A stretch of DNA of 64,000 nt from Ulvibacter antarcticus (lineage in GTDB: Bacteria; Bacteroidota; Bacteroidia; Flavobacteriales; Flavobacteriaceae): positions 124,001 through 188,000 of the forward strand of contig NZ_REFC01000013.1 of NCBI RefSeq assembly GCF_003688405.1. The letters are read 5' to 3'. The position numbers and the translations under genes are program-made. The notes under the pieces were generated by a model, which made no database searches, was not told the origin of the DNA, and saw only the letters and a program-made list of their open reading frames with translations. Positions 1-64,000 of the stretch are shown one piece after another (the first letter of the stretch is position 1; the number at the start of each line of letters is the position of its first letter).

Positions 1-26
1 TATGGCAGTTTTTGGACTTTAATTCT

Positions 27-2447
27 TTAATAATTCACATAAATAAAACCGGTAAATGGCTCAGGGAATTGAGGGTCATTTAGTATAAGCGCATAATAAT
101 AAGTTCCGACGGGCACTAAAGAATCGCGGTAAAGTAGCCCGGTATTTGGGATTGCATTCCAAAAACCATCTTCATTTCCACCTTTGTAAATTAAATTGCC
201 GTCTCGGCTATAGATAAAAAGCTCGAAATTTTCATAAACGTCCAGCAATTGTTCAATTATAAAAACATCGTTACTACCATCGTTATTTGGCGAAACCCCA
301 TCGTAAATAATAGGCGGGCAATTTTCTGTTTTTAATAAAAATGAAGCTGTTGTGAAGCAAATCTCGTTTTCTAATCGGACAAAGATCGTTTGCGGGTTTG
401 CGGTACTTTCAAAATGTTCAGGGTCTTGAATTTCATTCGAATTTCCTATTGCGTCTTCCAGCGTTGTAAAAAATGAAATGATATCACTGTTTTCTTCTGA
501 AATTAGTTCTTCTAAAGCCGTGAGATCAAAGATAGAGGTTTGGTTCCCTTTATTACATTCCAGCAAATCTGGAAGTGACGGAATAGGAGGGATGGATCCA
601 AAACTGGTGGTTATTTCGAAAGAATTATTCTCATCATTCAATTCGAAAATGATTCCTGTGCCGTTCCCTACATCGTCGGCCGTGGCTTTAATTGTAAATG
701 TATCTGGTGTTGAGTCGGGGAGAATTAGTTCAATACTACCGCTTTCACTTCCACCAATCGGGATGTTATTCTGGGTATGAGATTGACCCAATAATAAATC
801 TTCAACATAAAATGCCAGTGGCGTATTGGCTGGCAATATTGCGGTTCCATCTGTATTGTAAACTGTATATGGGACCGATAACGGCCGGCTTCTACAGGCG
901 AACAAATTATCTTCGATTACAATGGTAGCATCGGGCAAGGCACATACAATTACCTCGATGGAATAACTATCTATCACAAAACAATCTGGATTTGAAACTC
1001 GTATCCATATCGTCTGCGGATTTGTTGTATTCTGAAATGATTGGGGATTCACAATAGGATTAAGATTGCTATTTGCATCAGCTTCTGAAAGATGGTAAGA
1101 AATAGCGTTTAGTGGATCGATTTGTGCGGTAGCTTCGGAAAGGTCGAAAAGTTCTATGCCGAGTACATCACAAAGCTCCAAATTCTGCAAGCCGATAATT
1201 TCCGGAAAGACCTTCAGATGGAATTCGATTTCAAAATCATTATTTGTTTCGTTGATTTCATTAACGCTTCCATTTCCGAAGCCATCATCATCCACCACAG
1301 CTTTCAGAAGGAAATCGGGAGAAACACCCAACGGAATATCAAGTACTATTGTGCCACTTTCGGAACCATCAATAGGTAATATAGCAGAAGTTGCTGATTG
1401 ACCGACAAGTGTATTATTTGCATAGAACGCAATCGCAGTATTCCCGGGTAGTTCATCGGTCGCATTTATATTATAAACTGTGTAATCAACTTCAATTTCC
1501 CGGTTACCACATTCTGTTCCGCCAGCTACATTATCAATTTGGATAGTCGCATCTGGTAATTCGGTATTTAGTACCGTAATAATATTGTTAATCATCACAA
1601 AATCCTGACCAGACCTAAGCGTAATAACCGCCGAAGTATCCCCGGGATTAATATTGTTTTCGATGAAGTAGAAATCCATGTCCATATTGTAAAGTTCACT
1701 GCTATTGGTGAAGCTATTCGTGCCGTTAAAGGCATTATCGGCTGGATTTAGAGGCGGATTGCTAATAACATTCCCATTGAATAAAAGCGATTCGGATACT
1801 GCGATATTTTCATCCCCTTCCCAGGCTAGAAATCCAACTTTGGCTCCTGAATTATCCAAAACGTTTAAATTTTCGAGTATGATACTGATTTCATTTGTCG
1901 TGGAAGAGACATTTTCAAGTCCGTCGAAAATGGTGAGCTGATTGAGCGTGAGTGAAGCATCTTCGTAGACCACGTTAATTGCCCATCCTCCAAAATTAGT
2001 CCGATTTGAACAGTATGCCGATAAAATATCACTTAAATCTAAGTCCGAAAGTGTGTAGTTGGCGCTTCCAAAATTTGCAATAATGGAAGTCACATCCGCA
2101 TAAGCAGCAAAATAACTTAAACCGCTAAAAGTGGTTGTAAAATTGCGCGTTGCGATTATATTAGTATCGTTGAGTTTAACTTCCAAGTCTCCATCTCCCA
2201 CTCCGGCCCAATACAGATAAGCGGCTACAAGTGTCTGTCCGGGCAGTAGTGCTAATTCGGCGCTGCTTTCTGTTAGAATTTCGCAAGAAGTAGTACCTCC
2301 CGAATTTTCTACAAGATTGAGGGTGTTTCCGAAGGAAAGATAATCGTAGCGACCATTAAACTGCTGAAATAATTCAATTTCCTGTGCTAAGCTAAGAACA
2401 GGGGATAGGCAAAGTAGTAAGAGTAGAATTTTTCTTAAAAACAGCAT
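27..2447 (-). CDS. Secreted T9SS cargo protein with CARDB-like repeats and gliding-motility C-terminal domain
   Basis: A large cell-surface or secreted protein of about 806 aa. I start it at the internal Met followed by a hydrophobic signal peptide (ending SLAQ); ten further in-frame residues upstream look untranslated. An N-terminal region of about 280 aa of unknown fold is followed by two homologous CARDB-like Ig repeats, each opening DATI and carrying GNTAIAFY/ANTPLAFY and GSESG. The last 90 residues hold SPNNDGSND, ELFIYSRDGNLIY and the terminal FIYVNY strand, the hallmarks of the type B (TIGR04131) sorting domain recognised by the type IX secretion system. Export to the surface is therefore confident; the ligand or role is not known. 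It is followed at the window edge by non-coding sequence. Confidence 0.88.
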   Translation of the reverse strand: MLFLRKILLLLLCLSPVLSLAQEIELFQQFNGRYDYLSFGNTLNLVENSGGTTSCEILTESSAELALLPGQTLVAAYLYWAGVGDGDLEVKLNDTNIIATRNFTTTFSGLSYFAAYADVTSIIANFGSANYTLSDLDLSDILSAYCSNRTNFGGWAINVVYEDASLTLNQLTIFDGLENVSSTTNEISIILENLNVLDNSGAKVGFLAWEGDENIAVSESLLFNGNVISNPPLNPADNAFNGTNSFTNSSELYNMDMDFYFIENNINPGDTSAVITLRSGQDFVMINNIITVLNTELPDATIQIDNVAGGTECGNREIEVDYTVYNINATDELPGNTAIAFYANNTLVGQSATSAILPIDGSESGTIVLDIPLGVSPDFLLKAVVDDDGFGNGSVNEINETNNDFEIEFHLKVFPEIIGLQNLELCDVLGIELFDLSEATAQIDPLNAISYHLSEADANSNLNPIVNPQSFQNTTNPQTIWIRVSNPDCFVIDSYSIEVIVCALPDATIVIEDNLFACRSRPLSVPYTVYNTDGTAILPANTPLAFYVEDLLLGQSHTQNNIPIGGSESGSIELILPDSTPDTFTIKATADDVGNGTGIIFELNDENNSFEITTSFGSIPPIPSLPDLLECNKGNQTSIFDLTALEELISEENSDIISFFTTLEDAIGNSNEIQDPEHFESTANPQTIFVRLENEICFTTASFLLKTENCPPIIYDGVSPNNDGSNDVFIIEQLLDVYENFELFIYSRDGNLIYKGGNEDGFWNAIPNTGLLYRDSLVPVGTYYYALILNDPQFPEPFTGFIYVNY

Positions 2448-2520
2448 CACAACCGATTGTAGGCTAAATATACACAATCTTAAGCTGCTGAATTTAGATG
2501 AATTTTAGAAAATTTGCGGC

Positions 2521-3357
2521 TTATAAATCTCGACGTTTTAAGATAACATACGACCAGTAAACAAACAGGGCGGTCCAAACTAGAGTGATAAGAATGGTGT
2601 GCCATTCGACATCATAGCTTTTAGTGAATCCTTCCCCCAACTGATTCGCGGCAGATTGTACGGCCCCCAAGCGTGAGAAAGGTTCTTTGATGAGGTTCGA
2701 CATGGCTTCCAAAGGGAAAAACTGCGTAAGGTTGTCGGCAATATTAGTGCCTTTGAAAAGCTCCCATTTTAGCAGACCGTAAACTATCTTTTCGAAAATG
2801 AACCAGATGATTAAAAAGCCAAGTGCAAATGCCGATCTTTTTACTAACACCCCTAAGAACAAGCAAAAGGAGAAGAAGGCGACTAATTTGATAAAATAAG
2901 CCAACAGATACTCCATATCGCTAAAAATGATTCCTATTTCGGTATAATCTGAAAAACTTAATCCGAGGATCATTGAGACAATAAAAAGGAAAACGGTCGA
3001 TATTACTGCAAATAATACGACGGTAAGAAATTTTGAGATAACAAATTCCTGCTTACTAAGTCCGTCAATTAAGTTTTGTTTTAAGGTGCGATAACTGTAC
3101 TCATTAGACATCATGGATACAATCACAATAGCGAGAAATATTTTCAGGATTGCAGCCATAAAACTGTTGAAATGCCATATAAAAGGGAAATTAAAGATTC
3201 CCTGATCGGCCACTCTAAAGTTTACACTTCCGAAGCTAAACTCAATGGAGGCAATTAATGCGATAAAAGTAATTAGTACAAAATAAACGATCGAAATGAC
3301 CTTTGCCGCTTTGTTATGCCGTATTTTTTGTAGTTCTATGTTGAGAAGTCGCAGCAT
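2521..3357 (-). CDS. ABC-2 type transporter permease
   Basis: A 278-aa integral membrane protein with about six hydrophobic helices and an amphipathic N-terminus (MLRLLNIELQKIRHNK) typical of ABC-2 permeases of the bacitracin/lantibiotic-immunity type. It starts 3 bases after the stop of the ATPase gene, so the two are translationally linked and should form one exporter. The substrate cannot be told from sequence. Family assignment is by topology and operon partner rather than a strict motif. Confidence 0.85.
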   Translation of the reverse strand: MLRLLNIELQKIRHNKAAKVISIVYFVLITFIALIASIEFSFGSVNFRVADQGIFNFPFIWHFNSFMAAILKIFLAIVIVSMMSNEYSYRTLKQNLIDGLSKQEFVISKFLTVVLFAVISTVFLFIVSMILGLSFSDYTEIGIIFSDMEYLLAYFIKLVAFFSFCLFLGVLVKRSAFALGFLIIWFIFEKIVYGLLKWELFKGTNIADNLTQFFPLEAMSNLIKEPFSRLGAVQSAANQLGEGFTKSYDVEWHTILITLVWTALFVYWSYVILKRRDL

Positions 3358-3360
3358 TTT

Positions 3361-4257
3361 TTATTTATTTTTGGTAAGTTCAAGGAATTGTTCTTCAAGG
3401 CTTTCTTTCCGTTTTACAAGATGCGAGAGAAAGATTCCTTTGTCGGTTAGCATTTTATTCACTTCGGAAGCATCCATTGGCTCGTTCAAATAAACGATTA
3501 GCGAATCTCCTTCGGTTTTTATAGTGCCAAAAGCTTTGTTGCCTTCAAGAGCCCCCTTAAGCGCACTCATATCCTGGCTTCTCAATGTTAGAAAACCATG
3601 ACTGGCATTCATTCCATCAACACTTCCCGTATATAAACTCTCTCCTTTCCGAAGAATAACCACATGAGTACATACTTTTTCAACTTCATCCAAGAGGTGA
3701 GAAGCGAGCAAGATTGTAGTTCCTTCTGAAGCAATTTTTTTAATGATCTCACGTATCTGATGAATTCCTTGCGGGTCAAGTCCGTTAGTAGGTTCATCGA
3801 GAATAAGAATTTCCGGATCGTTTAACAAAGCCGAAGCGATTGCCAAACGCTGCTTCATACCTAAAGAAAAAGTACTGAATTTGCTATCTTTTCTATCTAA
3901 TAAACCAACAACATCTAGTTTCTCATGAACTTTATCTGACGCAACACCTTTTATTTTACAAACCAATTCCAAATTCTTGGCGGCGGTCATATATGGGTAG
4001 AAGTTCGGTCGTTCGATAATAGCACCTACTTTTTTCAATGCTTCGTGAGTAGTACCTGAGCCATCAAACCAGTGAAAATCACCGGAAGTTCTATTGACCA
4101 CATTAAGCACAATTCCCAGAGTGGTAGATTTACCGCTTCCGTTAGGACCTAATATCCCATAAACATTGCCTTTTTCAATTGAAAAGGAAAGATTATTTAC
4201 AGCGGTAATGGATCCGAATTTCTTTGTAAGATTGTTAATCGTGAGGATAGTGTTCAC
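3361..4257 (-). CDS. ABC transporter ATP-binding protein
   Basis: The ATPase of the exporter whose permease follows. Walker A GPNGSGKS, signature FSLGMKQR, Walker B ILILDEP and the switch His in LLASHLL are all intact. I use the GTG at 4257 (reading MNTILTINNLTKKFG), which matches the normal N-terminus of this family; the reading frame is open upstream to another GTG at 4299 but those 14 residues do not look like ABC sequence. The closest general class is the BcrA/NatA-like branch of drug or peptide exporters. It is not clearly GldA. Confidence 0.88.
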   Translation of the reverse strand: MNTILTINNLTKKFGSITAVNNLSFSIEKGNVYGILGPNGSGKSTTLGIVLNVVNRTSGDFHWFDGSGTTHEALKKVGAIIERPNFYPYMTAAKNLELVCKIKGVASDKVHEKLDVVGLLDRKDSKFSTFSLGMKQRLAIASALLNDPEILILDEPTNGLDPQGIHQIREIIKKIASEGTTILLASHLLDEVEKVCTHVVILRKGESLYTGSVDGMNASHGFLTLRSQDMSALKGALEGNKAFGTIKTEGDSLIVYLNEPMDASEVNKMLTDKGIFLSHLVKRKESLEEQFLELTKNK

Positions 4258-4348
4258 AAATTGGTTTTTTGGAGTTGAGTTGTAAGTATGACGAATCACT
4301 TAGGATTTTGTTACAAATCGTAATGAAATGGAGTGAAAATAAATGTAG

Positions 4349-4396
4349 CTTCAAAGTGGTAGAGTCTCAAAGTAGCAAAGTTTCAAAGTTGAAAAG
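4349..4396. repeat. Period-8 tandem array, consensus TNTCAAAG, 6 units
   Basis: Six consecutive octamers, all ending in AG and mostly CAAAG, lie in the intergenic space upstream of the ABC ATPase. The units vary in their first three bases. The same octamer recurs at 15222-15253 and 16170-16193. Confidence 0.85.
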
Positions 4397-4417
4397 CTAA
4401 TCTTAAAATTTTATTTT

Positions 4418-4508
4418 TGCTCACTGCTCACTGCTCACTGCTCACTGCTCACTGCTCACTGCTCACTGCTCACTGCTCACTGCTCACTGCTCACTGCTCA
4501 CTGCTCAC
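4418..4508. repeat. Perfect heptanucleotide array, 13 x TGCTCAC
   Basis: Ninety-one bases made of thirteen identical 7-bp units, the longest exact tandem repeat in the window. It lies between the ABC ATPase start and the end of the nucleoid-associated protein gene and directly abuts a TCGAG dispersed element. A 60-aa open frame crosses it, but that is a product of the repeat and not a gene. Thirteen exact copies suggest recent expansion and likely length variation between isolates. Confidence 0.98.
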
Positions 4509-4513
4509 CGTCT

Positions 4514-4570
4514 CTTCTCGATATTATTTCAAAACTCCTTTCAGTCCTTTTAAAATCACTCGAAGTGACA
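4514..4570 (+). repeat. Dispersed TCGAG element, copy 1
   Basis: A 57-bp intergenic element opening CTTCTCGATATTATTT and closing with CACTCGAAGTGACA. Its two ends are conserved at eight places in the window while the centre varies. It lies immediately after the 13-copy heptamer array and 3' of the nucleoid-associated protein gene. Confidence 0.85.
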
Positions 4571-4602
4571 AAAAGCAAACTTATTTTAGTAATTACTGAA
4601 TA

Positions 4603-5661
4603 CTAAGATTTCTCCTCCTTATTGAAATACACCAAATAGTAATACATCTGTTTTTCTTCATCCCAACCTTTTTCTACGAAGCGTTCGGCACTTTCAGGAT
4701 TGATAAAGTCTAATTTGATTTGAATGTGAGTATCCAGATTAATAACGTTCTTTATTTTTTTTCTGGCTGCGGTTACCGCGGTATTTGCAATTGGGAAGGT
4801 GGTAAGGTCTTCAATGCTATATTTTGGAGCCTTTTCACTCTTGTAATTCCTAAATTCAGGGATGAGGTCCGGATTGTCGATGACATCATTTACAAAAGCA
4901 GTTTCCTCGAAATTATCATTCTTGGCAAAGTGGTTTACTGCCCTGTTCATAAATAATACCTCTTGTTTTTTGTCTTCAGCAGGAAGAACAACATCCTTGG
5001 CGAAATCCTGACAAAACTTAAGATATTTTTTTGTTTTAAAATTGTCGTCTTCACATGGATCAACACCCAAAAAGCTCTCTATCCAGTAACGAGTGTCGTA
5101 TCTATTGCTATCTACAGATAATATTTTATATCCTTCTTCTTTTTTAACATCAAAGATCAAACAGCCTTTATCTAGTTTATTTAGGTTAACACCTTGTTGT
5201 AAATAGGCTTCTAACTGATTCTCCTTTTCAGAAAACTTGAGGAAATCCTGTTTTAATTCCGATTTGAAGATCCCTATTCCATTTACTTTTTCGTTGTCCA
5301 ATTGAAGGCCTTCAAAATAGGCAACATATACCTCACCACTTTTTATATGAGGGTGCATGGATTGGTCGTAAAGATATTTAGTGATCTTTTTACTTTGTTC
5401 GTGAATGCTCTCCGGATTTGCAAATATTTCGGAAGAAATCTTGTAAATCTCATTAAACTCTACATCCACCTCGTTTGCAAATTGAAAGTAATTTTCTTCC
5501 TTATCTCTAAAAGGTTTCAGAAAGAATTCCTTCAACAAAGGAGTTATCTCATCGTCTGTTTTATAGGTTTCTTCGGAAAGTAATACAGGTTCATTTTTGC
5601 TTTTATTTCCAACGCGATGAATGGATAAGGATGCAATGTGAGCAGAATATAAGTTGATCAT
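4603..5661 (-). CDS. 37-kDa nucleoid-associated protein (NdpA/YejK family)
   Basis: A 352-aa protein of full family length (PF04245), recognisable from the N-terminal segment (VGNKS...LLSEETYKTDDEITPLLKEFFLKPF), the central EVYVAYFEGLQ and GIGIFKSE strands, and the C-terminal DFINPESAERFVEKGWDEE. E. coli YejK binds DNA loosely and is nucleoid-associated; its physiological role is poorly understood. The gene is monocistronic and bounded on both sides by TCGAG elements (copies 1 and 2). The last heptamers GAATACT overlap its stop codon. Confidence 0.85.
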   Translation of the reverse strand: MINLYSAHIASLSIHRVGNKSKNEPVLLSEETYKTDDEITPLLKEFFLKPFRDKEENYFQFANEVDVEFNEIYKISSEIFANPESIHEQSKKITKYLYDQSMHPHIKSGEVYVAYFEGLQLDNEKVNGIGIFKSELKQDFLKFSEKENQLEAYLQQGVNLNKLDKGCLIFDVKKEEGYKILSVDSNRYDTRYWIESFLGVDPCEDDNFKTKKYLKFCQDFAKDVVLPAEDKKQEVLFMNRAVNHFAKNDNFEETAFVNDVIDNPDLIPEFRNYKSEKAPKYSIEDLTTFPIANTAVTAARKKIKNVINLDTHIQIKLDFINPESAERFVEKGWDEEKQMYYYLVYFNKEEKS

Positions 5662-5724
5662 TTGAGGGGTATAAGATTGTTGGATTATTAGTATTTTGGA
5701 TTATTAGATTTTTGCTTACAGCCT

Positions 5725-5779
5725 CTTCTCGATACTATTTTAAACTCCTGTTAGTCTTTTAAAATCACTCGAAGTGACA
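5725..5779 (+). repeat. Dispersed TCGAG element, copy 2
   Basis: Opens CTTCTCGATACTATTTT and ends CACTCGAAGTGACA, like copy 1. It lies between the nucleoid-associated protein start and the end of the next minus-strand gene. Confidence 0.85.
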
Positions 5780-5803
5780 GTAGTACTATTTTACCGCCGA
5801 TAG

Positions 5804-6334
5804 TTAATTCCAGTTTTCATCGAAATCGAGATTATCGTAATCTTCAGCATCTAGTCCGAAATCATCATTGAAAGGATCGTCGTCATCGTCATCGTCGAAC
5901 TCATCTTTGTCAGCAACAAATTCTTTATGAGGTGTATCATGTGGAATCAATCCATGTGCAAACATCAAATTAGGATAGGTCATGCCAGTTTCATAGTCTG
6001 CGATCTCCGCGAGTTCTACTAAAAAGGTCCACATGGTAAGAAAATCGTATATATAAATGAGTCTGGTTTCGTCTTTTGAAACTACATCTTCAATGCGGGT
6101 GCTGTCCATAATTCGTTGAGAACCGGGCTTTTCACTCATATCAAAAAGTGCGATCTCCTCATCCTGCTCCCACATCTCATTACTGGTGTAAAAAGAAGCC
6201 ATTTCCTGACCTTCAAATCCAAAGGCCTGTATAATGACATTGTGAAACTCCTCAAGGGTAGCTGTTTGTTCAATTTCTATGTCGCGAATAACGTCTTCCT
6301 GGGCATCCAGAATTACTCTAAAACGGTAAATCAT
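5804..6334 (-). CDS. pRiA4b ORF-3-like (IS1096 passenger type) family protein
   Basis: A 176-aa acidic protein whose first 115 residues match the plasmid pRiA4b ORF-3-like fold (PF07929): RFRVILD at the start, LEEFHNVIIQAFGF, a SEKPGSQRIMDSTRIEDV centre, and LIYIYDFLTMW. The C-terminal 40 residues are almost all Asp, Glu and Asn with a run of seven Asp, probably unstructured. Despite the family name there is no transposase or inverted repeat nearby; these are ordinary chromosomal genes in Flavobacteriaceae. Function unknown. Confidence 0.8.
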   Translation of the reverse strand: MIYRFRVILDAQEDVIRDIEIEQTATLEEFHNVIIQAFGFEGQEMASFYTSNEMWEQDEEIALFDMSEKPGSQRIMDSTRIEDVVSKDETRLIYIYDFLTMWTFLVELAEIADYETGMTYPNLMFAHGLIPHDTPHKEFVADKDEFDDDDDDDPFNDDFGLDAEDYDNLDFDENWN

Positions 6335-6422
6335 CTAATAAAATTTAAGGGTACAAAGATATTGTTTTTGGTTTATAAGAAACTACAATTTCTAAAGGGA
6401 ATAGTTAAAAAATGGCATATAC

Positions 6423-6457
6423 TCAATGTTCAATTTTCAACTATCAATTTTCAATGT
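6423..6457. repeat. Period-7 array, TCAATGT type, 5 units
   Basis: Five heptamers TCAATGT, TCAATTT, TCAACTA, TCAATTT, TCAATGT in exact register, with the variants arranged symmetrically (A-B-C-B-A). Intergenic, 60 bases beyond the stop of heme A synthase. Confidence 0.85.
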
Positions 6458-6518
6458 CGTCATTTCAAACGGATCTGGATTTAAAGTATTTGCATGAATT
6501 TTAAATTCTAATAAGGTT

Positions 6519-7538
6519 TTACTTACTAAATCTATGCAATGTGAAAGTCATTGCTGCTAATAAAAAGAAGGCCACGACTTGGTGTAATACTCCCAAGACT
6601 ACCGGGACCTGTAAAACAAGGGTAAAAACGCCCAAAATAAATTGAACTAACACCAAAACCAAAAGTACATTTATCCCGTTTTTCTGCGGAATGGTAAGCG
6701 TTAATTTTCTCGCCTTGTACCAAATAAGTCCTATGATTGCTACTACAACGTAAGCCATATAGCGATGAACGAATTGAACCCCGCTCTTGCCTTCTACAAA
6801 GTTTTTCCAGACGGGGCTTTGTTCTATTGTTACGGTTTCATGAATTAATTTTCCATCGTTCATTAAAGGCCAATGATTATGAATCCATCCGGCATCTAAG
6901 CCAGCGACAAAAGCTCCCCAAATAATCTGAAGGATTAAAAGGGCCAGTCCTATTCTTATTAGATTTCGAAAGCCAATATTGATTTCTTTTTTCTTCGGAA
7001 ACCAGAGATCCAACGCTACCCATAGAGTATAAGCAAAGGTGATAAAGGCTGTGGTTAAATGCATTGCCAGGCGATAATGGCTTACATCCGGGTTATCAAC
7101 CAGGCCGCTTTTTACCATATACCATCCTAGAAAACCCTGAAATCCACCAAGAAATAATAGTAGCAGACATTTCTTAACTGTTTCTTTTGAAAGCTGCTTT
7201 TTCAGAAGAAAATAAAGGAAAGGAATAAAAAATACCAAGCCGATAAAACGCCCAATCACACGGTGTATCCATTCCCAAAAATATATGTCTTTAAAATCTG
7301 CTAAGTTGAAATGATTATTGAGTTTCTGATATTCAGGGTACTGTTTGTAAAGATCGAATGCCTCATTCCATTCCACATCATTCATGGGTGGAATCGTACC
7401 GGATAAAAGTTTGTAATTAGAAATCGATAATCCCGAATGCGTTAATCTAGTGATGCCTCCAACGACCACCATAATAAAGATAAGGGCGCATCCTGTTAAA
7501 AGCCAGTAAATTACTTTTTTGTTCTGTCGCATGTTCAA
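6519..7538 (-). CDS. ctaA: Heme A synthase (CtaA/COX15)
   Basis: A 339-aa inner-membrane enzyme that oxidises the C8 methyl of heme O to give heme A for aa3-type oxidases. The family pattern is complete: eight helices in two four-helix halves, haem-ligand His in EWIHRVIGR, HYRLAMHL, QFVHRYMAY and GVLHQVVAFF, and the early GGITRLTHSGLSI motif. Met1 and Met3 are both possible starts. No other cytochrome oxidase gene lies nearby. A strong inverted repeat sits directly upstream of the start. Confidence 0.93.
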   Translation of the reverse strand: MNMRQNKKVIYWLLTGCALIFIMVVVGGITRLTHSGLSISNYKLLSGTIPPMNDVEWNEAFDLYKQYPEYQKLNNHFNLADFKDIYFWEWIHRVIGRFIGLVFFIPFLYFLLKKQLSKETVKKCLLLLFLGGFQGFLGWYMVKSGLVDNPDVSHYRLAMHLTTAFITFAYTLWVALDLWFPKKKEINIGFRNLIRIGLALLILQIIWGAFVAGLDAGWIHNHWPLMNDGKLIHETVTIEQSPVWKNFVEGKSGVQFVHRYMAYVVVAIIGLIWYKARKLTLTIPQKNGINVLLVLVLVQFILGVFTLVLQVPVVLGVLHQVVAFFLLAAMTFTLHRFSK

Positions 7539-7545
7539 TGTCTGG

Positions 7546-7602
7546 TCGAGCGCAGTCGAGACCTCCTCATTTTAGTACTATTGACCTCTCGACTGCGCTC
7601 GA
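7546..7602. repeat. Intergenic inverted repeat (TCGAGCGCAGTCGAGA arms)
   Basis: Perfect 16-bp arms at 7546-7561 and 7587-7602 with a 25-base loop. It fills the space between the CCA-adding enzyme stop and the ctaA start. The very GC-rich arms contrast with their surroundings. This resembles REP-like hairpins scattered in flavobacterial genomes and could act as a terminator or transcript stabiliser. Confidence 0.85.
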
Positions 7603-7630
7603 GGGGACATCTTGATGCTTTGTAACTCTC

Positions 7631-9058
7631 TTACTTTGATCCTTCCTTCAATCCCAAAGATTTACCTTTCTTCAACATAAATACCTTCGCCGCCTCATAT
7701 TCGTTAGGAATTTCTCCTTCAAGAATAGCTTCTTTAATCGCATCTTTTATAAGTCCGATTTCACGAGAAGGCTTTAAATCAAATGTTTTCATGATTTCTT
7801 CACCACTTACCGGAGGCTGAAAATTACGAACATGATCCCGCTCTTCTACTTCTACAATCTTGTCGCGTACTAGTTGAAAGTTATTATGGTATTTTTTAAA
7901 CTTCTTCGGATTCTTAGTCGTGATATCCGCTTCACACAGCGTCATAAGGTCCTCTACATTTTCTCCTGCATCGAAAACCAACCTTCGAACCGCGCTGTCG
8001 GTTACTTCCGAAGCTAAAACAATAGGACGGGAGCTCATCAATACCATTTTCTGTACGAACTTCATCTTTTCATTAAGTGGCATTTTGAGACGTTTAAATA
8101 GCTTGTACACCATTTTGGAGCCTACGAATTCATGTCCGTGAAATGTCCATCCAATTTTTTTATCAAATCGCTTAGTTGGAGCTTTCCCAATATCGTGTAA
8201 TAAAGCGGCCCAACGAAGCCAAAGGTCGTTGGTCATTTGGGAAATGTTGTCTACCACTTCCAAAGTATGCCAAAAATTGTCTTTGTGTCGCTGACCATCT
8301 TTCTCATCTATTCCTTGCAAGGCGATCAATTCGGGTAAGATAAACGGCAGTAACCCTGTTTTATGGAGGAGTCCAAATCCTTTTGAAGGTATTTCTGAAG
8401 CTAGAATCTTATGCAGTTCATCAACTATTCGTTCTTTCGAAATGATTTTGATACGATCCGCATTTTTGGTGATAGCTTCCAAAGATTCCTTTTCTATCGT
8501 AAAATCAAGTTGAGAGGCAAATCTAATAGCCCTCATCATGCGCAAGGGGTCATCGCTATAAGTGATATCAGGATCTAATGGAGTACGAATGATCTTGTTT
8601 TCAATATCCTTTAAACCATCGAAGGGATCGAGTAGGTCGCCAAAAGTGGCGTCATTAACACTAATAGCAAGCGCATTAATTGTAAAATCACGTCGATTTT
8701 GGTCGTCTTCCAGGGTTCCATTTTCAACGGCTGGATTCCTACTGTCTTCGGTATAGGATTCTTTGCGGGCGCCAACAAATTCGAGCTCAACTCCTGCCGT
8801 TTTTAGCATAGCTGTGCCATAATTTTTAAAAACGGATACTTTTGGTTTGGCGGGTAATAAATTTGAAACTTCCTCTGCCAAAGCTATACCACTGCCAACG
8901 GCAACTATATCTATGTCCTTTGCATCACCTCTTTTTAAAATATAATCACGAACAAAACCACCAATAACGTAGCTTTCTAATTGTAAATTGGAAGTGGCTT
9001 TAGAAATGGTATTAAAGACGGGATGCTGTAAGGCGTTTTTTAAGTTGTGCTTTGGCAT
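7631..9058 (-). CDS. CCA tRNA nucleotidyltransferase with HD domain
   Basis: A 475-aa enzyme that adds or repairs the 3' CCA of tRNAs. The class II nucleotidyltransferase head shows GGFVRD at residues 33-38 and the metal-binding Asp pair DID at about 48-50; [10 protein letters not shown] and [16 protein letters not shown] follow. An HD phosphohydrolase domain ([23 protein letters not shown]) occupies roughly residues 255-360. No CCA-enzyme component is missing. Confidence 0.93.
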
Positions 9059-9100
9059 TATTTTGTATGCTATTTTTTTAAATTTAAAACGCTAAATAAT

Positions 9101-9152
9101 AAATGTAAAATGTATAAGACATTCTTGTAGTCTACTTTAATATTTTACATTT
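9101..9152. terminator. Intergenic hairpin between TsaC and CCA-adding enzyme genes
   Basis: Perfect 11-bp AT-rich arms AAATGTAAAAT (9101-9111) and ATTTTACATTT (9142-9152) separated by 30 bases. It could terminate the upstream minus-strand transcript, but the long loop and AT-rich stem make it weak. Confidence 0.4.
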
Positions 9153-9210
9153 TTCGGTTTTGCATTTAATATTCTTTTTTCAAACTGAAATACGCGACAT
9201 ATATTGGTTT

Positions 9211-9771
9211 TTATTCCCGTATCACCTTCACTGTTCCATCATTTTTGATTTTGATGATAGTTGAAGGTTTTGAGGCTTTTTTATCGCGCTGCAAATTTAC
9301 GACATAGTCCACGCCATCCAAAATCTCTTGACTAATTTCTTCAAAGTTTTGAGGTGTTTTTTCGCCGCTGATATTTGCTGAAGTCGATACAATAGGTCTA
9401 TGAAGTTTTCGTATTAATTTTTGGCAAAACTGGTCTTCCACAATTCTAATGGCAAGGGAATTATCGGCAGCAATCAAGGTTTCTGAAATACGAATGGGAT
9501 CGTCGTATACGATGGTTGTAGGATAATCCGAGAATTTTAGTACATCGTAGGCGGCTTTTGGCACCTTTTCTACATGCTCTTCTAACATATTCAAGTCGCT
9601 AACCAAACAGATTAGAGATTTATCGTTGATGCGTTTTTTTAAGGCATACACTTTTTCAATCGCTCCCGGATGCGTGGCATCACAGCCTATTCCCCAAACG
9701 GTGTCGGTTGGATATAGAATAATTCCGCCTCTTTTTAATACGGTTAGTGCGTTTTCAATTTCAGTTCGCAT
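9211..9771 (-). CDS. L-threonylcarbamoyladenylate synthase (Sua5/TsaC, YrdC domain)
   Basis: A 186-aa YrdC-fold protein that makes threonylcarbamoyl-AMP from Thr, bicarbonate and ATP, the first step of tRNA t6A37 synthesis. Motifs: YPTDTVWGIGCDA, the KKRINDKSLI nucleotide site, and VSTSANISGE. It lacks the extra C-terminal Sua5 domain, so it is the short TsaC-like form. Its start overlaps the end of the glycosyltransferase gene by 11 bases, so translation is probably coupled although the functions are unrelated. Confidence 0.9.
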   Translation of the reverse strand: MRTEIENALTVLKRGGIILYPTDTVWGIGCDATHPGAIEKVYALKKRINDKSLICLVSDLNMLEEHVEKVPKAAYDVLKFSDYPTTIVYDDPIRISETLIAADNSLAIRIVEDQFCQKLIRKLHRPIVSTSANISGEKTPQNFEEISQEILDGVDYVVNLQRDKKASKPSTIIKIKNDGTVKVIRE

Positions 9772-10675
9772 GTAGAGTTCTAATTTGTTGTTTATGTTTT
9801 AGAGATGCTTCGGAAGGGTTTGGTTTCAGAAGTACCGAAAGCAAATACCATTTCTTTGGTTTCAGAAGGATTACTAAGACCAGATAAACTCGTATAAGCA
9901 GATATTTGAAATAACTATGGTTTTTCCGAAGCACATATAAATAAGAAATATAAGCTTCTTTATCGATAGGCTTTGAAGAACCAATACTCACGCCCTGATA
10001 GTGTAAGATTTTAGCTTCAGGAACTAACACACTGCTATAACCATGCTCCCTTAGGCGATGGCATAGATCCATTTCCTCCCAATACAGAAAGATATTTGTG
10101 TCGAATCCGCCTATTTTTTCGAAAGCTTCACTCTTAAAAAAAAGAAAAGCTCCATTCACCCAATTTACCTCCAACGGATTAGCATATTCATGTTTTCGTT
10201 TTGGATATTTTTTAGAATCACGATTTTCGAGAAAACTCCTTCCGAAGAGTAATCGTCTTAGACCTTTATTATGGTCGAAAGATGGGACCAATTCGTTGTG
10301 TTCGTTGTAATTCTGCGCGGTACTCACTCCAACACCCGGTTTATCCTCCATAAAGCTGTACAAAATGGAAAGACAATCGTTTTGCAACATTGCGTCGTTG
10401 TTGAGGAAAAGGCAGTATTTGGCATTTGCAAACTGAGCACCAAACATGTTTCCACCACCAAACCCGGTGTTGAGGTCACTGCGATAAAGACTTATGTTTC
10501 CTGCTTCCGGAAAGTTTTCTTTAAGATTTTTATAGTCTGAAAGCTCCGAGTTATTATCAACCACGATGATCTCGTACGAAATGTCTTCCGAAGTCATTTC
10601 CACCACAGTAGAAACACATTCCAACGTGAATTTTGAGGTGTTATAGTTGATAAGGATAACGGCGACATCCTTCAT
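9761..10675 (-). CDS. Glycosyltransferase family 2 (rhamnosyltransferase-like)
   Basis: A 304-aa GT-A enzyme: VAVILINYNTSKFTLECV at the N-terminus, IIVVDNNSE, the acceptor loop NTGFGGGNMFG, the metal site LFLNNDAML (Asn-Asn-Asp in place of DxD), and EEMDLCHRLREHGY. The C-terminal KPKKWYLLSVLL looks membrane-associating. The family adds rhamnose or a similar sugar to surface polysaccharides. It opens the glycan block and is transcribed away from the plus-strand methyltransferase at 10736. Confidence 0.87.
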   Translation of the reverse strand: MKDVAVILINYNTSKFTLECVSTVVEMTSEDISYEIIVVDNNSELSDYKNLKENFPEAGNISLYRSDLNTGFGGGNMFGAQFANAKYCLFLNNDAMLQNDCLSILYSFMEDKPGVGVSTAQNYNEHNELVPSFDHNKGLRRLLFGRSFLENRDSKKYPKRKHEYANPLEVNWVNGAFLFFKSEAFEKIGGFDTNIFLYWEEMDLCHRLREHGYSSVLVPEAKILHYQGVSIGSSKPIDKEAYISYLYVLRKNHSYFKYLLIRVYLVLVILLKPKKWYLLSVLLKPNPSEASLKHKQQIRTLHAN

Positions 10676-10707
10676 AAATACGAAAATTACACTAAGGCTT
10701 TTTTACT

Positions 10708-10724
10708 TACTTTTGCCAAAGATA
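10708..10724. promoter_or_regulatory. Back-to-back -7 elements of two opposed promoters
   Basis: On the plus strand TACTTTTG (10708-10715) precedes the methyltransferase gene; on the minus strand TATCTTTG (10724-10717) precedes the glycosyltransferase gene. Both fit the Bacteroidota -7 consensus TAnnTTTG and are one base apart, so two polymerases could not sit at once. The -33 partners are poor on both strands. Confidence 0.45.
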
Positions 10725-10735
10725 CAATAACAATT

Positions 10736-11332
10736 ATGGGCTTAAGATCGAAATTCAAAAAATATAAACTACATAAAAATCTTCCAATAGAAACCTATGT
10801 TCCATCGAACAAGGTTAAACCTGAAATGATGCTTGAGGTAGTAACAGCTTGGGCAGGCTTGGAGTTGATTATTGAAGATATTTTGAAGCGATTCAATATT
10901 GGCCGCGATAGTTGTATTGAGTTTGGGGTGGAATTTGGATATTCCTCGGTCGTTTTTTCTAATTACTTTAAGAAAGTAACAGGCGTTGATATTTTTATGG
11001 GTGATGAGCATACCGATCATAAAGGAGATCATTACGAAAAGACAAAAGCGTCCTTGTCGCAGTATACCAACATTGAGTTGTATAAGTCAGATTACAAAGA
11101 TTGGATAAAGAAAGACAATACCCAATATGATTTTTCACATGTAGATATAGTCCATAATTACAAAGAAACATACGAATGTGGACTTTGGGCTGCTCAACAC
11201 AGTAAATGCACTATTTTTCACGATACTGAAAGTTTTCCTGAAGTGAGAAGAGCAGTCATTGATATTGCCAAAGCCGCCGGTAAGAATGTGTACAATTATC
11301 CTTATCACAACGGTTTAGGAATCATTGTGTAA
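10736..11332 (+). CDS. Class I SAM-dependent methyltransferase-like protein (glycan block)
   Basis: A 198-aa protein with a Rossmann-type motif I, CIEFGVEFGYSSVVF (about residues 59-73), and the acidic strand end VTGVD after it, followed by DYKDWIKK and a VDIVHNY segment. The closest general class is methyltransferase family 24 and cephalosporin-hydroxylase-like proteins found in O-antigen clusters. Methyl transfer to a sugar is inferred from the neighbours and not proven. The next gene begins 7 bases after its stop. Confidence 0.65.
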   Translation: MGLRSKFKKYKLHKNLPIETYVPSNKVKPEMMLEVVTAWAGLELIIEDILKRFNIGRDSCIEFGVEFGYSSVVFSNYFKKVTGVDIFMGDEHTDHKGDHYEKTKASLSQYTNIELYKSDYKDWIKKDNTQYDFSHVDIVHNYKETYECGLWAAQHSKCTIFHDTESFPEVRRAVIDIAKAAGKNVYNYPYHNGLGIIV

Positions 11333-11339
11333 TAGCGCT

Positions 11340-12287
11340 ATGGCTTCAAAAAAAATATGCATCATCGCTCCCTATGCTTTTGGTTATACATCGCATATTC
11401 AAACGACCTTGGATGAGTTCGAGCATGTTGAAGCTACTATTATTTACCTTGATCTGCCTTCTTTTTCATATAAGAATGGACTTCATAAAGCACAAAATTT
11501 TTTCTCAAAGTTTCTCTTCGGAAAAAACCTGAAAAAGACATTTGTATTTAGCCGAATTAGATCTGAAATATATAATCTTGGTAAGCAGGATACAATTTTT
11601 ATTATTCGTCCAGACCTTTTAGATAATGCGACATTAGAATATTTAAAAAAATATACCGATCGGTTTATTTCTTATTATTACGACAGTACTCGAAGGTTTC
11701 CACGAAAGGCTGAGATCATTCCGTTTTTTGATACAGTTTATAGTTACGATAGGGAAGATGTTGCCAAATACAATCTAAAATTTCTCACCAATTATGTTTT
11801 TGAAGAAAGTAGAGAATCTAATACCTCTTATCAGTTTTTCAATATTTCCACCAATGATTACCGCTTTCCATTGCTCGAAAAACTAGCCGCATATTTGAAG
11901 CAGAAGGGATGGAGCTACAAAATACTCGTTTTTAATGGTAGTGAGATGCCTTCAGAACATGTAGAGATTATAACCACCCAGCAATCAATTGCGGAAGTTT
12001 CAGAATTGATTAAAAAAAGTGAGATCATCGTCGAAATTCAACGAACAGAACAAATCGGACTCTCTTTCCGTATTTTTGAAGCTCTGGGACATCGTAAAAA
12101 ACTCATAACTACAAATAAAGATATTGTGAATTACGATTTTTATCATCCGCAAAATATTTTGGTGGTAGATGAGGAGGATATAGAAATTCCGGAGAGCTTT
12201 GTTACTTCTCCTTATGTAGAAATTGCACCGGAGATTTTATCCAAATACAAGATTGAGAATTGGGTGAAACCGGTTTTTAGTATCTAG
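11340..12287 (+). CDS. CgeB-like putative glycosyltransferase
   Basis: A 315-aa soluble protein. The ATG at 11340 is the start; an in-frame TTG lies 15 bases upstream. KKICIIAPYAFGY begins a GT-B-like Rossmann unit; IFIIRPDLLDN, FISYYYDSTRRFP and FDTVYSYDREDVAKYNL resemble CgeB-type spore/surface glycosyltransferases, and IVEIQRTEQIGLSFRIFEALG recalls the GT-B C-terminal sugar-nucleotide site. Assigned to the glycan block by context. Its stop is followed at once by TCGAG element copy 3. Confidence 0.6.
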   Translation: MASKKICIIAPYAFGYTSHIQTTLDEFEHVEATIIYLDLPSFSYKNGLHKAQNFFSKFLFGKNLKKTFVFSRIRSEIYNLGKQDTIFIIRPDLLDNATLEYLKKYTDRFISYYYDSTRRFPRKAEIIPFFDTVYSYDREDVAKYNLKFLTNYVFEESRESNTSYQFFNISTNDYRFPLLEKLAAYLKQKGWSYKILVFNGSEMPSEHVEIITTQQSIAEVSELIKKSEIIVEIQRTEQIGLSFRIFEALGHRKKLITTNKDIVNYDFYHPQNILVVDEEDIEIPESFVTSPYVEIAPEILSKYKIENWVKPVFSI

Positions 12288-12340
12288 TTCTCGATACTAT
12301 TCCATGTCGTTAGCACTCCATGCAATCACTCGAACTGACA
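12288..12340 (+). repeat. Dispersed TCGAG element, copy 3
   Basis: Begins one base after the stop codon of the CgeB-like gene (TTCTCGATACTATT) and ends CACTCGAACTGACA. It is paired with copy 4, which is inverted, so that both sets of ends are exact complements. Confidence 0.85.
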
Positions 12341-12388
12341 GTGTTTACGATATTGATAAATACTAAGAATTTAAATTTAGGACTCGAT

Positions 12389-12439
12389 TGTCAGTTCGAG
12401 TGATTTTAAAATGCGTAGCGATTTTAAAATAGTATCGAG
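12389..12439 (-). repeat. Dispersed TCGAG element, copy 4 (inverted)
   Basis: Reads TGTCAGTTCGAGTG ... ATAGTATCGAG on the plus strand. It contains two copies of the palindrome ATTTTAAAAT around GCGTAGCG. It carries the same AACTGACA end variant as copy 3, so the pair can fold into one long hairpin. Confidence 0.87.
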
Positions 12440-12442
12440 GTA

Positions 12443-12492
12443 CTCGATAAAATTCTATTTCGTTGCAATTCATAGAATCACTCAAACTGACA
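12443..12492 (+). repeat. Dispersed TCGAG element, copy 5 (diverged)
   Basis: ACTCGATAAAATTCTATT at the left and CACTCAAACTGACA at the right; both ends have changes relative to the other copies. It starts a few bases after copy 4. Confidence 0.7.
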
Positions 12493-12539
12493 CAGATTGA
12501 TTTTTGATTAATACTCCGAGGGTTAATTAGTAATTAATA

Positions 12540-12593
12540 TGTCACTTCGAGTGATTTTAAAATGCATAGCAATTTTAAAATAGTATCGAGAAG
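12540..12593 (-). repeat. Dispersed TCGAG element, copy 6 (inverted)
   Basis: TGTCACTTCGAGTG ... TAGTATCGAGAAG on the plus strand, with the same double ATTTTAAAAT core as copy 4. With copies 3-5 it fills the whole 327-base gap between two convergent genes; no gene is present in that gap. Confidence 0.87.
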
Positions 12594-12614
12594 TCACTTG
12601 AACTGCAGCAGCAG

Positions 12615-13685
12615 TTATATCTCTAGCAGCTTCCTATACACCTCCAAATACTCCTTCGCAGTCTTCTCCCAACTAAAACTTTTAGCGCGATCTACATACC
12701 ATTTTTCATAAAAATCCTGAGCATTACGGAAACGTGCCATTCCTAGTTTTAAAGTGTCGGCCATATATTGAGGTTCATAATGATCCCAGTAGAAACTATG
12801 TTCTCCACCAATTTCGGGTAATGAGGTGTTATTCGAAATAAAAACCGGTTTTCCAAAGCGCATGGCCTCAATAGGAGGGATGCCAAAACCTTCACGATGC
12901 GATGGAAATACAAAGGCGGTGCAGTGTTGCAAGTAAAACTGTTTTTCCAGATCTTTTATTTTTCCGGTTTGAAACACGCGATTTTTCAAACCGTTGTTTT
13001 TTACAAAGGCTGTGAGTTTATCAGCATATAGGGAGTTATTATCGCCGGCAAGGATGAGATCGTAGTCCGGCAGAAATTGCATCATTTCTACCAAACTTAG
13101 AAAGTTCTTACGCTCGCTAAAGTCGCCAATTGAAAAAAGATATGGTCTGTCAGTTGTAATTTCAGGTTTATAGTCTTTCGGAATGTTGATGTCTGTAATT
13201 GTGTTTCCGTTGTAAATTACATACTCAGGAATATCCGGCACATCGAAATGCTCATGAGTGTCTTTTTTGGCAAATTCTGAAATATATACAATGGCATTCG
13301 CTCGCCTTAACTTCTCACTGAATTTCGTTTTCAAAGTTTGTCGTAGCATTGGCGTGCCTTCGGTCACAAAATGTATGTCATGGACAGTCAGTAAATAAGG
13401 AATGTCGTAAAAGGGTTCAATTTTAATATTCTGATTCAGGCAATGCCATAAATTGTACTTGGTTTTTATTCTGAAAGGCTTATGTCGCGTGATCGAACGG
13501 TATTTTTTGTACTTAAAGGTAGATCCGAATTCCGTTTTAAGTTCTTTCACATTTTTGGCATGTAGCGTAATTTTAAAGCCTTTAATAGGGTTATTAGCTA
13601 TCGCCTTAATAAGATGATAATTAAACTGCCCGAAGCCTGTAAACTTGTTCTTTAAATTGTGAGATTCTAAAAACACTTTCTTCAT
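12615..13685 (-). CDS. Glycosyltransferase family 1 (GT4-type, GT-B fold)
   Basis: A 356-aa retaining GT-B enzyme. YLLTVHDIHFVTEG and AIVYISEFAKKD mark the N-terminal domain; the C-terminal domain has LFSIGDFSERKN and the nucleotide-sugar motif FPSHREGFGIPPIEAM (the E-x7-E pair), then GKPVFISNNTSLPEIGG. Typical of mannosyl- or glucosyltransferases of LPS cores. Three bases separate it from the upstream GT2 gene (13689-14450), so the two are co-translated. Confidence 0.9.
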   Translation of the reverse strand: MKKVFLESHNLKNKFTGFGQFNYHLIKAIANNPIKGFKITLHAKNVKELKTEFGSTFKYKKYRSITRHKPFRIKTKYNLWHCLNQNIKIEPFYDIPYLLTVHDIHFVTEGTPMLRQTLKTKFSEKLRRANAIVYISEFAKKDTHEHFDVPDIPEYVIYNGNTITDINIPKDYKPEITTDRPYLFSIGDFSERKNFLSLVEMMQFLPDYDLILAGDNNSLYADKLTAFVKNNGLKNRVFQTGKIKDLEKQFYLQHCTAFVFPSHREGFGIPPIEAMRFGKPVFISNNTSLPEIGGEHSFYWDHYEPQYMADTLKLGMARFRNAQDFYEKWYVDRAKSFSWEKTAKEYLEVYRKLLEI

Positions 13686-13688
13686 ATC

Positions 13689-14450
13689 CTAGTCAATTTT
13701 ACGATATAACATCCACAAATTTACATAGCGCTTAAAAGTCGCAAATGCACTCGTATAAGCCAATATAAAGCCTTCTTTCCCATCAAGAATCCCCAATCGG
13801 ATGAGGTATTGATGCCAAAAACGATACCAAGGCCTAAACAAAAAATGATACCAATTAGGCTTCTTTTTCTTCTCATAAAGCATTTTCGCCTGCAACGCGC
13901 TGTACTTATGAAGCTTTTGAGTGTAATCGTCTAAAGATTTGTAGGTATGATGCGGTAAATGCTGCTTCAACTTAGCTGTTTCGCCTACAACTTCTAGGGC
14001 TTCATGAACCAGATTATTGTTATAACGACAGTGATTTTTGTTAAAAACCCGGATCACAAAATCATTTTGCATGCCGCTGTATTTAATTCTCTTTTTCATA
14101 AAGTGAAAATCACGCTTCACGAAATAAGCATTGGCTTTCGGATTTTTAAGCGTTTTTATGATCTCTTCGGAAAGAGTCGTAGTAATTTCTTCATCAAGAT
14201 CAAAAAAAACAACCCAGTCGTTCGCAGCTTTTGAAAGGGCAAAATTCTTTTGTGCCGAAAAATTATCGAAGCTTCGTTGATAAACTGTTACTTTTTCGTG
14301 AGCTGAAGCTATTGCTACGGTAGCGTCACTACTAAAGGAGTCGACAATAATAATTTCATCGGCAAACCACAGGCTTTTTAGGTAGCCTTCCATCGCTTTT
14401 TCTTCATTTAAGGTGATGGCAATCGCAGAGATTTTAACCGACTTTTCCAA
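13689..14450 (-). CDS. Glycosyltransferase family 2 (WaaE/KdtX-like)
   Basis: A 253-aa GT2 enzyme with ISAIAITLNEE, FADEIIIVDSFSSDAT, the family block DNFSAQKNFAL and the metal site FFDLDEE. This set matches LPS core beta-1,4-glucosyltransferases (WaaE/KdtX). The gene at 15412-16158 is a clear paralogue with the same DFSAQKN block. Its start faces the deacetylase gene across a gap of about 60 bases. Confidence 0.88.
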   Translation of the reverse strand: MEKSVKISAIAITLNEEKAMEGYLKSLWFADEIIIVDSFSSDATVAIASAHEKVTVYQRSFDNFSAQKNFALSKAANDWVVFFDLDEEITTTLSEEIIKTLKNPKANAYFVKRDFHFMKKRIKYSGMQNDFVIRVFNKNHCRYNNNLVHEALEVVGETAKLKQHLPHHTYKSLDDYTQKLHKYSALQAKMLYEKKKKPNWYHFLFRPWYRFWHQYLIRLGILDGKEGFILAYTSAFATFKRYVNLWMLYRKID

Positions 14451-14509
14451 TAGTTGCTTGTAGTTTGCGTAAAAGTAATAATTTTACAACTATAAATCCT
14501 GAAACTCCA

Positions 14510-15214
14510 GTGAGCAAACTAGCTGTTTTAATGTACCATGACGTGTCGACTGTTACAAGTGAGGCACTTACTATTTCGGTTGAAAAACTCGAAGAACAAT
14601 TCGCATGGTTAGTAGAAAAAGGCTATAAAAGCTACCATTGTAAAGAGTTAATGGAGCTTCAAAAATTGCCGGCTAAGAAGAATATACTGATTACTTTCGA
14701 CGATGGCTATGTGAGTCAGATGGAGTTGGCAGTTCCTTTGCTCGAGAAATATAATTTGAAGGCTACCTTCTTTGTCCCCTTGAATTACCTCGGAAAGACA
14801 GACCAGTGGAATACTTCGGCTTTATCAATAATGACTTCGGAAGATCTACTGTCTTTAAACCCGCAGACTATAGAATTGGCGTTTCATTCGTACTATCACA
14901 AAAAGTATAACGAATTAACTGAAGTCGAAATCGAAGCAGACACGCAGTTGTGTTTTAATACGGTTTCAGAAAAAAAACTTCCCTTTTCGGCAGCAGTGGC
15001 GTATCCTTATGGTAAGTATCCGAGGGAAACTTCAGAAAAGAAAAAATTCTTTCAGCAATTAAAAAAACAGCAATTCCACTTCGGATTCAGAATTGGAAAC
15101 AGATTAAATGACTTTCCGTTTAAAAATCCATTTGAAATACAACGAATTGATGTAAAAGGAGAATTCAGTTTATCGAAGTTTAAAAGGAAAGTAAAGTTTG
15201 GGAAGATATTTTAA
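14510..15214 (+). CDS. Polysaccharide deacetylase (NodB homology domain)
   Basis: A carbohydrate esterase family 4 protein of 234 aa when started at the GTG at 14510 (MSKLAVLMYHDVS); the frame is open to a TTG at 14465. NodB motifs: ILITFDDGY (catalytic Asp and metal Asp), LAFHSYYHKKY (metal His pair), VAYPYGKY. No signal peptide, so it may act on a lipid-linked or nucleotide sugar in the cytoplasm. It stands divergently to the WaaE-like gene and is followed by an octamer array. Confidence 0.85.
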   Translation: MSKLAVLMYHDVSTVTSEALTISVEKLEEQFAWLVEKGYKSYHCKELMELQKLPAKKNILITFDDGYVSQMELAVPLLEKYNLKATFFVPLNYLGKTDQWNTSALSIMTSEDLLSLNPQTIELAFHSYYHKKYNELTEVEIEADTQLCFNTVSEKKLPFSAAVAYPYGKYPRETSEKKKFFQQLKKQQFHFGFRIGNRLNDFPFKNPFEIQRIDVKGEFSLSKFKRKVKFGKIF

Positions 15215-15221
15215 GAAAGAT

Positions 15222-15253
15222 TCAAAGTTTCAGAGTTTCAAAGGTTGAGAGTG
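15222..15253. repeat. Period-8 tandem array, TTCAAAGT type, 4 units
   Basis: TTCAAAGT, TTCAGAGT, TTCAAAGG, TTGAGAGT in register, beginning 8 bases after the deacetylase stop. Confidence 0.8.
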
Positions 15254-15273
15254 TCCATTTTTTCAACCAACAC

Positions 15274-15329
15274 TTCTCGATATTATTTAAAAACTCCTTA
15301 TAGTCGTGTTTAAATCACTCGAAGTGACA
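15274..15329 (+). repeat. Dispersed TCGAG element, copy 7
   Basis: CTTCTCGATATTATTT at the left, CACTCGAAGTGACA at the right. It stands between an octamer array and an eleven-unit heptamer array in the gap between two convergent genes. Confidence 0.87.
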
Positions 15330-15337
15330 ATCTTGAA

Positions 15338-15414
15338 CTTCCAACTTCCAACTTCCAGCTCCCAGCTCCCAGCTTCCAGCACCCAACACCCAGCTCCCAA
15401 CACCCAGCTCCTTA
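15338..15414. repeat. Period-7 array C[TA][TC]CCA[AG], 11 units, ending in a stop codon
   Basis: Eleven consecutive heptamers without a register slip (CTTCCAA, CTTCCAA, CTTCCAG, CTCCCAG, CTCCCAG, CTTCCAG, CACCCAA, CACCCAG, CTCCCAA, CACCCAG, CTCCTTA). The last unit contains the stop codon of the minus-strand glycosyltransferase. Units vary only at positions 2, 3 and 7. Confidence 0.95.
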
Positions 15415-16158
15415 CTTCATCCCACGATTAAGCAGAATAAGTTTGGCATAACGCGAAAAGACTCCATACGAATCGATAGCGGCGAGTGTTAATCCAGGGA
15501 CACCATTTCTAAAACCTCCTTTTTTGATATAAGAATCGAAGAAGCGATAAGTGGGTTTAAAGAATAGTTGGAAGTAGGTAGTTTTCTTATTCTTTTCAAA
15601 TCGCTGCTCAGCTTGAAACCAGGCATATTTTTCTTTTTTTGTAATGTAGTGGTGTAATCCTTTATACGTATAATGGATCATTTTCTGCCTGAGCTTACCC
15701 ACACTACCGTTACAATGCAGTTTTTCATGTACCAGACCAGTAAAATTTGCCCCTTCTCGCTTTACAAGGCGTAACACATCATTACTTTGGAAGTACAAAA
15801 AACGATTCATAAAAAAATGTGGAAAGTTGATTTTGTAGCCACTGTGCTTTGGATTAATGAGCACCGATTTAATTTCTGCCTCCAAAGATCGTGTAACCCG
15901 TTCATCTGCGTCAATAAACAACACCCAATCACCAGTGGCATGTTCTAGGGCGTAATTTTTTTGAGCAGAGAAGTCATCGAATTTCCGCTCAAGCACCTTT
16001 GTAGCTAAAGATTGCGCAATGGTTTTAGTGTCATCACTACTGTAAGAATCTACCACAATTATCTCATCGGCAAATGCCACCGATTGCAGCGCATCTTCGA
16101 TATAATCTGCTTCGTTAAAGGTTGGAATGATAACTGATAGTGTGGACATAGGATTCAT
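15412..16158 (-). CDS. Glycosyltransferase family 2 (WaaE/KdtX-like paralogue)
   Basis: 248 aa; [43 protein letters not shown] and the metal motif LFIDADE. Clearly homologous to the 13689-14450 product along its length, including the C-terminal [21 protein letters not shown] block that occurs there as a PWYRF...GILDGKEGF variant. Two copies suggest successive additions to a glycan core. The stop codon lies inside the heptamer array. Confidence 0.88.
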
Positions 16159-16169
16159 TCTGAAAATGG

Positions 16170-16193
16170 TTTCAAAGCTTCAAAGTTACAGAG
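16170..16193. repeat. Period-8 tandem array, TTTCAAAG type, 3 units
   Basis: TTTCAAAG, CTTCAAAG, TTACAGAG, just upstream of the minus-strand glycosyltransferase start. Same octamer as at 4349 and 15222. Confidence 0.7.
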
Positions 16194-16289
16194 TTTATCT
16201 GTTACAAGACATATACTTGTTCTTTAAAGATAAAGTATTCGGCAATCGATAAATTGAAAATAAACCCGTCTACCTTTAGTACCTCCAGA

Positions 16290-16329
16290 CCCCTCCGCCT
16301 TCGGCACCTCCCCTTTAAATAAGGGGAGG
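16290..16329. repeat. REP-like hairpin (CCTCCCCTT / AAGGGGAGG)
   Basis: A GC-rich 9-bp perfect hairpin, arms 16307-16315 and 16321-16329 with a 5-base loop, preceded by a smaller GCC-TTC-GGC hairpin. It resembles a palindromic repeat common in Bacteroidota intergenic regions; this is the only copy I see here. Confidence 0.65.
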
Positions 16330-16405
16330 AAATTTTTACGACAATTTTTCAAACATATTTTACTTAAGATCTATTATGAAGCTCTTTCTACTTACAAAAT
16401 AACTT

Positions 16406-16413
16406 TATCTTTG
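16406..16413 (+). promoter_or_regulatory. Bacteroidota -7 element TATCTTTG
   Basis: Exact TAnnTTTG match ending 5 bases before the ATG at 16419. With the 5-base spacing seen at the SRP RNA promoter, transcription would begin at or just before the start codon, giving a nearly leaderless mRNA. Confidence 0.6.
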
Positions 16414-16418
16414 CCCGA

Positions 16419-17231
16419 ATGAAAATCGATACTTCTATTATTATAAGTACATATAATTCTCCTACTTGGTTAGAAAAGGTATTGTATGGCTATAATAATC
16501 AGACCTATCGAATGTTTGAAGTTGTAATTGCCGATGATGGTTCTACTTCAGAGACAGCCGAATTATTAGCGAGGCTTCAGAAGGAGGTTTTCTTTCCTAT
16601 TGTGCATGTTTGGCATGAAGACGATGGTTTTCAGAAGACAAAAATATTGAACCAAGCCATTTTAAAATGTGAGGCACCCTATATCATTATGACTGACGGA
16701 GATTGCGTTCCGAGGAAAGATTTTGTGGAAGTGCATGTAAAATACAGAGTGGAAGGCAGTTTCCTTTCGGGAGGATATTTTAAGCTTCCAATGAACATTT
16801 CAGAAGATATTACAAAAGAAGACATCTATACCGAGCGTTGTTTTGATGTAAAATGGCTTAAAAAGAAGGGGTTAAAATCCTCTTTTAAAAATAGTAAACT
16901 TACTTCCGGACCATTAAAAGCAGGAATTCTAAATGCGGTGACGCCTACAACAGCCACATGGAACGGACATAATTCTTCGGGTTGGAAAAGTGATATACTC
17001 GCAGTAAATGGTTTTGATGAACGCATGCAATACGGTGGAGAAGACAGGGAGTTAGGAGAGCGCATGATGAATAATCAAATAAAAGCGATTCAAGTGAGAT
17101 ATAGCGCTATCACGGTACATTTAGATCATCCGAGAGGTTATGTGAAGGAAGAAATGCTCTTCAAAAACCGAGAGATTCGAGATAAAGTGAAACTCGAAAA
17201 GATGGTTTGGACAGATTACGGAATAGTGTAG
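16419..17231 (+). CDS. Glycosyltransferase family 2 with galactosyltransferase-type C-terminal domain
   Basis: 270 aa. GT-A head: IIISTYNSPTWLEKVL, VVIADDGST, YIIMTDGDCVPR (DGD metal site). The C-terminal half carries the glycosyltransferase family 7 C-domain: NSSGWKSDILAVNGFDE and MQYGGEDRELGERM. This pairing is common in polysaccharide transferases adding hexose or N-acetylhexosamine. It is a single gene between two minus-strand units of the glycan block. Confidence 0.9.
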   Translation: MKIDTSIIISTYNSPTWLEKVLYGYNNQTYRMFEVVIADDGSTSETAELLARLQKEVFFPIVHVWHEDDGFQKTKILNQAILKCEAPYIIMTDGDCVPRKDFVEVHVKYRVEGSFLSGGYFKLPMNISEDITKEDIYTERCFDVKWLKKKGLKSSFKNSKLTSGPLKAGILNAVTPTTATWNGHNSSGWKSDILAVNGFDERMQYGGEDRELGERMMNNQIKAIQVRYSAITVHLDHPRGYVKEEMLFKNREIRDKVKLEKMVWTDYGIV

Positions 17232-17278
17232 AAAATTTGATTTGTTTTTTGCTTTATTCGGCAAAGAATTGATAACTT

Positions 17279-17298
17279 CTACTGACTACTGACCACTT
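17279..17298. repeat. Short period-7 array (CTACTGA) overlapping a stop codon
   Basis: CTACTGA, CTACTGA, CCACTT. The first three bases are the stop codon of the minus-strand methyltransferase, so the repeat encodes the protein's last residues (VVSSQ). Confidence 0.7.
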
Positions 17299-17872
17299 TT
17301 TTATACGCCCCAATTTTCCAATACTGCAACTCTTCATCAGTTGTAATAGTTGTGAAATCCAATTCTTTTAGCTTCTTATTCTCTTTAAAATATTCCCAAC
17401 AACCAATACCTTCACGATAAATGGAGGTGATAATAAGTCCGTTGTCGTTAAGGTGATTCATCATTCGATCGAGAACTATAGTTTTTTCACTTTCATGGAT
17501 GTAATAAAATGCTTCGTTAAAAACGATAACATCAAATTTTCTACTAGGCGTAAATGTGTGGACATCTTCTGAGATAAATTCTGCCTTTGGAAACTGCTTT
17601 TTCTTTGCTTGTTCTATAGATACTTTGGAGTAATCTAATCCTAAAAAGTAGCTGAATTCAAGATCCTGCATTCGGTCATTTAAAACACCATCACCACATC
17701 CGATGTCAAGGATTGAAGGATTGGCCGTACCGTGTTTACGTAGATAATCTATAATTTGAAAATAGCGTTTTGCTTCTTTTTCACTTTTCAGATTATCCCA
17801 CTTGCCTTCTTTATACTGTTTATCCCAACGTCGTCTGCGCCTCCAATTATGAAATTTATCCAGGATATTCAT
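17279..17872 (-). CDS. Class I SAM-dependent methyltransferase
   Basis: 197 aa. Motif I ILDIGCGDGVLNDRM, motif post-I FLGLDYSKVSIEQAKKK, motif II FDVIVFNEAFYYI. The charged N-terminus (NWRRRRRWDKQYKEGKWD) resembles small methyltransferases of polysaccharide clusters. It lies one base after the GT9 stop and probably methylates the glycan or a lipid carrier. The final residues are encoded by the heptamer repeat, so its C-terminus may have been altered by repeat growth. Confidence 0.85.
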   Translation of the reverse strand: MNILDKFHNWRRRRRWDKQYKEGKWDNLKSEKEAKRYFQIIDYLRKHGTANPSILDIGCGDGVLNDRMQDLEFSYFLGLDYSKVSIEQAKKKQFPKAEFISEDVHTFTPSRKFDVIVFNEAFYYIHESEKTIVLDRMMNHLNDNGLIITSIYREGIGCWEYFKENKKLKELDFTTITTDEELQYWKIGAYKKVVSSQ

Positions 17873-17873
17873 A

Positions 17874-18947
17874 TTATTTTTTTGCGTTTTTAAGATGGTT
17901 TGCTAAAAATGGTTTCAGCTTAGAAAGAATCATTTTAGGGGTGAGTTCCCGATAGAGTTGTTCAGGGTTCTCTTCAATGACCTTTCGCGATTCCCGTGTA
18001 AACTCCTCAAAAAGCTGAGGTTTTTCTTCCAACAAATGTACAGAATCATGCTCAATCCCATCTTCGAAACTATTCCAATCACCTTTTTCAATATATGGTG
18101 AATAAATAGTAAAAGTTGGCTTGCCGAGCGCCTTGGTGATATGTACAGTGCCACCTTCATTCGCTATTAACAGATCACATTGGTACATTAATTTAATAAA
18201 ACCTCGAATTGAGTCCTCATAAATATCAAGGTTGATTTGCTCTTTATTTTTACAAAACTCATAAATCTTTAACGCATCCTCTTTCTGATGTGGTGCATAA
18301 TTAAAAAGAATTGTCGCTGAATAATTATCAGTGATATAGTCAATTAACTCGGCAACATAATCAAACGGCATCGACTTCGGTAGTGTGCTTCCCAGCACGG
18401 TAAACATTATAACTGGTTTTTTAAGATGTACAATGCTGTTATAATTCTTTTCGGCTTCTGTTAAGTGAATTTTGGGACGATCGTCCGGGTTTTCCAATGG
18501 AAATACCGAATTGATGATATTCAATCTATCTTCGATTGCCTTGCCACAAAACTGTGATTTATCATCCAAGAAATTAACCGGATGGGTGTAAAATGGAAAT
18601 TTTAGTTCCTTATGAGCACGTTTGAATCCGATGCGGTATTTCGCTCCCGAAAACAGACATAGCAATCTGCTCTGAAACTTGGCATAGGAGTCGAAAATTA
18701 TATCATACTCTTCTTTTTTTACCGCTGCAATCGTTTTTAATAGCTTCGGAAACTTTTTTAGTTCCTTGTCATTGGCGGTAATAATGCGATCTATATTTGG
18801 GTTGTTTTCGATAACTCCAGTAGTGTAATCGTACACAAAATAAGTGACGTGAGAATCGGGGAAGATTTTTTTAATATTATTTGCAATGACCGAACTTATA
18901 AGCACGTCACCAATTCTTTTGTTCTGTATTACTAGTATTTTGGTCAT
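17874..18947 (-). CDS. Glycosyltransferase family 9 (heptosyltransferase-like)
   Basis: 357 aa from the Met at 18947 (MTKILVIQNKRIGDVLISS); 20 more in-frame residues upstream overlap the divergent gene and are not used. GT9 motifs: QNKRIGDVLISSVIANNIKKIFP, LFSGAKYRIGFKR, FTVLGSTLPKSMPFDY and LLIANEGGTVHITKALGKP. GT9 enzymes transfer heptose or related sugars from ADP- or GDP-donors to the LPS inner core. Next to a Kdo-kinase homologue, a core role is likely. Confidence 0.87.
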   Translation of the reverse strand: MTKILVIQNKRIGDVLISSVIANNIKKIFPDSHVTYFVYDYTTGVIENNPNIDRIITANDKELKKFPKLLKTIAAVKKEEYDIIFDSYAKFQSRLLCLFSGAKYRIGFKRAHKELKFPFYTHPVNFLDDKSQFCGKAIEDRLNIINSVFPLENPDDRPKIHLTEAEKNYNSIVHLKKPVIMFTVLGSTLPKSMPFDYVAELIDYITDNYSATILFNYAPHQKEDALKIYEFCKNKEQINLDIYEDSIRGFIKLMYQCDLLIANEGGTVHITKALGKPTFTIYSPYIEKGDWNSFEDGIEHDSVHLLEEKPQLFEEFTRESRKVIEENPEQLYRELTPKMILSKLKPFLANHLKNAKK

Positions 18948-18997
18948 AAAGATTACCTTCGCAAAGTACTTATTTTTTGAAGTTAATAAAATAAAAA

Positions 18998-19747
18998 ATG
19001 CACTCAACTTTCGTTGTACATCCTAAATTCGAATCCTCAAAACCACAGTTGGAAGAGGTGTTAGCACATTTTTCGGAAAAAGGGGAATATGTGACTATGG
19101 GAGAGCGCAATGTTATTAAAAAAGTCATTGTTAATGGAACGGTCTTCAATTTAAAGAAGTTTAAAACACCCAATATATTTCAAGGCTTTGTATATCGTTT
19201 TCTTCGGAAGACTAAGGCAAAACGTTCGTATGAGTATGCCAATAGATTAATTGAGAATCACATAAAAACCCCTTTTCCGGTGGGTTATTCTGAAAGCTTT
19301 TCCGAAGTACTGAAACAGAGCTTTTATATAAGTGAACACGTTGATTACGACTTCGATTTCAGAGTACTTATCCACAATCCGAAGTATCCGAACAGAGAAG
19401 AAATTTTACGGCAGTTTACGCAATTCAGTTATAAATTACATCAAAATAATGTCAATTTTTTAGATCACTCTCCCGGGAACACCCTTGTTCAGGATAATGG
19501 TGACGGAACTTACGAATTTTACCTTATTGACTTAAATCGTATGAAATTCGAACCCATGAGTCTCGATCGCCGCATGCATAATTTAAGGCGGTTGTGGTTG
19601 TCGAAAGCAATGATAAAGATTATAGCTTCAGAGTACGCAAAATTAAGTGGATCGACTTATGAAGAAGTCCACGGACTATTATCGAAACATAGCCGTGCCT
19701 TTCAGAAAAAAGTAAATTCTAAAAAGTTACGGAAGAAAAGGAAATAA
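18998..19747 (+). CDS. Kdo kinase-like / InaA-type lipopolysaccharide kinase
   Basis: 249 aa with a protein-kinase-like fold. NLKKFK provides the nucleotide-binding Lys, FSYKLHQNNVNFLDHSPGN is the catalytic loop (HxxxVxFxDxxxxN) and FYLIDLNRM replaces the DFG metal site. Kdo kinases phosphorylate the Kdo residue of LPS. The gene is divergent from the GT9 gene with 50 bases between starts, and closes the glycan block. Confidence 0.85.
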   Translation: MHSTFVVHPKFESSKPQLEEVLAHFSEKGEYVTMGERNVIKKVIVNGTVFNLKKFKTPNIFQGFVYRFLRKTKAKRSYEYANRLIENHIKTPFPVGYSESFSEVLKQSFYISEHVDYDFDFRVLIHNPKYPNREEILRQFTQFSYKLHQNNVNFLDHSPGNTLVQDNGDGTYEFYLIDLNRMKFEPMSLDRRMHNLRRLWLSKAMIKIIASEYAKLSGSTYEEVHGLLSKHSRAFQKKVNSKKLRKKRK

Positions 19748-19778
19748 GTTTCAAAGTTTCGATTTTTTCAACTAACAG

Positions 19779-19799
19779 CTTCCAGCTTCCAGCACCTCA
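19779..19799. repeat. Short period-7 array (CTTCCAG)
   Basis: CTTCCAG, CTTCCAG, CACCTCA, between the converging Kdo-kinase-like gene and dapD. The unit is the same as one in the 15338-15414 array. Confidence 0.65.
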
Positions 19800-19809
19800 A
19801 AATCTACCA

Positions 19810-20625
19810 CTAAACCGCTACATTATACTCACGCAAAGCATCATTCAATGAAGTCTTTTTATTAGTGCTCTCTTTTCGAGTTCCAATAATCAAGGCACAA
19901 GGCACATTGAACTCACCTGCAGGAAATTTTTTGACATAGCTTCCAGGTATTACAACCGATCTCGCCGGCACAAGTCCTTTGCGTTCTACGGGAGTATCAC
20001 CGGTAACATCGATAATTTTAGTAGAAGCTGTAAGCACGACATTGGCCCCAAGAACGGCTTCTTTTTCGACTCGCACGCCTTCAACTACGATACAGCGGGA
20101 TCCAATAAAGCAATTGTCTTCAATAATTACAGGAGCTGCTTGCAAAGGTTCCAGAACACCACCAATTCCAACACCACCACTTAAGTGTACATTTTTTCCT
20201 ATTTGAGCACAACTACCTACGGTGGCCCATGTATCCACCATGGTTCCTTCATCTACATAAGCGCCAATATTCACATAGCTGGGCATTAAAATAACCCCCT
20301 TGGAGATATAAGCACCATGTCTCGCCACGGCATGAGGAACAACACGAATTCCCTTTGCTTCGTATCCTCGTTTCAACGGAATCTTGTCATGATACTCGAA
20401 AATTCCAGCTTCCATTGTTTCCATTTTTTGGATTGGAAAATACAAAACAATGCCTTTTTTTACCCACTCATTCACTTGCCATCCGTCTTGAACTGGTTCA
20501 GCACATCGAAGGCTTCCTTCGTCACAAAGACGAACCACCTCTCTTATTGCAGCAATGGTTTCAGGATTGGTTAACAGGGAGCGGTCGTCCCAGGCTTTTT
20601 CAATTAATTTTTGTAAGTTATCCAT
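19810..20625 (-). CDS. dapD: 2,3,4,5-tetrahydropyridine-2,6-dicarboxylate N-succinyltransferase
   Basis: 271 aa from MDNLQKLIEKAW (Met at 20625; 15 in-frame residues upstream dropped). DapD succinylates tetrahydrodipicolinate in the lysine and diaminopimelate route. The left-handed beta-helix is visible as hexapeptide repeats (VILMPSYVNIGAYVDEGTMV, IGKNVHLSGGVGIGG, VIIEDNCFIGSRCIVVEGV), followed by PARSVVIPGSYVK. No other lysine-pathway gene is adjacent. Confidence 0.95.
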   Translation of the reverse strand: MDNLQKLIEKAWDDRSLLTNPETIAAIREVVRLCDEGSLRCAEPVQDGWQVNEWVKKGIVLYFPIQKMETMEAGIFEYHDKIPLKRGYEAKGIRVVPHAVARHGAYISKGVILMPSYVNIGAYVDEGTMVDTWATVGSCAQIGKNVHLSGGVGIGGVLEPLQAAPVIIEDNCFIGSRCIVVEGVRVEKEAVLGANVVLTASTKIIDVTGDTPVERKGLVPARSVVIPGSYVKKFPAGEFNVPCALIIGTRKESTNKKTSLNDALREYNVAV

Positions 20626-20728
20626 AGTGTAAAAAGAAAATTTACTGTATTTTTTTTGAATCGAATACAAATATAAACCCTGTGCTTCAATATCGCCTAC
20701 ATTTTTAGCATAGTATTTAGTAAAGACC

Positions 20729-20736
20729 TATTTTTG
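20729..20736 (+). promoter_or_regulatory. -7 element TATTTTTG of ruvX
   Basis: Fits TAnnTTTG and ends 8 bases before the ATG at 20745, implying a leader of only a few bases. Confidence 0.5.
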
Positions 20737-20744
20737 CGTCGAAA

Positions 20745-21155
20745 ATGGGAAGAATTTTAGCCATAGACTACGGAACGAAAAGAACGGGTATCGCAATTAC
20801 TGACGAACTTCAGATGATTGCATCCGGACTTACCACTGTTGCTACAAAGGAATTATTCATATTTTTAGAGAATTATTTTGCTTCCGAAAAAGTAGTTCTT
20901 ATTTTAGTGGGGGAGCCAAAGCAGAAGGATGGTACACACTCTGATGTAGAAGTAGAAATTCAGAAGTTTCTGAAGCAATTCAGAAAAAAATATCCAGAAA
21001 TGGAAATCAAAAGAGTCGATGAGCGTTATACCAGTAAGATGGCTTTTCAAACCATGATTGACAGTGGTTTGAAAAAAAAGCAGAGACGAAATAAAGCATT
21101 AATTGACGAAATTAGTGCCACAATCATATTACAGGAATATCTTTATAATAAGTAA
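20745..21155 (+). CDS. ruvX: Holliday junction resolvase-like RuvX (YqgF)
   Basis: 136 aa, full length for the family. RNase H-like motifs: ILAIDYGTKRTGIAI (first catalytic Asp), LVGEPKQKDGT, VDERYTSKMA, and the final ALIDEISATIILQEYL with the last acidic residues. YqgF acts in 16S rRNA 5' end maturation and is structurally like RuvC. It begins a plus-strand run with def, the DUF5606 gene and mazG. Its stop is inside a heptamer array. Confidence 0.92.
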   Translation: MGRILAIDYGTKRTGIAITDELQMIASGLTTVATKELFIFLENYFASEKVVLILVGEPKQKDGTHSDVEVEIQKFLKQFRKKYPEMEIKRVDERYTSKMAFQTMIDSGLKKKQRRNKALIDEISATIILQEYLYNK

Positions 21156-21192
21156 GTAGTAAATAGTAAGAATAAAGAATAAAGAAGAAAGA
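21151..21192. repeat. Period-7 array (AGTAAGT / ATAAAGA), 6 units, overlapping the ruvX stop
   Basis: AGTAAGT, AGTAAAT, AGTAAGA, ATAAAGA, ATAAAGA, AGAAAGA in exact register. The ruvX TAA lies in the first unit. It abuts TCGAG element copy 8. Confidence 0.85.
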
Positions 21193-21193
21193 C

Positions 21194-21249
21194 TGTCACT
21201 TCGAGTGGTTTTTGATGACCAATAGGGAATTAAAAAGTGTATCGAGAAG
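21194..21249 (-). repeat. Dispersed TCGAG element, copy 8 (inverted)
   Basis: TGTCACTTCGAGTGGTTTTT at the left, GTGTATCGAGAAG at the right on the plus strand. It sits between two heptamer arrays in the ruvX-def gap. Confidence 0.83.
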
Positions 21250-21250
21250 A

Positions 21251-21264
21251 AGAAGAAAGAAGAA
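21251..21264. repeat. Two AGAAGAA heptamers after TCGAG copy 8
   Basis: The same purine heptamer unit as the eight-unit array at 62381-62436. Confidence 0.55.
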
Positions 21265-21307
21265 AGTGAGATAGACTGTAATGGTTATTAAACATTAAAA
21301 ATTTAAC

Positions 21308-21898
21308 ATGATATTACCCATTGTCGCTTATGGCGATCCAGTATTAAGAAAGAAAGGCGAAGCGATTTCCAAGGATTATCCGAAATTCGATGCGTTGTTG
21401 GAGAATATGTTCGAGACTATGTACGCTGCAAAAGGAGTTGGACTAGCGGCTCCACAAATTGGGCTTCCTATTCGGATGTTTTTGGTAGATGCATCTCCGT
21501 TTGCTGATGATGAAGAGCTTTCAGAAATAGAACAGAAGGAACTTGAAAACTTTAAGAAAGTATTTATCAATGCTCAAATAGTAGAAGAAACAGGTGACGA
21601 ATGGGCTTTCAACGAAGGCTGTCTAAGTATTCCGGATGTGCGGGAAGATGTGTTTAGAGGGCCGGATATCGTTATTGAATATGAAGATGAAAACTTCAAA
21701 AAGCATAAAGAAAAGTTTAGTGGTCTCGCAGCTCGAATTATACAACATGAGTACGACCATATTGAGGGTATTCTGTTCACAGATAAACTTTCGCCATTAA
21801 AAAAACGTTTAATAAAGGGTAAGTTGGCTAACATATCTAAAGGAAAGGTAAATGTGGATTATCGCATGCGCTTTCCTAATGCAAAAAAGAAACGTTAA
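21308..21898 (+). CDS. def: Peptide deformylase
   Basis: 196 aa. All three deformylase motifs are present: GVGLAAPQIGLP, EGCLSIP (metal Cys) and QHEYDHIEG (HExxH). It removes the N-formyl group from nascent proteins and is essential in most bacteria. An insertion between motifs 1 and 2 (DDEELSEIEQKELENF) is typical of Bacteroidota. The DUF5606 gene follows 75 bases later, an order conserved in the phylum. Confidence 0.96.
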   Translation: MILPIVAYGDPVLRKKGEAISKDYPKFDALLENMFETMYAAKGVGLAAPQIGLPIRMFLVDASPFADDEELSEIEQKELENFKKVFINAQIVEETGDEWAFNEGCLSIPDVREDVFRGPDIVIEYEDENFKKHKEKFSGLAARIIQHEYDHIEGILFTDKLSPLKKRLIKGKLANISKGKVNVDYRMRFPNAKKKR

Positions 21899-21973
21899 CA
21901 CGCTTGGTTATCTCACACAAACCAAAGATATTTGCCACCGTCTTAAGTAAAATTAATAATTGAATAGCATTAT

Positions 21974-22519
21974 ATGAGTTTAGATAAAGTATTATCAATT
22001 TCAGGAAAACCAGGTCTTTACAAACTTACTACTCAAACTAGATCAGGCTTTCTAGCTGAATCCTTGCTCGACGGTAAAAAAATAAACGTGAGCGGAAGGC
22101 ACAACGTTAGTTTGCTTTCGGAAATAGCAATTTATACACTGACTGAGGAGTTACCCTTGAGAGAGGTCTTTGTTAAGATTTTTGAAAAGGAAAATGGTGC
22201 TGAAACAATTGGGCATAAATCATCCAAAGATGAACTGGAAGAGTATTTCTTTTCAATTTTACCAGATTATGATGAGGACCGTGTCTATGTAAGTGACATT
22301 AAAAAGGTACTTCAATGGTATAATCTTTTAGTTAAAAACGGCATGACCGATTTTACAGTAGAAGAGGATGCTGATGAAGCTGAAGAAGGATCGTCAAAGA
22401 CAAAGAAGGCACCGATCGCTGGCGCTGCGAATACTGTAGCTCCTAAGGCGAATACGCCAAAAGCTACATCTTCCAGAAAAGGTGGTGGTGCTAAAAATAC
22501 AGCGGCGAGAAAAAAATAA
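21974..22519 (+). CDS. DUF5606 domain-containing protein
   Basis: 181 aa. Residues 1 to about 125 (SLDKVLSISGKPGLYKL ... DIKKVLQWYNLLVKNGMTDF) are the conserved DUF5606 domain found after def in Bacteroidota. The C-terminal 55 residues are low-complexity and rich in Ala, Lys and Thr, probably a flexible basic tail. Function unknown; the fixed link to def hints at translation or protein maturation. Confidence 0.85.
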   Translation: MSLDKVLSISGKPGLYKLTTQTRSGFLAESLLDGKKINVSGRHNVSLLSEIAIYTLTEELPLREVFVKIFEKENGAETIGHKSSKDELEEYFFSILPDYDEDRVYVSDIKKVLQWYNLLVKNGMTDFTVEEDADEAEEGSSKTKKAPIAGAANTVAPKANTPKATSSRKGGGAKNTAARKK

Positions 22520-22539
22520 AAATTTTATATATCCTTAAT

Positions 22540-22567
22540 AAATGCCTCCCGGGAACGTGAGGCATTT
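22540..22567 (+). terminator. Intrinsic terminator after the DUF5606 gene
   Basis: AAATGCCTC / GAGGCATTT stem (22540-22548 and 22559-22567), with an added T-run. It separates def-DUF5606 from mazG. Confidence 0.85.
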
Positions 22568-22683
22568 TTTTATGTGATGAACATAAAAAAGTAATACTTG
22601 AAATGTTGATGTTTTTTTATAACTCCTTTGATTCTATCGAAGGTTTTGCTTTAGTTTTGTTAGATACTGTTATTTGCTAACCC

Positions 22684-23457
22684 ATGAATTCCAGACCAGA
22701 CCAATTAAAATCTTTCGATCGGTTATTAACCATTATGGACGAGTTACGAGCTCAATGTCCTTGGGATAAGAAACAAACCATGGAAACGCTTCGACATCTA
22801 ACCATCGAGGAGACCTATGAATTAGGCGATGCAATCTTAGAAAATGACCTGAATGAGGTAAAAAATGAACTTGGAGATGTGTTATTACATATTGTTTTTT
22901 ATGCAAAAATAGGAAGTGAAACCAATGACTTCGATATCGCCGATGTTTGCAATGATATCTGTGAAAAATTAATTTCCAGACATCCTCACATTTACGGTGA
23001 CGTGGTTGTTGCGGATGAGGAGGAAGTAAAAAGGAATTGGGAAAATCTCAAGCTAAAAGAGGGCAAATCGAGTGTGTTGGAGGGTGTGCCAAAATCGCTT
23101 CCGGCGTTAGTGAAGGCAAATCGCATACAGGATAAAGTTGCCGGAGTGGGATTCGATTGGGAAGAACCCCAACAAGTGTTTGAAAAGCTTAAAGAAGAGC
23201 TGGAAGAGTTGCAACATGAAGTAGCAGCCAATGATAAGCAAAAGATGGAGGCTGAATTTGGAGATGTATTGTTCTCAATGATCAATTACGCCAGATTTTT
23301 GAAGATCGATCCCGAAAACGCATTGGAACGCACTAACAAGAAATTCATCAAACGATTTCAGTATTTGGAAACTAAGGCTGCTTCATTAGGTAAATCAATG
23401 AAGGATATGACGCTCGCCGAAATGGATGTCTATTGGGAAGAGGCGAAGAAAGTTTGA
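22684..23457 (+). CDS. mazG: Nucleoside triphosphate pyrophosphohydrolase MazG
   Basis: 257 aa, the two-domain MazG form. Repeat 1: LRAQCPWDKKQTMETLRHLTIEETYEL and EVKNELGDVLLHIVFYA; repeat 2: EELEELQHEV and EAEFGDVLFSMINYARFL, each with the EExxE and ExxD metal residues. MazG hydrolyses NTPs, affecting ppGpp and nucleotide quality control. A heptamer array starts 9 bases after its stop. Confidence 0.95.
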   Translation: MNSRPDQLKSFDRLLTIMDELRAQCPWDKKQTMETLRHLTIEETYELGDAILENDLNEVKNELGDVLLHIVFYAKIGSETNDFDIADVCNDICEKLISRHPHIYGDVVVADEEEVKRNWENLKLKEGKSSVLEGVPKSLPALVKANRIQDKVAGVGFDWEEPQQVFEKLKEELEELQHEVAANDKQKMEAEFGDVLFSMINYARFLKIDPENALERTNKKFIKRFQYLETKAASLGKSMKDMTLAEMDVYWEEAKKV

Positions 23458-23465
23458 GTATTCTT

Positions 23466-23493
23466 CTACGCTCTACGCTCTACGCTCTACTCT
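23466..23493. repeat. Period-7 array (CTACGCT), 4 units
   Basis: Three exact CTACGCT units and a CTACTCT, starting 9 bases after the mazG stop codon. Confidence 0.85.
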
Positions 23494-23578
23494 CAATGAT
23501 CAAAGTTCTCCAAGATGATAGGGAAGTCAATCAGTCAAAACACCGAGGAGGTTATTAATCATTTTCCTCTATTTTTCT

Positions 23579-23613
23579 GAATACTGAATACTAAATACTG
23601 CCTACTAATTACC
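23579..23613. repeat. Period-7 array (GAATACT), reaching into a stop codon
   Basis: GAATACT, GAATACT, AAATACT, GCCTACT, AATTACC. The last unit contains the stop codon (23609-23611) of the minus-strand methyltransferase. GAATACT also occurs at 4598-4604 over the stop codon of the nucleoid-associated protein gene. Confidence 0.78.
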
Positions 23614-24238
23614 CCTCAAATACGATCAAGTCTTTTTGTATTATTACTTCAGAAAAACCAAATTCCTTCTTAATCCACATTAAATTTTCTTCAGAATAAA
23701 AGGCTACGTGAGTGTTATCATTTTTATACCACCATGTTTCAAATTGTGATCGCTTCGGAAGAAATTGGGTTTTACAATACAAGTTTCCTTGAGGTTTCAA
23801 TAGTTTCCGAAGTAAAGAAAATTCCTTCGCGGGATGATGAAAATGCTCCATTACCTCACAACAAATAATAAAGTCAAAAGTAGTATCCAGTACCGATTTG
23901 TCCGGATAGAAAAAGGGATCGTACAATGAAATTTCATAGCCTTGGTCTTGCAATAATTTGGTAATTACAGGGCCAGTGCCTGCGCCAAAATCCAAACCTT
24001 TATGATTTTTAGGCTCTGCTTCTGCAATGCGATTTACAATAGGGGAAACGAACTTTTGAAAATTTAGATCATTCACATCGTTTTCATGGAGCAAGTATCT
24101 TTCCTTTTCTGCTTTTTCAGTGGGAAAATGTTGAATATTCTTAAACACCAGAAGGCAGTGTTCGCATTGTATGTAAAGAATTTCTGCCCAATTTGCATAC
24201 TCTTTAGTTCTTTCCGAGTTACAAAGTGGGCAGTTCAT
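23609..24238 (-). CDS. SAM-dependent methyltransferase with N-terminal zinc-ribbon
   Basis: 209 aa. Two CxxC knuckles (CPLC at residues 3-6 and CEHC near 27-30) form a probable zinc ribbon; a class I methyltransferase core follows: GLDFGAGTGPVITKLLQDQGY, FIICCEVMEHFHHP. The layout resembles methyltransferase-23-type sugar or lipid methylases with an added metal domain. It begins 5 bases after the DUF349 gene stop, so it shares its transcript. Substrate unknown. Confidence 0.83.
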   Translation of the reverse strand: MNCPLCNSERTKEYANWAEILYIQCEHCLLVFKNIQHFPTEKAEKERYLLHENDVNDLNFQKFVSPIVNRIAEAEPKNHKGLDFGAGTGPVITKLLQDQGYEISLYDPFFYPDKSVLDTTFDFIICCEVMEHFHHPAKEFSLLRKLLKPQGNLYCKTQFLPKRSQFETWWYKNDNTHVAFYSEENLMWIKKEFGFSEVIIQKDLIVFEG

Positions 24239-24243
24239 ACTTT

Positions 24244-26385
24244 TTAATCCTGACGTGCTGATCGTACTTTAGAAAGTTTTGCTTTCCAAACATCCAGTTG
24301 TTCCTTATGACGTGCTATATTATCATGAACTTCCTTGACCAATGGGTTGTTAGAATCAACATGCTGAAAGAAACCTAAGTTGTTTTCCAGTTGTCGGATT
24401 TCATTTTTACTTTCTTCTATCTTTTTGGAAATGTAAAATTGCTCGTTTTGTAATTTTCTCTCATCCTCCTGAGAAACCATAGAACTTAACTTGTTCTCAA
24501 ACTTAATGAGTTCAGTTTCATTCTTTCCGAGATCCAATTTGCCAAAAAGTCCGTCGAGCACTTTATTAAAGTCTTGCTCCACATTTCTTTTATTATAAGG
24601 GACTCTTCCAAGTTTTTTCCAATCTCCGATTTTAGATTTTATCGTTTTTAGATCTTCCTTATGGTCTCCGCTAAGATCGATAGATTTAAGTCCGTTAAGG
24701 AACTCTTTCTTATGTTCGTAATTTTCAAGTTCTTCCTTATTGGCCTCGTTTTTAAGTGCATGAAGTCTGTCAAAATAGTAATTACAGGCTCCTTTAAATT
24801 GCTTCCATATCTTGTCACTCTCTTTTCTTGGAACATGCCCAATCGTCCTCCAGTCACTTTGAATTTTCTTCATTAACGAAGTCACTGCTTCATGATCGTC
24901 GCTATCTTTGTTCTCTTCAGCAATCTTAATCAATTCCCGTTTCTTTTCTAAATTGGTATATTGATCTTTTTTGAGATTCTTGTAGAAATTATTCTTTTCG
25001 CGATTAAAATTTCTCGTAGTTTCTTTGAATTCGTTCCAAATCTCCTTGTTTTTGGTTCGGGGAACCTTTCCGGAAGCGAAATAAGTATCTCGCAAGGTCT
25101 GAACTTTTTTAATTGCATTTTGCCAGCCTTGATGACTAGGTTTTACATTCGAAATCGCCTCTTCAATCTGTGCGATGATTTGTTTTTTAGATTCGAAATT
25201 ATCTATAAAAGATGCTTCCAACTCCTTTTGGCTCTCAAAACGTTTATCGTGAATTACCTTGGTAGCTTCACTAAATTTATCCCAAACGTCATCCCTGTAT
25301 TCTTTCGCCACAGGTCCTATTTCTTCCTTCCACATTTTGTGAAGCATCTGTAATTCCCGGAATGCTTTGTTGATGTCAGTTTCCTGAGTAAGTTCCTGAG
25401 CGCGAATAATAAGCTTCAGTTTTTGATCGAGATTGTGTTTAAAATCCAAATCACGGAATTCTCTATTCAGATGAAGAAAATCATAGAAATTCTCTACATG
25501 ATGGTGATACGTATTCCAAACTGTATTGTATTTGTCGCGAGGAATAGGCCCGGCAACATGCCATTTTGCTTGTATTTCTTTAAAATGCTTATAGGTAGTG
25601 TTGATGTTTTCCTCTGCACTTAGAAGCCCCTTCAATTCTTCGACAAGCTCATTTCGCTTATTGAGATTTTCCTGAAGATCTCTTTTAAGATTTTTATAAT
25701 AACTGTTTCGCCTTTCTTTAAAATCAAAGTAGAGCGAATTAAATTCTTTCTTTTCGGGAGTGGAGTAGTGGAAGTCAATAATATTACCACCTCCAGCTAA
25801 AAATTCTTCCTTTTTATGCTCTAATTCATCCTGAAACTTTGCGTTGAATTCGGTCCGAATTTCTTCTACATCATGTTTAAGTTCCTGTACAGATTTCGAT
25901 TTAAGCAAGGACTCTAATTCCGAAATTAATTCCTTGGCAGAAAGTGTATGATAATCTTTTTGTGCTTTTTCTTCTACATCCTCATCTTCGTCTTCCTCTT
26001 CATCAGATGACGAAACTTCTTCTTCATCTTCTTCGGTTTCTATATTTTCGTCTTCTGAAACTTCAGTTTTATCAGTCTCCTTCTTAACGACTTTTTCTAT
26101 AGTATCTTCGGAAGGTTTTTCTTCTGTTTTAATTTCTTCTGAAATGTCTTTAGCTTCTGAAGCTTCTTCATCTTCAATTTTGCTTTCTACAGAAGATTTT
26201 TCTGCTACTACCTCTTCACCTTTGTTTGCGGTTTCTTTTGAAGAATTTTCTACTGCGGCATTTTCACCTTCGTTAGTGGTTTCTTCTGAAGCATCTTCTA
26301 CTACGGCATCTTCCGGTAAGCGCTGTTCTTCAGCCTTTAATTCAATTTCTTTTTCCGTCGGAATTTTTGCTTTTTCGTCTGACAT
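24244..26385 (-). CDS. DUF349 repeat protein with acidic N-terminal tail
   Basis: 713 aa when started at the Met in MSDEKAKIPTEKE (26385; three residues may precede it). The first 150 residues are low-complexity and Glu/Asp/Ser-rich. The rest is at least five helical DUF349 repeats, recognisable by recurrent W-x(6-9)-P-(R/K/Y) signatures such as KWHVAGPIPRDKYNTVW, DWRTIGHVPRKESDKIW and DWKKLGRVPYNKR, with coiled coil. DUF349 proteins are common in Bacteroidota and of unknown biochemical role. It is the first gene of a two-gene unit with the methyltransferase. Confidence 0.87.
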   Translation of the reverse strand: MSDEKAKIPTEKEIELKAEEQRLPEDAVVEDASEETTNEGENAAVENSSKETANKGEEVVAEKSSVESKIEDEEASEAKDISEEIKTEEKPSEDTIEKVVKKETDKTEVSEDENIETEEDEEEVSSSDEEEDEDEDVEEKAQKDYHTLSAKELISELESLLKSKSVQELKHDVEEIRTEFNAKFQDELEHKKEEFLAGGGNIIDFHYSTPEKKEFNSLYFDFKERRNSYYKNLKRDLQENLNKRNELVEELKGLLSAEENINTTYKHFKEIQAKWHVAGPIPRDKYNTVWNTYHHHVENFYDFLHLNREFRDLDFKHNLDQKLKLIIRAQELTQETDINKAFRELQMLHKMWKEEIGPVAKEYRDDVWDKFSEATKVIHDKRFESQKELEASFIDNFESKKQIIAQIEEAISNVKPSHQGWQNAIKKVQTLRDTYFASGKVPRTKNKEIWNEFKETTRNFNREKNNFYKNLKKDQYTNLEKKRELIKIAEENKDSDDHEAVTSLMKKIQSDWRTIGHVPRKESDKIWKQFKGACNYYFDRLHALKNEANKEELENYEHKKEFLNGLKSIDLSGDHKEDLKTIKSKIGDWKKLGRVPYNKRNVEQDFNKVLDGLFGKLDLGKNETELIKFENKLSSMVSQEDERKLQNEQFYISKKIEESKNEIRQLENNLGFFQHVDSNNPLVKEVHDNIARHKEQLDVWKAKLSKVRSARQD

Positions 26386-26475
26386 ATATTTCAATGTTAA
26401 AGTTCGTATTAATAAGGGTTCAAGATACTAACTACTGTGGAATTAGCAAAGCTAGGAGAGTTTTTTAAGGGTATT

Positions 26476-27207
26476 TTATGATTTCCAGATCGACCATGCC
26501 TTTTTTGCCTGATATTCGAGCATTTTCATTCCGTTGGTAACCCTTGCCCCTTTGGCATATCCTCGCTTAAGAAATTCGGTTTCACGAGGGTTATAAATCA
26601 GGTCAAAAAGTAGATGATCACTAGTTAAGAACTGATACGGAATCTGTGGATATTCATGCACTCTTGGAAATGTGCCAAGAGGGGTGCAATTAATTATGAG
26701 GAAATGGTTATTTAGTATATCACGATTCAGCTCATCATAGCTTAAAGAATCCTTCGATTTTTTTCTGGAAACAAAACGGAATGTAAATCCCATGGCATTG
26801 AGGACATAAGCAACCGCTTTGGAAGCGCCACCTGTACCAAGGATTAATGCGGTCTTTTCTTTGAATGGAAAATAATTGGAGAGGGCTTTTGCAAAACCAT
26901 AATGGTCGGTGTTATAACCCACCAGCCTTCCATCTTTTAAAATTTTTATCGTATTAACAGCACCAATTTCCTTGGCAACTTTATCAACTTTATTCAGCAA
27001 TGGAATCACCTCTTCTTTATAGGGGATGGTGATATTCAGGCCTTTTAATTCAGTTTCAGATTTTACAATTTGCAGAAGTTGAGAAATATTGTCCACATCG
27101 TAATTACGATAGGTATCCGGTCTTTTTTCCTGTTCAAATTTCAACGTAAAAAACGTCTTGGAGAATGAATAGCCTATGTCTTTACCAATTAATCCGTATT
27201 TAGCCAT
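26476..27207 (-). CDS. aroE: Shikimate dehydrogenase
   Basis: 243 aa. Converts 3-dehydroshikimate to shikimate with NADPH. Visible motifs: IGYSFSKTFF (shikimate-binding Ser pair), LNITIPYKEEV (catalytic Lys), YNTDHYGF (Asp), ILGTGGASKAVAY (NADP Rossmann) and NGMKMLEYQA. Its start overlaps the end of the DUF368 gene by 8 bases, so it is translated as part of that operon. Confidence 0.93.
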   Translation of the reverse strand: MAKYGLIGKDIGYSFSKTFFTLKFEQEKRPDTYRNYDVDNISQLLQIVKSETELKGLNITIPYKEEVIPLLNKVDKVAKEIGAVNTIKILKDGRLVGYNTDHYGFAKALSNYFPFKEKTALILGTGGASKAVAYVLNAMGFTFRFVSRKKSKDSLSYDELNRDILNNHFLIINCTPLGTFPRVHEYPQIPYQFLTSDHLLFDLIYNPRETEFLKRGYAKGARVTNGMKMLEYQAKKAWSIWKS

Positions 27208-28222
27208 TTTGGGGCGATTTCATTTTTTGGTACCAATCTAAGCTCAGTACAATGATTATCCCTACGAAAATAAAGAAAATCGCAACAAAGGTCTCGAAGG
27301 AAAATTCTGATGGTAAGTATCGATCATATCCATAAATAATTTCTCTTCCATTGGCGTCCAAAATGCTGTTTCCTTGACTATCCAACTTTAGCAATTTCGC
27401 TTTCCATGGCCAAACGACGCCTAAAGAACCCGCTATAAACCCTATAATTACAGCATAAGTTGCCTTTTTATAATGTTTCAATACGTATCCTAATAAGTGT
27501 GAAAGTGATACCAAGCCGGTTAAAGAGCCTAATGAGAAAACTGTTAGGACTTTTAAAAGTTCTATTCTTTCTGTGTTATTTATAAAACTAAAATCGGCTT
27601 GAACTAAATCTGCAAAAGTATCGAACAGTGCATTTACTGAATCAACAAGTAACAATACGTAATTACCTAGAAGTATTAGGATAAATGATCCAGATAGACC
27701 TGGAAGTGTCATTCCGGAAACACCTATCATTCCACAGAAAAAAACAAAGATTAGATTGCTATTTTCCTTGGCTGGTTCGAGAAAGCTTATGCTTACTCCA
27801 GCAATAATTCCGAAGAGCAGATAGGCAACATATTTCCGGTTCCATTCTCCAAAATCTTTGGCAATAAAGTAGATAGAGCCTATAATCATTCCGAAGAAAG
27901 CACTCCAAACATACAATTCGTAATTATCAATAAGGAAATCGAGAATCTTAGAAACACTAAAATAACTAATAATCATTCCCAGAATGAGCATTCCTAAAAA
28001 CTGACCATTAATATAATTGTAGAAACTCTTAAAGCGACCATTAAAAAGCAATTTAAAGGCTTTTCGATTGATCTTTTGAAGCGAATAAATAAACTCCTCA
28101 TAAAAACCGGCTACAAAAGCTACGACCCCACCAGAAACTCCAGGCACCTTATTCGCGGCACCCATCCCAAGGCCTTTTAAAACAAGCCAAAGCTTATCGG
28201 AAATGCTTCGCTCTTCACGCAT
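27200..28222 (-). CDS. DUF368 membrane protein (PopT-type polyprenyl-phosphate flippase), copy A
   Basis: 340 aa, eight or more membrane helices. The two internal DUF368 signatures are present: GMGAANKVPGVSGGVVAFVAGFYEE near the N-terminus and GMTLPGLSGSFILILLGNY in the middle. DUF368 proteins have been linked to recycling of undecaprenyl phosphate across the membrane. It is adjacent, with no gap, to a second DUF368 gene, and carries an extra 20-30 residue loop relative to copy B before the last helix. Confidence 0.87.
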   Translation of the reverse strand: MREERSISDKLWLVLKGLGMGAANKVPGVSGGVVAFVAGFYEEFIYSLQKINRKAFKLLFNGRFKSFYNYINGQFLGMLILGMIISYFSVSKILDFLIDNYELYVWSAFFGMIIGSIYFIAKDFGEWNRKYVAYLLFGIIAGVSISFLEPAKENSNLIFVFFCGMIGVSGMTLPGLSGSFILILLGNYVLLLVDSVNALFDTFADLVQADFSFINNTERIELLKVLTVFSLGSLTGLVSLSHLLGYVLKHYKKATYAVIIGFIAGSLGVVWPWKAKLLKLDSQGNSILDANGREIIYGYDRYLPSEFSFETFVAIFFIFVGIIIVLSLDWYQKMKSPQNG

Positions 28223-29194
28223 CTAAATGTCTTTTTTATTTACAGCAAGCCGCTCCAAAAGAAAAATAGTAGCGAAGCCAATTACTGTAAAAATAAGGGC
28301 GTATAGCAATTGAGGATCGGCATCATAGTTAGACGGTAGTATACTTCGCTCTAAAAATGGAACTTTTTCTCCCGAATGATTAAGCCTATATTCCAATACT
28401 TCTTTCCATGGCCATATCTTATTTAAAGCCCCAATCATAAAGCCAGTTAGTACAGCAAGCGTAAGGTTTTTATGATGCTTGAACATCCAATTTAATACTT
28501 TCGAAAAAACTTTTAAACCTGTAATAGCACCTGCCAGGAAGATTAGAATTTTAATCAAAGCATCCGAAAATAGTGCCCAATCCAAGGTAGAAATTCCATC
28601 ACTTAGTTGTGTAATGGTTCCAATAACAGATTTATATGCTCCAAGAAGTAATAGTATAAAGGCCCCCGATATTCCCGGCAATATCATTGCGATAATAGCC
28701 ACAAAACCGGCTAAGAACAAAAACCAACTACCATCAGTATCACTAATAGGCTTAGCTAAAGTGATCGCATAAGAAATTCCTGCAGCTATAATAAGCGCAA
28801 CAATTGTTACCGCTTTGCGATCTTCAATTTGTTTTCCAACATAAACGATACTAGCCAAAACAAGTCCGAAAAAGAAAGACCAGACCAAAATAGGGTGTTC
28901 GGCAAGTAACAAGGTAATAATTTTCGCCAACGATAATATGCTTATCGCGACTCCACTAAATAAGGCTAAAAGAAAATTGAGATTATATGATTTCCAGGCT
29001 GCTTTAAATCCATCTTTTTTCCAGATTTTGAAAAACCCCAGATCCAACTTGTGAATAGTTTCTATTAGTTCTTCATAGATTCCGGAGATAAAAGCAATGG
29101 TTCCGCCAGACACTCCCGGGACTACATCGGCAGCACCCATAGCAAGGCCTTTGGCAGTTATAACAAGGTACTGGAGAAAATTACGGGATGGCAT
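28223..29194 (-). CDS. DUF368 membrane protein (PopT-type flippase), copy B
   Basis: 323 aa, paralogous to the following gene. GMGAADVVPGVSGGTIAFISGIYEE and MILPGISGAFILLLLGAY are the canonical GVSGG/GISGA re-entrant motifs. The stop codon and the next start are directly adjacent (28223/28222). Two DUF368 copies in one operon point to a tandem duplication; they may work as a heterodimer or handle different lipid carriers, both inference. Confidence 0.88.
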   Translation of the reverse strand: MPSRNFLQYLVITAKGLAMGAADVVPGVSGGTIAFISGIYEELIETIHKLDLGFFKIWKKDGFKAAWKSYNLNFLLALFSGVAISILSLAKIITLLLAEHPILVWSFFFGLVLASIVYVGKQIEDRKAVTIVALIIAAGISYAITLAKPISDTDGSWFLFLAGFVAIIAMILPGISGAFILLLLGAYKSVIGTITQLSDGISTLDWALFSDALIKILIFLAGAITGLKVFSKVLNWMFKHHKNLTLAVLTGFMIGALNKIWPWKEVLEYRLNHSGEKVPFLERSILPSNYDADPQLLYALIFTVIGFATIFLLERLAVNKKDI

Positions 29195-29226
29195 ATTCTA
29201 TTTGTCTAATCCCAAAAATACACAAA

Positions 29227-30627
29227 TTAAAGTGAAGGTTTTTTGTGTTTCTTAATAATTTCTTTAACACTTTTCGACATAAAAACTTCTGGGAATAACT
29301 CCTCCAGGATCATAATGAACTCATGCTCGAAACAAAGGCCATTTTTTAAGTGATATTCACCTTTAATAGGCTCTGAAAGATTGTAATATACTCCGGCTAA
29401 ACGGAATTCTATTTCAGCACATTCTGGATAAAATTCGGCTGCCTGAAATAAATTATTTATGGCTGCTTCAAATTCTCCTAGTTTTATTAATATGTCACAG
29501 CGGGTCAGCCACGTGTCTAATTCATAGTTGCCAAGTTCGAGGGCGCGTCTAAAACCTACTTCTGCTTCTTCAAAGAAACTAAGTTTGTTATTAATCTTAG
29601 CATATCGCTTCCAGTACAATACGTTCTCACTATCAATATTGATAGCCTTATCAATATAATAAAGCGCTTTTTGGTAGTCTTTAGATTTGCAATAGAAGTC
29701 GGTAATGGCGATCCAACCCTTATCCAATAAAGAGTCTTCCTCTACACATTTGGTGTAAAACTGAAGCGCAAGTTCGCTTTTCCCCAGCTTCTCATAACAT
29801 TTCCCAATACGCAGTAGAGCGAAGGAAGTAGGATCATCGAGACCTAAGGTGATGGTATAACTCTCGATCGCATCTTCAAACCTTTTAAGTTTTTCTAAAA
29901 CTTTTCCTTTTTCAAGGTATGCACCTATAAAACTGTCATCACTAATGATGGCAAAATCGAAAGCAGCTAATGCCTTTTTAAAGTCTTTTAAAATATGATA
30001 TTGTTTGCCAACTTGATGCCAGGCTACCTCACAATATGGATTTTTGTTTAGAAAATCATTTAGATAATCAATGGCTTCTTGATTCTGGTCTAAAAATTCG
30101 AAACAGTAAATAATGTTGTATAAAGCCGAATAATCTCCTTCTTCGGCTTCAATACACTTCATAAAACTGTTTTTGGCGTTCTCGTAATCTTCCAAAAACA
30201 GGTATTCCATTCCTATTAATGACAAAACATCTGTTGGATCACTTGTCAATTCCAATGCTTTCTCTAACAACTGAATGGCATTTTCATGCGAATCTCTTCT
30301 GGAAAGTATATTGGCTTTTTGAATATAAATTTCTTCATTGGACTGCTCTATTAAATAAAGCTCGTCTAATAAATTGTCGGCAACGTCCAACTTGTTTTCA
30401 AAGATGTACATTTCAACCTGAAACAATCGTAAATTAGTCGAAGTGGGATGCTGCTCCAGTCCAAGTTTTGTCGCTTTCTTAGCTAGTGAGATTTTCCCAT
30501 TTTCAAGATAATGATGTATGATTTCTTCGAACTCATCGGAGTCGAAAAATAGCACACTATTAGTCTTAAGCATGGATTCAAAACGGGTAAGGGAGAAATT
30601 GTTATGCTCGTTAGGGCTCAATTGCAT
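29227..30627 (-). CDS. Tetratricopeptide repeat protein
   Basis: 466 aa built of about ten TPR units (ISLAKKATKLGLEQHPTS, ALYNIIYCFEFLDQNQEA, YLEKGKVLEKLKRFEDAI, ALLRIGKCYEKLGKSELA and others). No signal peptide, so probably a cytoplasmic scaffold. It starts the operon that includes both DUF368 genes and aroE. TPR proteins do not reveal a specific job on their own. Confidence 0.85.
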   Translation of the reverse strand: MQLSPNEHNNFSLTRFESMLKTNSVLFFDSDEFEEIIHHYLENGKISLAKKATKLGLEQHPTSTNLRLFQVEMYIFENKLDVADNLLDELYLIEQSNEEIYIQKANILSRRDSHENAIQLLEKALELTSDPTDVLSLIGMEYLFLEDYENAKNSFMKCIEAEEGDYSALYNIIYCFEFLDQNQEAIDYLNDFLNKNPYCEVAWHQVGKQYHILKDFKKALAAFDFAIISDDSFIGAYLEKGKVLEKLKRFEDAIESYTITLGLDDPTSFALLRIGKCYEKLGKSELALQFYTKCVEEDSLLDKGWIAITDFYCKSKDYQKALYYIDKAINIDSENVLYWKRYAKINNKLSFFEEAEVGFRRALELGNYELDTWLTRCDILIKLGEFEAAINNLFQAAEFYPECAEIEFRLAGVYYNLSEPIKGEYHLKNGLCFEHEFIMILEELFPEVFMSKSVKEIIKKHKKPSL

Positions 30628-30761
30628 ACGCAGCGGTTTAACTGTTTCTTCTAAAATAAAGATACTAATGTGAGGAGAAGTTCAATAGTTGTGCCGCTTT
30701 TGTTGTTAACACCTTTATCAACAAGGGTTTTATTCAATCAAACTATTGACTGTCAGTACAT

Positions 30762-31955
30762 TTAACGGGCTTTCCGATTTTCAATTTCATTTAGAACTTC
30801 CGTCACAATGGCACATCCTTCTATAATTTCTTCTTCGGAAATGGTTAAGGGAGGGGTAATTCGTACAGCACGAGCTTCAAAAAGTAGCCAAAATAGTACT
30901 AATCCACGCTTTTTACAGCTTAGAATTACTTCAGAAGCTATTTCTGATGAGTCAAAAAGTACCGCCAACATAAGGCCTCGACCTCTAATTTCCTTGATTA
31001 ACGGATGCTTCAGTTGTTTTCTGAACAATTTTTCCTTCGGGAGTGTCTGAGGTATCAAATCTGTTTCCGTGATTTCCTGAAGCGTCGCCAAAGCTGCAGA
31101 AGCGATCACCGGATTCCCACCAAAAGTGGTAATATGTCCTAACTTCGGATTATCCTGTAATAGCGACATCAATGCTTCCGAAGCTGTAAAAGCTCCAATA
31201 GGCATACCACCTCCCATACCTTTTCCCATTACGAGTATATCGGGGACAATTCCGAAGTGCTCAAAACTGAAAAGCTTGCCGGTTCTGCCAAAGCCCGGCT
31301 GAATTTCGTCCAGAATTAGCAAGGCACCCATTTCTTCACATCGTGATTTTACTCGTTTTAGATAATCGTTTTCCGGTTCAATAAATCCCGCGCCTCCTTG
31401 AATTGTTTCTAAAATGACAGCGGCGGTTTTATTGGTGATCTTATCTAAATTAGATACCTCGTTAAACTGAATAGGATAGCAATCGGGGAGTAAAGGTTCA
31501 AAAGCCTTTTTGCGTTCTTCAAATCCCATCACACTCATGGCACCCATGGTATTTCCATGATAGGCGTTCTGTGCATACAAAATCTCAGTTCTTCCGGTAG
31601 CCCTGCGCGCTAACTTCAGCGATCCTTCAATTGCTTCAGTGCCACTATTCACCAAATAGGTTGTTTTTAAAGGTTCCGGGAGCTGTTGTGCCAATAATTT
31701 TGCGAGTTCAACCGCAGGCTGCTGAATGTATTCGCCATACACCATAACATGTAAATAACGATCTAATTGTTTTTTAACAGCTCCAACGACTCTAGGATGA
31801 CAATGCCCTAAACTACAGGCAGAAACACCTGCCACAAAGTCTAAATGTTTGTTTCCTTTTGTATCATAAATATAAGAGCCTTTCGCATGCGATATCTCCA
31901 TCGCCAGTGGGTGAGGGGTAGTCTGTGCCTGATAGGTAAAAAAATCTTTTTTCAT
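30762..31955 (-). CDS. Class III PLP aminotransferase (acetylornithine-type)
   Basis: 397 aa. Shows the class III pattern: YIYDTKGNKHLDFVAGVSAC, STxAIEGSLKLAR-type phosphate site (NSGTEAIEGSLKLARR), LLILDEIQPGFGRTGKLFSFEHF, and the PLP-Lys in ILVMGKGMGGGMPIGAF. It may be an acetylornithine or succinyldiaminopimelate aminotransferase; the substrate cannot be set without phylogeny, and no arginine genes are adjacent. It starts 46 bases after the OstA-like gene. Confidence 0.88.
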   Translation of the reverse strand: MKKDFFTYQAQTTPHPLAMEISHAKGSYIYDTKGNKHLDFVAGVSACSLGHCHPRVVGAVKKQLDRYLHVMVYGEYIQQPAVELAKLLAQQLPEPLKTTYLVNSGTEAIEGSLKLARRATGRTEILYAQNAYHGNTMGAMSVMGFEERKKAFEPLLPDCYPIQFNEVSNLDKITNKTAAVILETIQGGAGFIEPENDYLKRVKSRCEEMGALLILDEIQPGFGRTGKLFSFEHFGIVPDILVMGKGMGGGMPIGAFTASEALMSLLQDNPKLGHITTFGGNPVIASAALATLQEITETDLIPQTLPKEKLFRKQLKHPLIKEIRGRGLMLAVLFDSSEIASEVILSCKKRGLVLFWLLFEARAVRITPPLTISEEEIIEGCAIVTEVLNEIENRKAR

Positions 31956-32001
31956 GATACTATTGGTAAAAGATTCACCGATGTTTCAAAGTGAAAGATA
32001 T

Positions 32002-33816
32002 TTAATTTTTATTTTCCTGCGTGTCGATAGGGTTGTCTTCGGAAGAATCCTGCTTCGGAGTTAAATCGCTTTCCGTTTCAACTTCATTTTCCCGCGTCAT
32101 AGGTTTGGGGTCGTCCGGATTAGTCTGAAGGTTTTTCGGAAGCAATTTGGAGGCTTCAGGAATGTTCATTTCGTCTTCAGGGACATCTTCAAAAAATTCA
32201 CCTTCATCTTCCGGTAATGGAATACCTGTTATTTTCGGTAATATCGGAGGGGGTTTATCCTTAAAAAGATCTTCCTTCCGAAGTAAACGTTCTTCGCCTC
32301 TCCATTTAAACCCAGAAAGTTGTCGCGCATTTTCAGGAAATTGAGAGGGCGGATATACCTTCCCATTGGCTTTCTTTATAAACCGGATTCCCGCAATTTT
32401 TTGCTCCTCCAAATACATTTGAATGGAACTCGACAAGGTGTTATTTATCCCAACCAGCTCCTGATCTTCATTCCTCGAATAAAAAATCACCTCTGCGTTT
32501 TTGTTGATATTTACAGTATCCAATTCGTTATTATGAAAGAGTCCAATGAGCCGTTCACCCTTCACCTGATTGTAACCGGCACTGTCTTTCTGAACTAAGA
32601 AAGCATTGTTAAATACCTTCAATGTGTCGAGTTTCTCGGTCACTTTATTCGAAAGCAAGTGAATCGTGTCTCCCGTCATCTGATTTTCGCCACTCCACAA
32701 TACCGGATTCCGAAGTAATTTGGTGATACCTGTTTTTTGATGCACGAAGATGGAATCGCACTTCCCACTGGTAGGATCTTCACCCGGTGCTCCGGGTTTA
32801 AACAAGCGTGCGCGATAAAATCCTTTTACAATCCTGTTGTCAGGTTTCCCTGTAACCTGTAAAGTATCGGCATGCACATAGACCGAATCTCTATCCTGAA
32901 GACTAACAGCAACTGCTCTTTTGGTGATAAAAACTGAATCTTTTTCGCGATACACCTCTGCATAATGACCACGGATAATACTTTCATTCACAGTGTCCAA
33001 GACCTTGATATTGTTGGTTGCGGAAGCGAAACTTCTGGTTCGGTCAAAGTAAATACTATCCCCATAAAGAATGCGGTTTTCGTAATCTACTCGTGAATTC
33101 TTCACAAAATAGCCGTTATCATTACGGGTATCGTAATAACCTCGCTCACAATAGACGGTGCTGGCATCGCTTACAATCGTAGATTCTCCATACAGATATG
33201 CACCTCCAGTGTCGGAATAGAAGTCTAATTGCTCAGAATTTACGGTGTATTTGGGATTATTAATTACAACTTTAGATAGGAATTGATACTTTTTAGTTTC
33301 AGCATAATACCTGCCAATCCTACTGGTAAGTGTGCTTGCGGTGTCCTTTACAATTCCTCCGGTGCGATAATATGCTTGTTGTTTAATCCTATCGAAGTAT
33401 AGTGTATCGGTTCGTAAGGTGGTTTTAGGTTCAGTTAATATTACATCACCACTTGCGAAGGCAAATTTTGTATTTCCATTATACTCTGCATAGCGACTAT
33501 TCATGGTCACTGTATCACCTTGTGTAATCTTTACAGATCCATAGGCTTTTACAAAATTGTCTTTAAGATATACAAAGGCCTGATCGCACCACATCTCGAC
33601 ACCTTCGTGCACAATATATACTTGTCCTTCGGAATCTTTGGTGTAAATAACCGCATCGGGTAATTCAGGTTTAATTTCCAGATAGCCAGATTGTATATCT
33701 ACTTTTTGCTTCGGAGGAGCTGTCTGCGCCTGAAGCACGCTTCCGAAGAGTAAAAATATAAGGAATACGTAGGTTGAGACTTTCAAAAAGCTTTTGTTTA
33801 ATTGAATTAACACCAA
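32002..33816 (-). CDS. OstA/LptA-like LPS transport protein
   Basis: 604 aa with a signal peptide (about residues 8-31, cleaved near AQTAPP). The body is beta-jellyroll repeats of OstA type: YLEIKPELPDAVIYTKDSEG, YGSVKITQGDTVTMNSRYAEYNGN, FASGDVILTEPKTTLRTDTLYFDR. The C-terminal 80 residues are acidic and Pro-rich. In Bacteroidota such large OstA-like proteins are thought to bridge LPS across the periplasm. It follows purA by 18 bases. Confidence 0.85.
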   Translation of the reverse strand: MVLIQLNKSFLKVSTYVFLIFLLFGSVLQAQTAPPKQKVDIQSGYLEIKPELPDAVIYTKDSEGQVYIVHEGVEMWCDQAFVYLKDNFVKAYGSVKITQGDTVTMNSRYAEYNGNTKFAFASGDVILTEPKTTLRTDTLYFDRIKQQAYYRTGGIVKDTASTLTSRIGRYYAETKKYQFLSKVVINNPKYTVNSEQLDFYSDTGGAYLYGESTIVSDASTVYCERGYYDTRNDNGYFVKNSRVDYENRILYGDSIYFDRTRSFASATNNIKVLDTVNESIIRGHYAEVYREKDSVFITKRAVAVSLQDRDSVYVHADTLQVTGKPDNRIVKGFYRARLFKPGAPGEDPTSGKCDSIFVHQKTGITKLLRNPVLWSGENQMTGDTIHLLSNKVTEKLDTLKVFNNAFLVQKDSAGYNQVKGERLIGLFHNNELDTVNINKNAEVIFYSRNEDQELVGINNTLSSSIQMYLEEQKIAGIRFIKKANGKVYPPSQFPENARQLSGFKWRGEERLLRKEDLFKDKPPPILPKITGIPLPEDEGEFFEDVPEDEMNIPEASKLLPKNLQTNPDDPKPMTRENEVETESDLTPKQDSSEDNPIDTQENKN

Positions 33817-33834
33817 CTACCTAATAAATATTGT

Positions 33835-35106
33835 CTACCGATGTATAGTTTGTGTTCTATCAGGACCTACTGAAACCACTTTAATTGGAATTTCAAGTTC
33901 TTTTTCCAGAAATGCGATATATTCGTTTAATTCCTTCGGAAATTGATCCGGACTCCTCATTTTAGTAAGGTCTTCTTTCCAGCAATCGAAAGTTGTATAA
34001 ATAGGAGTTACATTTTCAGGCTCGATATTATAAGGTAAGTGTTTGATTGTCTCTCCTTTATATTTATAAGCAGTACAGATCTTAAGATTAGCAAATCCGG
34101 AAAGTACATCGCCTTTCATCATCATTAATTGTGTCACGCCATTTACCTCACAAGTGTATTTTAAAGCGACTAGATCCAACCAGCCACAGCGTCTTGGGCG
34201 ACCGGTAACGGCACCAAATTCGTGACCTACCTTAGCCATTTTTGTTCCAACGGCATCAAAAAGTTCAGTTGGGAAAGGCCCTGATCCCACTCGGGTGGTA
34301 TAGGCTTTAAAAATTCCGAAAACCTCTTTTACCTTGTTGGGAGCAATCCCTAATCCGGTACAAGCCCCGGCAGCAGTGGTATTTGAGGAGGTTACAAAGG
34401 GATAGGTTCCAAAGTCGATATCTAATAACGAACCTTGAGCACCTTCAGCAAGAATAGTCTTTCCTGATTTTATGGCCTGATTTAAATATTCTTCACTATC
34501 AATAAATGTAAGCTCCATTAATGTTTTAACAGCAGTGAAAAATTCTTCTTCCATTTCATCCAGATCGTATTGCACATCTACATTATAGAAGGCGATCATG
34601 GCTTCATGCTTATTGGCTAATGCTCGATATTTGTCTTTCCAATCTTTCAATTCCAGATCCCCAACACGAATACCGTTTCTACCGGTTTTATCCATATATG
34701 TTGGGCCAATTCCTTTAAGAGTGGATCCAATTTTTGCTTTCCCTTTGGAAGCTTCGGAAGCTGCGTCGAGAAGGCGATGTGTTGGTAAAATAAGATGCGC
34801 TTTTCTGGAAATAATCAACTTCTTTTTATAGTCGATATTGAATTGATCGAGACCTTCTAATTCTTTTACGAACACAACAGGGTCAATTACCACTCCGTTT
34901 CCAATAACATTTATAGATTTCTCATGAAAAATTCCAGAAGGAATCGTTCTAAGAACATGCTTTATGCCGTCGAATTCGAGGGTGTGACCAGCATTAGGAC
35001 CTCCCTGAAAACGGGCAATGATATCGTAGTTTTTGGTGAGAACATCAACAATTTTTCCTTTTCCTTCATCTCCCCACTGTAATCCAAGTAGTAAGTCTAC
35101 TGCCAT
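33835..35106 (-). CDS. purA: Adenylosuccinate synthetase
   Basis: 423 aa. Joins IMP and aspartate using GTP. GLQWGDEGKGKIVD (phosphate loop with catalytic Asp), FQGGPNAGHT, LSGxxG-type base site and TGRPRRCGWLDLVAL are all intact. It lies in a run rel-fur-purA-ostA, a common order in Flavobacteriaceae. Confidence 0.97.
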   Translation of the reverse strand: MAVDLLLGLQWGDEGKGKIVDVLTKNYDIIARFQGGPNAGHTLEFDGIKHVLRTIPSGIFHEKSINVIGNGVVIDPVVFVKELEGLDQFNIDYKKKLIISRKAHLILPTHRLLDAASEASKGKAKIGSTLKGIGPTYMDKTGRNGIRVGDLELKDWKDKYRALANKHEAMIAFYNVDVQYDLDEMEEEFFTAVKTLMELTFIDSEEYLNQAIKSGKTILAEGAQGSLLDIDFGTYPFVTSSNTTAAGACTGLGIAPNKVKEVFGIFKAYTTRVGSGPFPTELFDAVGTKMAKVGHEFGAVTGRPRRCGWLDLVALKYTCEVNGVTQLMMMKGDVLSGFANLKICTAYKYKGETIKHLPYNIEPENVTPIYTTFDCWKEDLTKMRSPDQFPKELNEYIAFLEKELEIPIKVVSVGPDRTQTIHR

Positions 35107-35112
35107 AATGTA

Positions 35113-35580
35113 TTAAGAATTTTCCTGTTTGGTTTCGGTTGTTTTTCTGTTTCCGTAGAAATAAAGAGAGTGTTTAGTGATTTCAATATCAAACACTTCT
35201 TCGATTGTTTTTTTGATTGTCTGAATTCGAGGGTCACAAAATTCGATTACTTCTCCATTCGATAGGATAACATGATCGTGCTGACGGTCGAAATACGATT
35301 TTTCGTAATGCGCCTGATTTTGTCCGAACTGATGTTTGCGAACCAGATGAGATTCTAAAAGTAATTCGATAGTGTTGTAAAGCGTTGCACGACTAACACG
35401 GTAGTTTTTGTTCTTCATACTGATGTACAAAGATTCGATGTCGAAATGATCATCGAGGTCATAAATCTCCTGAAGAATAGCGTAGCGTTCGGGTGTTTTT
35501 CGGTGTCCTTTTTCCTCTAAGAAACCTGTAAAAACAGTCTTAACAACAGCTTGATTATTTATGTTGGTTTTCGAACTCAT
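35113..35580 (-). CDS. Fur-family transcriptional regulator lacking the structural Zn Cys pair
   Basis: 155 aa from the ATG at 35580 (TTG in frame at 35592). The winged helix shows [26 protein letters not shown] and [17 protein letters not shown]; the dimerisation half has RQHDHVI, the metal His site. Where Fur normally has CLDC, this protein has LSNG, and only one Cys follows, so the structural zinc pair is missing. The metal and targets cannot be told. It lies between rel and purA. Confidence 0.87.
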
Positions 35581-35602
35581 AATAAAGCGCAAAGTTACTC
35601 AT

Positions 35603-37807
35603 TTAAACCCTTGTAACTTTATCAATTCCGTTTATTTTTTTGATGTTTTGAACCAAGTTATCAAGAATGGTTTTGTTTTTTACTACAACCACAATTTTTC
35701 CAGTAAATACCCCATCGTTGCTATCGAAGTGAACGCTTTTCATATCGATAAGCAGGTTATTTGAAATCTCTTTAGTAACATCATTTACCAAACCTACTGC
35801 ATCGATACCCGATATCTTCAACTCTGCTTTAAACTCTCGTTGTGTAGAGTCGATCCACTTAGCCGACATGATGCGATAACTGTAATTACTCTGTAATTGT
35901 AATGCGTTTGGACAATTTTGTTTATGTATCTTAATGCCTTCATTTACGGTTACAAATCCGAAGACATCGTCCCCGGGAATAGGATTACAGCAATTAGACA
36001 TCTTATAATCCAATTTGTCCTCCTCTTTTCCGAAGACCAACTGATCATATTTCTCTGTAATCTCGTCTTTATTGACCTCGTCCGGATTCGCAGGCTTCCG
36101 AATTTTACTTTTAATAAAACTCATAAGAGCATTGCTTCGTTGGGCAGCGAACTCTTTAAGTTTAGGGTTGTCAATAATCCCGGCACCCACTCTATAGAAA
36201 AGGTCCAAGCTTGTTTTTACCTTGAAGTAAACCACTAACTGATTTATGGTCCGCTCATCTAGAGAGAGCTTCAAAGACTTTAATTTTCGGACCAGAATTT
36301 CTTTACCATCGGCGGCAATCTGTTTTTTCTCATCTTTCAAAGATGATTTAATCTTAGAGCGTGCCCGTCCGGTGGTGGCATAATCGAGCCAGTTCGCGGA
36401 AGGTTTGGCTTTTTCCGAAGTCATCACTTCAACTTGATCCCCACTTTTTAATTCATGACTTAGAGGCACCAACTTACCATTTACACGGGTTCCGCGGGTA
36501 TGTAAACCGACTTCTGTATGTATACTAAAAGCAAAGTCTAAAGCTGTAGCTCCTTTTGGTACGGAATACAAATCTCCTTTTGGAGTGAAAATAAAAATCT
36601 CCTTAGCATAGAGATTAAGTTTGAATTCTTCCACAAAATCTACAGCACTAATGTCCGAATTCTCCAGTGTGTCTTGTAATTTGTTCAGCCAGTCTTCTAA
36701 TCCGCCGTCATCCTTCTCTTTGTTTTTGTATTTATAATGCGCAGCGAAGCCTTTCTCAGCAATTTCGTTCATTCGCTCACTACGAATCTGCACTTCTACC
36801 CATCTTCCTTTTGGCCCCATTACAGTGATGTGAAGGGCTTCATAACCAGTGGATTTAGGAGAAGAGATCCAATCTCGCAAACGGATTGGATTAGGTCTAA
36901 AATGATCGGTCACTATGGAATAGATCTTCCAGGCGAGGAATTTTTCATTCTCGCGATCCCCTTTGTAAATAATCCGAACGGCAAATTTATCATAGACTTC
37001 ATCGAAGCTCACGTTTTGTGCGAGCATCTTTCTGCGAATTGAAAATATGGACTTAGGTCTTCCTTTAATCGTATAGCTTAGTTTTTCGGCATCAAGTGTG
37101 TCGCGAATAGTCTTTGAAAAAGCTTCGATATAAGCATCCTGTTCTTCCTTACTATCTTTTATCTTACTAAGTATATCGTGATATACTTCAGGTTCTGTGT
37201 ATTTTAATCCGAAGTCTTCTAGTTCCGATTTAATATTGTAAAGCCCAATTCTATGCGCCATAGGAGCATAGATATAAAGCGTTTCTGAAGCGATTTTCAC
37301 CTGCTTCTGCGACGGCATGGAATCCATGGTTTGCATATTGTGAAGGCGATCGGCAATTTTGATAATGATAACACGAATGTCCTCATTTAACGTAAGCAGC
37401 ATCTTTCTGAAATTCTCTGCCTGCAAAGAAACATCGCCATCATAAGGCATTTTTGAGATCTTCGTAAGGCCATCGACGATTCGAGCTACATTTTCACCAA
37501 ACATTCGTTCGATATCAGTGAGCGTATAAGTGGTGTCTTCAACGACGTCATGAAGTAGGGCAGCAGCAATAGAAGTTGCGTCCAAACCAATTTCCGAAGC
37601 AACAATTTTTGCTACAGCAATGGGATGGAAAATATAGGCTTCGCCAGATTTTCGACGCTGATCTTTGTGAGCATCAACGGCGATATCGAAAGCAGAACGA
37701 ATGAGTTTTTTATCTTCCGCAGTAAGCGTCCGATAACTTATTTTAAGCAGCTGCTTGTATTGCTTGGCGATTTCCTTTTTCTCCTTTTCTAAAACTTCCT
37801 CTGTCAT
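35603..37807 (-). CDS. Bifunctional (p)ppGpp synthetase/hydrolase (Rel/SpoT)
   Basis: 734 aa, full length. Domains in order: HD hydrolase (AALLHDVVEDTTYTL, and RLHNMQTM), synthetase (IKGRPKSIFSIRRKM, YDKFAVRII, SPKSTGYEALHITV), TGS (EIFIFTPKGDLYSVPKGATALDFAF), helical region, and C-terminal ACT (LKISGIDAVGLVNDVTKEISN). It sets the stringent response. As the only full-length homologue in the window it is probably the cell's main Rel. It heads the fur-purA-ostA operon. Confidence 0.95.
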   Translation of the reverse strand: MTEEVLEKEKKEIAKQYKQLLKISYRTLTAEDKKLIRSAFDIAVDAHKDQRRKSGEAYIFHPIAVAKIVASEIGLDATSIAAALLHDVVEDTTYTLTDIERMFGENVARIVDGLTKISKMPYDGDVSLQAENFRKMLLTLNEDIRVIIIKIADRLHNMQTMDSMPSQKQVKIASETLYIYAPMAHRIGLYNIKSELEDFGLKYTEPEVYHDILSKIKDSKEEQDAYIEAFSKTIRDTLDAEKLSYTIKGRPKSIFSIRRKMLAQNVSFDEVYDKFAVRIIYKGDRENEKFLAWKIYSIVTDHFRPNPIRLRDWISSPKSTGYEALHITVMGPKGRWVEVQIRSERMNEIAEKGFAAHYKYKNKEKDDGGLEDWLNKLQDTLENSDISAVDFVEEFKLNLYAKEIFIFTPKGDLYSVPKGATALDFAFSIHTEVGLHTRGTRVNGKLVPLSHELKSGDQVEVMTSEKAKPSANWLDYATTGRARSKIKSSLKDEKKQIAADGKEILVRKLKSLKLSLDERTINQLVVYFKVKTSLDLFYRVGAGIIDNPKLKEFAAQRSNALMSFIKSKIRKPANPDEVNKDEITEKYDQLVFGKEEDKLDYKMSNCCNPIPGDDVFGFVTVNEGIKIHKQNCPNALQLQSNYSYRIMSAKWIDSTQREFKAELKISGIDAVGLVNDVTKEISNNLLIDMKSVHFDSNDGVFTGKIVVVVKNKTILDNLVQNIKKINGIDKVTRV

Positions 37808-37899
37808 AAATCTAAAGTACTACTTCGTGTAAGAATACACAACAAAATTTAGTGTACAGTTGGATGTTTTAATTAGTTAGCAGTTTTCTACTAAGGTTA

Positions 37900-38030
37900 G
37901 CAGTCTCAGTTCTCAGTTGCAGTATTCAGTTGGCAGTCGCAGTTTGCAGTCTCAGTCGTGGTGGTCTCAGTCTCAGTTTCAGTTGCAGTATTCAGTCGCA
38001 GTCTCAGTTGCAGTATTCAATCGCAGTTTA
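37900..38030. repeat. Complex CAGT tandem repeat, period 6-7 with a higher-order unit
   Basis: About 130 bases made of CAGT-headed words spaced 6 or 7 bases apart. A longer unit starting GTTGCAGTATTCA is repeated at 37916, 37982 and 38007. The 289-base gap between the rel start and the M48 stop holds nothing else. Confidence 0.85.
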
Positions 38031-38062
38031 AAGTTGAATTTTATATATTTCTAATAAGGAAA

Positions 38063-38080
38063 ACTGACCACTGACCACTG
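38063..38080. repeat. Short period-7 array (ACTGACC)
   Basis: ACTGACC, ACTGACC, ACTG, about 17 bases before the M48 stop codon and part of the same repetitive gap as the CAGT array. Confidence 0.55.
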
Positions 38081-38096
38081 CGACTAAACACTTAAC

Positions 38097-39329
38097 TCAT
38101 TTCATTAAATTTTGAAATCGCTCCAATAGGGTTGGATGTGAATAATGCATAAAAACGTAAGCAGGATGCGGAGTCAGATTACTAAGACTATTTTTCGTTA
38201 ATTTCTTAAGTGCTGAAATCAATGGTAAACCCGAGAAGGTTGTTTTCGCATAGTTATCTGCCTGGTATTCAAATTTTCTGGAGAGATAATTCATAAGTAA
38301 ACCGGTTATTTCAGAAATCGGACTATATAAAACACCAAATGCTATAAGTCCGATGTGGAAAGAGGGTTGATTTACGTTTAGTGCTTCGGAAAGCATTTCG
38401 TTCCCAACAAAGAGTGAAAGCACCCAAAGGGTGAATCCCGTTGTTGCTACTGAAGCAACCAAATTAAAGATAATGTGATTCTTTTTGTAATGTCCCACTT
38501 CATGTGCCAACACGGCCACAATTTCATCTTCTTCAAGATCATTGATGAGGGTGTCGTATAAAGTCACTCTTTTTTCACTTCCGAAGCCAGAAAAATAAGC
38601 ATTGGCTTTAGTACTTCTTTTGGAGCCGTCAATCACAAAAATTTTATCCAAATTGAAACCTACTTTTGATGCGTATGTCTCGATCTTAGTACGCAAACTA
38701 CCATCTTCTAAAGGTGTTTGCTTATTAAACAACGGAACAATTAAGCGAGCATAGAATAGATTTATAAAGACCGTAAACACCGTCACTAAGCCCCATGCAT
38801 AGAGCCAGAATTGTGATCCGGTGGTCTGATAAAACCAAACAATTGCGCTCAATAATAAACCACCTACAACGATCATCATTACCCATCCTTTGATTTTATC
38901 GAATATAAAGGTCTTCAAAGTAGTTTTATTGAAACCGTATTTTTCTTCAATGACGAAGGTTTTGTAATAACTAAATGGCGTGCTTAAAATATCACTGGCA
39001 AGCATAATAAGACCAAAGAAAATAAGTGTGATTACAATTTCATTACTAGAAAATGATCTGGCAAGCCCATCCACATAAGCAAATCCGTCCAGAAAGAAGA
39101 AGGCTAAAGTAGCAATTATGGAAATTGTGGAAACAAGAATTCCAAACCGATAATTTTCCTTTTTATAACGTTGAGATTTGTTGTATTCATCAAGATCGAA
39201 CACATCAGTTAACGCTTCAGGAATGGGATCATCGAAGTGTTTAGCGTTTAAGTGATCCAACACCTTATCAATAATGAAATTGATTACGATTATACCGATA
39301 ATGATGTAAAATAATGTTTCTGAAGTCAT
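38097..39329 (-). CDS. M48 family metallopeptidase (Ste24/CAAX protease-like)
   Basis: 410 aa, multi-pass membrane protein. The zinc site AVLAHEVGHYKKNH (HExxH) and the third ligand region FEYQADNYA are intact; FGSEKRVTLYDTL precedes it. These are Ste24-type intramembrane-associated proteases working in membrane-protein quality control. Start followed upstream by an AAATTCC array. Confidence 0.9.
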   Translation of the reverse strand: MTSETLFYIIIGIIVINFIIDKVLDHLNAKHFDDPIPEALTDVFDLDEYNKSQRYKKENYRFGILVSTISIIATLAFFFLDGFAYVDGLARSFSSNEIVITLIFFGLIMLASDILSTPFSYYKTFVIEEKYGFNKTTLKTFIFDKIKGWVMMIVVGGLLLSAIVWFYQTTGSQFWLYAWGLVTVFTVFINLFYARLIVPLFNKQTPLEDGSLRTKIETYASKVGFNLDKIFVIDGSKRSTKANAYFSGFGSEKRVTLYDTLINDLEEDEIVAVLAHEVGHYKKNHIIFNLVASVATTGFTLWVLSLFVGNEMLSEALNVNQPSFHIGLIAFGVLYSPISEITGLLMNYLSRKFEYQADNYAKTTFSGLPLISALKKLTKNSLSNLTPHPAYVFMHYSHPTLLERFQNLMK

Positions 39330-39336
39330 ATTTTAT

Positions 39337-39371
39337 AAATTCCAAATTCCAAATTCCAAATTCCAAATTCC
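39337..39371. repeat. Perfect heptanucleotide array, 5 x AAATTCC
   Basis: Five identical units between the start of the M48 gene and the rRNA methyltransferase stop. It is the second exact array in the window after 13 x TGCTCAC. Confidence 0.95.
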
Positions 39372-39446
39372 AAAGTTTGAATTATTCTAGTAAAAGATGC
39401 CGTTTTTGGGATTTTGTTATTTGTGATTTTTTATTTTGTGAAATTT

Positions 39447-40253
39447 CTAAGAGAAATTTCGTTGTCTTTTCGCTTCAAATATAAGGATTCCCGCGGCTAC
39501 CGAAACGTTCATGGAATCGATTTCGCCTTGCATAGGAATTATAATATTTTGGGTGCTGTTCTTTCGCCATTCATCTGAGAGACCATGGGCTTCGGTACCA
39601 ACTACAATCGCTGAACTCTTAGTGTAATCGCAACTATGATAGGGAACCGCTTCTTGCAAAATGGCACTATAAATAGCAATATTATTGAATTTTAAATAAT
39701 CAATTATTTCTGAAGTAGTTCCGGTCGCGATTTTATTGGTAAATACACCACCTACACTACTGCGAATGATGTTAGGATTGTAAATATCTGTCTTCGGATT
39801 GGCAATTATAATTGCATCGACTCCTGCAGCATCGGCGGTACGTAACAAAGCACCTATGTTTCCAGGTTTTTCCGGGGCTTCAGCGATAAGCAACAATGGA
39901 TCCTTAGCAGTAATATTGAGCTGTTCGAGTGATAATTCTTTTGCTTCAGCTATAGCAATCATGCCTTCGGTAGTGCTTCTGTAGGCTATTTTTTGATATA
40001 CTTCGGAAGTGATTTCGATAAAATCGGCTTCCGTATTTGCCTGCTCTTTGATAACAAAAACATCCTCTTCCGAAGCAATTTCAGAACAGAACAACACGGT
40101 CTTCAGAAAATAACCACCTTTTAAAGCCAACTGTATTTCACGCTGACCCTCAATAATAAAGAGACCTGTTTTCTTACGTTCCCGAGATTTTTCAGAAAGT
40201 ACGATACATTGCTTGATCAACGGATTTTGAAGGCTCGTAATTTGTTTGTGCAT
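39447..40253 (-). CDS. SpoU/TrmH family 23S rRNA or tRNA 2'-O-methyltransferase
   Basis: 268 aa from MHKQITSLQNPLIKQ (Met at 40253; 23 residues upstream dropped). SPOUT knot motifs 1-3: EAPEKPGNIGALLRTADAAG, VVGTEAHGLSDEW and IPMQGEIDSMNVSVAAGI. A substrate-binding N-terminal domain precedes them. The exact nucleotide methylated cannot be read from sequence. Confidence 0.9.
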   Translation of the reverse strand: MHKQITSLQNPLIKQCIVLSEKSRERKKTGLFIIEGQREIQLALKGGYFLKTVLFCSEIASEEDVFVIKEQANTEADFIEITSEVYQKIAYRSTTEGMIAIAEAKELSLEQLNITAKDPLLLIAEAPEKPGNIGALLRTADAAGVDAIIIANPKTDIYNPNIIRSSVGGVFTNKIATGTTSEIIDYLKFNNIAIYSAILQEAVPYHSCDYTKSSAIVVGTEAHGLSDEWRKNSTQNIIIPMQGEIDSMNVSVAAGILIFEAKRQRNFS

Positions 40254-40303
40254 ACTGTAAAGGTAGGAAAATGATGATTTAATTAATTCGTGAAATATAA
40301 AAA

Positions 40304-40336
40304 AAAACGCCATCCGAATCAACGAATGGCGTTTTT
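40304..40336 (-). terminator. Intrinsic terminator between ndk and the rRNA methyltransferase
   Basis: ACGCCAT / ATGGCGT stem (40307-40313 and 40326-40332) flanked by A- and T-runs on both sides, so it can act in both directions. Confidence 0.85.
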
Positions 40337-40356
40337 AATACATTATGTAATACTAT

Positions 40357-40776
40357 TTAAAACATCTCTCTTCCGGCGAAGTGAAATGCGCCTTCGATAG
40401 CTGCATTTTCGTCACTATCACTTCCGTGAACAGCGTTCTCACCAATAGAGGCTGCATATAACTTACGGATGGTTCCTTCGGCTGCATCGGCAGGATTGGT
40501 AGCACCAATCAAGGTACGGAAATCATCAACTGCATTGTCCTTTTCAAGAATGGCAGCAACGATTGGTCCGCGGGTCATATACTCAACTAATTCACCATAG
40601 AAAGGACGCTCACTGTGTACAGCGTAAAATTCTTTAGCATCGGCTGTAGTCATTTGCGTTAATTTCATTGCTACGATTCTAAAACCTGAAGCATTTATTT
40701 TTTCTAGAATGGCTCCAACATGTCCTTTTTCAACACTATCGGGCTTTAACATTGTAAACGTTCTATCTGTTCTCAT
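40357..40776 (-). CDS. ndk: Nucleoside diphosphate kinase
   Basis: 139 aa, normal length. [13 protein letters not shown] (Lys), [11 protein letters not shown] and the phospho-His motif [19 protein letters not shown] are complete. It balances NTP pools using ATP. Confidence 0.97.
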
Positions 40777-40840
40777 TGTATTTTTAAATTTTGTGCAAAA
40801 ATAGACATTTGTGTTTCAAAAACAAGGGCTTAACGATAGT

Positions 40841-41920
40841 TTAATATTGCTGAAAATAATATTCGCGCAGCTGGTTATTTAGACCTCGTATTTCCATGAG
40901 TACTTTTTTATTCAAAAAGTCGATTTTTATAATGCCAAAATTAAGGTCTTTGATAAGTTCGCCTTTTCGATATCGGTTGGGTCCATCCGGATTTTCTGGC
41001 CATGTATGTGTTAAGCCGCTGGTTGTAAAGTCTACAAGTGGATAGGTTAGTTTGGTTTCAGTGTTAACCGAAAATTCTGCTAAATGCCTGTCACCGCTAA
41101 GAAAGATGATGTTTTTGGCCTTCGCGTTTTCTAAAGTGGTCTGCATTTTTTTCACTTCTGAAGGGAAATTCGCCCATTTTTCCCAACCGTGTTCATCGGC
41201 TAGAAACTGGATACTACTCACAATGATATTAAAATCGGAAGTTTCGTCTTCCAGTTCCTTCTGAAGCCATTTCCATTGAGTGGTTCCCAATACCGTCCTC
41301 GATTTGCCATCATCCCATGCTTCAAAACGCCAATCCGGGTTTTTACTTTTTCTCAAAGAATCACGAAAGGTTCTAGTATCTAACAAGATTATTTTTAGCC
41401 TACCTTTTTTAGTATTGTAAATTTTAGTGTAATAAATGCCTTCCTGTGTTCGGAGTGGATCGTTTTCGGGTGTTTTTAGAAAATCCAGAAAGAGTCGTTG
41501 TGCTTCCTTTTTATGCTCCCATTCGGAACCTGCGTCATTTTTACCATAATCGTGGTCGTCCCATGTACCAATGATCGGCACTGAGGCGGCCAAGGTTTTA
41601 TACTCAGGATTTGCCCATACTTTATCATAATCGGCTTTCATTTTTTGCATGTCAGCTGTATCGGCATAAATATTATCCCCACCCCAAATAAAAAGGTTGG
41701 GTTTGGTTTCTAGAATTGGTTTCCATAGCGGTTGATCTCTATTCTGGTCGTTACAACTGGCAAATACTATGGTAAAATCTGATTGTACTTGTTGTGCTGC
41801 TGGAATTTCTTTAGCAATGTCTAAAACGGCTTGCTGAGCATTTGAATTATTTTTGTTTAGGTCTTGGTGTTTACAGGAAATAATAAGCGCTAATAGTAGA
41901 GCGAGTTGAAAAAGCTTCAT
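40841..41920 (-). CDS. PhoD-like metallophosphatase (alkaline phosphatase D family) lipoprotein
   Basis: 359 aa with a lipobox (LIISC near residue 16), so it is anchored in the membrane facing the periplasm. Metal-binding blocks: FASCNDQNRDQPLWK, FIWGGDNIYAD, GTWDDHDYGKNDAG, and IIFLSGDRHLAEF. The family hydrolyses phosphomono- or diesters; substrate not determined. The gene stands alone. Confidence 0.88.
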   Translation of the reverse strand: MKLFQLALLLALIISCKHQDLNKNNSNAQQAVLDIAKEIPAAQQVQSDFTIVFASCNDQNRDQPLWKPILETKPNLFIWGGDNIYADTADMQKMKADYDKVWANPEYKTLAASVPIIGTWDDHDYGKNDAGSEWEHKKEAQRLFLDFLKTPENDPLRTQEGIYYTKIYNTKKGRLKIILLDTRTFRDSLRKSKNPDWRFEAWDDGKSRTVLGTTQWKWLQKELEDETSDFNIIVSSIQFLADEHGWEKWANFPSEVKKMQTTLENAKAKNIIFLSGDRHLAEFSVNTETKLTYPLVDFTTSGLTHTWPENPDGPNRYRKGELIKDLNFGIIKIDFLNKKVLMEIRGLNNQLREYYFQQY

Positions 41921-42055
41921 GTTTCAAGATTTTTTCTGTTAAAGAATCAAAACTAAGGTAATGGTTTTACGTGATAAATTCTCAATTTTTTAAAGTGACC
42001 ATATAATGATTTCAGTGTCATATAATTATAACACTCTAACATTAAATTTAAAACA

Positions 42056-42427
42056 ATGAAAAAGTTTCTATTAGTTGCTGCAGTACTGCTTATAGGTGGT
42101 ACTATGCTTGGACAGGAAAAACCTGAAAAGAGAACTAAAACCGTGGTTGCACGCTACGACGGGAATTCTAATGATACTTATTTTTTCACTAATGATGTAA
42201 ATAACGTAGAAATAAGAATTAATGAAGTGGATGAAGAGCTTTTGTCTATCTACGATCTTGACTCTGACGATTATCTAGGAATGTACTTTAGAATGATTTA
42301 CACTATTGATTATGTCGAAAATGCAGAAAAAACGAAGGATGGTAAGCTTACCGCAACCAAAAATCCTTACAACAAGGAGCTAAAAATTATCGATATGGAA
42401 GAATTGAAAGATTATAAACAAGAATAA
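42056..42427 (+). CDS. Small secreted protein of unknown function
   Basis: 123 aa. A clear signal peptide (KKFLLVAAVLLIGGTMLGQ) precedes a mature part of about 100 residues with no Cys and no motif I recognise; acidic stretches (DEELLSIYDLDSDDYLGM) alternate with short basic ones. Only plus-strand gene between ndk and nrnA apart from antisense frames. Real by codon pattern, signal peptide and two terminators after it. Confidence 0.75.
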   Translation: MKKFLLVAAVLLIGGTMLGQEKPEKRTKTVVARYDGNSNDTYFFTNDVNNVEIRINEVDEELLSIYDLDSDDYLGMYFRMIYTIDYVENAEKTKDGKLTATKNPYNKELKIIDMEELKDYKQE

Positions 42428-42442
42428 TGAGAATCTTTGTGA

Positions 42443-42520
42443 AACGAATTTGGATTCACTTCCATGATCCAGATTCGTTATTTTGATTGGTTGAAAAGTC
42501 GGAAAGAAAATTCCGACTTT
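42443..42520 (+). terminator. Two consecutive hairpin terminators
   Basis: First AACGAATTTGGAT / ATCCAGATTCGTT (42443-42455 and 42467-42479; one G-U pair), then AAAGTCGGAA / TTCCGACTTT (42495-42504 and 42511-42520) with a T-run. They lie between the convergent small secreted protein gene and the six-gene minus-strand operon and can serve both. Confidence 0.8.
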
Positions 42521-42533
42521 TTTTATCTAAACC

Positions 42534-42977
42534 TTAAAACACAATCTTTGATTCGAAGGGAGCAGACCATTTGGATGCTCTTTCAATAGCTGGAATAAGA
42601 GTTGCAAATACGTCTAGTTTTCTTGAATAGGAAGAAGAAGACTTCGTCTGGTTACCTAATCTTAGTGCTAAGGAAGCACGCACCTCTTTTTGTGTTTCAT
42701 CCGCCTTTACAATCACGGTTGTCTTTCCCATAAAATCGTCTTTTCGGTCATGAGAAATGCGTTGAATATGACTTTCATCCCAGTTAGCGATGATAATAGG
42801 AATATCTATCTGGCCATGTATATCATAAACAAAGAGATTGAGGCAGTATTCCATTTCGAATTTCAAATCGAGAGGATGAAATTTTATCACAGTAAGAACT
42901 GTAATGTCACTAAATTTATCATTTACATGTATTTCTTTAGGTATGGATTCTAAAGTAACGGATTCAATTTTTGCCAT
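42534..42977 (-). CDS. Orphan 147-aa protein, last gene of ion operon
   Basis: No recognised domain. Predominantly beta-strand-like (VLTVIKFHPLDLKFEMEYCLNLFVYDI, TTVIVKADETQKEVRASLALRLG), with no signal peptide or membrane segment. It follows the 79-aa gene by 2 bases and ends at the operon terminator. A soluble partner of the transport or NTPase subunits is possible; this is inference from linkage only. Confidence 0.7.
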   Translation of the reverse strand: MAKIESVTLESIPKEIHVNDKFSDITVLTVIKFHPLDLKFEMEYCLNLFVYDIHGQIDIPIIIANWDESHIQRISHDRKDDFMGKTTVIVKADETQKEVRASLALRLGNQTKSSSSYSRKLDVFATLIPAIERASKWSAPFESKIVF

Positions 42978-42979
42978 TT

Positions 42980-43219
42980 TTATTTTCTTAGTTGTGTTAT
43001 TTTATCTTCGTAAGTGTGCCAGTATTCTGTTATGAGTTGATGAGCTGCTGAAAAATCATTATTCAATATATCCAATATCTTTTCGAGATCTTTATCGGGT
43101 GCATTAAATAGATCGACCTGTAAATGACCAACCTTTTCAACCAGGCTTTCACAGGTATTTAAGATGTCTCCCAGTTTTCTGAAGTTTTCTTCTTTTTGTT
43201 CCAAATTTGATTGTTCCAT
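42980..43219 (-). CDS. Orphan 79-aa helical protein
   Basis: A small, charged, mostly helical protein (EQKEENFRKLGDILNTCESL, DKDLEKILDILNNDFSAAHQLI) that could form a coiled-coil or four-helix unit. It lies 50 bases after the antiporter gene and 2 bases before the 147-aa gene. No known family recognised. Confidence 0.68.
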   Translation of the reverse strand: MEQSNLEQKEENFRKLGDILNTCESLVEKVGHLQVDLFNAPDKDLEKILDILNNDFSAAHQLITEYWHTYEDKITQLRK

Positions 43220-43269
43220 GGCTAATAATGTCTTTATTATTAAGACACAGATTAGCTAAGGAAGTCACT

Positions 43270-44538
43270 TTATTCGGACATGTCTTGAGCAGTAGGTGCC
43301 TTCCATGTGGTAGCTCCCACTTTCCGACTATTAGCAATTTTCACATTTTTAGAAGCTCTTTGCTTATCGTAGATCATAGCGGCCGTCATTATAAGGCTGG
43401 TTCCAATGATTACGAAGAGTAATATACCTGGCTCAAAAGTGGCTACGGTAGCTTCCGCAGGGATAGCATAAAAAAGCAATACAGTGATGAGTCCACGAGG
43501 TGCAACAAATAGCTGTGGGATTATATCAGGACCTAAGAATATTCGGAGAATCACAAACCTAATCGCATAAATTGATAAGATGATAAGAGAGCTTATAATA
43601 GCGACATCTAAACTAAATAGTGAGGTTACTACGATTGTTAGTCCAAAAATTACAAAGAAAAAAGTACGAACTACAAAAGCGGTTTCGGCTGTGATGGTAT
43701 GTAATTCATGATAAATATGATGGGCTTTTTCGTAATGTAAATATTTGGAAATTCGACCTCCAAAAAACAGTTTCATATTCGCAATGACCAAGCCGAAGAT
43801 TAAAATGATTATTAGAGATGATAAATGCATTTTCTTGCCCAAACCGTATAATAACAATAGGACGGCGATTAATAAGAATAATTTTACCTGACTTTTTATT
43901 TTCTGAAAGATTAGAATTATCAAATAACTGGCGACTAACGAGATGACTATTGTGATAAGTAAATTTCCTGTAAACCCTATAAAACCTGAATCTTCGGCAG
44001 GATCTAGTTTTCCGGTAAGGAAATAGAACATCATGATTCCTAGTATATCTGAAAAGGTACTTTCATAAATGTGGAATTCCTTTTTGCTTTTCCGAAGTCC
44101 GGCAACACTAGGAATAATAATGGCACTCGATAAAATGGAAAGAGGCGTTGCGTAAATCCATGCCGATTGCATGCTCATTTCAGGGATAAAGTTATACAAG
44201 ATCAAGGCGGCAACCCAGGCCGAAACAAGGAGTCCAACTAATGCAATGAGCATTGATTTAAGGATAGGAACCAGCTTGTCCTTTTTTAATTCAAGCTCTA
44301 GTGCCGCTTCAAGTACAATCATAATTAAACCTACAATCCCTAAAACTTCAAGGAAGGGGAAAAAGTTAGGTATGTCGTCTGTAAACGAGCCTAGTAAATA
44401 TTGTAAACCAACCCCAAGTACGATTAACATCAAAACAGAAGGGATGTTAGTACGTTTTGAAACTCCATTAAATAGAAAGGAGAGTATAATTATTAATGAA
44501 GCGGCGATGATTATATTATAGGATGATAGAATTTCCAT
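43270..44538 (-). CDS. Cation:proton antiporter (CPA family)
   Basis: 422 aa, about 12 helices. Resembles Na+/H+ exchangers: a FNGVSKRTNIPSVLMLIVLGVGL start, EALEIELE-type charged helix (VLEAALELELKKDK), LSSAIIIPSVAG and the APRGLITVLLFYAIP block. Its start shares one base with the stop of the mini-MscS gene. Exchange of Na+ or K+ for H+ is likely. Confidence 0.85.
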   Translation of the reverse strand: MEILSSYNIIIAASLIIILSFLFNGVSKRTNIPSVLMLIVLGVGLQYLLGSFTDDIPNFFPFLEVLGIVGLIMIVLEAALELELKKDKLVPILKSMLIALVGLLVSAWVAALILYNFIPEMSMQSAWIYATPLSILSSAIIIPSVAGLRKSKKEFHIYESTFSDILGIMMFYFLTGKLDPAEDSGFIGFTGNLLITIVISLVASYLIILIFQKIKSQVKLFLLIAVLLLLYGLGKKMHLSSLIIILIFGLVIANMKLFFGGRISKYLHYEKAHHIYHELHTITAETAFVVRTFFFVIFGLTIVVTSLFSLDVAIISSLIILSIYAIRFVILRIFLGPDIIPQLFVAPRGLITVLLFYAIPAEATVATFEPGILLFVIIGTSLIMTAAMIYDKQRASKNVKIANSRKVGATTWKAPTAQDMSE

Positions 44539-45242
44539 TAAAGTGCTTTTTGTTTTGAGATGGTTTCAATATTGTTGCGCTCGAAGTAAGCGATGAGGTC
44601 TTTCGTTTTAGCCCCATTTTCTAAAGTAAATTGTAGGCGTTGCAAATTCTCGCCGGCTACTTTTTTGAGGGTTGGTGGTTTAGAAAAATTTACCATTGGA
44701 TTGTCGAACATCAGGTCTAGAATTTCTTTTTCTGAAACAGCTTCAGAAATATAAATTGATTTTAAAATAGCATCGTCTTCTTTGTAAAGAATACTAAATC
44801 CGTGTTGTTGTATTTCAGAATAATTCACAAAATGTTTTCCTTTAGGAACCTTAAGAATTGCGCCAAGCGCCAATAATTCAGTGATTTCACCTTTAAAATC
44901 ACCCGTAGATATCTGCGTTCCGGTTTCAATTAATGGATTGAGCTTTATTAGAATTCCATTTAGGTAGTTTCGAATATAAGGGAAGCCAATTATTCCTGCC
45001 GCGAGAAAAATGATTCCGTGAACGATATAATCAATCCTTATAAAAGAGATAATCAATAATAATACTGCAAGTGGTATATATAGGGTCAAAAAATGCGTCG
45101 ATATTTTACGAATCAGTTTTTTAGTACTTGATTTACGGGAAAGTTTTACAAATACTTCCGTTAGAAATTTAAATATCCAGTACAATGCAAAAAGTCCAAT
45201 TAAGACTTCTCCAAAATATTTCCATGTAAAATCTGTCTCCAT
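44538..45242 (-). CDS. Mini-MscS-like membrane protein, copy A
   Basis: 234 aa: three membrane helices, then one beta-domain recalling MscS: NYLNGILIKL, NPLIETGTQI, GDFKGEITELLALG, GKHFVNYSEI. About 70 cytoplasmic residues follow. It is homologous in plan to the 159-aa product at 50017, both ending with NYSEI after a G-rich strand. It is much shorter than MscS (about 286 aa). It lies 3 bases after the NTPase stop. Confidence 0.72.
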   Translation of the reverse strand: METDFTWKYFGEVLIGLFALYWIFKFLTEVFVKLSRKSSTKKLIRKISTHFLTLYIPLAVLLLIISFIRIDYIVHGIIFLAAGIIGFPYIRNYLNGILIKLNPLIETGTQISTGDFKGEITELLALGAILKVPKGKHFVNYSEIQQHGFSILYKEDDAILKSIYISEAVSEKEILDLMFDNPMVNFSKPPTLKKVAGENLQRLQFTLENGAKTKDLIAYFERNNIETISKQKAL

Positions 45243-45245
45243 ATT

Positions 45246-47588
45246 TTAATTTTCTAAGTACATTTTCTTTGAGAGTAAGCGCGAAACATCCTGCCCCACC
45301 ACTTGGTTGATCGATAGATTCCCTTTTTGATCTCTCAACAAAACTTTTGAATTGATTAATCTTCGAACCGCCGATTTATAATGCGCATCATAACCGGAAG
45401 CCGTTACTCGCTTAAGTCCGACCTCACTAATATTCTTAAAAAGCAGGGCTTGCTTTAAAATTATTAGTTCTTCTTGAGTAAAGAAATCTAAAAACTCATG
45501 CTCTTTTGATTTAAAAAGAACTTCTTCTCCATTCTGAATAAAGGTGTTATAGGTCCATGACTGAAGTACTTCTCCAATATTATGGTAGTGTTTTCTAATT
45601 AATAGTGCAATGGTTTTTTCAATCTTCTTCTTTGAAACTGTAAGTCCATTTTCGGTAACCAAGGTTCTATGAGCAGCTCCATGACGTAACAACAAGGCTG
45701 CCTGAATCTCGTCTGAGTCCATCTCACTCACATTAATGAGCGTATTGAAAACATTCGAAAAATCAACTCGGTGATCCAGATGCCCTTTCATTGCGTTGGT
45801 AGTAGTCGCCATTACAAAAGCATCGTCAGATTCCTTTTCAACAAAACTGATCAACGCTCTGGTGTTCTCGAGTAGGCTATATTCTGAATCGCACCATAAT
45901 TCCAAATCGTCTATAAGTATCGCCGGACGAGTACTTTTACTATTATTGTTCTTCACATACTCTAAGGCTTCCGCTAAATTAAAAGTTGTTGTAAATTTTC
46001 GGCCATCAATGGTCGCCAGACTATTTGGTTTTAAGTTAACGATGTCATTTCCGAAGAAATTTTTTGCCGTATTATTTAAAAAAGTACTGCGACCACTTAG
46101 TCTGTCACCATAAATAAGTACAGCCTTGTTAAAACCCGAATTCCATAAAGTAACGGCCTCTTTTAATTTTTCTTCCTGAAGATCTCTTGACACCAGGAAT
46201 AGATCTCCAATAAAATTCCTGTTCAGAAAGAGCACATCATAATGTTCATTATCCTCTTTAAACATACGATGAGCAATACTCTTGGTCGTAACTTCTATCT
46301 CAGAAAAGGATTCGAGATAGACCGATTGTTCATAGCGTGTATTGAAAAACGAAATCAACTTTTCGCTTTTCTTTCTAAGCCGCTTGTAAATGTTGTTTTT
46401 ACTTAAAGTTAGAGAAGAGGTAATTGTGGTATTAATAGGAATTTCGAGAAATGGTTCCGAATTTACAAAACGAGTTAACTTAAGCTCATTATTGGCTTTT
46501 TGGTAAATCTGTTCTGAAAGTTCTGTCCCTGTATTTTTGTGTAATTTCAGATCCGTTTCTAGTTTTTCGACCGCTCTAATAAAAGTGTCCTTCTCTTCAA
46601 ATTGTTCTGAAGATTTAGACATTAGCAGACTATTTTTAAGATTAATCAATGTAATCCTAATCTTAGCCTTTACAGTTTTTTCATGAGCCATGAGGTCGAA
46701 AAGATCGGGAAGTATTTTATAGTCAAACCATTTTTGAACCGCTTTGGACATAGAGATTTCTCTACGCTGTAAAACACCATCTTTAGCCGAAACAAAGCAC
46801 TCACAAAATTCTAAGTCTCTAATGGTATCTTGCAATTTTTCCGTGAATATTTCTGTATTATTTCCTAATTCATCTAATTGTTCCATAATGTCATCAATCC
46901 TTGTAAATAATGCCTGAGGATTGCTTTTCGATGACAATGCTTCCTTGATATAACGACAATCGGCTTCCAGAGTGTTGTAAAGCAGCGTATTATCGATTTT
47001 TACCCTTTCCACTATTTCTGTTAAGTTGGCTAATTGTGGAATGGTTTGGAAAAGTTTAATTTTAGAATTATCTATTTTAATGAATTGATCGAGCAATGCT
47101 TCAAGTTGTGCCTTGTATACAGGCCAAGGATTGGTATGTAATTTTAGATTACGGGACATTTTTTTTACTGAATTTTTATCCCTAGACAATTTACTAAGCT
47201 CATTGTCAATAAACGAAACAAGCTGATTACTGGCATTTGCCAATACCTCTTTTGAAGCTAAAAAATGACGTTCGGTAGTTGAAATATCAATCTCGTTCTC
47301 CTTATTTAATAGTGCCGTCTTCTGAAGTTCGAGCAATACATTTCTATGTAAAATAGTAAGATCTTTTATCTCTTCCGGAAGTTGATAATTAATAAAATAT
47401 ATTTCAATAGCTTCGGAAGTATTGCTGTTTTCAAATGAAGCTTTTAGAGCCTCATCGGCAATTTCTATGAATCCGGTTACGATTGAAGCACTATCTTTCA
47501 GTATAAAACTTGTTAAAGATTCTGAAGTGTTTATAGCTTTCAGGGCTTTGATGTACGCTAATAAATATTCTTGAAATTTTTTTATCAT
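45246..47588 (-). CDS. Large P-loop NTPase with Arg in Walker A
   Basis: 780 aa. Residues 1 to about 480 are helical, with no signal or membrane helix. A C-terminal NTPase domain has Walker A GDRLSGRST (residues 494-502) in which the usual Lys is Arg, and Walker B AILIDDLELW (about 556-565). A sensor-like FVMATTTNA and a winged-helix-like C-terminus (RRLINSKVLLRDQKGNLSI) follow. This looks AAA+ or STAND-like. It sits between a cotransporter (15-base gap) and a mini-channel (3-base gap). No family assigned. Confidence 0.78.
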   Translation of the reverse strand: MIKKFQEYLLAYIKALKAINTSESLTSFILKDSASIVTGFIEIADEALKASFENSNTSEAIEIYFINYQLPEEIKDLTILHRNVLLELQKTALLNKENEIDISTTERHFLASKEVLANASNQLVSFIDNELSKLSRDKNSVKKMSRNLKLHTNPWPVYKAQLEALLDQFIKIDNSKIKLFQTIPQLANLTEIVERVKIDNTLLYNTLEADCRYIKEALSSKSNPQALFTRIDDIMEQLDELGNNTEIFTEKLQDTIRDLEFCECFVSAKDGVLQRREISMSKAVQKWFDYKILPDLFDLMAHEKTVKAKIRITLINLKNSLLMSKSSEQFEEKDTFIRAVEKLETDLKLHKNTGTELSEQIYQKANNELKLTRFVNSEPFLEIPINTTITSSLTLSKNNIYKRLRKKSEKLISFFNTRYEQSVYLESFSEIEVTTKSIAHRMFKEDNEHYDVLFLNRNFIGDLFLVSRDLQEEKLKEAVTLWNSGFNKAVLIYGDRLSGRSTFLNNTAKNFFGNDIVNLKPNSLATIDGRKFTTTFNLAEALEYVKNNNSKSTRPAILIDDLELWCDSEYSLLENTRALISFVEKESDDAFVMATTTNAMKGHLDHRVDFSNVFNTLINVSEMDSDEIQAALLLRHGAAHRTLVTENGLTVSKKKIEKTIALLIRKHYHNIGEVLQSWTYNTFIQNGEEVLFKSKEHEFLDFFTQEELIILKQALLFKNISEVGLKRVTASGYDAHYKSAVRRLINSKVLLRDQKGNLSINQVVGQDVSRLLSKKMYLEN

Positions 47589-47603
47589 TTAATATATTAA
47601 TGT

Positions 47604-49796
47604 TTACACTAATGCATTTTCAGTTGTGCTGTCCATACAGAAGATGGCTGAGGTCCTGCTTTGATTGACGACCTTAATTAGTTCTTCAATTTTACTATCG
47701 GAAGGTAGTGACAATATATTTAAATCGGTACTATTCTTACCAAAGTATTCAGCTTTTGCCTCAGTTGTAAAGCTCTCGATATTAGAACCTACCGGAAAAC
47801 GAATCAAATCGTTCAATATGGAAATATCTGATTGAGTTATTATTCCTTCTTCATCTAAAGCTACTTTTGCATTTAACTCTCCTTTCCAGTTTTTGGCTAA
47901 TAAAAGAGACGTTAATATTGCAAGATCATTATTACCTAAATCGTAATCATTTCTCCAATTCTTCGGAAAATTACTTAGCCATAGCGATAGGTTTTTTTCC
48001 AATGAGAGTCCTACGTTTTCAAAAGGAACATATAAAATAACACCATAATTATTCATACTTGCAATCTTTATCAATTCCTCGTACGATTGGTGAAACTGTT
48101 CATTGCCGTTCACAGTGAAGAATAGGGAATTTGGCTTAAAAAAGGCAGCATTTAGAGCCTGCATGCTAATCTTGAGACTGGTAGAAAGATCTTCTCCGCT
48201 AATATACGTATGGCTTGTGGCAATATTCTTCGATTTTAGTCTCGAGATTACCTCAGGCAGAAAGTTTTGAAGTTTGTCATTAATATCTTTATCCAAATGT
48301 TTTACAGCTAGAAATTTAACAGACCCTTTTGGAGCCACGATACTTTCAATCAATTTAAAAGAGCTGCGTATTTCTTTGGGCGCCGTCACTGGAATTAACA
48401 AATCTGGTCTCCAGGAACGCACTTCTCTTGTCGGACTTAATTGCGTCGTTTTCTTAGTGGACCATTCGGCGAGCGCCGTAAATAGACCACTTCTCGAATC
48501 ACCAGCTTCCGATTTTAATTTTTTCTTTACAAGGTAGAAATAAAAGAAAACGATTAGTACTAAAGAGGCCAGGGCGACAGCAGCATTGATAATAAACATC
48601 ACTGTTAGTGAGCCAAAAGCACCAATTAAAGGCACTATAATAGGGATCTTTAAAGTAGGTCTAAAACTCGGTAAGGATAAAGATTGCTCAATCAGGGCAA
48701 CTATATTCACCATTGCATAGGTAATCATAAAGAACATGGTAATAAGTGGAGCAATGGTATTGAGGTCTCGAAGTGAGAGTCCGATAACAACAATTACAGC
48801 TGTAACCAACATCGCATTAAAAGGCTCACCTTTTTTATTAGTTTTAGATAAGAGATCACTTTTTGGTAAAATTCTCTTTTCTCCCAGCGCTAAAAGTATC
48901 CTTGGCGCACCAACGAAAGAACCTAAGGCAGAGGATAGGGTAGCGCCTAATAGTCCGGCTAGTACAATAGGTGCGTAGTAAGCTTTGTCAATAAATACGT
49001 TATAGTTTTCAAGTAATTCGGTAGGAGTAGCGAGTAAAGCGGCAACGAAGATCATTCCCATATAAACTATAGTTGTAATGATAACCGCGCTTATTGTACC
49101 GGTTGGAATACTTTTGCGTGGGTTTTTTAAATCACCAGACATATTTGCGCCTGCCATAACACCGGTTACAGCTGGGAAAAAGACAGCAAACACCAACCAG
49201 AAGGAGGTGCCGCTAAAGTTATTTTCAATAGAACCTTCGTAATTTCCGAACCAGACGAAATCGTAATTTAGTTCATTAACAAAGAGTCCCCCAAGGATCG
49301 AAAAGATCGATAGAATAATGATTACCATGATCACGTATTGTATTTTAAAGGCAAAGCTGGTGCTAATAAAGGCAATCGCCATGACCAAAGCGAATACCAT
49401 AATATCTAATATCACCGGGCTCATTTCGGGTAATAGTGATTGTAAACCCTCCCTGAAGCCAAAAATGTACATAGCTACAGCGATCGCTTGAGAAAAGAAG
49501 AATGGGATTCCAATTGCGCCACCAATTTCCAAGCCTAATGATTGCGATATAAGTGAAAAGGCACCACCCGATCCTATTCGTATGTTAGTGGTGATACTGG
49601 AGAGTGATAGAGCCGTTGAAAAGGTAATGGAAACGGCAACTATAATAATGAGAAAAGTTCCTACAATTCCGGCATTACCCACTACCCAAGGATGGCGGAT
49701 ATACATAATAACCCCAAGTATTGTTAAAAAAGTTGGGGTGAAAACACCTGCCATCATTCCAAACTTCTTGACAGGCTTCGAAGGGGTAGTCTCCAT
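47604..49796 (-). CDS. Cation-chloride cotransporter-like APC permease (SLC12 type)
   Basis: 730 aa: twelve helices in residues 1 to about 430 and a long cytoplasmic C-terminus. GVFTPTFLTILGVIMYIRHPWVVG is the hallmark start of Na-K-Cl cotransporter-type APC proteins, with SGGAFSLISQSLGLEIGG and GVMAGANMSGDLKNP following. The C-terminal domain resembles universal-stress-like or CCC regulatory folds. It probably moves K+ and/or Cl- and is the first gene of the six-gene operon. Confidence 0.87.
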   Translation of the reverse strand: METTPSKPVKKFGMMAGVFTPTFLTILGVIMYIRHPWVVGNAGIVGTFLIIIVAVSITFSTALSLSSITTNIRIGSGGAFSLISQSLGLEIGGAIGIPFFFSQAIAVAMYIFGFREGLQSLLPEMSPVILDIMVFALVMAIAFISTSFAFKIQYVIMVIIILSIFSILGGLFVNELNYDFVWFGNYEGSIENNFSGTSFWLVFAVFFPAVTGVMAGANMSGDLKNPRKSIPTGTISAVIITTIVYMGMIFVAALLATPTELLENYNVFIDKAYYAPIVLAGLLGATLSSALGSFVGAPRILLALGEKRILPKSDLLSKTNKKGEPFNAMLVTAVIVVIGLSLRDLNTIAPLITMFFMITYAMVNIVALIEQSLSLPSFRPTLKIPIIVPLIGAFGSLTVMFIINAAVALASLVLIVFFYFYLVKKKLKSEAGDSRSGLFTALAEWSTKKTTQLSPTREVRSWRPDLLIPVTAPKEIRSSFKLIESIVAPKGSVKFLAVKHLDKDINDKLQNFLPEVISRLKSKNIATSHTYISGEDLSTSLKISMQALNAAFFKPNSLFFTVNGNEQFHQSYEELIKIASMNNYGVILYVPFENVGLSLEKNLSLWLSNFPKNWRNDYDLGNNDLAILTSLLLAKNWKGELNAKVALDEEGIITQSDISILNDLIRFPVGSNIESFTTEAKAEYFGKNSTDLNILSLPSDSKIEELIKVVNQSRTSAIFCMDSTTENALV

Positions 49797-50016
49797 ATTT
49801 GATTGGTTTACTTATATTATTTGACCCCACTTTTCATATTAAGTCACATAATTTTTATTTTTTTTTAGCTTCTGAAGTGTTTCGAGCTTAGTTTATTGAT
49901 ATGAATCCTTCAAAAGTGACGGATGCTAAAAGTGTATAAAGTGATGAGTACTGCATTGTTTAATTAATTGAAATGATCCGGTATTACAAGTGTTTCCGAA
50001 GAAAAAAAGATAAGAA

Positions 50017-50496
50017 TTAGGAAGGTAATTCAGAATAATGTGCAAGTTTGTAGCCTTTTAAAATGATTTCAGAATAATTGAGAAATACTTTTAAATACCC
50101 TTGTCGAATATAAATACCCTGTGGCAGTATTGATTCGATGTAACCTTGATAAACTCCGCAGCTAAATTCGACTCCGACTTTAAATTTTGGATTTTCTTTA
50201 AGTCGTAATCCGATGAGGTAACTTTTTAAATAATTGATTAAAATATATCCAATAAAAAGGATCAATAATAGCTGTACAATTGGGGCTGCTTTGAAGAATC
50301 CAAGTGCTATAATCACCGCCGAAAAAACTTTATACGCAAATAAAAAATGATTCATATCGCGTTTTATTTCGAAGTACAATCCCGGTTTAGATACGCTTCG
50401 TAACACCAGCATACCAAGTAGTTTTGCAATATAGTACACCGCGATTAGGACGATAAATACTTTAAATAAGCCGTTCCAGCTAAATAGAATTTCCAT
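50017..50496 (-). CDS. Mini-MscS-like membrane protein, copy B
   Basis: 159 aa: three helices (FKVFIVLIAVYYIAKLL, FSAVIIALGFF, LLLILFIGYILI) then NYLKSYLIGLRLKENP, KVGVEFSCGVYQGYIES, GYLKVFLNYSEIIL. It has the same order as the first 160 residues of the 44538-45242 product but ends after the beta unit. It lies upstream of the cotransporter operon, 220 bases away, and downstream of the GIN-domain gene. Confidence 0.7.
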   Translation of the reverse strand: MEILFSWNGLFKVFIVLIAVYYIAKLLGMLVLRSVSKPGLYFEIKRDMNHFLFAYKVFSAVIIALGFFKAAPIVQLLLILFIGYILINYLKSYLIGLRLKENPKFKVGVEFSCGVYQGYIESILPQGIYIRQGYLKVFLNYSEIILKGYKLAHYSELPS

Positions 50497-50578
50497 GATT
50501 TTTTCAAGTGAAAAGAAGGGGATTATGATCTGAAATCCCTCTATTATTTGGACACGTTAAACTCAGGAAGTCACAAAA

Positions 50579-50605
50579 AAAATGCTTCCGTTTGGGAAGC
50601 ATTTT
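50579..50605 (-). terminator. Intrinsic terminator after the GIN-domain gene
   Basis: AAAATGCTTCC / GGAAGCATTTT (50579-50589 and 50595-50605), just after the stop of the 50647 gene. Confidence 0.8.
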
Positions 50606-50646
50606 AAAAAGTAGCTATTGAAAAAGCTTTAAGTGTTATATGCTTA

Positions 50647-51468
50647 CTACTTTTTAATAATTTGGGATTTATCGTTAAGGCCTTCCACTTTTATCTCTGG
50701 GTTTCCATATACATATACATAGCTTTTTCCCTGAGCGTATAATTTTAATTCCTTGCTGGCAAACACATATATGTCGGAAGTATTTGAAGCAATTAGATCT
50801 GCAAAAACAGATTTTAGCTTCTTTGCTTTTATATCTGTTGACCCCGTTGCAGTGATTTTAAGGTTGGTTACGTCACCGGCTAGATTTATATCTGCTCGTT
50901 TGTTTATTTCTACATCGAGATACTCCATTTGCATTTCTGCGTCGAGATAAGCATTTTCGTTTAAAATCATTTTAGCCTTATTTCCTCTCATCAATAGTTC
51001 GCCATTAGTACTCTTGTTTAATACAAAAGTAGCATCATCGGCATCCATGTCTAATTTGTATGATGCGTTGTTATAAGCTGTAAAATCAAGAGTTTTGAAC
51101 GAAAGTCTATTCATAGACTCGAGTACAGAGTCATCTCTTAAGATAATTTCGTCCACGCCATCAATGGTGAGATTGATTTCAAGTTTTTTAGATGATGTAA
51201 TTCGATTGATGGTATAAATTTTTAGGCTACCATTTACGATTTCAAATTTCACGATAGCCACAAGATTTTCGTCTGTTTTAATGTGATAACCATTGCTTTC
51301 TGTCTGTGTTATCGTTACCTCCAGGTCATCACTTATCTCGATACTATCGAAATCCTCTAGGGTGTTATACACATCAACAACAATTTTGTTTCCTTGTATT
51401 TTTGGTTTCTTTTGTGCGTAACATATACTCACCAATAAGGTGAAACATACAATAAATATTTTTTTCAT
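50647..51468 (-). CDS. GIN-domain (DUF2807) putative adhesin
   Basis: 273 aa with a signal peptide (KKIFIVCFTLLVSICYAQ). The body is a right-handed beta-helix-like DUF2807 fold: FDSIEISDDLEVTITQ, repeated LDFTAYNNASYKLDMDADDATFVL and LKITATGSTDIKAKKLKS. Such head-GIN proteins are common in Bacteroidota and are called adhesins without firm evidence. It lies within the ion island. Confidence 0.83.
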   Translation of the reverse strand: MKKIFIVCFTLLVSICYAQKKPKIQGNKIVVDVYNTLEDFDSIEISDDLEVTITQTESNGYHIKTDENLVAIVKFEIVNGSLKIYTINRITSSKKLEINLTIDGVDEIILRDDSVLESMNRLSFKTLDFTAYNNASYKLDMDADDATFVLNKSTNGELLMRGNKAKMILNENAYLDAEMQMEYLDVEINKRADINLAGDVTNLKITATGSTDIKAKKLKSVFADLIASNTSDIYVFASKELKLYAQGKSYVYVYGNPEIKVEGLNDKSQIIKK

Positions 51469-51497
51469 GATTTTTTTATTTAGTAGTGTAAACAGAA

Positions 51498-51785
51498 TTA
51501 TAAAGTTTTTAATTCATCCGAAATCGCATTGAAAACTTGAGTATAGGCCAAATTTATGCAGCTGTAGTTTCTGTCTTCGATATCGAGAAAACGCTCCATG
51601 GCTTCAGACGTTTTAAGCAGGTTTTCAAAATTGAGTGCGTAGGCATTATCCCATTACGAAACAAATTGAAAAGTGCTTTTGTTGCCCTCCATCAATGTAA
51701 ATTTTTCAGGAAACGTAAACTGGATGTATTCCAAAATTTCGGTATAACTCTGTGTGTATTTTATTTTAGAAACTAACTGTCTCAT
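51498..51785 (-). pseudogene. 95-codon gene interrupted by one in-frame TAA
   Basis: Reads from ATG at 51785 for 43 codons (MRQLVSKIKYTQSYTEILEY...), hits TAA at 51654-51656, then continues in the same frame WDNAYALNFENLLKTSEAM... for 51 codons to a second TAA. Both halves have coding-like composition with no other interruption, so a single nonsense change (or a sequencing error) has broken it. No known family recognised. It fills what otherwise would be a 462-base empty gap between the MscS terminator and the GIN gene. Confidence 0.72.
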
Positions 51786-51877
51786 AATTCAACGTGATTG
51801 TTTATTTATATGACACAGTAAAATTGGATTGGTCACAAACATTGTGATTTTTTATGATAACTGGTTTCTAATAATAA

Positions 51878-51909
51878 AAAAAGCCCTGCAAACGAGTTGT
51901 GGGCTTTTT
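51878..51909 (-). terminator. Intrinsic terminator after mscS-type gene
   Basis: AAAAAGCCC / GGGCTTTTT (51878-51886 and 51901-51909), 22 bases after the MscS stop codon. Confidence 0.85.
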
Positions 51910-51930
51910 AAAATGAATTAGCAGTTTAAA

Positions 51931-52758
51931 TTATTCGATGATTCGTATTTGGTTCTCTACCACGTCTTTAATAGGGATAACAATTTTTCCTGTCGCTGTT
52001 TTTAGCGTCATTGAAATATTGTCGATAGATTCAATAGTACCGGAAACATCATTAAATTCAATAGATTGTCCTACTTCATAGTTTTTACGAGTGTAGAACG
52101 TTCTTAACAAATCACTTATAATGTCTTTAGAGCCAATTCCAAATCCGAGTGCCATTGCTGCTAAAAATGCGCCTAAAATGATGGTTAAATTGTTAGTGAT
52201 GATATTGGTGTCGATTCCTGCCTGATTTAAAGCTGTGACCGTGATTATAATCGCAATCACATAAAAAACCAGACTACTTATAATTTTTGCGCCATTTAAA
52301 TCGAAAGATTCGAAGAGTCCACGAATCGCTTTTTTAAGAAAGCTGGCGATGTACAAACCAACCATAAATAAGGCGATAGCACTAAATAATTTAGGAAGGT
52401 AACGTAAAAGTTTCCCTATTTCTAGAGAAACGATTTCCCAGTTCATAATATCGGAAGCCACAATAAGAAAAACAAGAAAGAGGACCCACTTTACAAAGCC
52501 TACGATCACCGAGGTGACATTGAATTTTAAATCGGTCTCACCAAATAGATTCTTCTCATTTATAAGCTCTGTAAGTTTGTCTGCCTTAGCGATTCGCAAG
52601 ATTCTCTTTAATAGAAAAACGATTATTTTTGTAATGATCCATCCAATGATGAGTATGAGAATGGCACCTAAAATATTAGGTATGGCATTCATAATTGAGA
52701 TGCCCATTTCGTTAAGTGAATTGAAGGTAAGTTCCCTCCATTGGTCTATTCTTTCCAT
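51931..52758 (-). CDS. MscS family small-conductance mechanosensitive channel
   Basis: 275 aa, close to standard MscS size. Three helices and the pore-lining TM3 region (LTIILGAFLAAMALGFGIGSKDIISDLL) precede the beta-domain (YEVGQSIEFNDVSGTIESIDNISMTLKTATGKIVIPI). It should open on membrane tension to release solutes. It is the third gene of the sigma-factor unit, 22 bases after the 61-aa gene. Confidence 0.9.
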   Translation of the reverse strand: MERIDQWRELTFNSLNEMGISIMNAIPNILGAILILIIGWIITKIIVFLLKRILRIAKADKLTELINEKNLFGETDLKFNVTSVIVGFVKWVLFLVFLIVASDIMNWEIVSLEIGKLLRYLPKLFSAIALFMVGLYIASFLKKAIRGLFESFDLNGAKIISSLVFYVIAIIITVTALNQAGIDTNIITNNLTIILGAFLAAMALGFGIGSKDIISDLLRTFYTRKNYEVGQSIEFNDVSGTIESIDNISMTLKTATGKIVIPIKDVVENQIRIIE

Positions 52759-52780
52759 GGTCGTTGTTTAATTGGTTATA

Positions 52781-52966
52781 TTATTTTTTGTTTTTATGCT
52801 CGTTTTTTTTGAAAAATGCCTCAGCGGCCTTTGCATAATTGAAAGAAAACAGACTTCCTAATTCAACAAATAATTTAAATGCCGAAATATCATTCATAAC
52901 ATGCTTTTTCATTTCTGGTGGTGCCTCTTTAGGAGGATGTACCAGTTTTTTAAACGGATTTTCCAT
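52781..52966 (-). CDS. Small 61-aa protein coupled to ECF sigma factor
   Basis: Opens NPFKKLVHPPKEAPPEMK and ends with a Lys-rich tail. It starts 5 bases after the sigma factor stop, and homologous small proteins starting MENPFKKLVHPPKE occur next to ECF sigma genes in Flavobacteriaceae (recalled from family knowledge). No membrane segment, so not a classical anti-sigma factor; a soluble regulator of the sigma factor is possible. Confidence 0.65.
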   Translation of the reverse strand: MENPFKKLVHPPKEAPPEMKKHVMNDISAFKLFVELGSLFSFNYAKAAEAFFKKNEHKNKK

Positions 52967-52971
52967 CGATC

Positions 52972-53541
52972 TTACATTTTTTCATTACACAATTCTACTA
53001 CTCTTGCTTTTGCTCTTTTCAAGCGCATTTTAACTGCACTTTCACCAATTTCCAAAATCGATGAAAGCTCCTTAATCGATAAGTCGTCTTGATACTTTAA
53101 CAGTAATATCATCCTATCCTCGTTAGGAATTATTTCCAGCGCTTTCTTTAATTTATTTACTTGGATCTGAAATAAATTGTAGTCATCTATTTCAATCAGG
53201 AGGTGATCATATTCTTCAACAGGCACTGATTTCTTTTCAATTTTCTTAGCAGTGGATCGCGTCACATAGTTTGCACATAGATTATAAGTAAAAGCATACA
53301 ACCAGGTTGAAAACTTCGATCTCCCTTGAAAGCTATCTAACTTAATGAAAAGCTTTAAAAACACGTCCTGACTGAGATCCTTTGCCTCGTCTTCATTATT
53401 AACGAAACTAAAACATTTGTTATAAACAACATGACAGTATCTATCGTACAGAACTTCGAACATCAATGTGTTTCGGGTTTTTACTATTTGTTGTACAAGT
53501 TCCTCATCGGTTAAACTTTGGAACGAAACATGGGTTTTCAA
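52972..53541 (-). CDS. ECF-type RNA polymerase sigma factor
   Basis: 189 aa. Region 2 (LMFEVLYDRYCHVVYNKCFS, DEAKDLSQDVFLKLF, FSTWLYAFTYNLC) and region 4 (NEDRMILLLKYQDDLSIKELSSILEIGESAVKMRLKRAKAR) are complete. It begins the island and is followed by the 61-aa gene and MscS. By analogy with other ECF units it could respond to envelope stress or osmotic shock and drive the island; no target promoter was tested. Confidence 0.9.
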   Translation of the reverse strand: MKTHVSFQSLTDEELVQQIVKTRNTLMFEVLYDRYCHVVYNKCFSFVNNEDEAKDLSQDVFLKLFIKLDSFQGRSKFSTWLYAFTYNLCANYVTRSTAKKIEKKSVPVEEYDHLLIEIDDYNLFQIQVNKLKKALEIIPNEDRMILLLKYQDDLSIKELSSILEIGESAVKMRLKRAKARVVELCNEKM

Positions 53542-53690
53542 GGGTTAGATCAATTGGTTATAATAATTTAGACACCGTCTTCTTAAATAAGTCACTTAAA
53601 TTTACAATAATCTTTTTTAAGCTTTTCTTCGGAAGGATTTTAAAGTTTAGGCCGCTACTTGTGTATTTCTTATTCTGAAGCTATATCGGC

Positions 53691-53703
53691 TTCGCTAAGC
53701 GAA
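53691..53703. promoter_or_regulatory. TTCGCT-A-AGCGAA palindrome upstream of nrnA
   Basis: A 6-bp inverted repeat about 45 bases upstream of the divergent nrnA -7 element. Possible operator or part of a terminator; evidence is only the symmetry. Confidence 0.3.
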
Positions 53704-53759
53704 TTTGATTCTTTGATATTCTGTTAGTGATTACCCTAAAAATTGTATCTTCGCGCTCT

Positions 53760-54785
53760 ATGAATTCTGAAACAACCTCAACAATTAAGAAGCTTTTAGA
53801 GACTTCAAAAAAGATCGTGATCGTAGGTCATAGAAACCCCGATGGAGATGCACTAGGATCCAGTTTGGGGCTCTATTTTTTTCTGAAGCATCTAGGACAT
53901 CATGTTAGTGTGGTAATGCCTAATGAGTTTCCCGACTTCTTAAAGTGGATGCCAGGAAGTGATGCTGTACTAATTTATGAGAAGGAGATAGAAAAAACCA
54001 CTGCAGTTATAAATGAAGCAACTGTGATCTTTGTGTTGGATTTTAATTCATTAGGAAGGGTAGGGGATCTTAAGAAACCTTTGGAGGAAAGTGAAGCCGA
54101 TTTTATAATGATCGATCATCATCAACAACCCGATGAATTTGCTGTTGCTACCTATAGTGATACCAATATGAGTTCTACCGCCGAAATGGTGTATCATTGT
54201 ATCGCTGCTCTGGATGGAACAGAAACAATTACGGCCGATATAGCTACCAACTTATATGCAGGAATTATGACCGATACCGGCTCGTTTCGTTTTCCGTCGA
54301 CCTCTGCTGAAACGCATAGAGTGATTGCAAATCTCATTGATAAAGGAGCTAATAATGCCCTAATTCATCAAAATATTTTTGATACTAATAGTCCGGACCG
54401 AATGAGACTATTGGGAGTTGCTCTTAAAAACCTTCATATCCTTCCAGAATACAATACGGCATATATCACTTTAAGTCAGGAAGAACTTGATGCAAATAAC
54501 TTTAAGAAAGGAGATACCGAAGGTTTTGTAAATTATGCTTTGTCGGTTGAAGGTGTTGTATTTGCAATTATATTTATTGAAAATAAGCAAGATAGCATCA
54601 TTAAAATGTCATTAAGAAGTAAAGGAGATTTTTCAGTGAACGAATTTTCACGGGCTCATTACCATGGTGGCGGACATACAAACGCTGCTGGAGGAAGAAG
54701 TTCACATAGTCTTAACAATACTATTACTGAATTTATTAGTATCTTGCCAGACTATAAAAATGCGCTTACCCGTAATGATTCGTAA
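53760..54785 (+). CDS. DHH-DHHA1 phosphoesterase, oligoribonuclease/pAp phosphatase NrnA-like
   Basis: 341 aa from MNSETTSTIKK (ATG at 53760; 11 in-frame residues upstream dropped). Motifs: GHRNPDGDALGSS (DHH motif I), LDFNSLGR, IDHHQQPD (DHH motif III), GIMTDTGSFRF and the DHHA1 signature HYHGGGHTNAAGG. NrnA degrades nano-RNAs and 3'-phosphoadenosine 5'-phosphate. Its last 11 bases overlap gldI. Confidence 0.9.
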   Translation: MNSETTSTIKKLLETSKKIVIVGHRNPDGDALGSSLGLYFFLKHLGHHVSVVMPNEFPDFLKWMPGSDAVLIYEKEIEKTTAVINEATVIFVLDFNSLGRVGDLKKPLEESEADFIMIDHHQQPDEFAVATYSDTNMSSTAEMVYHCIAALDGTETITADIATNLYAGIMTDTGSFRFPSTSAETHRVIANLIDKGANNALIHQNIFDTNSPDRMRLLGVALKNLHILPEYNTAYITLSQEELDANNFKKGDTEGFVNYALSVEGVVFAIIFIENKQDSIIKMSLRSKGDFSVNEFSRAHYHGGGHTNAAGGRSSHSLNNTITEFISILPDYKNALTRNDS

Positions 54786-55332
54786 TTTAATTGTTATACT
54801 AATATGCTGTCTGGGAGTTGTCGCTTGTAAAAGCCCTGAAGCCAGAAAACCAGTACAATCAAAGTCTGGCTCTTTTATACAGGAGTCGGCAGTGCGGAAC
54901 AAGCGTATCTACGAAATGGAAAAGGCTATCATCGAAAAAATGATGAAAGTTAATTCTGAAAATGACTATTTAGCTTCAGATAGCGGATTTTGGTACTACT
55001 ATAATACAAAGATCGATACTTTGAACGGAGACTCTCCAAGTTATGGTGATCATATCACATTTTCCTACGATATTAAAGACTTGAGTGGTAACGAGATCCT
55101 TTCCGAAGAAGAAATAGGACTACAAAATTATAAGATAGACCAAACGAATCAGGATCTTATCTCCGGATTACGTGATGGTCTTAAATTAATGAAAGAAGGG
55201 GAGACTGTAACTTTCCTGTTTCCATCGTATAAAGCTTATGGCTATTACGGTATTGTAAACAAACTTGGCACCAATATTCCGGTGCAAAGCAAAGTAACCT
55301 TAAAATCAATTGAACAAACACAAGAAAATTAA
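54775..55332 (+). CDS. gldI: Gliding motility-associated peptidyl-prolyl isomerase GldI
   Basis: 185 aa from MIRNLIVILICCLGVVAC (ATG at 54775; the 37 upstream residues overlap nrnA and are not used). It is a lipoprotein (VVAC) with a C-terminal FKBP fold: GLRDGLKLMKEGETVTFLFPSYKAYGY. GldI is needed for gliding in some flavobacteria. Gene order nrnA-gldI-PPIase is conserved in the family. Confidence 0.87.
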   Translation: MIRNLIVILICCLGVVACKSPEARKPVQSKSGSFIQESAVRNKRIYEMEKAIIEKMMKVNSENDYLASDSGFWYYYNTKIDTLNGDSPSYGDHITFSYDIKDLSGNEILSEEEIGLQNYKIDQTNQDLISGLRDGLKLMKEGETVTFLFPSYKAYGYYGIVNKLGTNIPVQSKVTLKSIEQTQEN

Positions 55333-55339
55333 TTTATTT

Positions 55340-56449
55340 ATGAAAAAACTAACATTTTTATTATTATTCCTTACGCTGGCATTCGCGTCTTGCCAGAATA
55401 AATATCCCGATTTAGAGGATGGTGTTTATGCAGAATTTGTAACCAACAAAGGTACATTTGTCGCAAAATTATATAACAAACAAACGCCACTTACCGTTGC
55501 GAATTTTGTAAGTCTTGCAGAAGGAACAAATACAATGGTAGACTCTGCATACAAAGGAAAAAAATTCTACGATGGACTTACATTCCACAGAATTATTAAA
55601 GATTTTATGATTCAAGGTGGAGATCCTAAAGGTGATGGCTCTGGAAATCCTGGGTACCGTTTTCCTGATGAGTTTAATGACACATTGAGAATGGACAGAA
55701 AAGGAGTTTTAGCAATGGCGAATTCAGGTCCTGGCACAAACGGGAGTCAGTTTTTTGTTACTCTAAAAGAAACGCCATGGCTAAATGGAAGACATACTGT
55801 TTTCGGAGAGATTGTAGTTGGACAGGAAGTTATTGACTCAATAGGAACTATGGCTACTACAAAACCAGGTGACACTCCAGTAGAACCGGTAATTATTCAA
55901 ACAGTAAATATTTTGAATACTGCTAATGCTAAAATGGCTTCTTTTACTGAAGAAATGGAAGCATTAGAGAATAAAAAGAAAGAAGTTGAGGCCCGTGCTC
56001 TTAAGACTGGGGAAGAAACTATCGCAGGACTTAATGCTGTGAAGGCAGATGCAGAAACTTTAGCTTCAGGAGTACAGATCTACAAGAATGTAGATGGTGG
56101 TGGTGAGCAACCTAAAGAAGGAGATAAAGTACTTATCAATTATGAAGGTTATCTTTCTAATGGTAAACTTTTCGATTCGAATGTACAGTCTGTAGAAGAG
56201 AAGTACGAAATGCTTAATCCGGAAAAACTGGCTAAGGGTGGATACGCTCCAATGCCGGCAGATTATGGGAAGGAAGCAAAACTTATACCAGGCTTTAGAG
56301 AAGGTTTGTTAAGCATGAAAGTGGGTGACAAATCAACTATCTTTATTCCTAGTGCGTTGGCTTACGGAGAGCAAGGAGCGGGACAAATTATTCCACCAAA
56401 CTCTGATCTGATATTTGTGATTGAACTTGTTGAAATCGTTAAAAAATAA
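55340..56449 (+). CDS. Dual-domain lipoprotein peptidyl-prolyl isomerase (cyclophilin + FKBP)
   Basis: 369 aa from MKKLTFLLLFLTLAFASC (ATG at 55340). A lipobox is followed by a cyclophilin domain (residues about 20-180: FHRIIKDFMIQGGDPKGDG, NGSQFFVTL, LNGRHTVFGEI), a coiled linker (EEMEALENKKKEVEARAL), then an FKBP domain (EGDKVLINYEGYLSNGKLFDSN, IPGFREGLLSMKVGDKS, IPPNSDLIFVIEL). This cyclophilin-FKBP order is the CFBP type of dual-family immunophilin. Confidence 0.92.
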   Translation: MKKLTFLLLFLTLAFASCQNKYPDLEDGVYAEFVTNKGTFVAKLYNKQTPLTVANFVSLAEGTNTMVDSAYKGKKFYDGLTFHRIIKDFMIQGGDPKGDGSGNPGYRFPDEFNDTLRMDRKGVLAMANSGPGTNGSQFFVTLKETPWLNGRHTVFGEIVVGQEVIDSIGTMATTKPGDTPVEPVIIQTVNILNTANAKMASFTEEMEALENKKKEVEARALKTGEETIAGLNAVKADAETLASGVQIYKNVDGGGEQPKEGDKVLINYEGYLSNGKLFDSNVQSVEEKYEMLNPEKLAKGGYAPMPADYGKEAKLIPGFREGLLSMKVGDKSTIFIPSALAYGEQGAGQIIPPNSDLIFVIELVEIVKK

Positions 56450-56468
56450 CAGTTTAATATTATACTAA

Positions 56469-56500
56469 AAATCCCCGTCCAAATTAATGGACGGGGATTT
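56469..56500 (+). terminator. Strong bidirectional terminator
   Basis: AAATCCCCGTCC / GGACGGGGATTT (56469-56480 and 56489-56500), 12 bp exact, between convergent genes. Confidence 0.93.
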
Positions 56501-56520
56501 TTTTATGTGCTAAAATTAGT

Positions 56521-57018
56521 TTAATCTAAGGCAGGAATACGTAACACCTGTCCTGGATAAATTTTGTCAGGATGTGTTAACATTGGTTTATTCGCTTCAA
56601 ATATCACAGGATATTTCATGGCATTGCCATACACTTTTTTTGCAATTTTACTAAGTGTATCACCTCTTTCAACCGTATGAAAGGTAGCAACAGGTTCTTC
56701 AATTTTTACATCCATATTGTCTTCAACTCCCGCAATTCCAGCAGAGTTGCCAACTACTAAAATAACTTTTTCACGAGTTTCCTGATTCGCCGCTGTTCCT
56801 GATAAGGTTGCAACATCTCCATCAATAGAAATACATAGGTTTTCTACTTTAAAGCCTAAATTATTGATCATGTTCTCCATTTGGGCAACGGCCCGCTTGT
56901 TTTCAGCCGCTTCAATTGCTGCTTTATCTGCTGCTGCTTCTGCTTTTTCTTCAGCAGTGGTTTTTCCAATTCCGAATACTTTTGCTCCGGCGTCTTTAAT
57001 AAATGAAAATAATCCCAT
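56521..57018 (-). CDS. BON-LysM domain protein (Kbp/YgaU-like)
   Basis: 165 aa, no signal peptide. An Ala/Glu-rich helical start, a BON domain (KVENLCISIDGDVATLSGTAANQETREKV) and a C-terminal LysM (VERGDTLSKIAKKVYGNAMKYPVIFEANKP). E. coli Kbp (YgaU) has the same order and is a cytoplasmic K+ sensor. That may be relevant to the ion island nearby, but it is a separate locus. Confidence 0.9.
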   Translation of the reverse strand: MGLFSFIKDAGAKVFGIGKTTAEEKAEAAADKAAIEAAENKRAVAQMENMINNLGFKVENLCISIDGDVATLSGTAANQETREKVILVVGNSAGIAGVEDNMDVKIEEPVATFHTVERGDTLSKIAKKVYGNAMKYPVIFEANKPMLTHPDKIYPGQVLRIPALD

Positions 57019-57118
57019 ATTGTTTTTTGTTTAAATTTAAATGATTTTTAAAGCTACGATTTTCTAAATAAATTCCTTTCCTTACGAATGCGAATTTGTT
57101 GTTAAATAGCAACAGGTT

Positions 57119-58579
57119 TTAGCTTTTCTTCGGAATGTTCTTTAAGATCTCTAACACAAATTCCCAGTATTTTTTAGCCGACGAGATGCTCGCTCGTTCA
57201 TCTGGAGAGTGTGCTCCTTTAATTGTTGGTCCGAAAGAGATCATATCCATTTCAGGGTAATTCTGACCTAAAATTCCACATTCCAATCCAGCATGGCACG
57301 CTGCTACATGTGCTTTTTCACCATTTATTTTTTCATACAATCTATCTAGTACTTTAAGAATATCACTATCCATATTTGGTGCCCATCCCGGATATTCTCC
57401 GCTGGCTTTTACTTCAAATCCCGCTAATTCGAAGCCTGAACGTAGTGAATTGACGAGATCATCAATTGAAGACTTCACAGATGAACGCGAAAGGCATTCA
57501 ATTTTTACGTTGCCGTTCTTGATAGTTACTTTGGCAATATTATTTGAAGTTTCCACCAGATCTTCAATTGCCGGACTCATACGATAAACGCCATTATGAG
57601 CGGTTGATAAGGCATTTAAAATGGCAGTTTGATCTTCTTTTTTCATCACTTTTGAAGGTAATGAACTGTTTTTTTCAATACTTATAGATAATTTTTCCTC
57701 CAGTGTTTTATATTCTGAAAGTATTGCATCTTTAATTCTGTTTAATTCGGAAGGTACTTTCTTTGAATTAGCTTCAGAAATAACGATAACAGCCGAGCTT
57801 TCGCGGGGAATTGCATTCCGAAGACTTCCTCCTTGTACTTCTGAAACTGATACCATATCATTCACAGCATAGAGTAAGCGAGTCATCATTTTGTTAGCAT
57901 TCCCAAGACCTTTAATAATGTCCATTCCGCTGTGACCACCATTAAGCCCTTTTACTTGAATCGTATATGCCTGTGAATTTGGAATTGGGTCAACTTCAGA
58001 ATAACTTCTTAAAGCAGTAACGTCAATACCTCCTGCACAACCAACACCTATTTCATCATCTTCTTCGGTATCGAGGTTTAAAAGAATATTTCCTTTTAGG
58101 ATTCCTCCTTTTAAGCCCATGGCACCCGTCATTCCTGTTTCCTCATCGATAGTAAATAAGGCCTCAATCGCAGGATGTGCAATGGTATCACTTTCTAGAA
58201 TCGCCATAATCGTGGCCACTCCCAGACCATTATCGGCACCTAGCGTAGTTCCTTTAGCACGTACCCAATCACCATCCACATGCATCTCAATTCCCTGAGT
58301 ATCAAAATCGAAAACTGTATCGCTATTTTTTTGATGTACCATATCCAAATGTGATTGCATAACAATAGGAGTGCGGTCTTCCATGCCAGAACTGGCTGGT
58401 TTACGGATGATTACATTTCCAACTTCATCTTCGATGGTTTCTAAATTGAGATTTTTTCCAAAATCCTTCATAAAGGCAATAACTCTTTCTTCTTTTTTTG
58501 AAGGACGTGGTACTGCGTTTAGGTCGGAAAATTTATTCCAAAGTGCTTTGGGTTCGAGGTTTCTTATGGCTTCGTTCAT
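57119..58579 (-). CDS. pepD: Aminoacyl-histidine dipeptidase (PepD)
   Basis: 486 aa, M20C metallopeptidase. Zinc-site residues in VMQSHLDMVHQ, GADNGLGVATIMA, TIDEETGMTGAMGL and LDTEEDDEIGVGCAGG, and the late His in GPTIKGAHSPDERA. Cleaves Xaa-His dipeptides. The gene is flanked by divergent DUF3810. Confidence 0.94.
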   Translation of the reverse strand: MNEAIRNLEPKALWNKFSDLNAVPRPSKKEERVIAFMKDFGKNLNLETIEDEVGNVIIRKPASSGMEDRTPIVMQSHLDMVHQKNSDTVFDFDTQGIEMHVDGDWVRAKGTTLGADNGLGVATIMAILESDTIAHPAIEALFTIDEETGMTGAMGLKGGILKGNILLNLDTEEDDEIGVGCAGGIDVTALRSYSEVDPIPNSQAYTIQVKGLNGGHSGMDIIKGLGNANKMMTRLLYAVNDMVSVSEVQGGSLRNAIPRESSAVIVISEANSKKVPSELNRIKDAILSEYKTLEEKLSISIEKNSSLPSKVMKKEDQTAILNALSTAHNGVYRMSPAIEDLVETSNNIAKVTIKNGNVKIECLSRSSVKSSIDDLVNSLRSGFELAGFEVKASGEYPGWAPNMDSDILKVLDRLYEKINGEKAHVAACHAGLECGILGQNYPEMDMISFGPTIKGAHSPDERASISSAKKYWEFVLEILKNIPKKS

Positions 58580-58741
58580 AACATTCCCTGCAAAGGCAAG
58601 GATCTTTTTAAGATTAATCTAAATTATACTAAAATCATTTCAGAAGAAATTATAACATTCCTGAAACATTAACTACAAAATTACGGTTTTAGCATTGCTT
58701 TAAAAATTATGAAGTAAAAGATTTCTTTGTATGTTTGGCAG

Positions 58742-59809
58742 ATGCGAAAAAACACCAAATTAATACTTGCAATTCTATTACCTCTACAGGTTATTTTATT
58801 ACATATATTGAAGAATTTTCCGCAGTTTGTAGAAACCTATTATAGTTTGGGCTTTTTTCCGTTTATATCTAAACTTTCCCGATATCTATTTGGATGGATT
58901 CCCTTTTCAATAGGAGATGTATTTTACTTATTAATGACAATTATTGCGATACGATGGCTTTATAAAAATGTGCGAAGGCTCACTAAAGAACCACTACACT
59001 TTTTTCTGGATATAGTAGCAACGCTTTCGATCGTATATTTTGTTTTCAATTTACTCTGGGGTCTAAATTATTATAGAGTACCGCTACATAAATCGCTCGT
59101 ATTAAAAACGGATTACACCAACGAACAGTTGATCAAAACTACAGAGCGTCTTATTGCCAAATCGAATGAAATGCACCGTATGTTAGGGTTTGCAGATAGC
59201 CTTAAAGTAGAGATTCCATATACGCAGAAAGAGATTTTTGACAAGTCTGTTAATGGTTATCAAAATCTTGAAAAGGAATATCCAAGTCTTGCCTATGCTC
59301 CAAAAAGCATCAAAAAAAGTGGATGGAGCCTCGGACTTACCTATATGGGCTACAGCGGATATTACAATCCTTTTTCGGGAGAAGCGCAGGTGAATAATCT
59401 AATTAAGACCTATAAGTTTCCGGTAGTGGCATGTCATGAGCAAGCACATCAATTGGGTTATGCTGCCGAGAATGAAGCCAATTTTATAGCAACGCTAGCC
59501 ACATTAAACAATGAAGATCCTGTGATTCAGTATACAGGATATATTTTTGCACTGCGTTATTGCATAAATGAAATTGCACGTAGGGATATGGACGCTTATA
59601 ACGAGATTATTACTACTGTTAACCCTGGAATTCTAGCAAGTTATAAAGAGATGAGGGATTTTTGGGCGAGTTATCAAAATCCATTTGAAACCTTTTCGAA
59701 ATTATTCTGGGACCAGTTTTTAAAAGCAAATAACCAATCTCAGGGGATTATGAGCTATAGCTATATGGTGGCGCTGGTAGTGAACCATTTTGAGGATAAA
59801 GAGTTTTAA
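58742..59809 (+). CDS. DUF3810 membrane protein with HExxH-like motif
   Basis: 355 aa from MRKNTKLILA (five in-frame residues upstream dropped). Three N-terminal helices precede a soluble domain with FPVVACHEQAHQLGYAAENEANF, in which HEQAH and the following Glu look like a gluzincin zinc site. It might be a membrane-anchored metallopeptidase; the family has no proven function. GLTYMGYSGYYNPFSGEAQ is a well-conserved block. Confidence 0.82.
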   Translation: MRKNTKLILAILLPLQVILLHILKNFPQFVETYYSLGFFPFISKLSRYLFGWIPFSIGDVFYLLMTIIAIRWLYKNVRRLTKEPLHFFLDIVATLSIVYFVFNLLWGLNYYRVPLHKSLVLKTDYTNEQLIKTTERLIAKSNEMHRMLGFADSLKVEIPYTQKEIFDKSVNGYQNLEKEYPSLAYAPKSIKKSGWSLGLTYMGYSGYYNPFSGEAQVNNLIKTYKFPVVACHEQAHQLGYAAENEANFIATLATLNNEDPVIQYTGYIFALRYCINEIARRDMDAYNEIITTVNPGILASYKEMRDFWASYQNPFETFSKLFWDQFLKANNQSQGIMSYSYMVALVVNHFEDKEF

Positions 59810-59857
59810 AGGAGTTCACATCGGTCGTATAGTCTCAGCAACATTTCAATAAAAAAA

Positions 59858-59873
59858 GCAGCCCACTGGCTGC
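59858..59873. terminator. Bidirectional terminator between DUF3810 and yitT genes
   Basis: GCAGCC / GGCTGC stem with a 4-base loop, flanked by a run of seven A and a run of seven T, between convergent genes. Confidence 0.9.
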
Positions 59874-59886
59874 TTTTTTTATTTCA

Positions 59887-60738
59887 TCACAAACTATTTG
59901 ATGCTAAAACCGAAACATGAGCATCGGGATCGACTTTATAGATCAGATTTTCTAAAGATGCTAGTTTGGTATTGTTTTTAGTAATCAAAATTAATTTGTC
60001 ATTCGCATCGTGATGTATCAATTTTAAGATGTTATCTGTACTTTGCTGGTTTTTAAGTAGTTCTTCTTGAATAAGAAGGTTCTTATTGGAAAATACAAGC
60101 ACGGTCCTGTTTTGCATTGCCTTCTTTATATAGTAATCAATGGTTTTACTAATCGCGATAATTGCCATTATACTGTAGGCGGCCATAGTAAAATCTTCAA
60201 ACACGAAAATCCCGATTAGAATTACAATTCCGTCGATAATGAGAATTAACTGACTAAAAGGAAGTTTTACTTTAGTTGCTATTATTCGTACCAAAATATC
60301 ATTTCCACCGGTTGTAGCACCTGCGTTCATTACAATCGCCACAGATACTCCTATGATCACCCCTCCAAAAAGCACGGACACCAAGACATCGTCCACATAT
60401 GCTTTCCCTTCGGTAAGAATAGTGATCAAGTCGATGAAGAATGAAACAAGCACCATCGAAAATGCTGTTTTTATCCCAACTTTTCTACCTAAAACCTTTG
60501 TTCCCCATAATAATAAGGGAATATTGATACATAAGGCCGCGACCCCAACAGTTAGGGGTGTTAGGTCATTGGCAATTATACTTAACCCCATAATTCCACC
60601 AGGCACAATGGCATGAGGAATGATGAATAACGCATAGGATATTGCCATTAATAAAGATCCTGTAAAAACCCAAGCATAACTTATAAACTCGGTTCGTAAG
60701 TGTTCTTTGTTCAATTTGAGTGTTAGTATATTCTTCAT
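59887..60738 (-). CDS. YitT family membrane protein (DUF161 + DUF2179)
   Basis: 283 aa: about five N-terminal helices (GSLLMAISYALFIIPHAIVPGG, NAGATTGGNDILVRIIATK) and a C-terminal DUF2179 domain (LLIQEELLKN, DPDAHVSVLAS). The function is unknown. The start codon lies 12 bases after an intrinsic terminator, which fits regulation by transcript readthrough. Confidence 0.88.
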   Translation of the reverse strand: MKNILTLKLNKEHLRTEFISYAWVFTGSLLMAISYALFIIPHAIVPGGIMGLSIIANDLTPLTVGVAALCINIPLLLWGTKVLGRKVGIKTAFSMVLVSFFIDLITILTEGKAYVDDVLVSVLFGGVIIGVSVAIVMNAGATTGGNDILVRIIATKVKLPFSQLILIIDGIVILIGIFVFEDFTMAAYSIMAIIAISKTIDYYIKKAMQNRTVLVFSNKNLLIQEELLKNQQSTDNILKLIHHDANDKLILITKNNTKLASLENLIYKVDPDAHVSVLASNSL

Positions 60739-60750
60739 AACGTAAAAAAA

Positions 60751-60782
60751 AATCCCTTTGATTTATAATGATCAAAGGGATT
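60751..60782 (-). terminator. Intrinsic terminator immediately upstream of yitT
   Basis: 12-bp exact stem AATCCCTTTGAT / ATCAAAGGGATT with an 8-base loop; on the minus strand it is followed by a run of nine T. It lies 12 bases upstream of the yitT start, where a terminator would block that gene unless read through. Confidence 0.85.
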
Positions 60783-60807
60783 AATAAAATTATTTATTAA
60801 AATTTTG

Positions 60808-60891
60808 TTATTCCCTGCGATATATGATAGCATTACGTAAATGCTTACACATACGTTTGCTAATACTACAGATGGACTTATATTGTTTCAT
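60808..60891 (-). CDS. Putative 27-aa leader peptide
   Basis: Begins MKQYKSICSISKRMCKHL, ends YRRE. Basic (10 Lys/Arg), with two Cys. It ends 26 bases before the yitT terminator hairpin. Too short to judge by coding statistics; proposed because a second tiny ORF upstream has the same arrangement. Confidence 0.4.
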   Translation of the reverse strand: MKQYKSICSISKRMCKHLRNAIIYRRE

Positions 60892-60912
60892 AACTACTAT
60901 TAATAAAGCAAA

Positions 60913-60942
60913 AAAGCGTTCTACTTTTTGGTAGAACGCTTT
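60913..60942 (-). terminator. Intrinsic terminator between two tiny ORFs
   Basis: AAAGCGTTCTAC / GTAGAACGCTTT stem (60913-60924 and 60931-60942), 12 bp exact, with T-run on the minus strand. Confidence 0.88.
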
Positions 60943-60967
60943 TCAGAATTTATATATCTTATGCGTT

Positions 60968-61027
60968 CTAACCTTTGGATTTTATCCAATTCAACTTACA
61001 AATACTCTCTTTACGCGTTTTTGTCAT
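60968..61027 (-). CDS. Putative 19-aa leader peptide
   Basis: MTKTRKESICKLNWIKSKG, beginning shortly after a minus-strand -7 element TAAATTTG (61045-61038) and ending 26 bases before the first hairpin. It shares the SIC word and basic character with the 27-aa ORF downstream. Confidence 0.38.
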   Translation of the reverse strand: MTKTRKESICKLNWIKSKG

Positions 61028-61160
61028 AATTAAGATGCAAATTTAGAACATATTATTTGATTGATAATTATGTTCAAGTTTTTTTTAACGAATTTTTCTG
61101 ATTTCATTCTGAAACCTACACAATTTACAATCCTGCAATAAGATCGCTGGGCAAATAATG

Positions 61161-61168
61161 TATCTTCG
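61161..61168 (+). promoter_or_regulatory. -7 element TATCTTCG of the VF530 gene
   Basis: One mismatch to TAnnTTTG; the same TATCTTCG precedes nrnA at 53746-53753. ATG follows 20 bases downstream. Confidence 0.4.
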
Positions 61169-61188
61169 CAACGAAAGTATGTAAATTT

Positions 61189-61434
61189 ATGGATGATAAG
61201 CGGAAAGAGAAAGAACAACGTGAGAGTCAGGCAAACAACCCCATGCATGGAGTTAAATTAGCCGATATACTTGAGTTTTTGGTTGAGAAGCACGGTTGGG
61301 AGACCTTGGGATCGAAAATCAACATACGTTGTTTTACTACAGATCCATCTATCAAATCAAGTCTCAAATTCCTTCGGAAAACCCCCTGGGCCAGAGAAAA
61401 AGTAGAAACTTTATATCTGCGTTCTATAAAATAA
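61189..61434 (+). CDS. VF530 family DNA-binding protein (DUF2132)
   Basis: 81 aa. [22 protein letters not shown] and [26 protein letters not shown] are the complete family signature. Structures of the family resemble DNA-binding domains; biological role unknown. Confidence 0.92.
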
Positions 61435-61490
61435 ATAGTAAGGACAATCCTTAATTAGACTATCTTCAGAAGACAAAAAATTAAACTGTC

Positions 61491-62300
61491 TTAGGCCTTG
61501 GGCACAATTACAGCATCCTTAGGTTTTGCAAATACAGAAGGCTCCAATTGAGTTTCAGTAGCAGTAACCTTCGAAAATTTCCTGCTTTTTTTCTTAGCAT
61601 CCGGCTTTCCGTCTTTAGTACTGTACCAAATCAATTCAGAAGGTAAAAGCAAGCCATTTACATCTTCCCATTTATCATATTTAATAAAATGCCAATCATT
61701 GCTTTTTGAATCATCACCATAGGTCACAGTATATCCCAGCCATTCCATCGTGTTGCTTTCGGGATTAAGATAAATGATATATTCATCGTCCGGGGAATCA
61801 CCAATACCGTGTTCATAACCAACTTTTACTGCTTTATACGATTTACCTTTTAGCTCGGTGTCTTCCAACTGAGTGTAGATAATTCCGTCATCACCTAAAA
61901 CAAATGGCATGGCATAGAAATAAAACATTAGGTTGTGATAAAAGCGCGCTTTCCCTTTATATGCATCAGGCTTGTTGTTAAGTAACCACACATCTTTACC
62001 ATCGTAACCAATAGTCCAATCCTTTGCTTCGATCTTGGCCTTTCTGTTTTTTAGAGAAACAGAATGAGTTTCTTCGCCCTTATCAACTTCCATTTCGAAA
62101 CAGAGATTGTTCATATGGTTCCAAGTATCAATTCCACCATGCGCTTGAAAAACAGCAGCTATATTGTTTGGATATTCTTTTTTCTGAATGGTTTCTGAAA
62201 CTGTTTTAATGACTTCAACCGTTTCCTCCGATTCTTTTTTTTCGTTTTTACAAGAAATTAAAACGACGGATAGTAATAAAACTGAAAGAAGACTCTTCAT
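61491..62300 (-). CDS. DUF6503-like lipoprotein
   Basis: 269 aa with a lipobox (VVLISC near residue 17). AVFQAHGGIDTWNHMNNLCFEM and LNPESNTMEWLGYTVTYGDD recall DUF6503-type or LolA-like beta barrels that may bind lipid. The family has no assigned role. The end codes for a Lys-rich, Val-rich tail (KDAVIVPKA). Confidence 0.75.
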   Translation of the reverse strand: MKSLLSVLLLSVVLISCKNEKKESEETVEVIKTVSETIQKKEYPNNIAAVFQAHGGIDTWNHMNNLCFEMEVDKGEETHSVSLKNRKAKIEAKDWTIGYDGKDVWLLNNKPDAYKGKARFYHNLMFYFYAMPFVLGDDGIIYTQLEDTELKGKSYKAVKVGYEHGIGDSPDDEYIIYLNPESNTMEWLGYTVTYGDDSKSNDWHFIKYDKWEDVNGLLLPSELIWYSTKDGKPDAKKKSRKFSKVTATETQLEPSVFAKPKDAVIVPKA

Positions 62301-62380
62301 AATGAGGTTTTTAGATGCGGGATTAAAAGTAGTAAAGCAAAGTGCACTCTGAAACTTTTTTTGAATACTTTATGATATTA

Positions 62381-62436
62381 AGAAGAAAGAAGAAAGAAGA
62401 AAGAAGAAAGAAGGAAGAAGGAAGAAGGAAGAAGGA
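62381..62436. repeat. Period-7 purine array, AGAAG[AG]A x 8
   Basis: Four AGAAGAA units then four AGAAGGA units in exact register: one clean switch in sequence within one array. It lies between the DUF6503 gene and the glutaminyl cyclase gene. Confidence 0.95.
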
Positions 62437-62485
62437 AGAAGTGTGACATAAGATATTAGATAAAACAAGTATGAATTAACAAATT

Positions 62486-62534
62486 AAATCTCAAATCTCA
62501 AATCTTATGTCTAACGTCTCACATCTCAAATCTA
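62486..62534. repeat. Period-7 array, AAATCTC type, 7 units
   Basis: AAATCTC, AAATCTC, AAATCTT, ATGTCTA, ACGTCTC, ACATCTC, AAATCTA; ends one base before the stop codon of the minus-strand gene. Confidence 0.88.
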
Positions 62535-62535
62535 T

Positions 62536-63591
62536 CTACTGCTCAACCACTTCGATCTTAAACATCTTATCCCAGTTCTTTCCGGTGATGTATAAGGTGT
62601 TTTTTTCTCCGTTATAGGCAATCCCATTAAGCACGTTGAGTTCGGCATGCTGAGTAACCTTAGCTTTTAGGCCTGTAAGATCGATAACGCCTTCTACCGC
62701 TCCGTTTGTAGGATCGACAATGGCGATGGCGTCTTTTTCATAAATATTGGCGTAGATCTTTCCATCGATCCATTCCAGCTCATTCACCTTCGGAATTTTA
62801 CTGGTATTGGTGTACAATTGGATGTAGTCAATTTCTGAAAGATTATTGGGATTTAGTGTCCAGATCTTTTCGGTTCCGTCACTTTTATAAATCATTTTAC
62901 CGTCATTGGCAAGTCCCCAGCCTTCTTTACTCTTTCCGTAAACAAAGGTTCCTGTTTTTTTAAGATCAGATAAATTATAAATAAAACCTGTATTTTCTCT
63001 CCAGGTAAGCTGATAAATTTTATTATTTAAAATAGTAAGACCCTCTCCGAAATAAGCATCGGCCATGGTTACCTTTTGTAACACAGCGCCTGTTTTATAA
63101 TCGGTTTTTCTCAAAGATGATGCTTTGTATTGTCCGGTGCTCTCATATAAGGTGTCATTTTTAAATTCCAGTCCCTGCGTATATGCTTCAATATCGTGTG
63201 GATATGTTTCCAGAATCTTATACGTATATAAGGTAGGTTTTATAGACGATAGTATTATGATATCTTTTTTGACTTCAAACGTGTCTCCTTCCGAATAGAT
63301 TGTCGCCCGAACAGCTCGTATCCCTAACTTTTGACCCTTTAGTGAAATTTTCGTTTCCTTGTTTTCTTCCGAAGAGACCATCCTTTCAGAATCCATAAAG
63401 TACACAATTGAATCGATCGTCTTATTTTTCTTATTGTTTATTTCTACATCAACTACTTCTGAAGCTGTATATCCTTTCTTATGATCCTTGATGGTGACAG
63501 AAAAAAGATCATTATCGGACTTAGAATCGTTTCCGCAGCTAGCGAAAAAAGCTACTAAAACAGTAACTACTAATAATTTATAAATATTCAT
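62536..63591 (-). CDS. Glutaminyl-peptide cyclotransferase lipoprotein
   Basis: 351 aa from MNIYKLLVVTVLVAFFASC (Met at 63591; 16 upstream residues not used). A lipobox leads to a domain of about 100 residues and then a five-bladed propeller-like glutamine cyclotransferase: AYTQGLEFKNDTLYESTGQY, GLTILNNKIYQLTWRE, VNELEWIDGKIYANIYEKDAI and VLNGIAYNGEKNTLYITGKNWDK. It would cyclise N-terminal Gln on periplasmic proteins. Confidence 0.88.
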   Translation of the reverse strand: MNIYKLLVVTVLVAFFASCGNDSKSDNDLFSVTIKDHKKGYTASEVVDVEINNKKNKTIDSIVYFMDSERMVSSEENKETKISLKGQKLGIRAVRATIYSEGDTFEVKKDIIILSSIKPTLYTYKILETYPHDIEAYTQGLEFKNDTLYESTGQYKASSLRKTDYKTGAVLQKVTMADAYFGEGLTILNNKIYQLTWRENTGFIYNLSDLKKTGTFVYGKSKEGWGLANDGKMIYKSDGTEKIWTLNPNNLSEIDYIQLYTNTSKIPKVNELEWIDGKIYANIYEKDAIAIVDPTNGAVEGVIDLTGLKAKVTQHAELNVLNGIAYNGEKNTLYITGKNWDKMFKIEVVEQ

Positions 63592-63646
63592 GATGATCGC
63601 TAAATTTTTGGGAAAGATATTTATTATAATTGATAACAAAAAATTC

Positions 63647-63676
63647 TTGTAGAACGTCTAAAATGCCTTATCTTTG
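63647..63676 (+). promoter_or_regulatory. SRP RNA promoter
   Basis: TTG (63647-63649), a 19-base spacer and TATCTTTG (63669-63676): an exact match to the Bacteroidota -33/-7 consensus. Five bases separate it from the mapped start of the RNA. Confidence 0.85.
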
Positions 63677-63680
63677 CACC

Positions 63681-63774
63681 GGCAAGTCCTACACAACCAG
63701 CTCCTGTGGAATCCCCCAGGGCGGGAACGCAGCAAGGGTAAATGGTCGTAGCGGTGTGATGTAGGTAGCTTGCC
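63681..63774 (+). ncRNA. ffs: Signal recognition particle RNA, small bacterial type
   Basis: About 94 nt. GGCAAG at 5' pairs with CTTGCC at 3'; the conserved apical domain with GGGCGGGAACGCAGCAAGGG forms the tetraloop and asymmetric loop bound by Ffh. The outer stem is followed by ATTTTTT, a terminator-like tail. It guides nascent inner-membrane proteins with Ffh and FtsY. Confidence 0.9.
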
Positions 63775-63886
63775 ATTTTTTGTACCCTAAACTTTCCTCT
63801 TTTAAATCACCTCCACCAAAGTATTTTAACGTTTCTATTTGGATATCTAAGTCGGGAACTGCATCTTTGCTTTCTAACAAGAATAG

Positions 63887-64000
63887 ATGTCTAAAGTAGT
63901 ATTGATAACGGGTGGTTCTTCAGGAATAGGTAAAGCCATTGGTGAGTATCTTTCCAGCAAAGGTTATAAAGTATACGGCACCAGTAGAAATCCAGACCGA
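63887..64000 (+). CDS. Short-chain dehydrogenase/reductase, N-terminal fragment
   Basis: Starts MSKVVLITGGSSGIGKAIGE, the canonical TGxxxGIG NAD(P) site; the frame stays open for 38 codons to the window end, so the gene is cut by the edge. CATCTTTG at 63862-63869 may be its -7 element. The substrate cannot be set from 38 residues. Confidence 0.85.
   Translation, partial: MSKVVLITGGSSGIGKAIGEYLSSKGYKVYGTSRNPDR

Follow-up and report, generated by a model that had tools for sequence, protein, structure and literature searches.

The common view of MscS channels is that of safety valves that act on their own. STAND NTPases have a Walker B motif of the form hhhhDDhW. The STAND NTPases, including the NLRs, and the ORC/Cdc6-type AAA+ proteins have a fold in common in which a P-loop domain is combined with a winged helix. 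Eukaryotic KCCs, which are cation-chloride cotransporters (CCC, SLC12-like), reportedly bind nucleotide. A related gene arrangement is the SigX-CfrX-CmpX system of Pseudomonas, in which an ECF sigma factor, a small protein, and an MscS-type channel are encoded side by side, with the sigma factor controlling the channel gene and the system being tied to membrane state and osmolarity (PMC7641640).

Here, we analyzed an island of Ulvibacter antarcticus that shares features with all of these systems. The term "window" refers to the whole stretch of 64,000 nucleotides, and features lie on its minus strand unless stated otherwise.

Organization of the island

An 11.5-kb block of genes for ion channels and ion transporters, with its own ECF sigma gene, is inserted in the window. 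The block was absent from the same site in all three congeners examined (3/3), whereas the whole gene set is collinear in Aquaticitalea lipolytica. All genes that had been named in a preliminary description of this region were confirmed as open reading frames, the sigma gene with a TTG start. It is located at 52972..53541 (Pfam Sigma70_r2/r4), followed by the gene of p61, a conserved 61-aa sigma partner and candidate anti-sigma factor (52781..52966), and by that of a 275-aa MscS channel (51931..52758; Pfam MS_channel_1st_1 and MS_channel_2nd), after which comes a terminator-like hairpin (51878..51909; RNAfold -10.9 kcal/mol, then a T run). Island membership could be extended to a small gene broken by one in-frame TAA (51498..51785), which had no homologue among the loci searched, to the gene of a 273-aa DUF2807 (GIN-domain) protein (50647..51468; Pfam DUF2807), which is also present in loci L074 and L077 and is followed by a terminator (50579..50605), and to a motif-led gene on the opposite strand (42056..42427, plus strand). 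The latter encodes a 123-aa protein with an apparent signal peptide, as judged by eye; L276 has weak homologues of it, all of them preceded by the GTGAC motif described below.

The last six genes encode the CCC, an NTPase, a 234-aa mini-MscS, a CPA antiporter, p79, and p147. Their tight spacing (15, 3, -1, 50, and 2 nt) and the intrinsic terminator directly 3' of them (42494..42521; RNAfold -14.4 kcal/mol, then a T run) had been noted before and were confirmed. These six may form one operon, though there is an extra motif copy inside it, before the p79 gene. The entire 11 kb is not one operon but consists of several transcription units, as one terminator-like hairpin closes the sigma-p61-MscS unit and another closes the DUF2807 gene. 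In view of these intervening terminators, we considered that the sigma part might be unrelated to the NTPase operon, but this was dropped because of the collinearity in A. lipolytica and the shared motif. No Rfam family matched at the gathering score within 41900-54000.

A promoter-like motif precedes six units of the island

The pattern GTGAC-N14/15-G[T/G]GTC matched eight times in the 3.84-Mb genome, in comparison to one match of the reversed control pattern. Six matches lie in the island, 24-54 nt upstream of start codons (0.19 expected in the window), and the other two fall within long ORFs (319 and 321 codons). The form GTGAC-N15-GTGTC was found 29 nt before the sigma gene (53571..53595), 26 nt before the interrupted gene, upstream of the DUF2807 gene (51812..51836), 24 nt before the p79 gene (43244..43268), and, on the plus strand, 36 nt before the 123-aa gene (41995..42019). 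GTGAC-N14-GTGTC is located 54 nt before the gene of a 159-aa mini-MscS (50551..50574), and the CCC gene is preceded at 26 nt by GTGAC-N15-GGGTC (49823..49847). The island genes are thus apparently switched on together by the island's own sigma factor, as judged from this sequence pattern; together with the collinearity in A. lipolytica, this supports the leading role previously ascribed to it.

Among 18 other loci of the family, 15 have a form of the motif upstream of sigma, whereas the reversed motif was never found there (0). It was not detected before the sigma genes of L208, L214, and L215, nor before the second sigma-like genes of L208 and L219. The L074 copy before sigma ends in GTGTT, a variant that is near background, as it had 11 matches genome-wide versus 6 for its reversed control. 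Motif occurrence tracked p61, with 83 matches in 20 genomes with p61 but 3 in 20 genomes without it, while the reversed control gave 1 and 8 matches in the same sets. Elsewhere, the motif was found upstream of MscS, MscL, aquaporin, LysM, OmpA, dodecin, and RpoD-like genes, among others; some of these sites are chance matches, as an ORF lies within 120 nt for 57 of the 78 distinct sites examined. With respect to published motifs, PMC9723704 describes an ECF motif, SM6, that contains a CGT box and is associated with T9SS genes; the string GTGAC had 0 matches in its text. The SigX promoter consensus in Pseudomonas "remains not precisely defined" (PMC7641640). For a SigX-like sigma factor, the present motif and its targets can now be put to the test.

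The sigma-p61-MscS trio resembles a known arrangement

The best NCBIfam model for the sigma factor was NF007222 SigX with 101 bits, which is below the model's cut-off of 194, and the next best protein of this genome reached 73 bits. p61, which had no Pfam or NCBIfam match, is present in 73 of 199 genomes of the family and is encoded between sigma and MscS in all 18 loci with a sigma gene (18/18), as well as in the window and in L074. As in SigX-CfrX-CmpX, an ECF sigma factor, a small protein, and an MscS-type channel adjoin, and the proposed role concerns membrane state and osmolarity; the motif before the unit may reflect a control of the channel gene by sigma. The gene order differs, and CfrX has 84 aa versus 61 aa in p61, the two being likened by position (PMC7641640). 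None of NTPase, CCC, and CPA is part of the Pseudomonas operon as described there, which does include the CorA-like CmaX. By itself, the trio is a new variation on an already known arrangement. A sigma gene was near the NTPase gene in at most five of 117 NTPase loci (the window, L074, and L077, with weak matches in L094 and L111), indicating that this link is a flavobacterial feature.

Channels, transporters, and small proteins

The 234-aa mini-MscS (44538..45242) had no Pfam match, while two of its relatives matched MS_channel_2nd. Its AlphaFold2 model (pLDDT 92.8) has an MscS fold with transmembrane helices, beta domain, and alpha/beta domain all present, and the 50 Foldseek matches listed were chains of the MscS family or had no title other than "a membrane protein". 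The 159-aa paralogue (50017..50496) is homologous to it (E 4e-16) and stops before the C-terminal alpha/beta domain. The 730-aa CCC (47604..49796) met the Pfam models of an SLC12/CCC protein with prokaryotic C-terminal domains, as AA_permease (the APC-fold core), CCC_C_1st_pro, and CCC_C_2nd_pro scored 179, 77, and 59 bits, each above cut-off. The 422-aa CPA cation/proton antiporter (43270..44538) matched Na_H_Exchanger with 74 bits (cut-off 26). The ion-related or osmotic function that had been suggested for the region is supported. The 79-aa protein p79 (42980..43219) has a homologue in L074 (E 3e-35), and the 147-aa protein p147 (42534..42977) has homologues in L074, L075, and L077; p147 occurs in 5 of 199 genomes of the family, and in L206 and L209 it is present with no NTPase in the stretch examined.

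The NTPase is a STAND-like protein with a long helical arm

The 780-aa AAA+/STAND-like NTPase (45246..47588) had no Pfam or NCBIfam family above cut-off, but the relatives in L044, L055, and L059 passed Pfam AAA_22. An NCBIfam match to DNA polymerase epsilon was rejected (19 bits, cut-off 223). The AlphaFold2 model consists of a helical arm (about residues 1-455) and a P-loop domain with a winged helix (about 446-777). In this second part, the NTPase has the fold of STAND and ORC/Cdc6-type proteins, and its Walker B sequence IDDLELW resembles the STAND motif; it differs from these proteins in having the long helical arm in place of a repeat sensor and in its linkage or fusion to MscS and ion transporters. 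The Walker A sequence is GDRLSGRST, in which arginine (R500) replaces the lysine of GxxxxGK[S/T], and hydrolysis may therefore be weak. Among type I NTPases, the clade of the window (n=74), this position is K in 59, R in 13, and other in 2. A profile of the NTPase matched influenza haemagglutinins among the PDB sequences (mostly HA2; best E 1.4e-4; best 60 of 128 matches up to E 1), but these were aligned to the long helix and were dismissed as coiled-coil chance matches. No NTPase match was found in plasmid records.

Residues 446-777 align to archaeal ORC2 (316 residues, winged helix included; VIA Z 14.5, rmsd 5.7), and the NTPase might on this basis be a DNA-binding regulator of its neighbors' transcription. 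We consider this extremely unlikely, as the fusions to membrane transporters described below place the NTPase at the membrane and as the sigma factor and motif already account for regulation. Foldseek also matched the NTPase to plant NLRs, and weak nSTAND matches were seen in relatives, which together with the patchy occurrence and the insertion at one site would fit an anti-phage or suicide system in which the cell is depolarized through an MscS-type pore that a STAND-like sensor opens. This, too, is very unlikely. At E 0.01, PADLOC had no match for the NTPase, the 234-aa mini-MscS, CPA, p79, or p147, and of three distant relatives, two had five weak matches between them (E 0.00012 to 0.0051) and the third had none. 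Moreover, gene order is kept over families, the promoter motif is common to MscL, aquaporin, and MscS genes, and the NTPase can be fused to CCC and CPA transporters.

Conserved partners and fusions of the NTPase

The near-constant partner of the NTPase is MscS: an MscS-type gene directly follows it in 103 of 111 loci, with the mini-MscS genes of L090, L127, and L140 coming from a six-frame search. With loci that include related genomes, the position after the NTPase had an MscS label in 98 of 112 cases, compared to 8 of 1116 background ORFs, so that the pairing exceeds chance. In type I loci, a CPA antiporter is added in 57 of 60. A CCC as a constant partner, in contrast, as the preliminary description implied, is not supported: of the 57 type I loci with enough sequence upstream of the NTPase, only 3 have a separate CCC gene there, and the remaining cases of a CCC are fusions in a different clade. 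Family-wide, 26 of 40 loci have NTPase and MscS but no recognized CCC or CPA, two of the 26 ending at a contig end. The expected co-conservation of the neighborhood thus held for the antiporter in the window's clade but not for transporters across the family, and the earlier interpretation as a whole is partly supported.

CCC-NTPase fusions were found in 14 loci (by the CCC profile, and by Pfam for L038), and CPA-type fusions in five, with Pfam Na_H_Exchanger in L057, L059, and L071, an alignment of L061 to L057 (35%, E 1e-63), and L065 being near-identical to L061. The two forms are on separate supported branches of the NTPase tree (95 and 100), and each transporter class is therefore tied to the NTPase in two ways, as a neighbor and by fusion. 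Separate CCC genes could have arisen by fission of a CCC-NTPase fusion. While nucleotide binding is reported for eukaryotic KCCs, the prokaryotic CCCs seen here have a separate or fused NTPase. The postulated link of NTPase, channel, and transporter is thus supported by conserved gene order and fusions.

These data also bear on an alternative view, in which the products are separate salt-tolerance proteins that are co-regulated without physical coupling, and the NTPase is an assembly chaperone or a membrane-protein quality-control factor for the channel and transporters. The shared motif suffices to explain co-expression, and NSF D2 is among the structural neighbors of the P-loop domain, as are further remodeling AAA+ proteins. 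However, the NTPase is fused to transporters of two unrelated classes and is nearly always paired with one type of channel, which argues for a stoichiometric partner rather than a general chaperone, and the incompletely conserved Walker A lysine (R in 13 of 74) does not favor a chaperone. We therefore regard this view as unlikely.

Proposed role of the island

The explanation that we prefer, with a probability of about 0.6, is that the island is a self-contained osmotic and ionic stress regulon in which the NTPase would be a nucleotide-controlled switch that couples MscS to ion transporters, under a sigma factor like that of SigX-CfrX-CmpX. Membrane tension or ion imbalance would release the SigX-like sigma factor from p61, and the freed sigma factor would transcribe its own unit and five others, whose products may join in one membrane assembly. 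The P-loop/winged-helix domain of the NTPase would sense the nucleotide state, perhaps also the ion state, and the long helical arm would jointly set the MscS-type channel for fast release and the CPA antiporter and CCC cotransporter for slow recovery, which would keep uptake and leak from being open simultaneously. Gene linkage and fusion fall short of proving such a complex, and the 26 of 40 loci with NTPase and MscS only, as well as the rarity of a separate CCC (3/57), do not favor it. A further-reaching version is tentative, in which the island would encode a new class of ion-homeostasis machine: a STAND/AAA+ switch might dock both on MscS heptamers and on transporters of the CCC or CPA type, sometimes as one polypeptide, its ATP state choosing between emergency leak and active recovery, and the complete machine might have arrived as one insert, together with six promoters that match its own sigma factor, which would respond to tension.

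Among the matches listed by title and abstract opening in the open-access literature, we found no description of an NTPase-MscS-transporter system, and the ATPase module is the part that we were unable to assign to a known system. The NTPase family, with its commonly adjoining channel gene and occasional transporter fusion, points to an undescribed machine that would control the salt and pressure of the cell. The family is paired with MscS across Bacteroidota and has fusions with transporters of two unrelated classes, and if the proposed coupling is true, leak and uptake would be coordinated by a nucleotide-driven protein.

An inserted island of channel, transporter and NTPase genes

The island is an insert. 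Its genes run on the minus strand from 53541 to 42534 and encode, in order, an ECF sigma factor, its 61-aa partner p61, MscS, a small protein (gene interrupted), DUF2807, a mini-MscS of 159 aa, a cation-chloride cotransporter (CCC), a 780-aa AAA+/STAND-like NTPase, a mini-MscS of 234 aa, a cation-proton antiporter (CPA), and the small proteins p79 and p147 (79 and 147 aa); a 123-aa gene lies on the plus strand (42056-42427). Genes of the first unit (sigma-p61-MscS) are separated by 5 and 22 nt and the last six genes (CCC to p147) by 15, 3, -1, 50, and 2 nt, and hairpins are found 3' of the MscS, DUF2807, and p147 genes. The flanking genes, which we take by recognition to be those of a DHH phosphoesterase and a PhoD-like phosphatase, then ndk, are mutually adjacent in three other genomes of the genus (completeness 85-99%), with the stop-to-stop frames 26 nt apart in L297, overlapping in L298, and 128 nt apart in L299, and no island gene was found at E 1e-5 in the compared stretches of 15-16 kb. 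Among 60 relatives searched, the NTPase is present in two, the window's genome and G037, which belongs to another family. The interrupted small gene (51498-51785, minus strand) is broken by one in-frame TAA, has its own copy of the motif described below upstream, and had no homologue among the loci searched.

The NTPase is linked to MscS-type channels

A three-row NTPase profile detected relatives in 61 of the 395 genomes searched from the phylum, counting the window's own. The flanks of 40 places were fetched first (2 from the 60-relative search and 38 of the 61 non-own phylum places), and a named-genome scan yielded 78 NTPase loci, including Flavobacteriaceae, Cyclobacteriaceae, Saprospiraceae, Lewinellaceae, Bacteroidales, and one Chlorobiota bin; with the window added and two duplicates removed, 117 loci were typed. 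Type I (72 loci, a count that wrongly takes in the contig-cut L043, L049, and L145) has an NTPase of about 800 aa, then mini-MscS and CPA. Type II (14 loci) is a CCC-NTPase fusion of 1575 (cut) to 1752 aa, type III (5 loci) a CPA-type-NTPase fusion of about 1500 aa, and type IV (21 loci, among them L140, which is really type I) a protein of about 1000 aa, each followed by MscS; five loci, including the cut type I locus L138, are short forms. The NTPase domains of the Chlorobiota locus (L145) and of L146, from a Bacteroidetes bin, are nearly identical; the former may have been assigned to Chlorobiota through a binning error.

An MscS-type gene lies directly 3' of the NTPase in 103 of 111 loci (type I 63/67, II 11/13, III 5/5, IV 19/21, short 5/5) and 5' in two more, which leaves six called misses (L049, L089, L134, L135, L142, and L144), one of which, L049, has an MscS gene 48 nt further on. 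In a background test, MscS occupied the +1 position of the NTPase in 98/112 cases versus 8/1116 for ORFs elsewhere. The short forms L054, L055, L060, and L067 (380-433 aa) hardly extend beyond the P-loop/winged-helix part and still have MscS next, suggesting that this part is the irreducible core. In L134 and L135, with NTPases of 861 and 876 aa, CPA is directly next and a separate mini-MscS is absent; the L134 NTPase has an extra C-terminal stretch that by eye resembles the MscS alpha/beta domain.

Among the 60 type I loci with room, 57 have CPA downstream (all but L043, L049, and L089), and CCC lies upstream in 3/57 (the window, L074 of Aquaticitalea lipolytica, and L139). Fourteen of the first-fetched 40 loci are tied to CCC or CPA (5 type I, 4 type II, 5 type III) and 26 are not. 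Of these 26, the 20 type IV and two cut proteins showed no transporter domain by Pfam at E 0.001, and the other four are short forms; more distant neighbours were annotated in part. At L047, a CorA gene is next but one to the NTPase.

Fusions, tree and predicted structure

In L038 (1703 aa), AA_permease and SLC12 domains lie N-terminal to the NTPase, and Pfam detected a Na_H_Exchanger domain in the fusions L057, L059, and L071. The fused transporter part of L061 and its near-copy L065 gave no Pfam match, but L061 and L057 can be aligned over their N-terminal 450 residues (35%, E 1e-63). As the type I antiporter profile left the type III fusions unlabelled, their antiporter part suggests another CPA subfamily. 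The gene directly 5' of each CPA-type fusion (L057, L059, L061, L065, and L071) encodes 414 aa and overlaps it by 4 nt; the one in L057 matched no Pfam family. TrkH and TrkA genes are found 3' of the L057 fusion and MscS. Both a type I NTPase and a CCC-NTPase fusion occur in G037 (L034, L035), and each of the two has a separate MscS gene. A P-loop-domain tree, built by a quick method from 79 of the 117 rows after thinning type I, placed all type I rows with L138 and L140 on one branch (support 100), the CCC fusions with the cut L145 on another (95), and the CPA fusions on a third (100). CCC and CPA thus each occur both beside the NTPase and fused to it; separate gains and fission are both possible.

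The AlphaFold2 model of the NTPase (54 sequences, pLDDT 88.9, pTM 0.50) has a long helical arm to about residue 455, then the P-loop domain and a winged helix. Structural neighbours are NSF D2 (Z 14.7, rmsd 3.8, 206 residues), ORC2 (Z 14.5, rmsd 5.7, 316 residues), and RFC, as well as RuvB and plant NLRs (Foldseek). Conservation of the Walker B motif IDDLELW is strong across types I and II. At the position of the Walker A lysine, 59 of the 74 called type I rows have K, 13 (the window among them) have R, and 2 have another residue; these rows include duplicates and three mis-binned ones. A bind-but-hydrolyse-slowly state is possible for the window protein, with its arginine at residue 500. The 234-aa protein has the MscS fold, with three helices, a beta domain, and an alpha/beta domain; the 159-aa paralogue lacks the last of these. 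Gene order, fusions, motif, and folds are direct results; transport, binding, and ATPase activity are putative. From fusion and linkage, we infer that the NTPase would be a nucleotide switch keeping channel and transporter together. A described counterpart of the NTPase module was not found in the open-access (PMC) literature searched.

A promoter-like motif and the sigma trio

The motif GTGAC-N14/15-G[T/G]GTC, spotted by eye and then by search, precedes six units (53595, 51836, 50574, 49847, and 43268, minus strand; 41995, plus strand), with the start codon following at a distance of 24-54 nt in each case. The window holds 6 copies versus 0.19 expected and the genome 8, with 1 for the reversed pattern; the two copies outside the island are both within ORFs (319 and 321 codons). 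Twenty regions from family genomes were picked by p61 score or p147, and the order sigma, p61, MscS was kept in all 18 that contained the sigma gene. The motif (last box [GC][TGA]GTC) preceded sigma in 15/18, the reversed motif in none. Sigma genes without it are those of L208, L214, and L215 and the second sigma-like genes in L208 and L219; Aquaticitalea has GTGAC-N15-GTGTT at this position.

GTGACYT-N12/13-GTGTC had 83 matches in 20 p61-positive genomes (the window's genome plus 19 of the remaining 72) versus 3 in 20 of the 126 p61-negative genomes (reversed control 1 and 8; Mann-Whitney p 7e-8, genomes not independent). The p61-positive G484 had zero matches and uses a CAGTC form instead. 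The motif occurs 15 times in G548 (L208, L275, L276), two contigs accounting for 14 copies, and this set is a much enlarged version of the island.

Judging from co-occurrence and from the motif's position 5' of sigma's own gene, the sigma factor probably reads the motif. p61 would restrain sigma, in view of its gene position and of the role of CfrX, the main candidate regulator of SigX in Pseudomonas (PMC7641640). The trio may work like the Pseudomonas SigX-CfrX-CmpX set, but its membership is putative because the window sigma scores below the cut-off of the SigX model.

Of 199 family genomes, 73 have p61 and 5 have p147 (window's included in both), so the sigma trio is widespread, and the NTPase module has joined its regulon more rarely. 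Aquaticitalea lipolytica has sigma-p61-MscS-DUF2807-p79-p147-65aa-CCC-NTPase-miniMscS-CPA on a single strand, and Polaribacter glomeratus (L077) has sigma-p61-MscS-DUF2807 and p147-NTPase-miniMscS-CPA with other genes between. L206 and L209 have p147 and no NTPase within the stretch fetched.

Among 78 distinct motif sites surveyed, nearly all in p61-positive genomes, a downstream ORF was picked at 71, in 57 cases at most 120 nt away. At L208, the NTPase gene itself has the motif 54 nt upstream. As the motif also lies 111-116 nt upstream of an RpoD-like sigma gene in four genomes (L269, L271, L277, and L285), the ECF sigma may have the housekeeping sigma among its targets. Recurring families, of which one or two members each were checked with Pfam (sigma excepted), are DUF2853 (7), sigma itself (6 in the 78-site set), LysM-type (6), OmpA-type (4), RpoD-like sigma (4), MscS (3, including that of the trio), M48-type peptidases (3), aquaporin (2), and dodecin (2), with MscL seen once; the remaining families, of provisional identity, occur once or twice each. 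This target list points to turgor and envelope stress.
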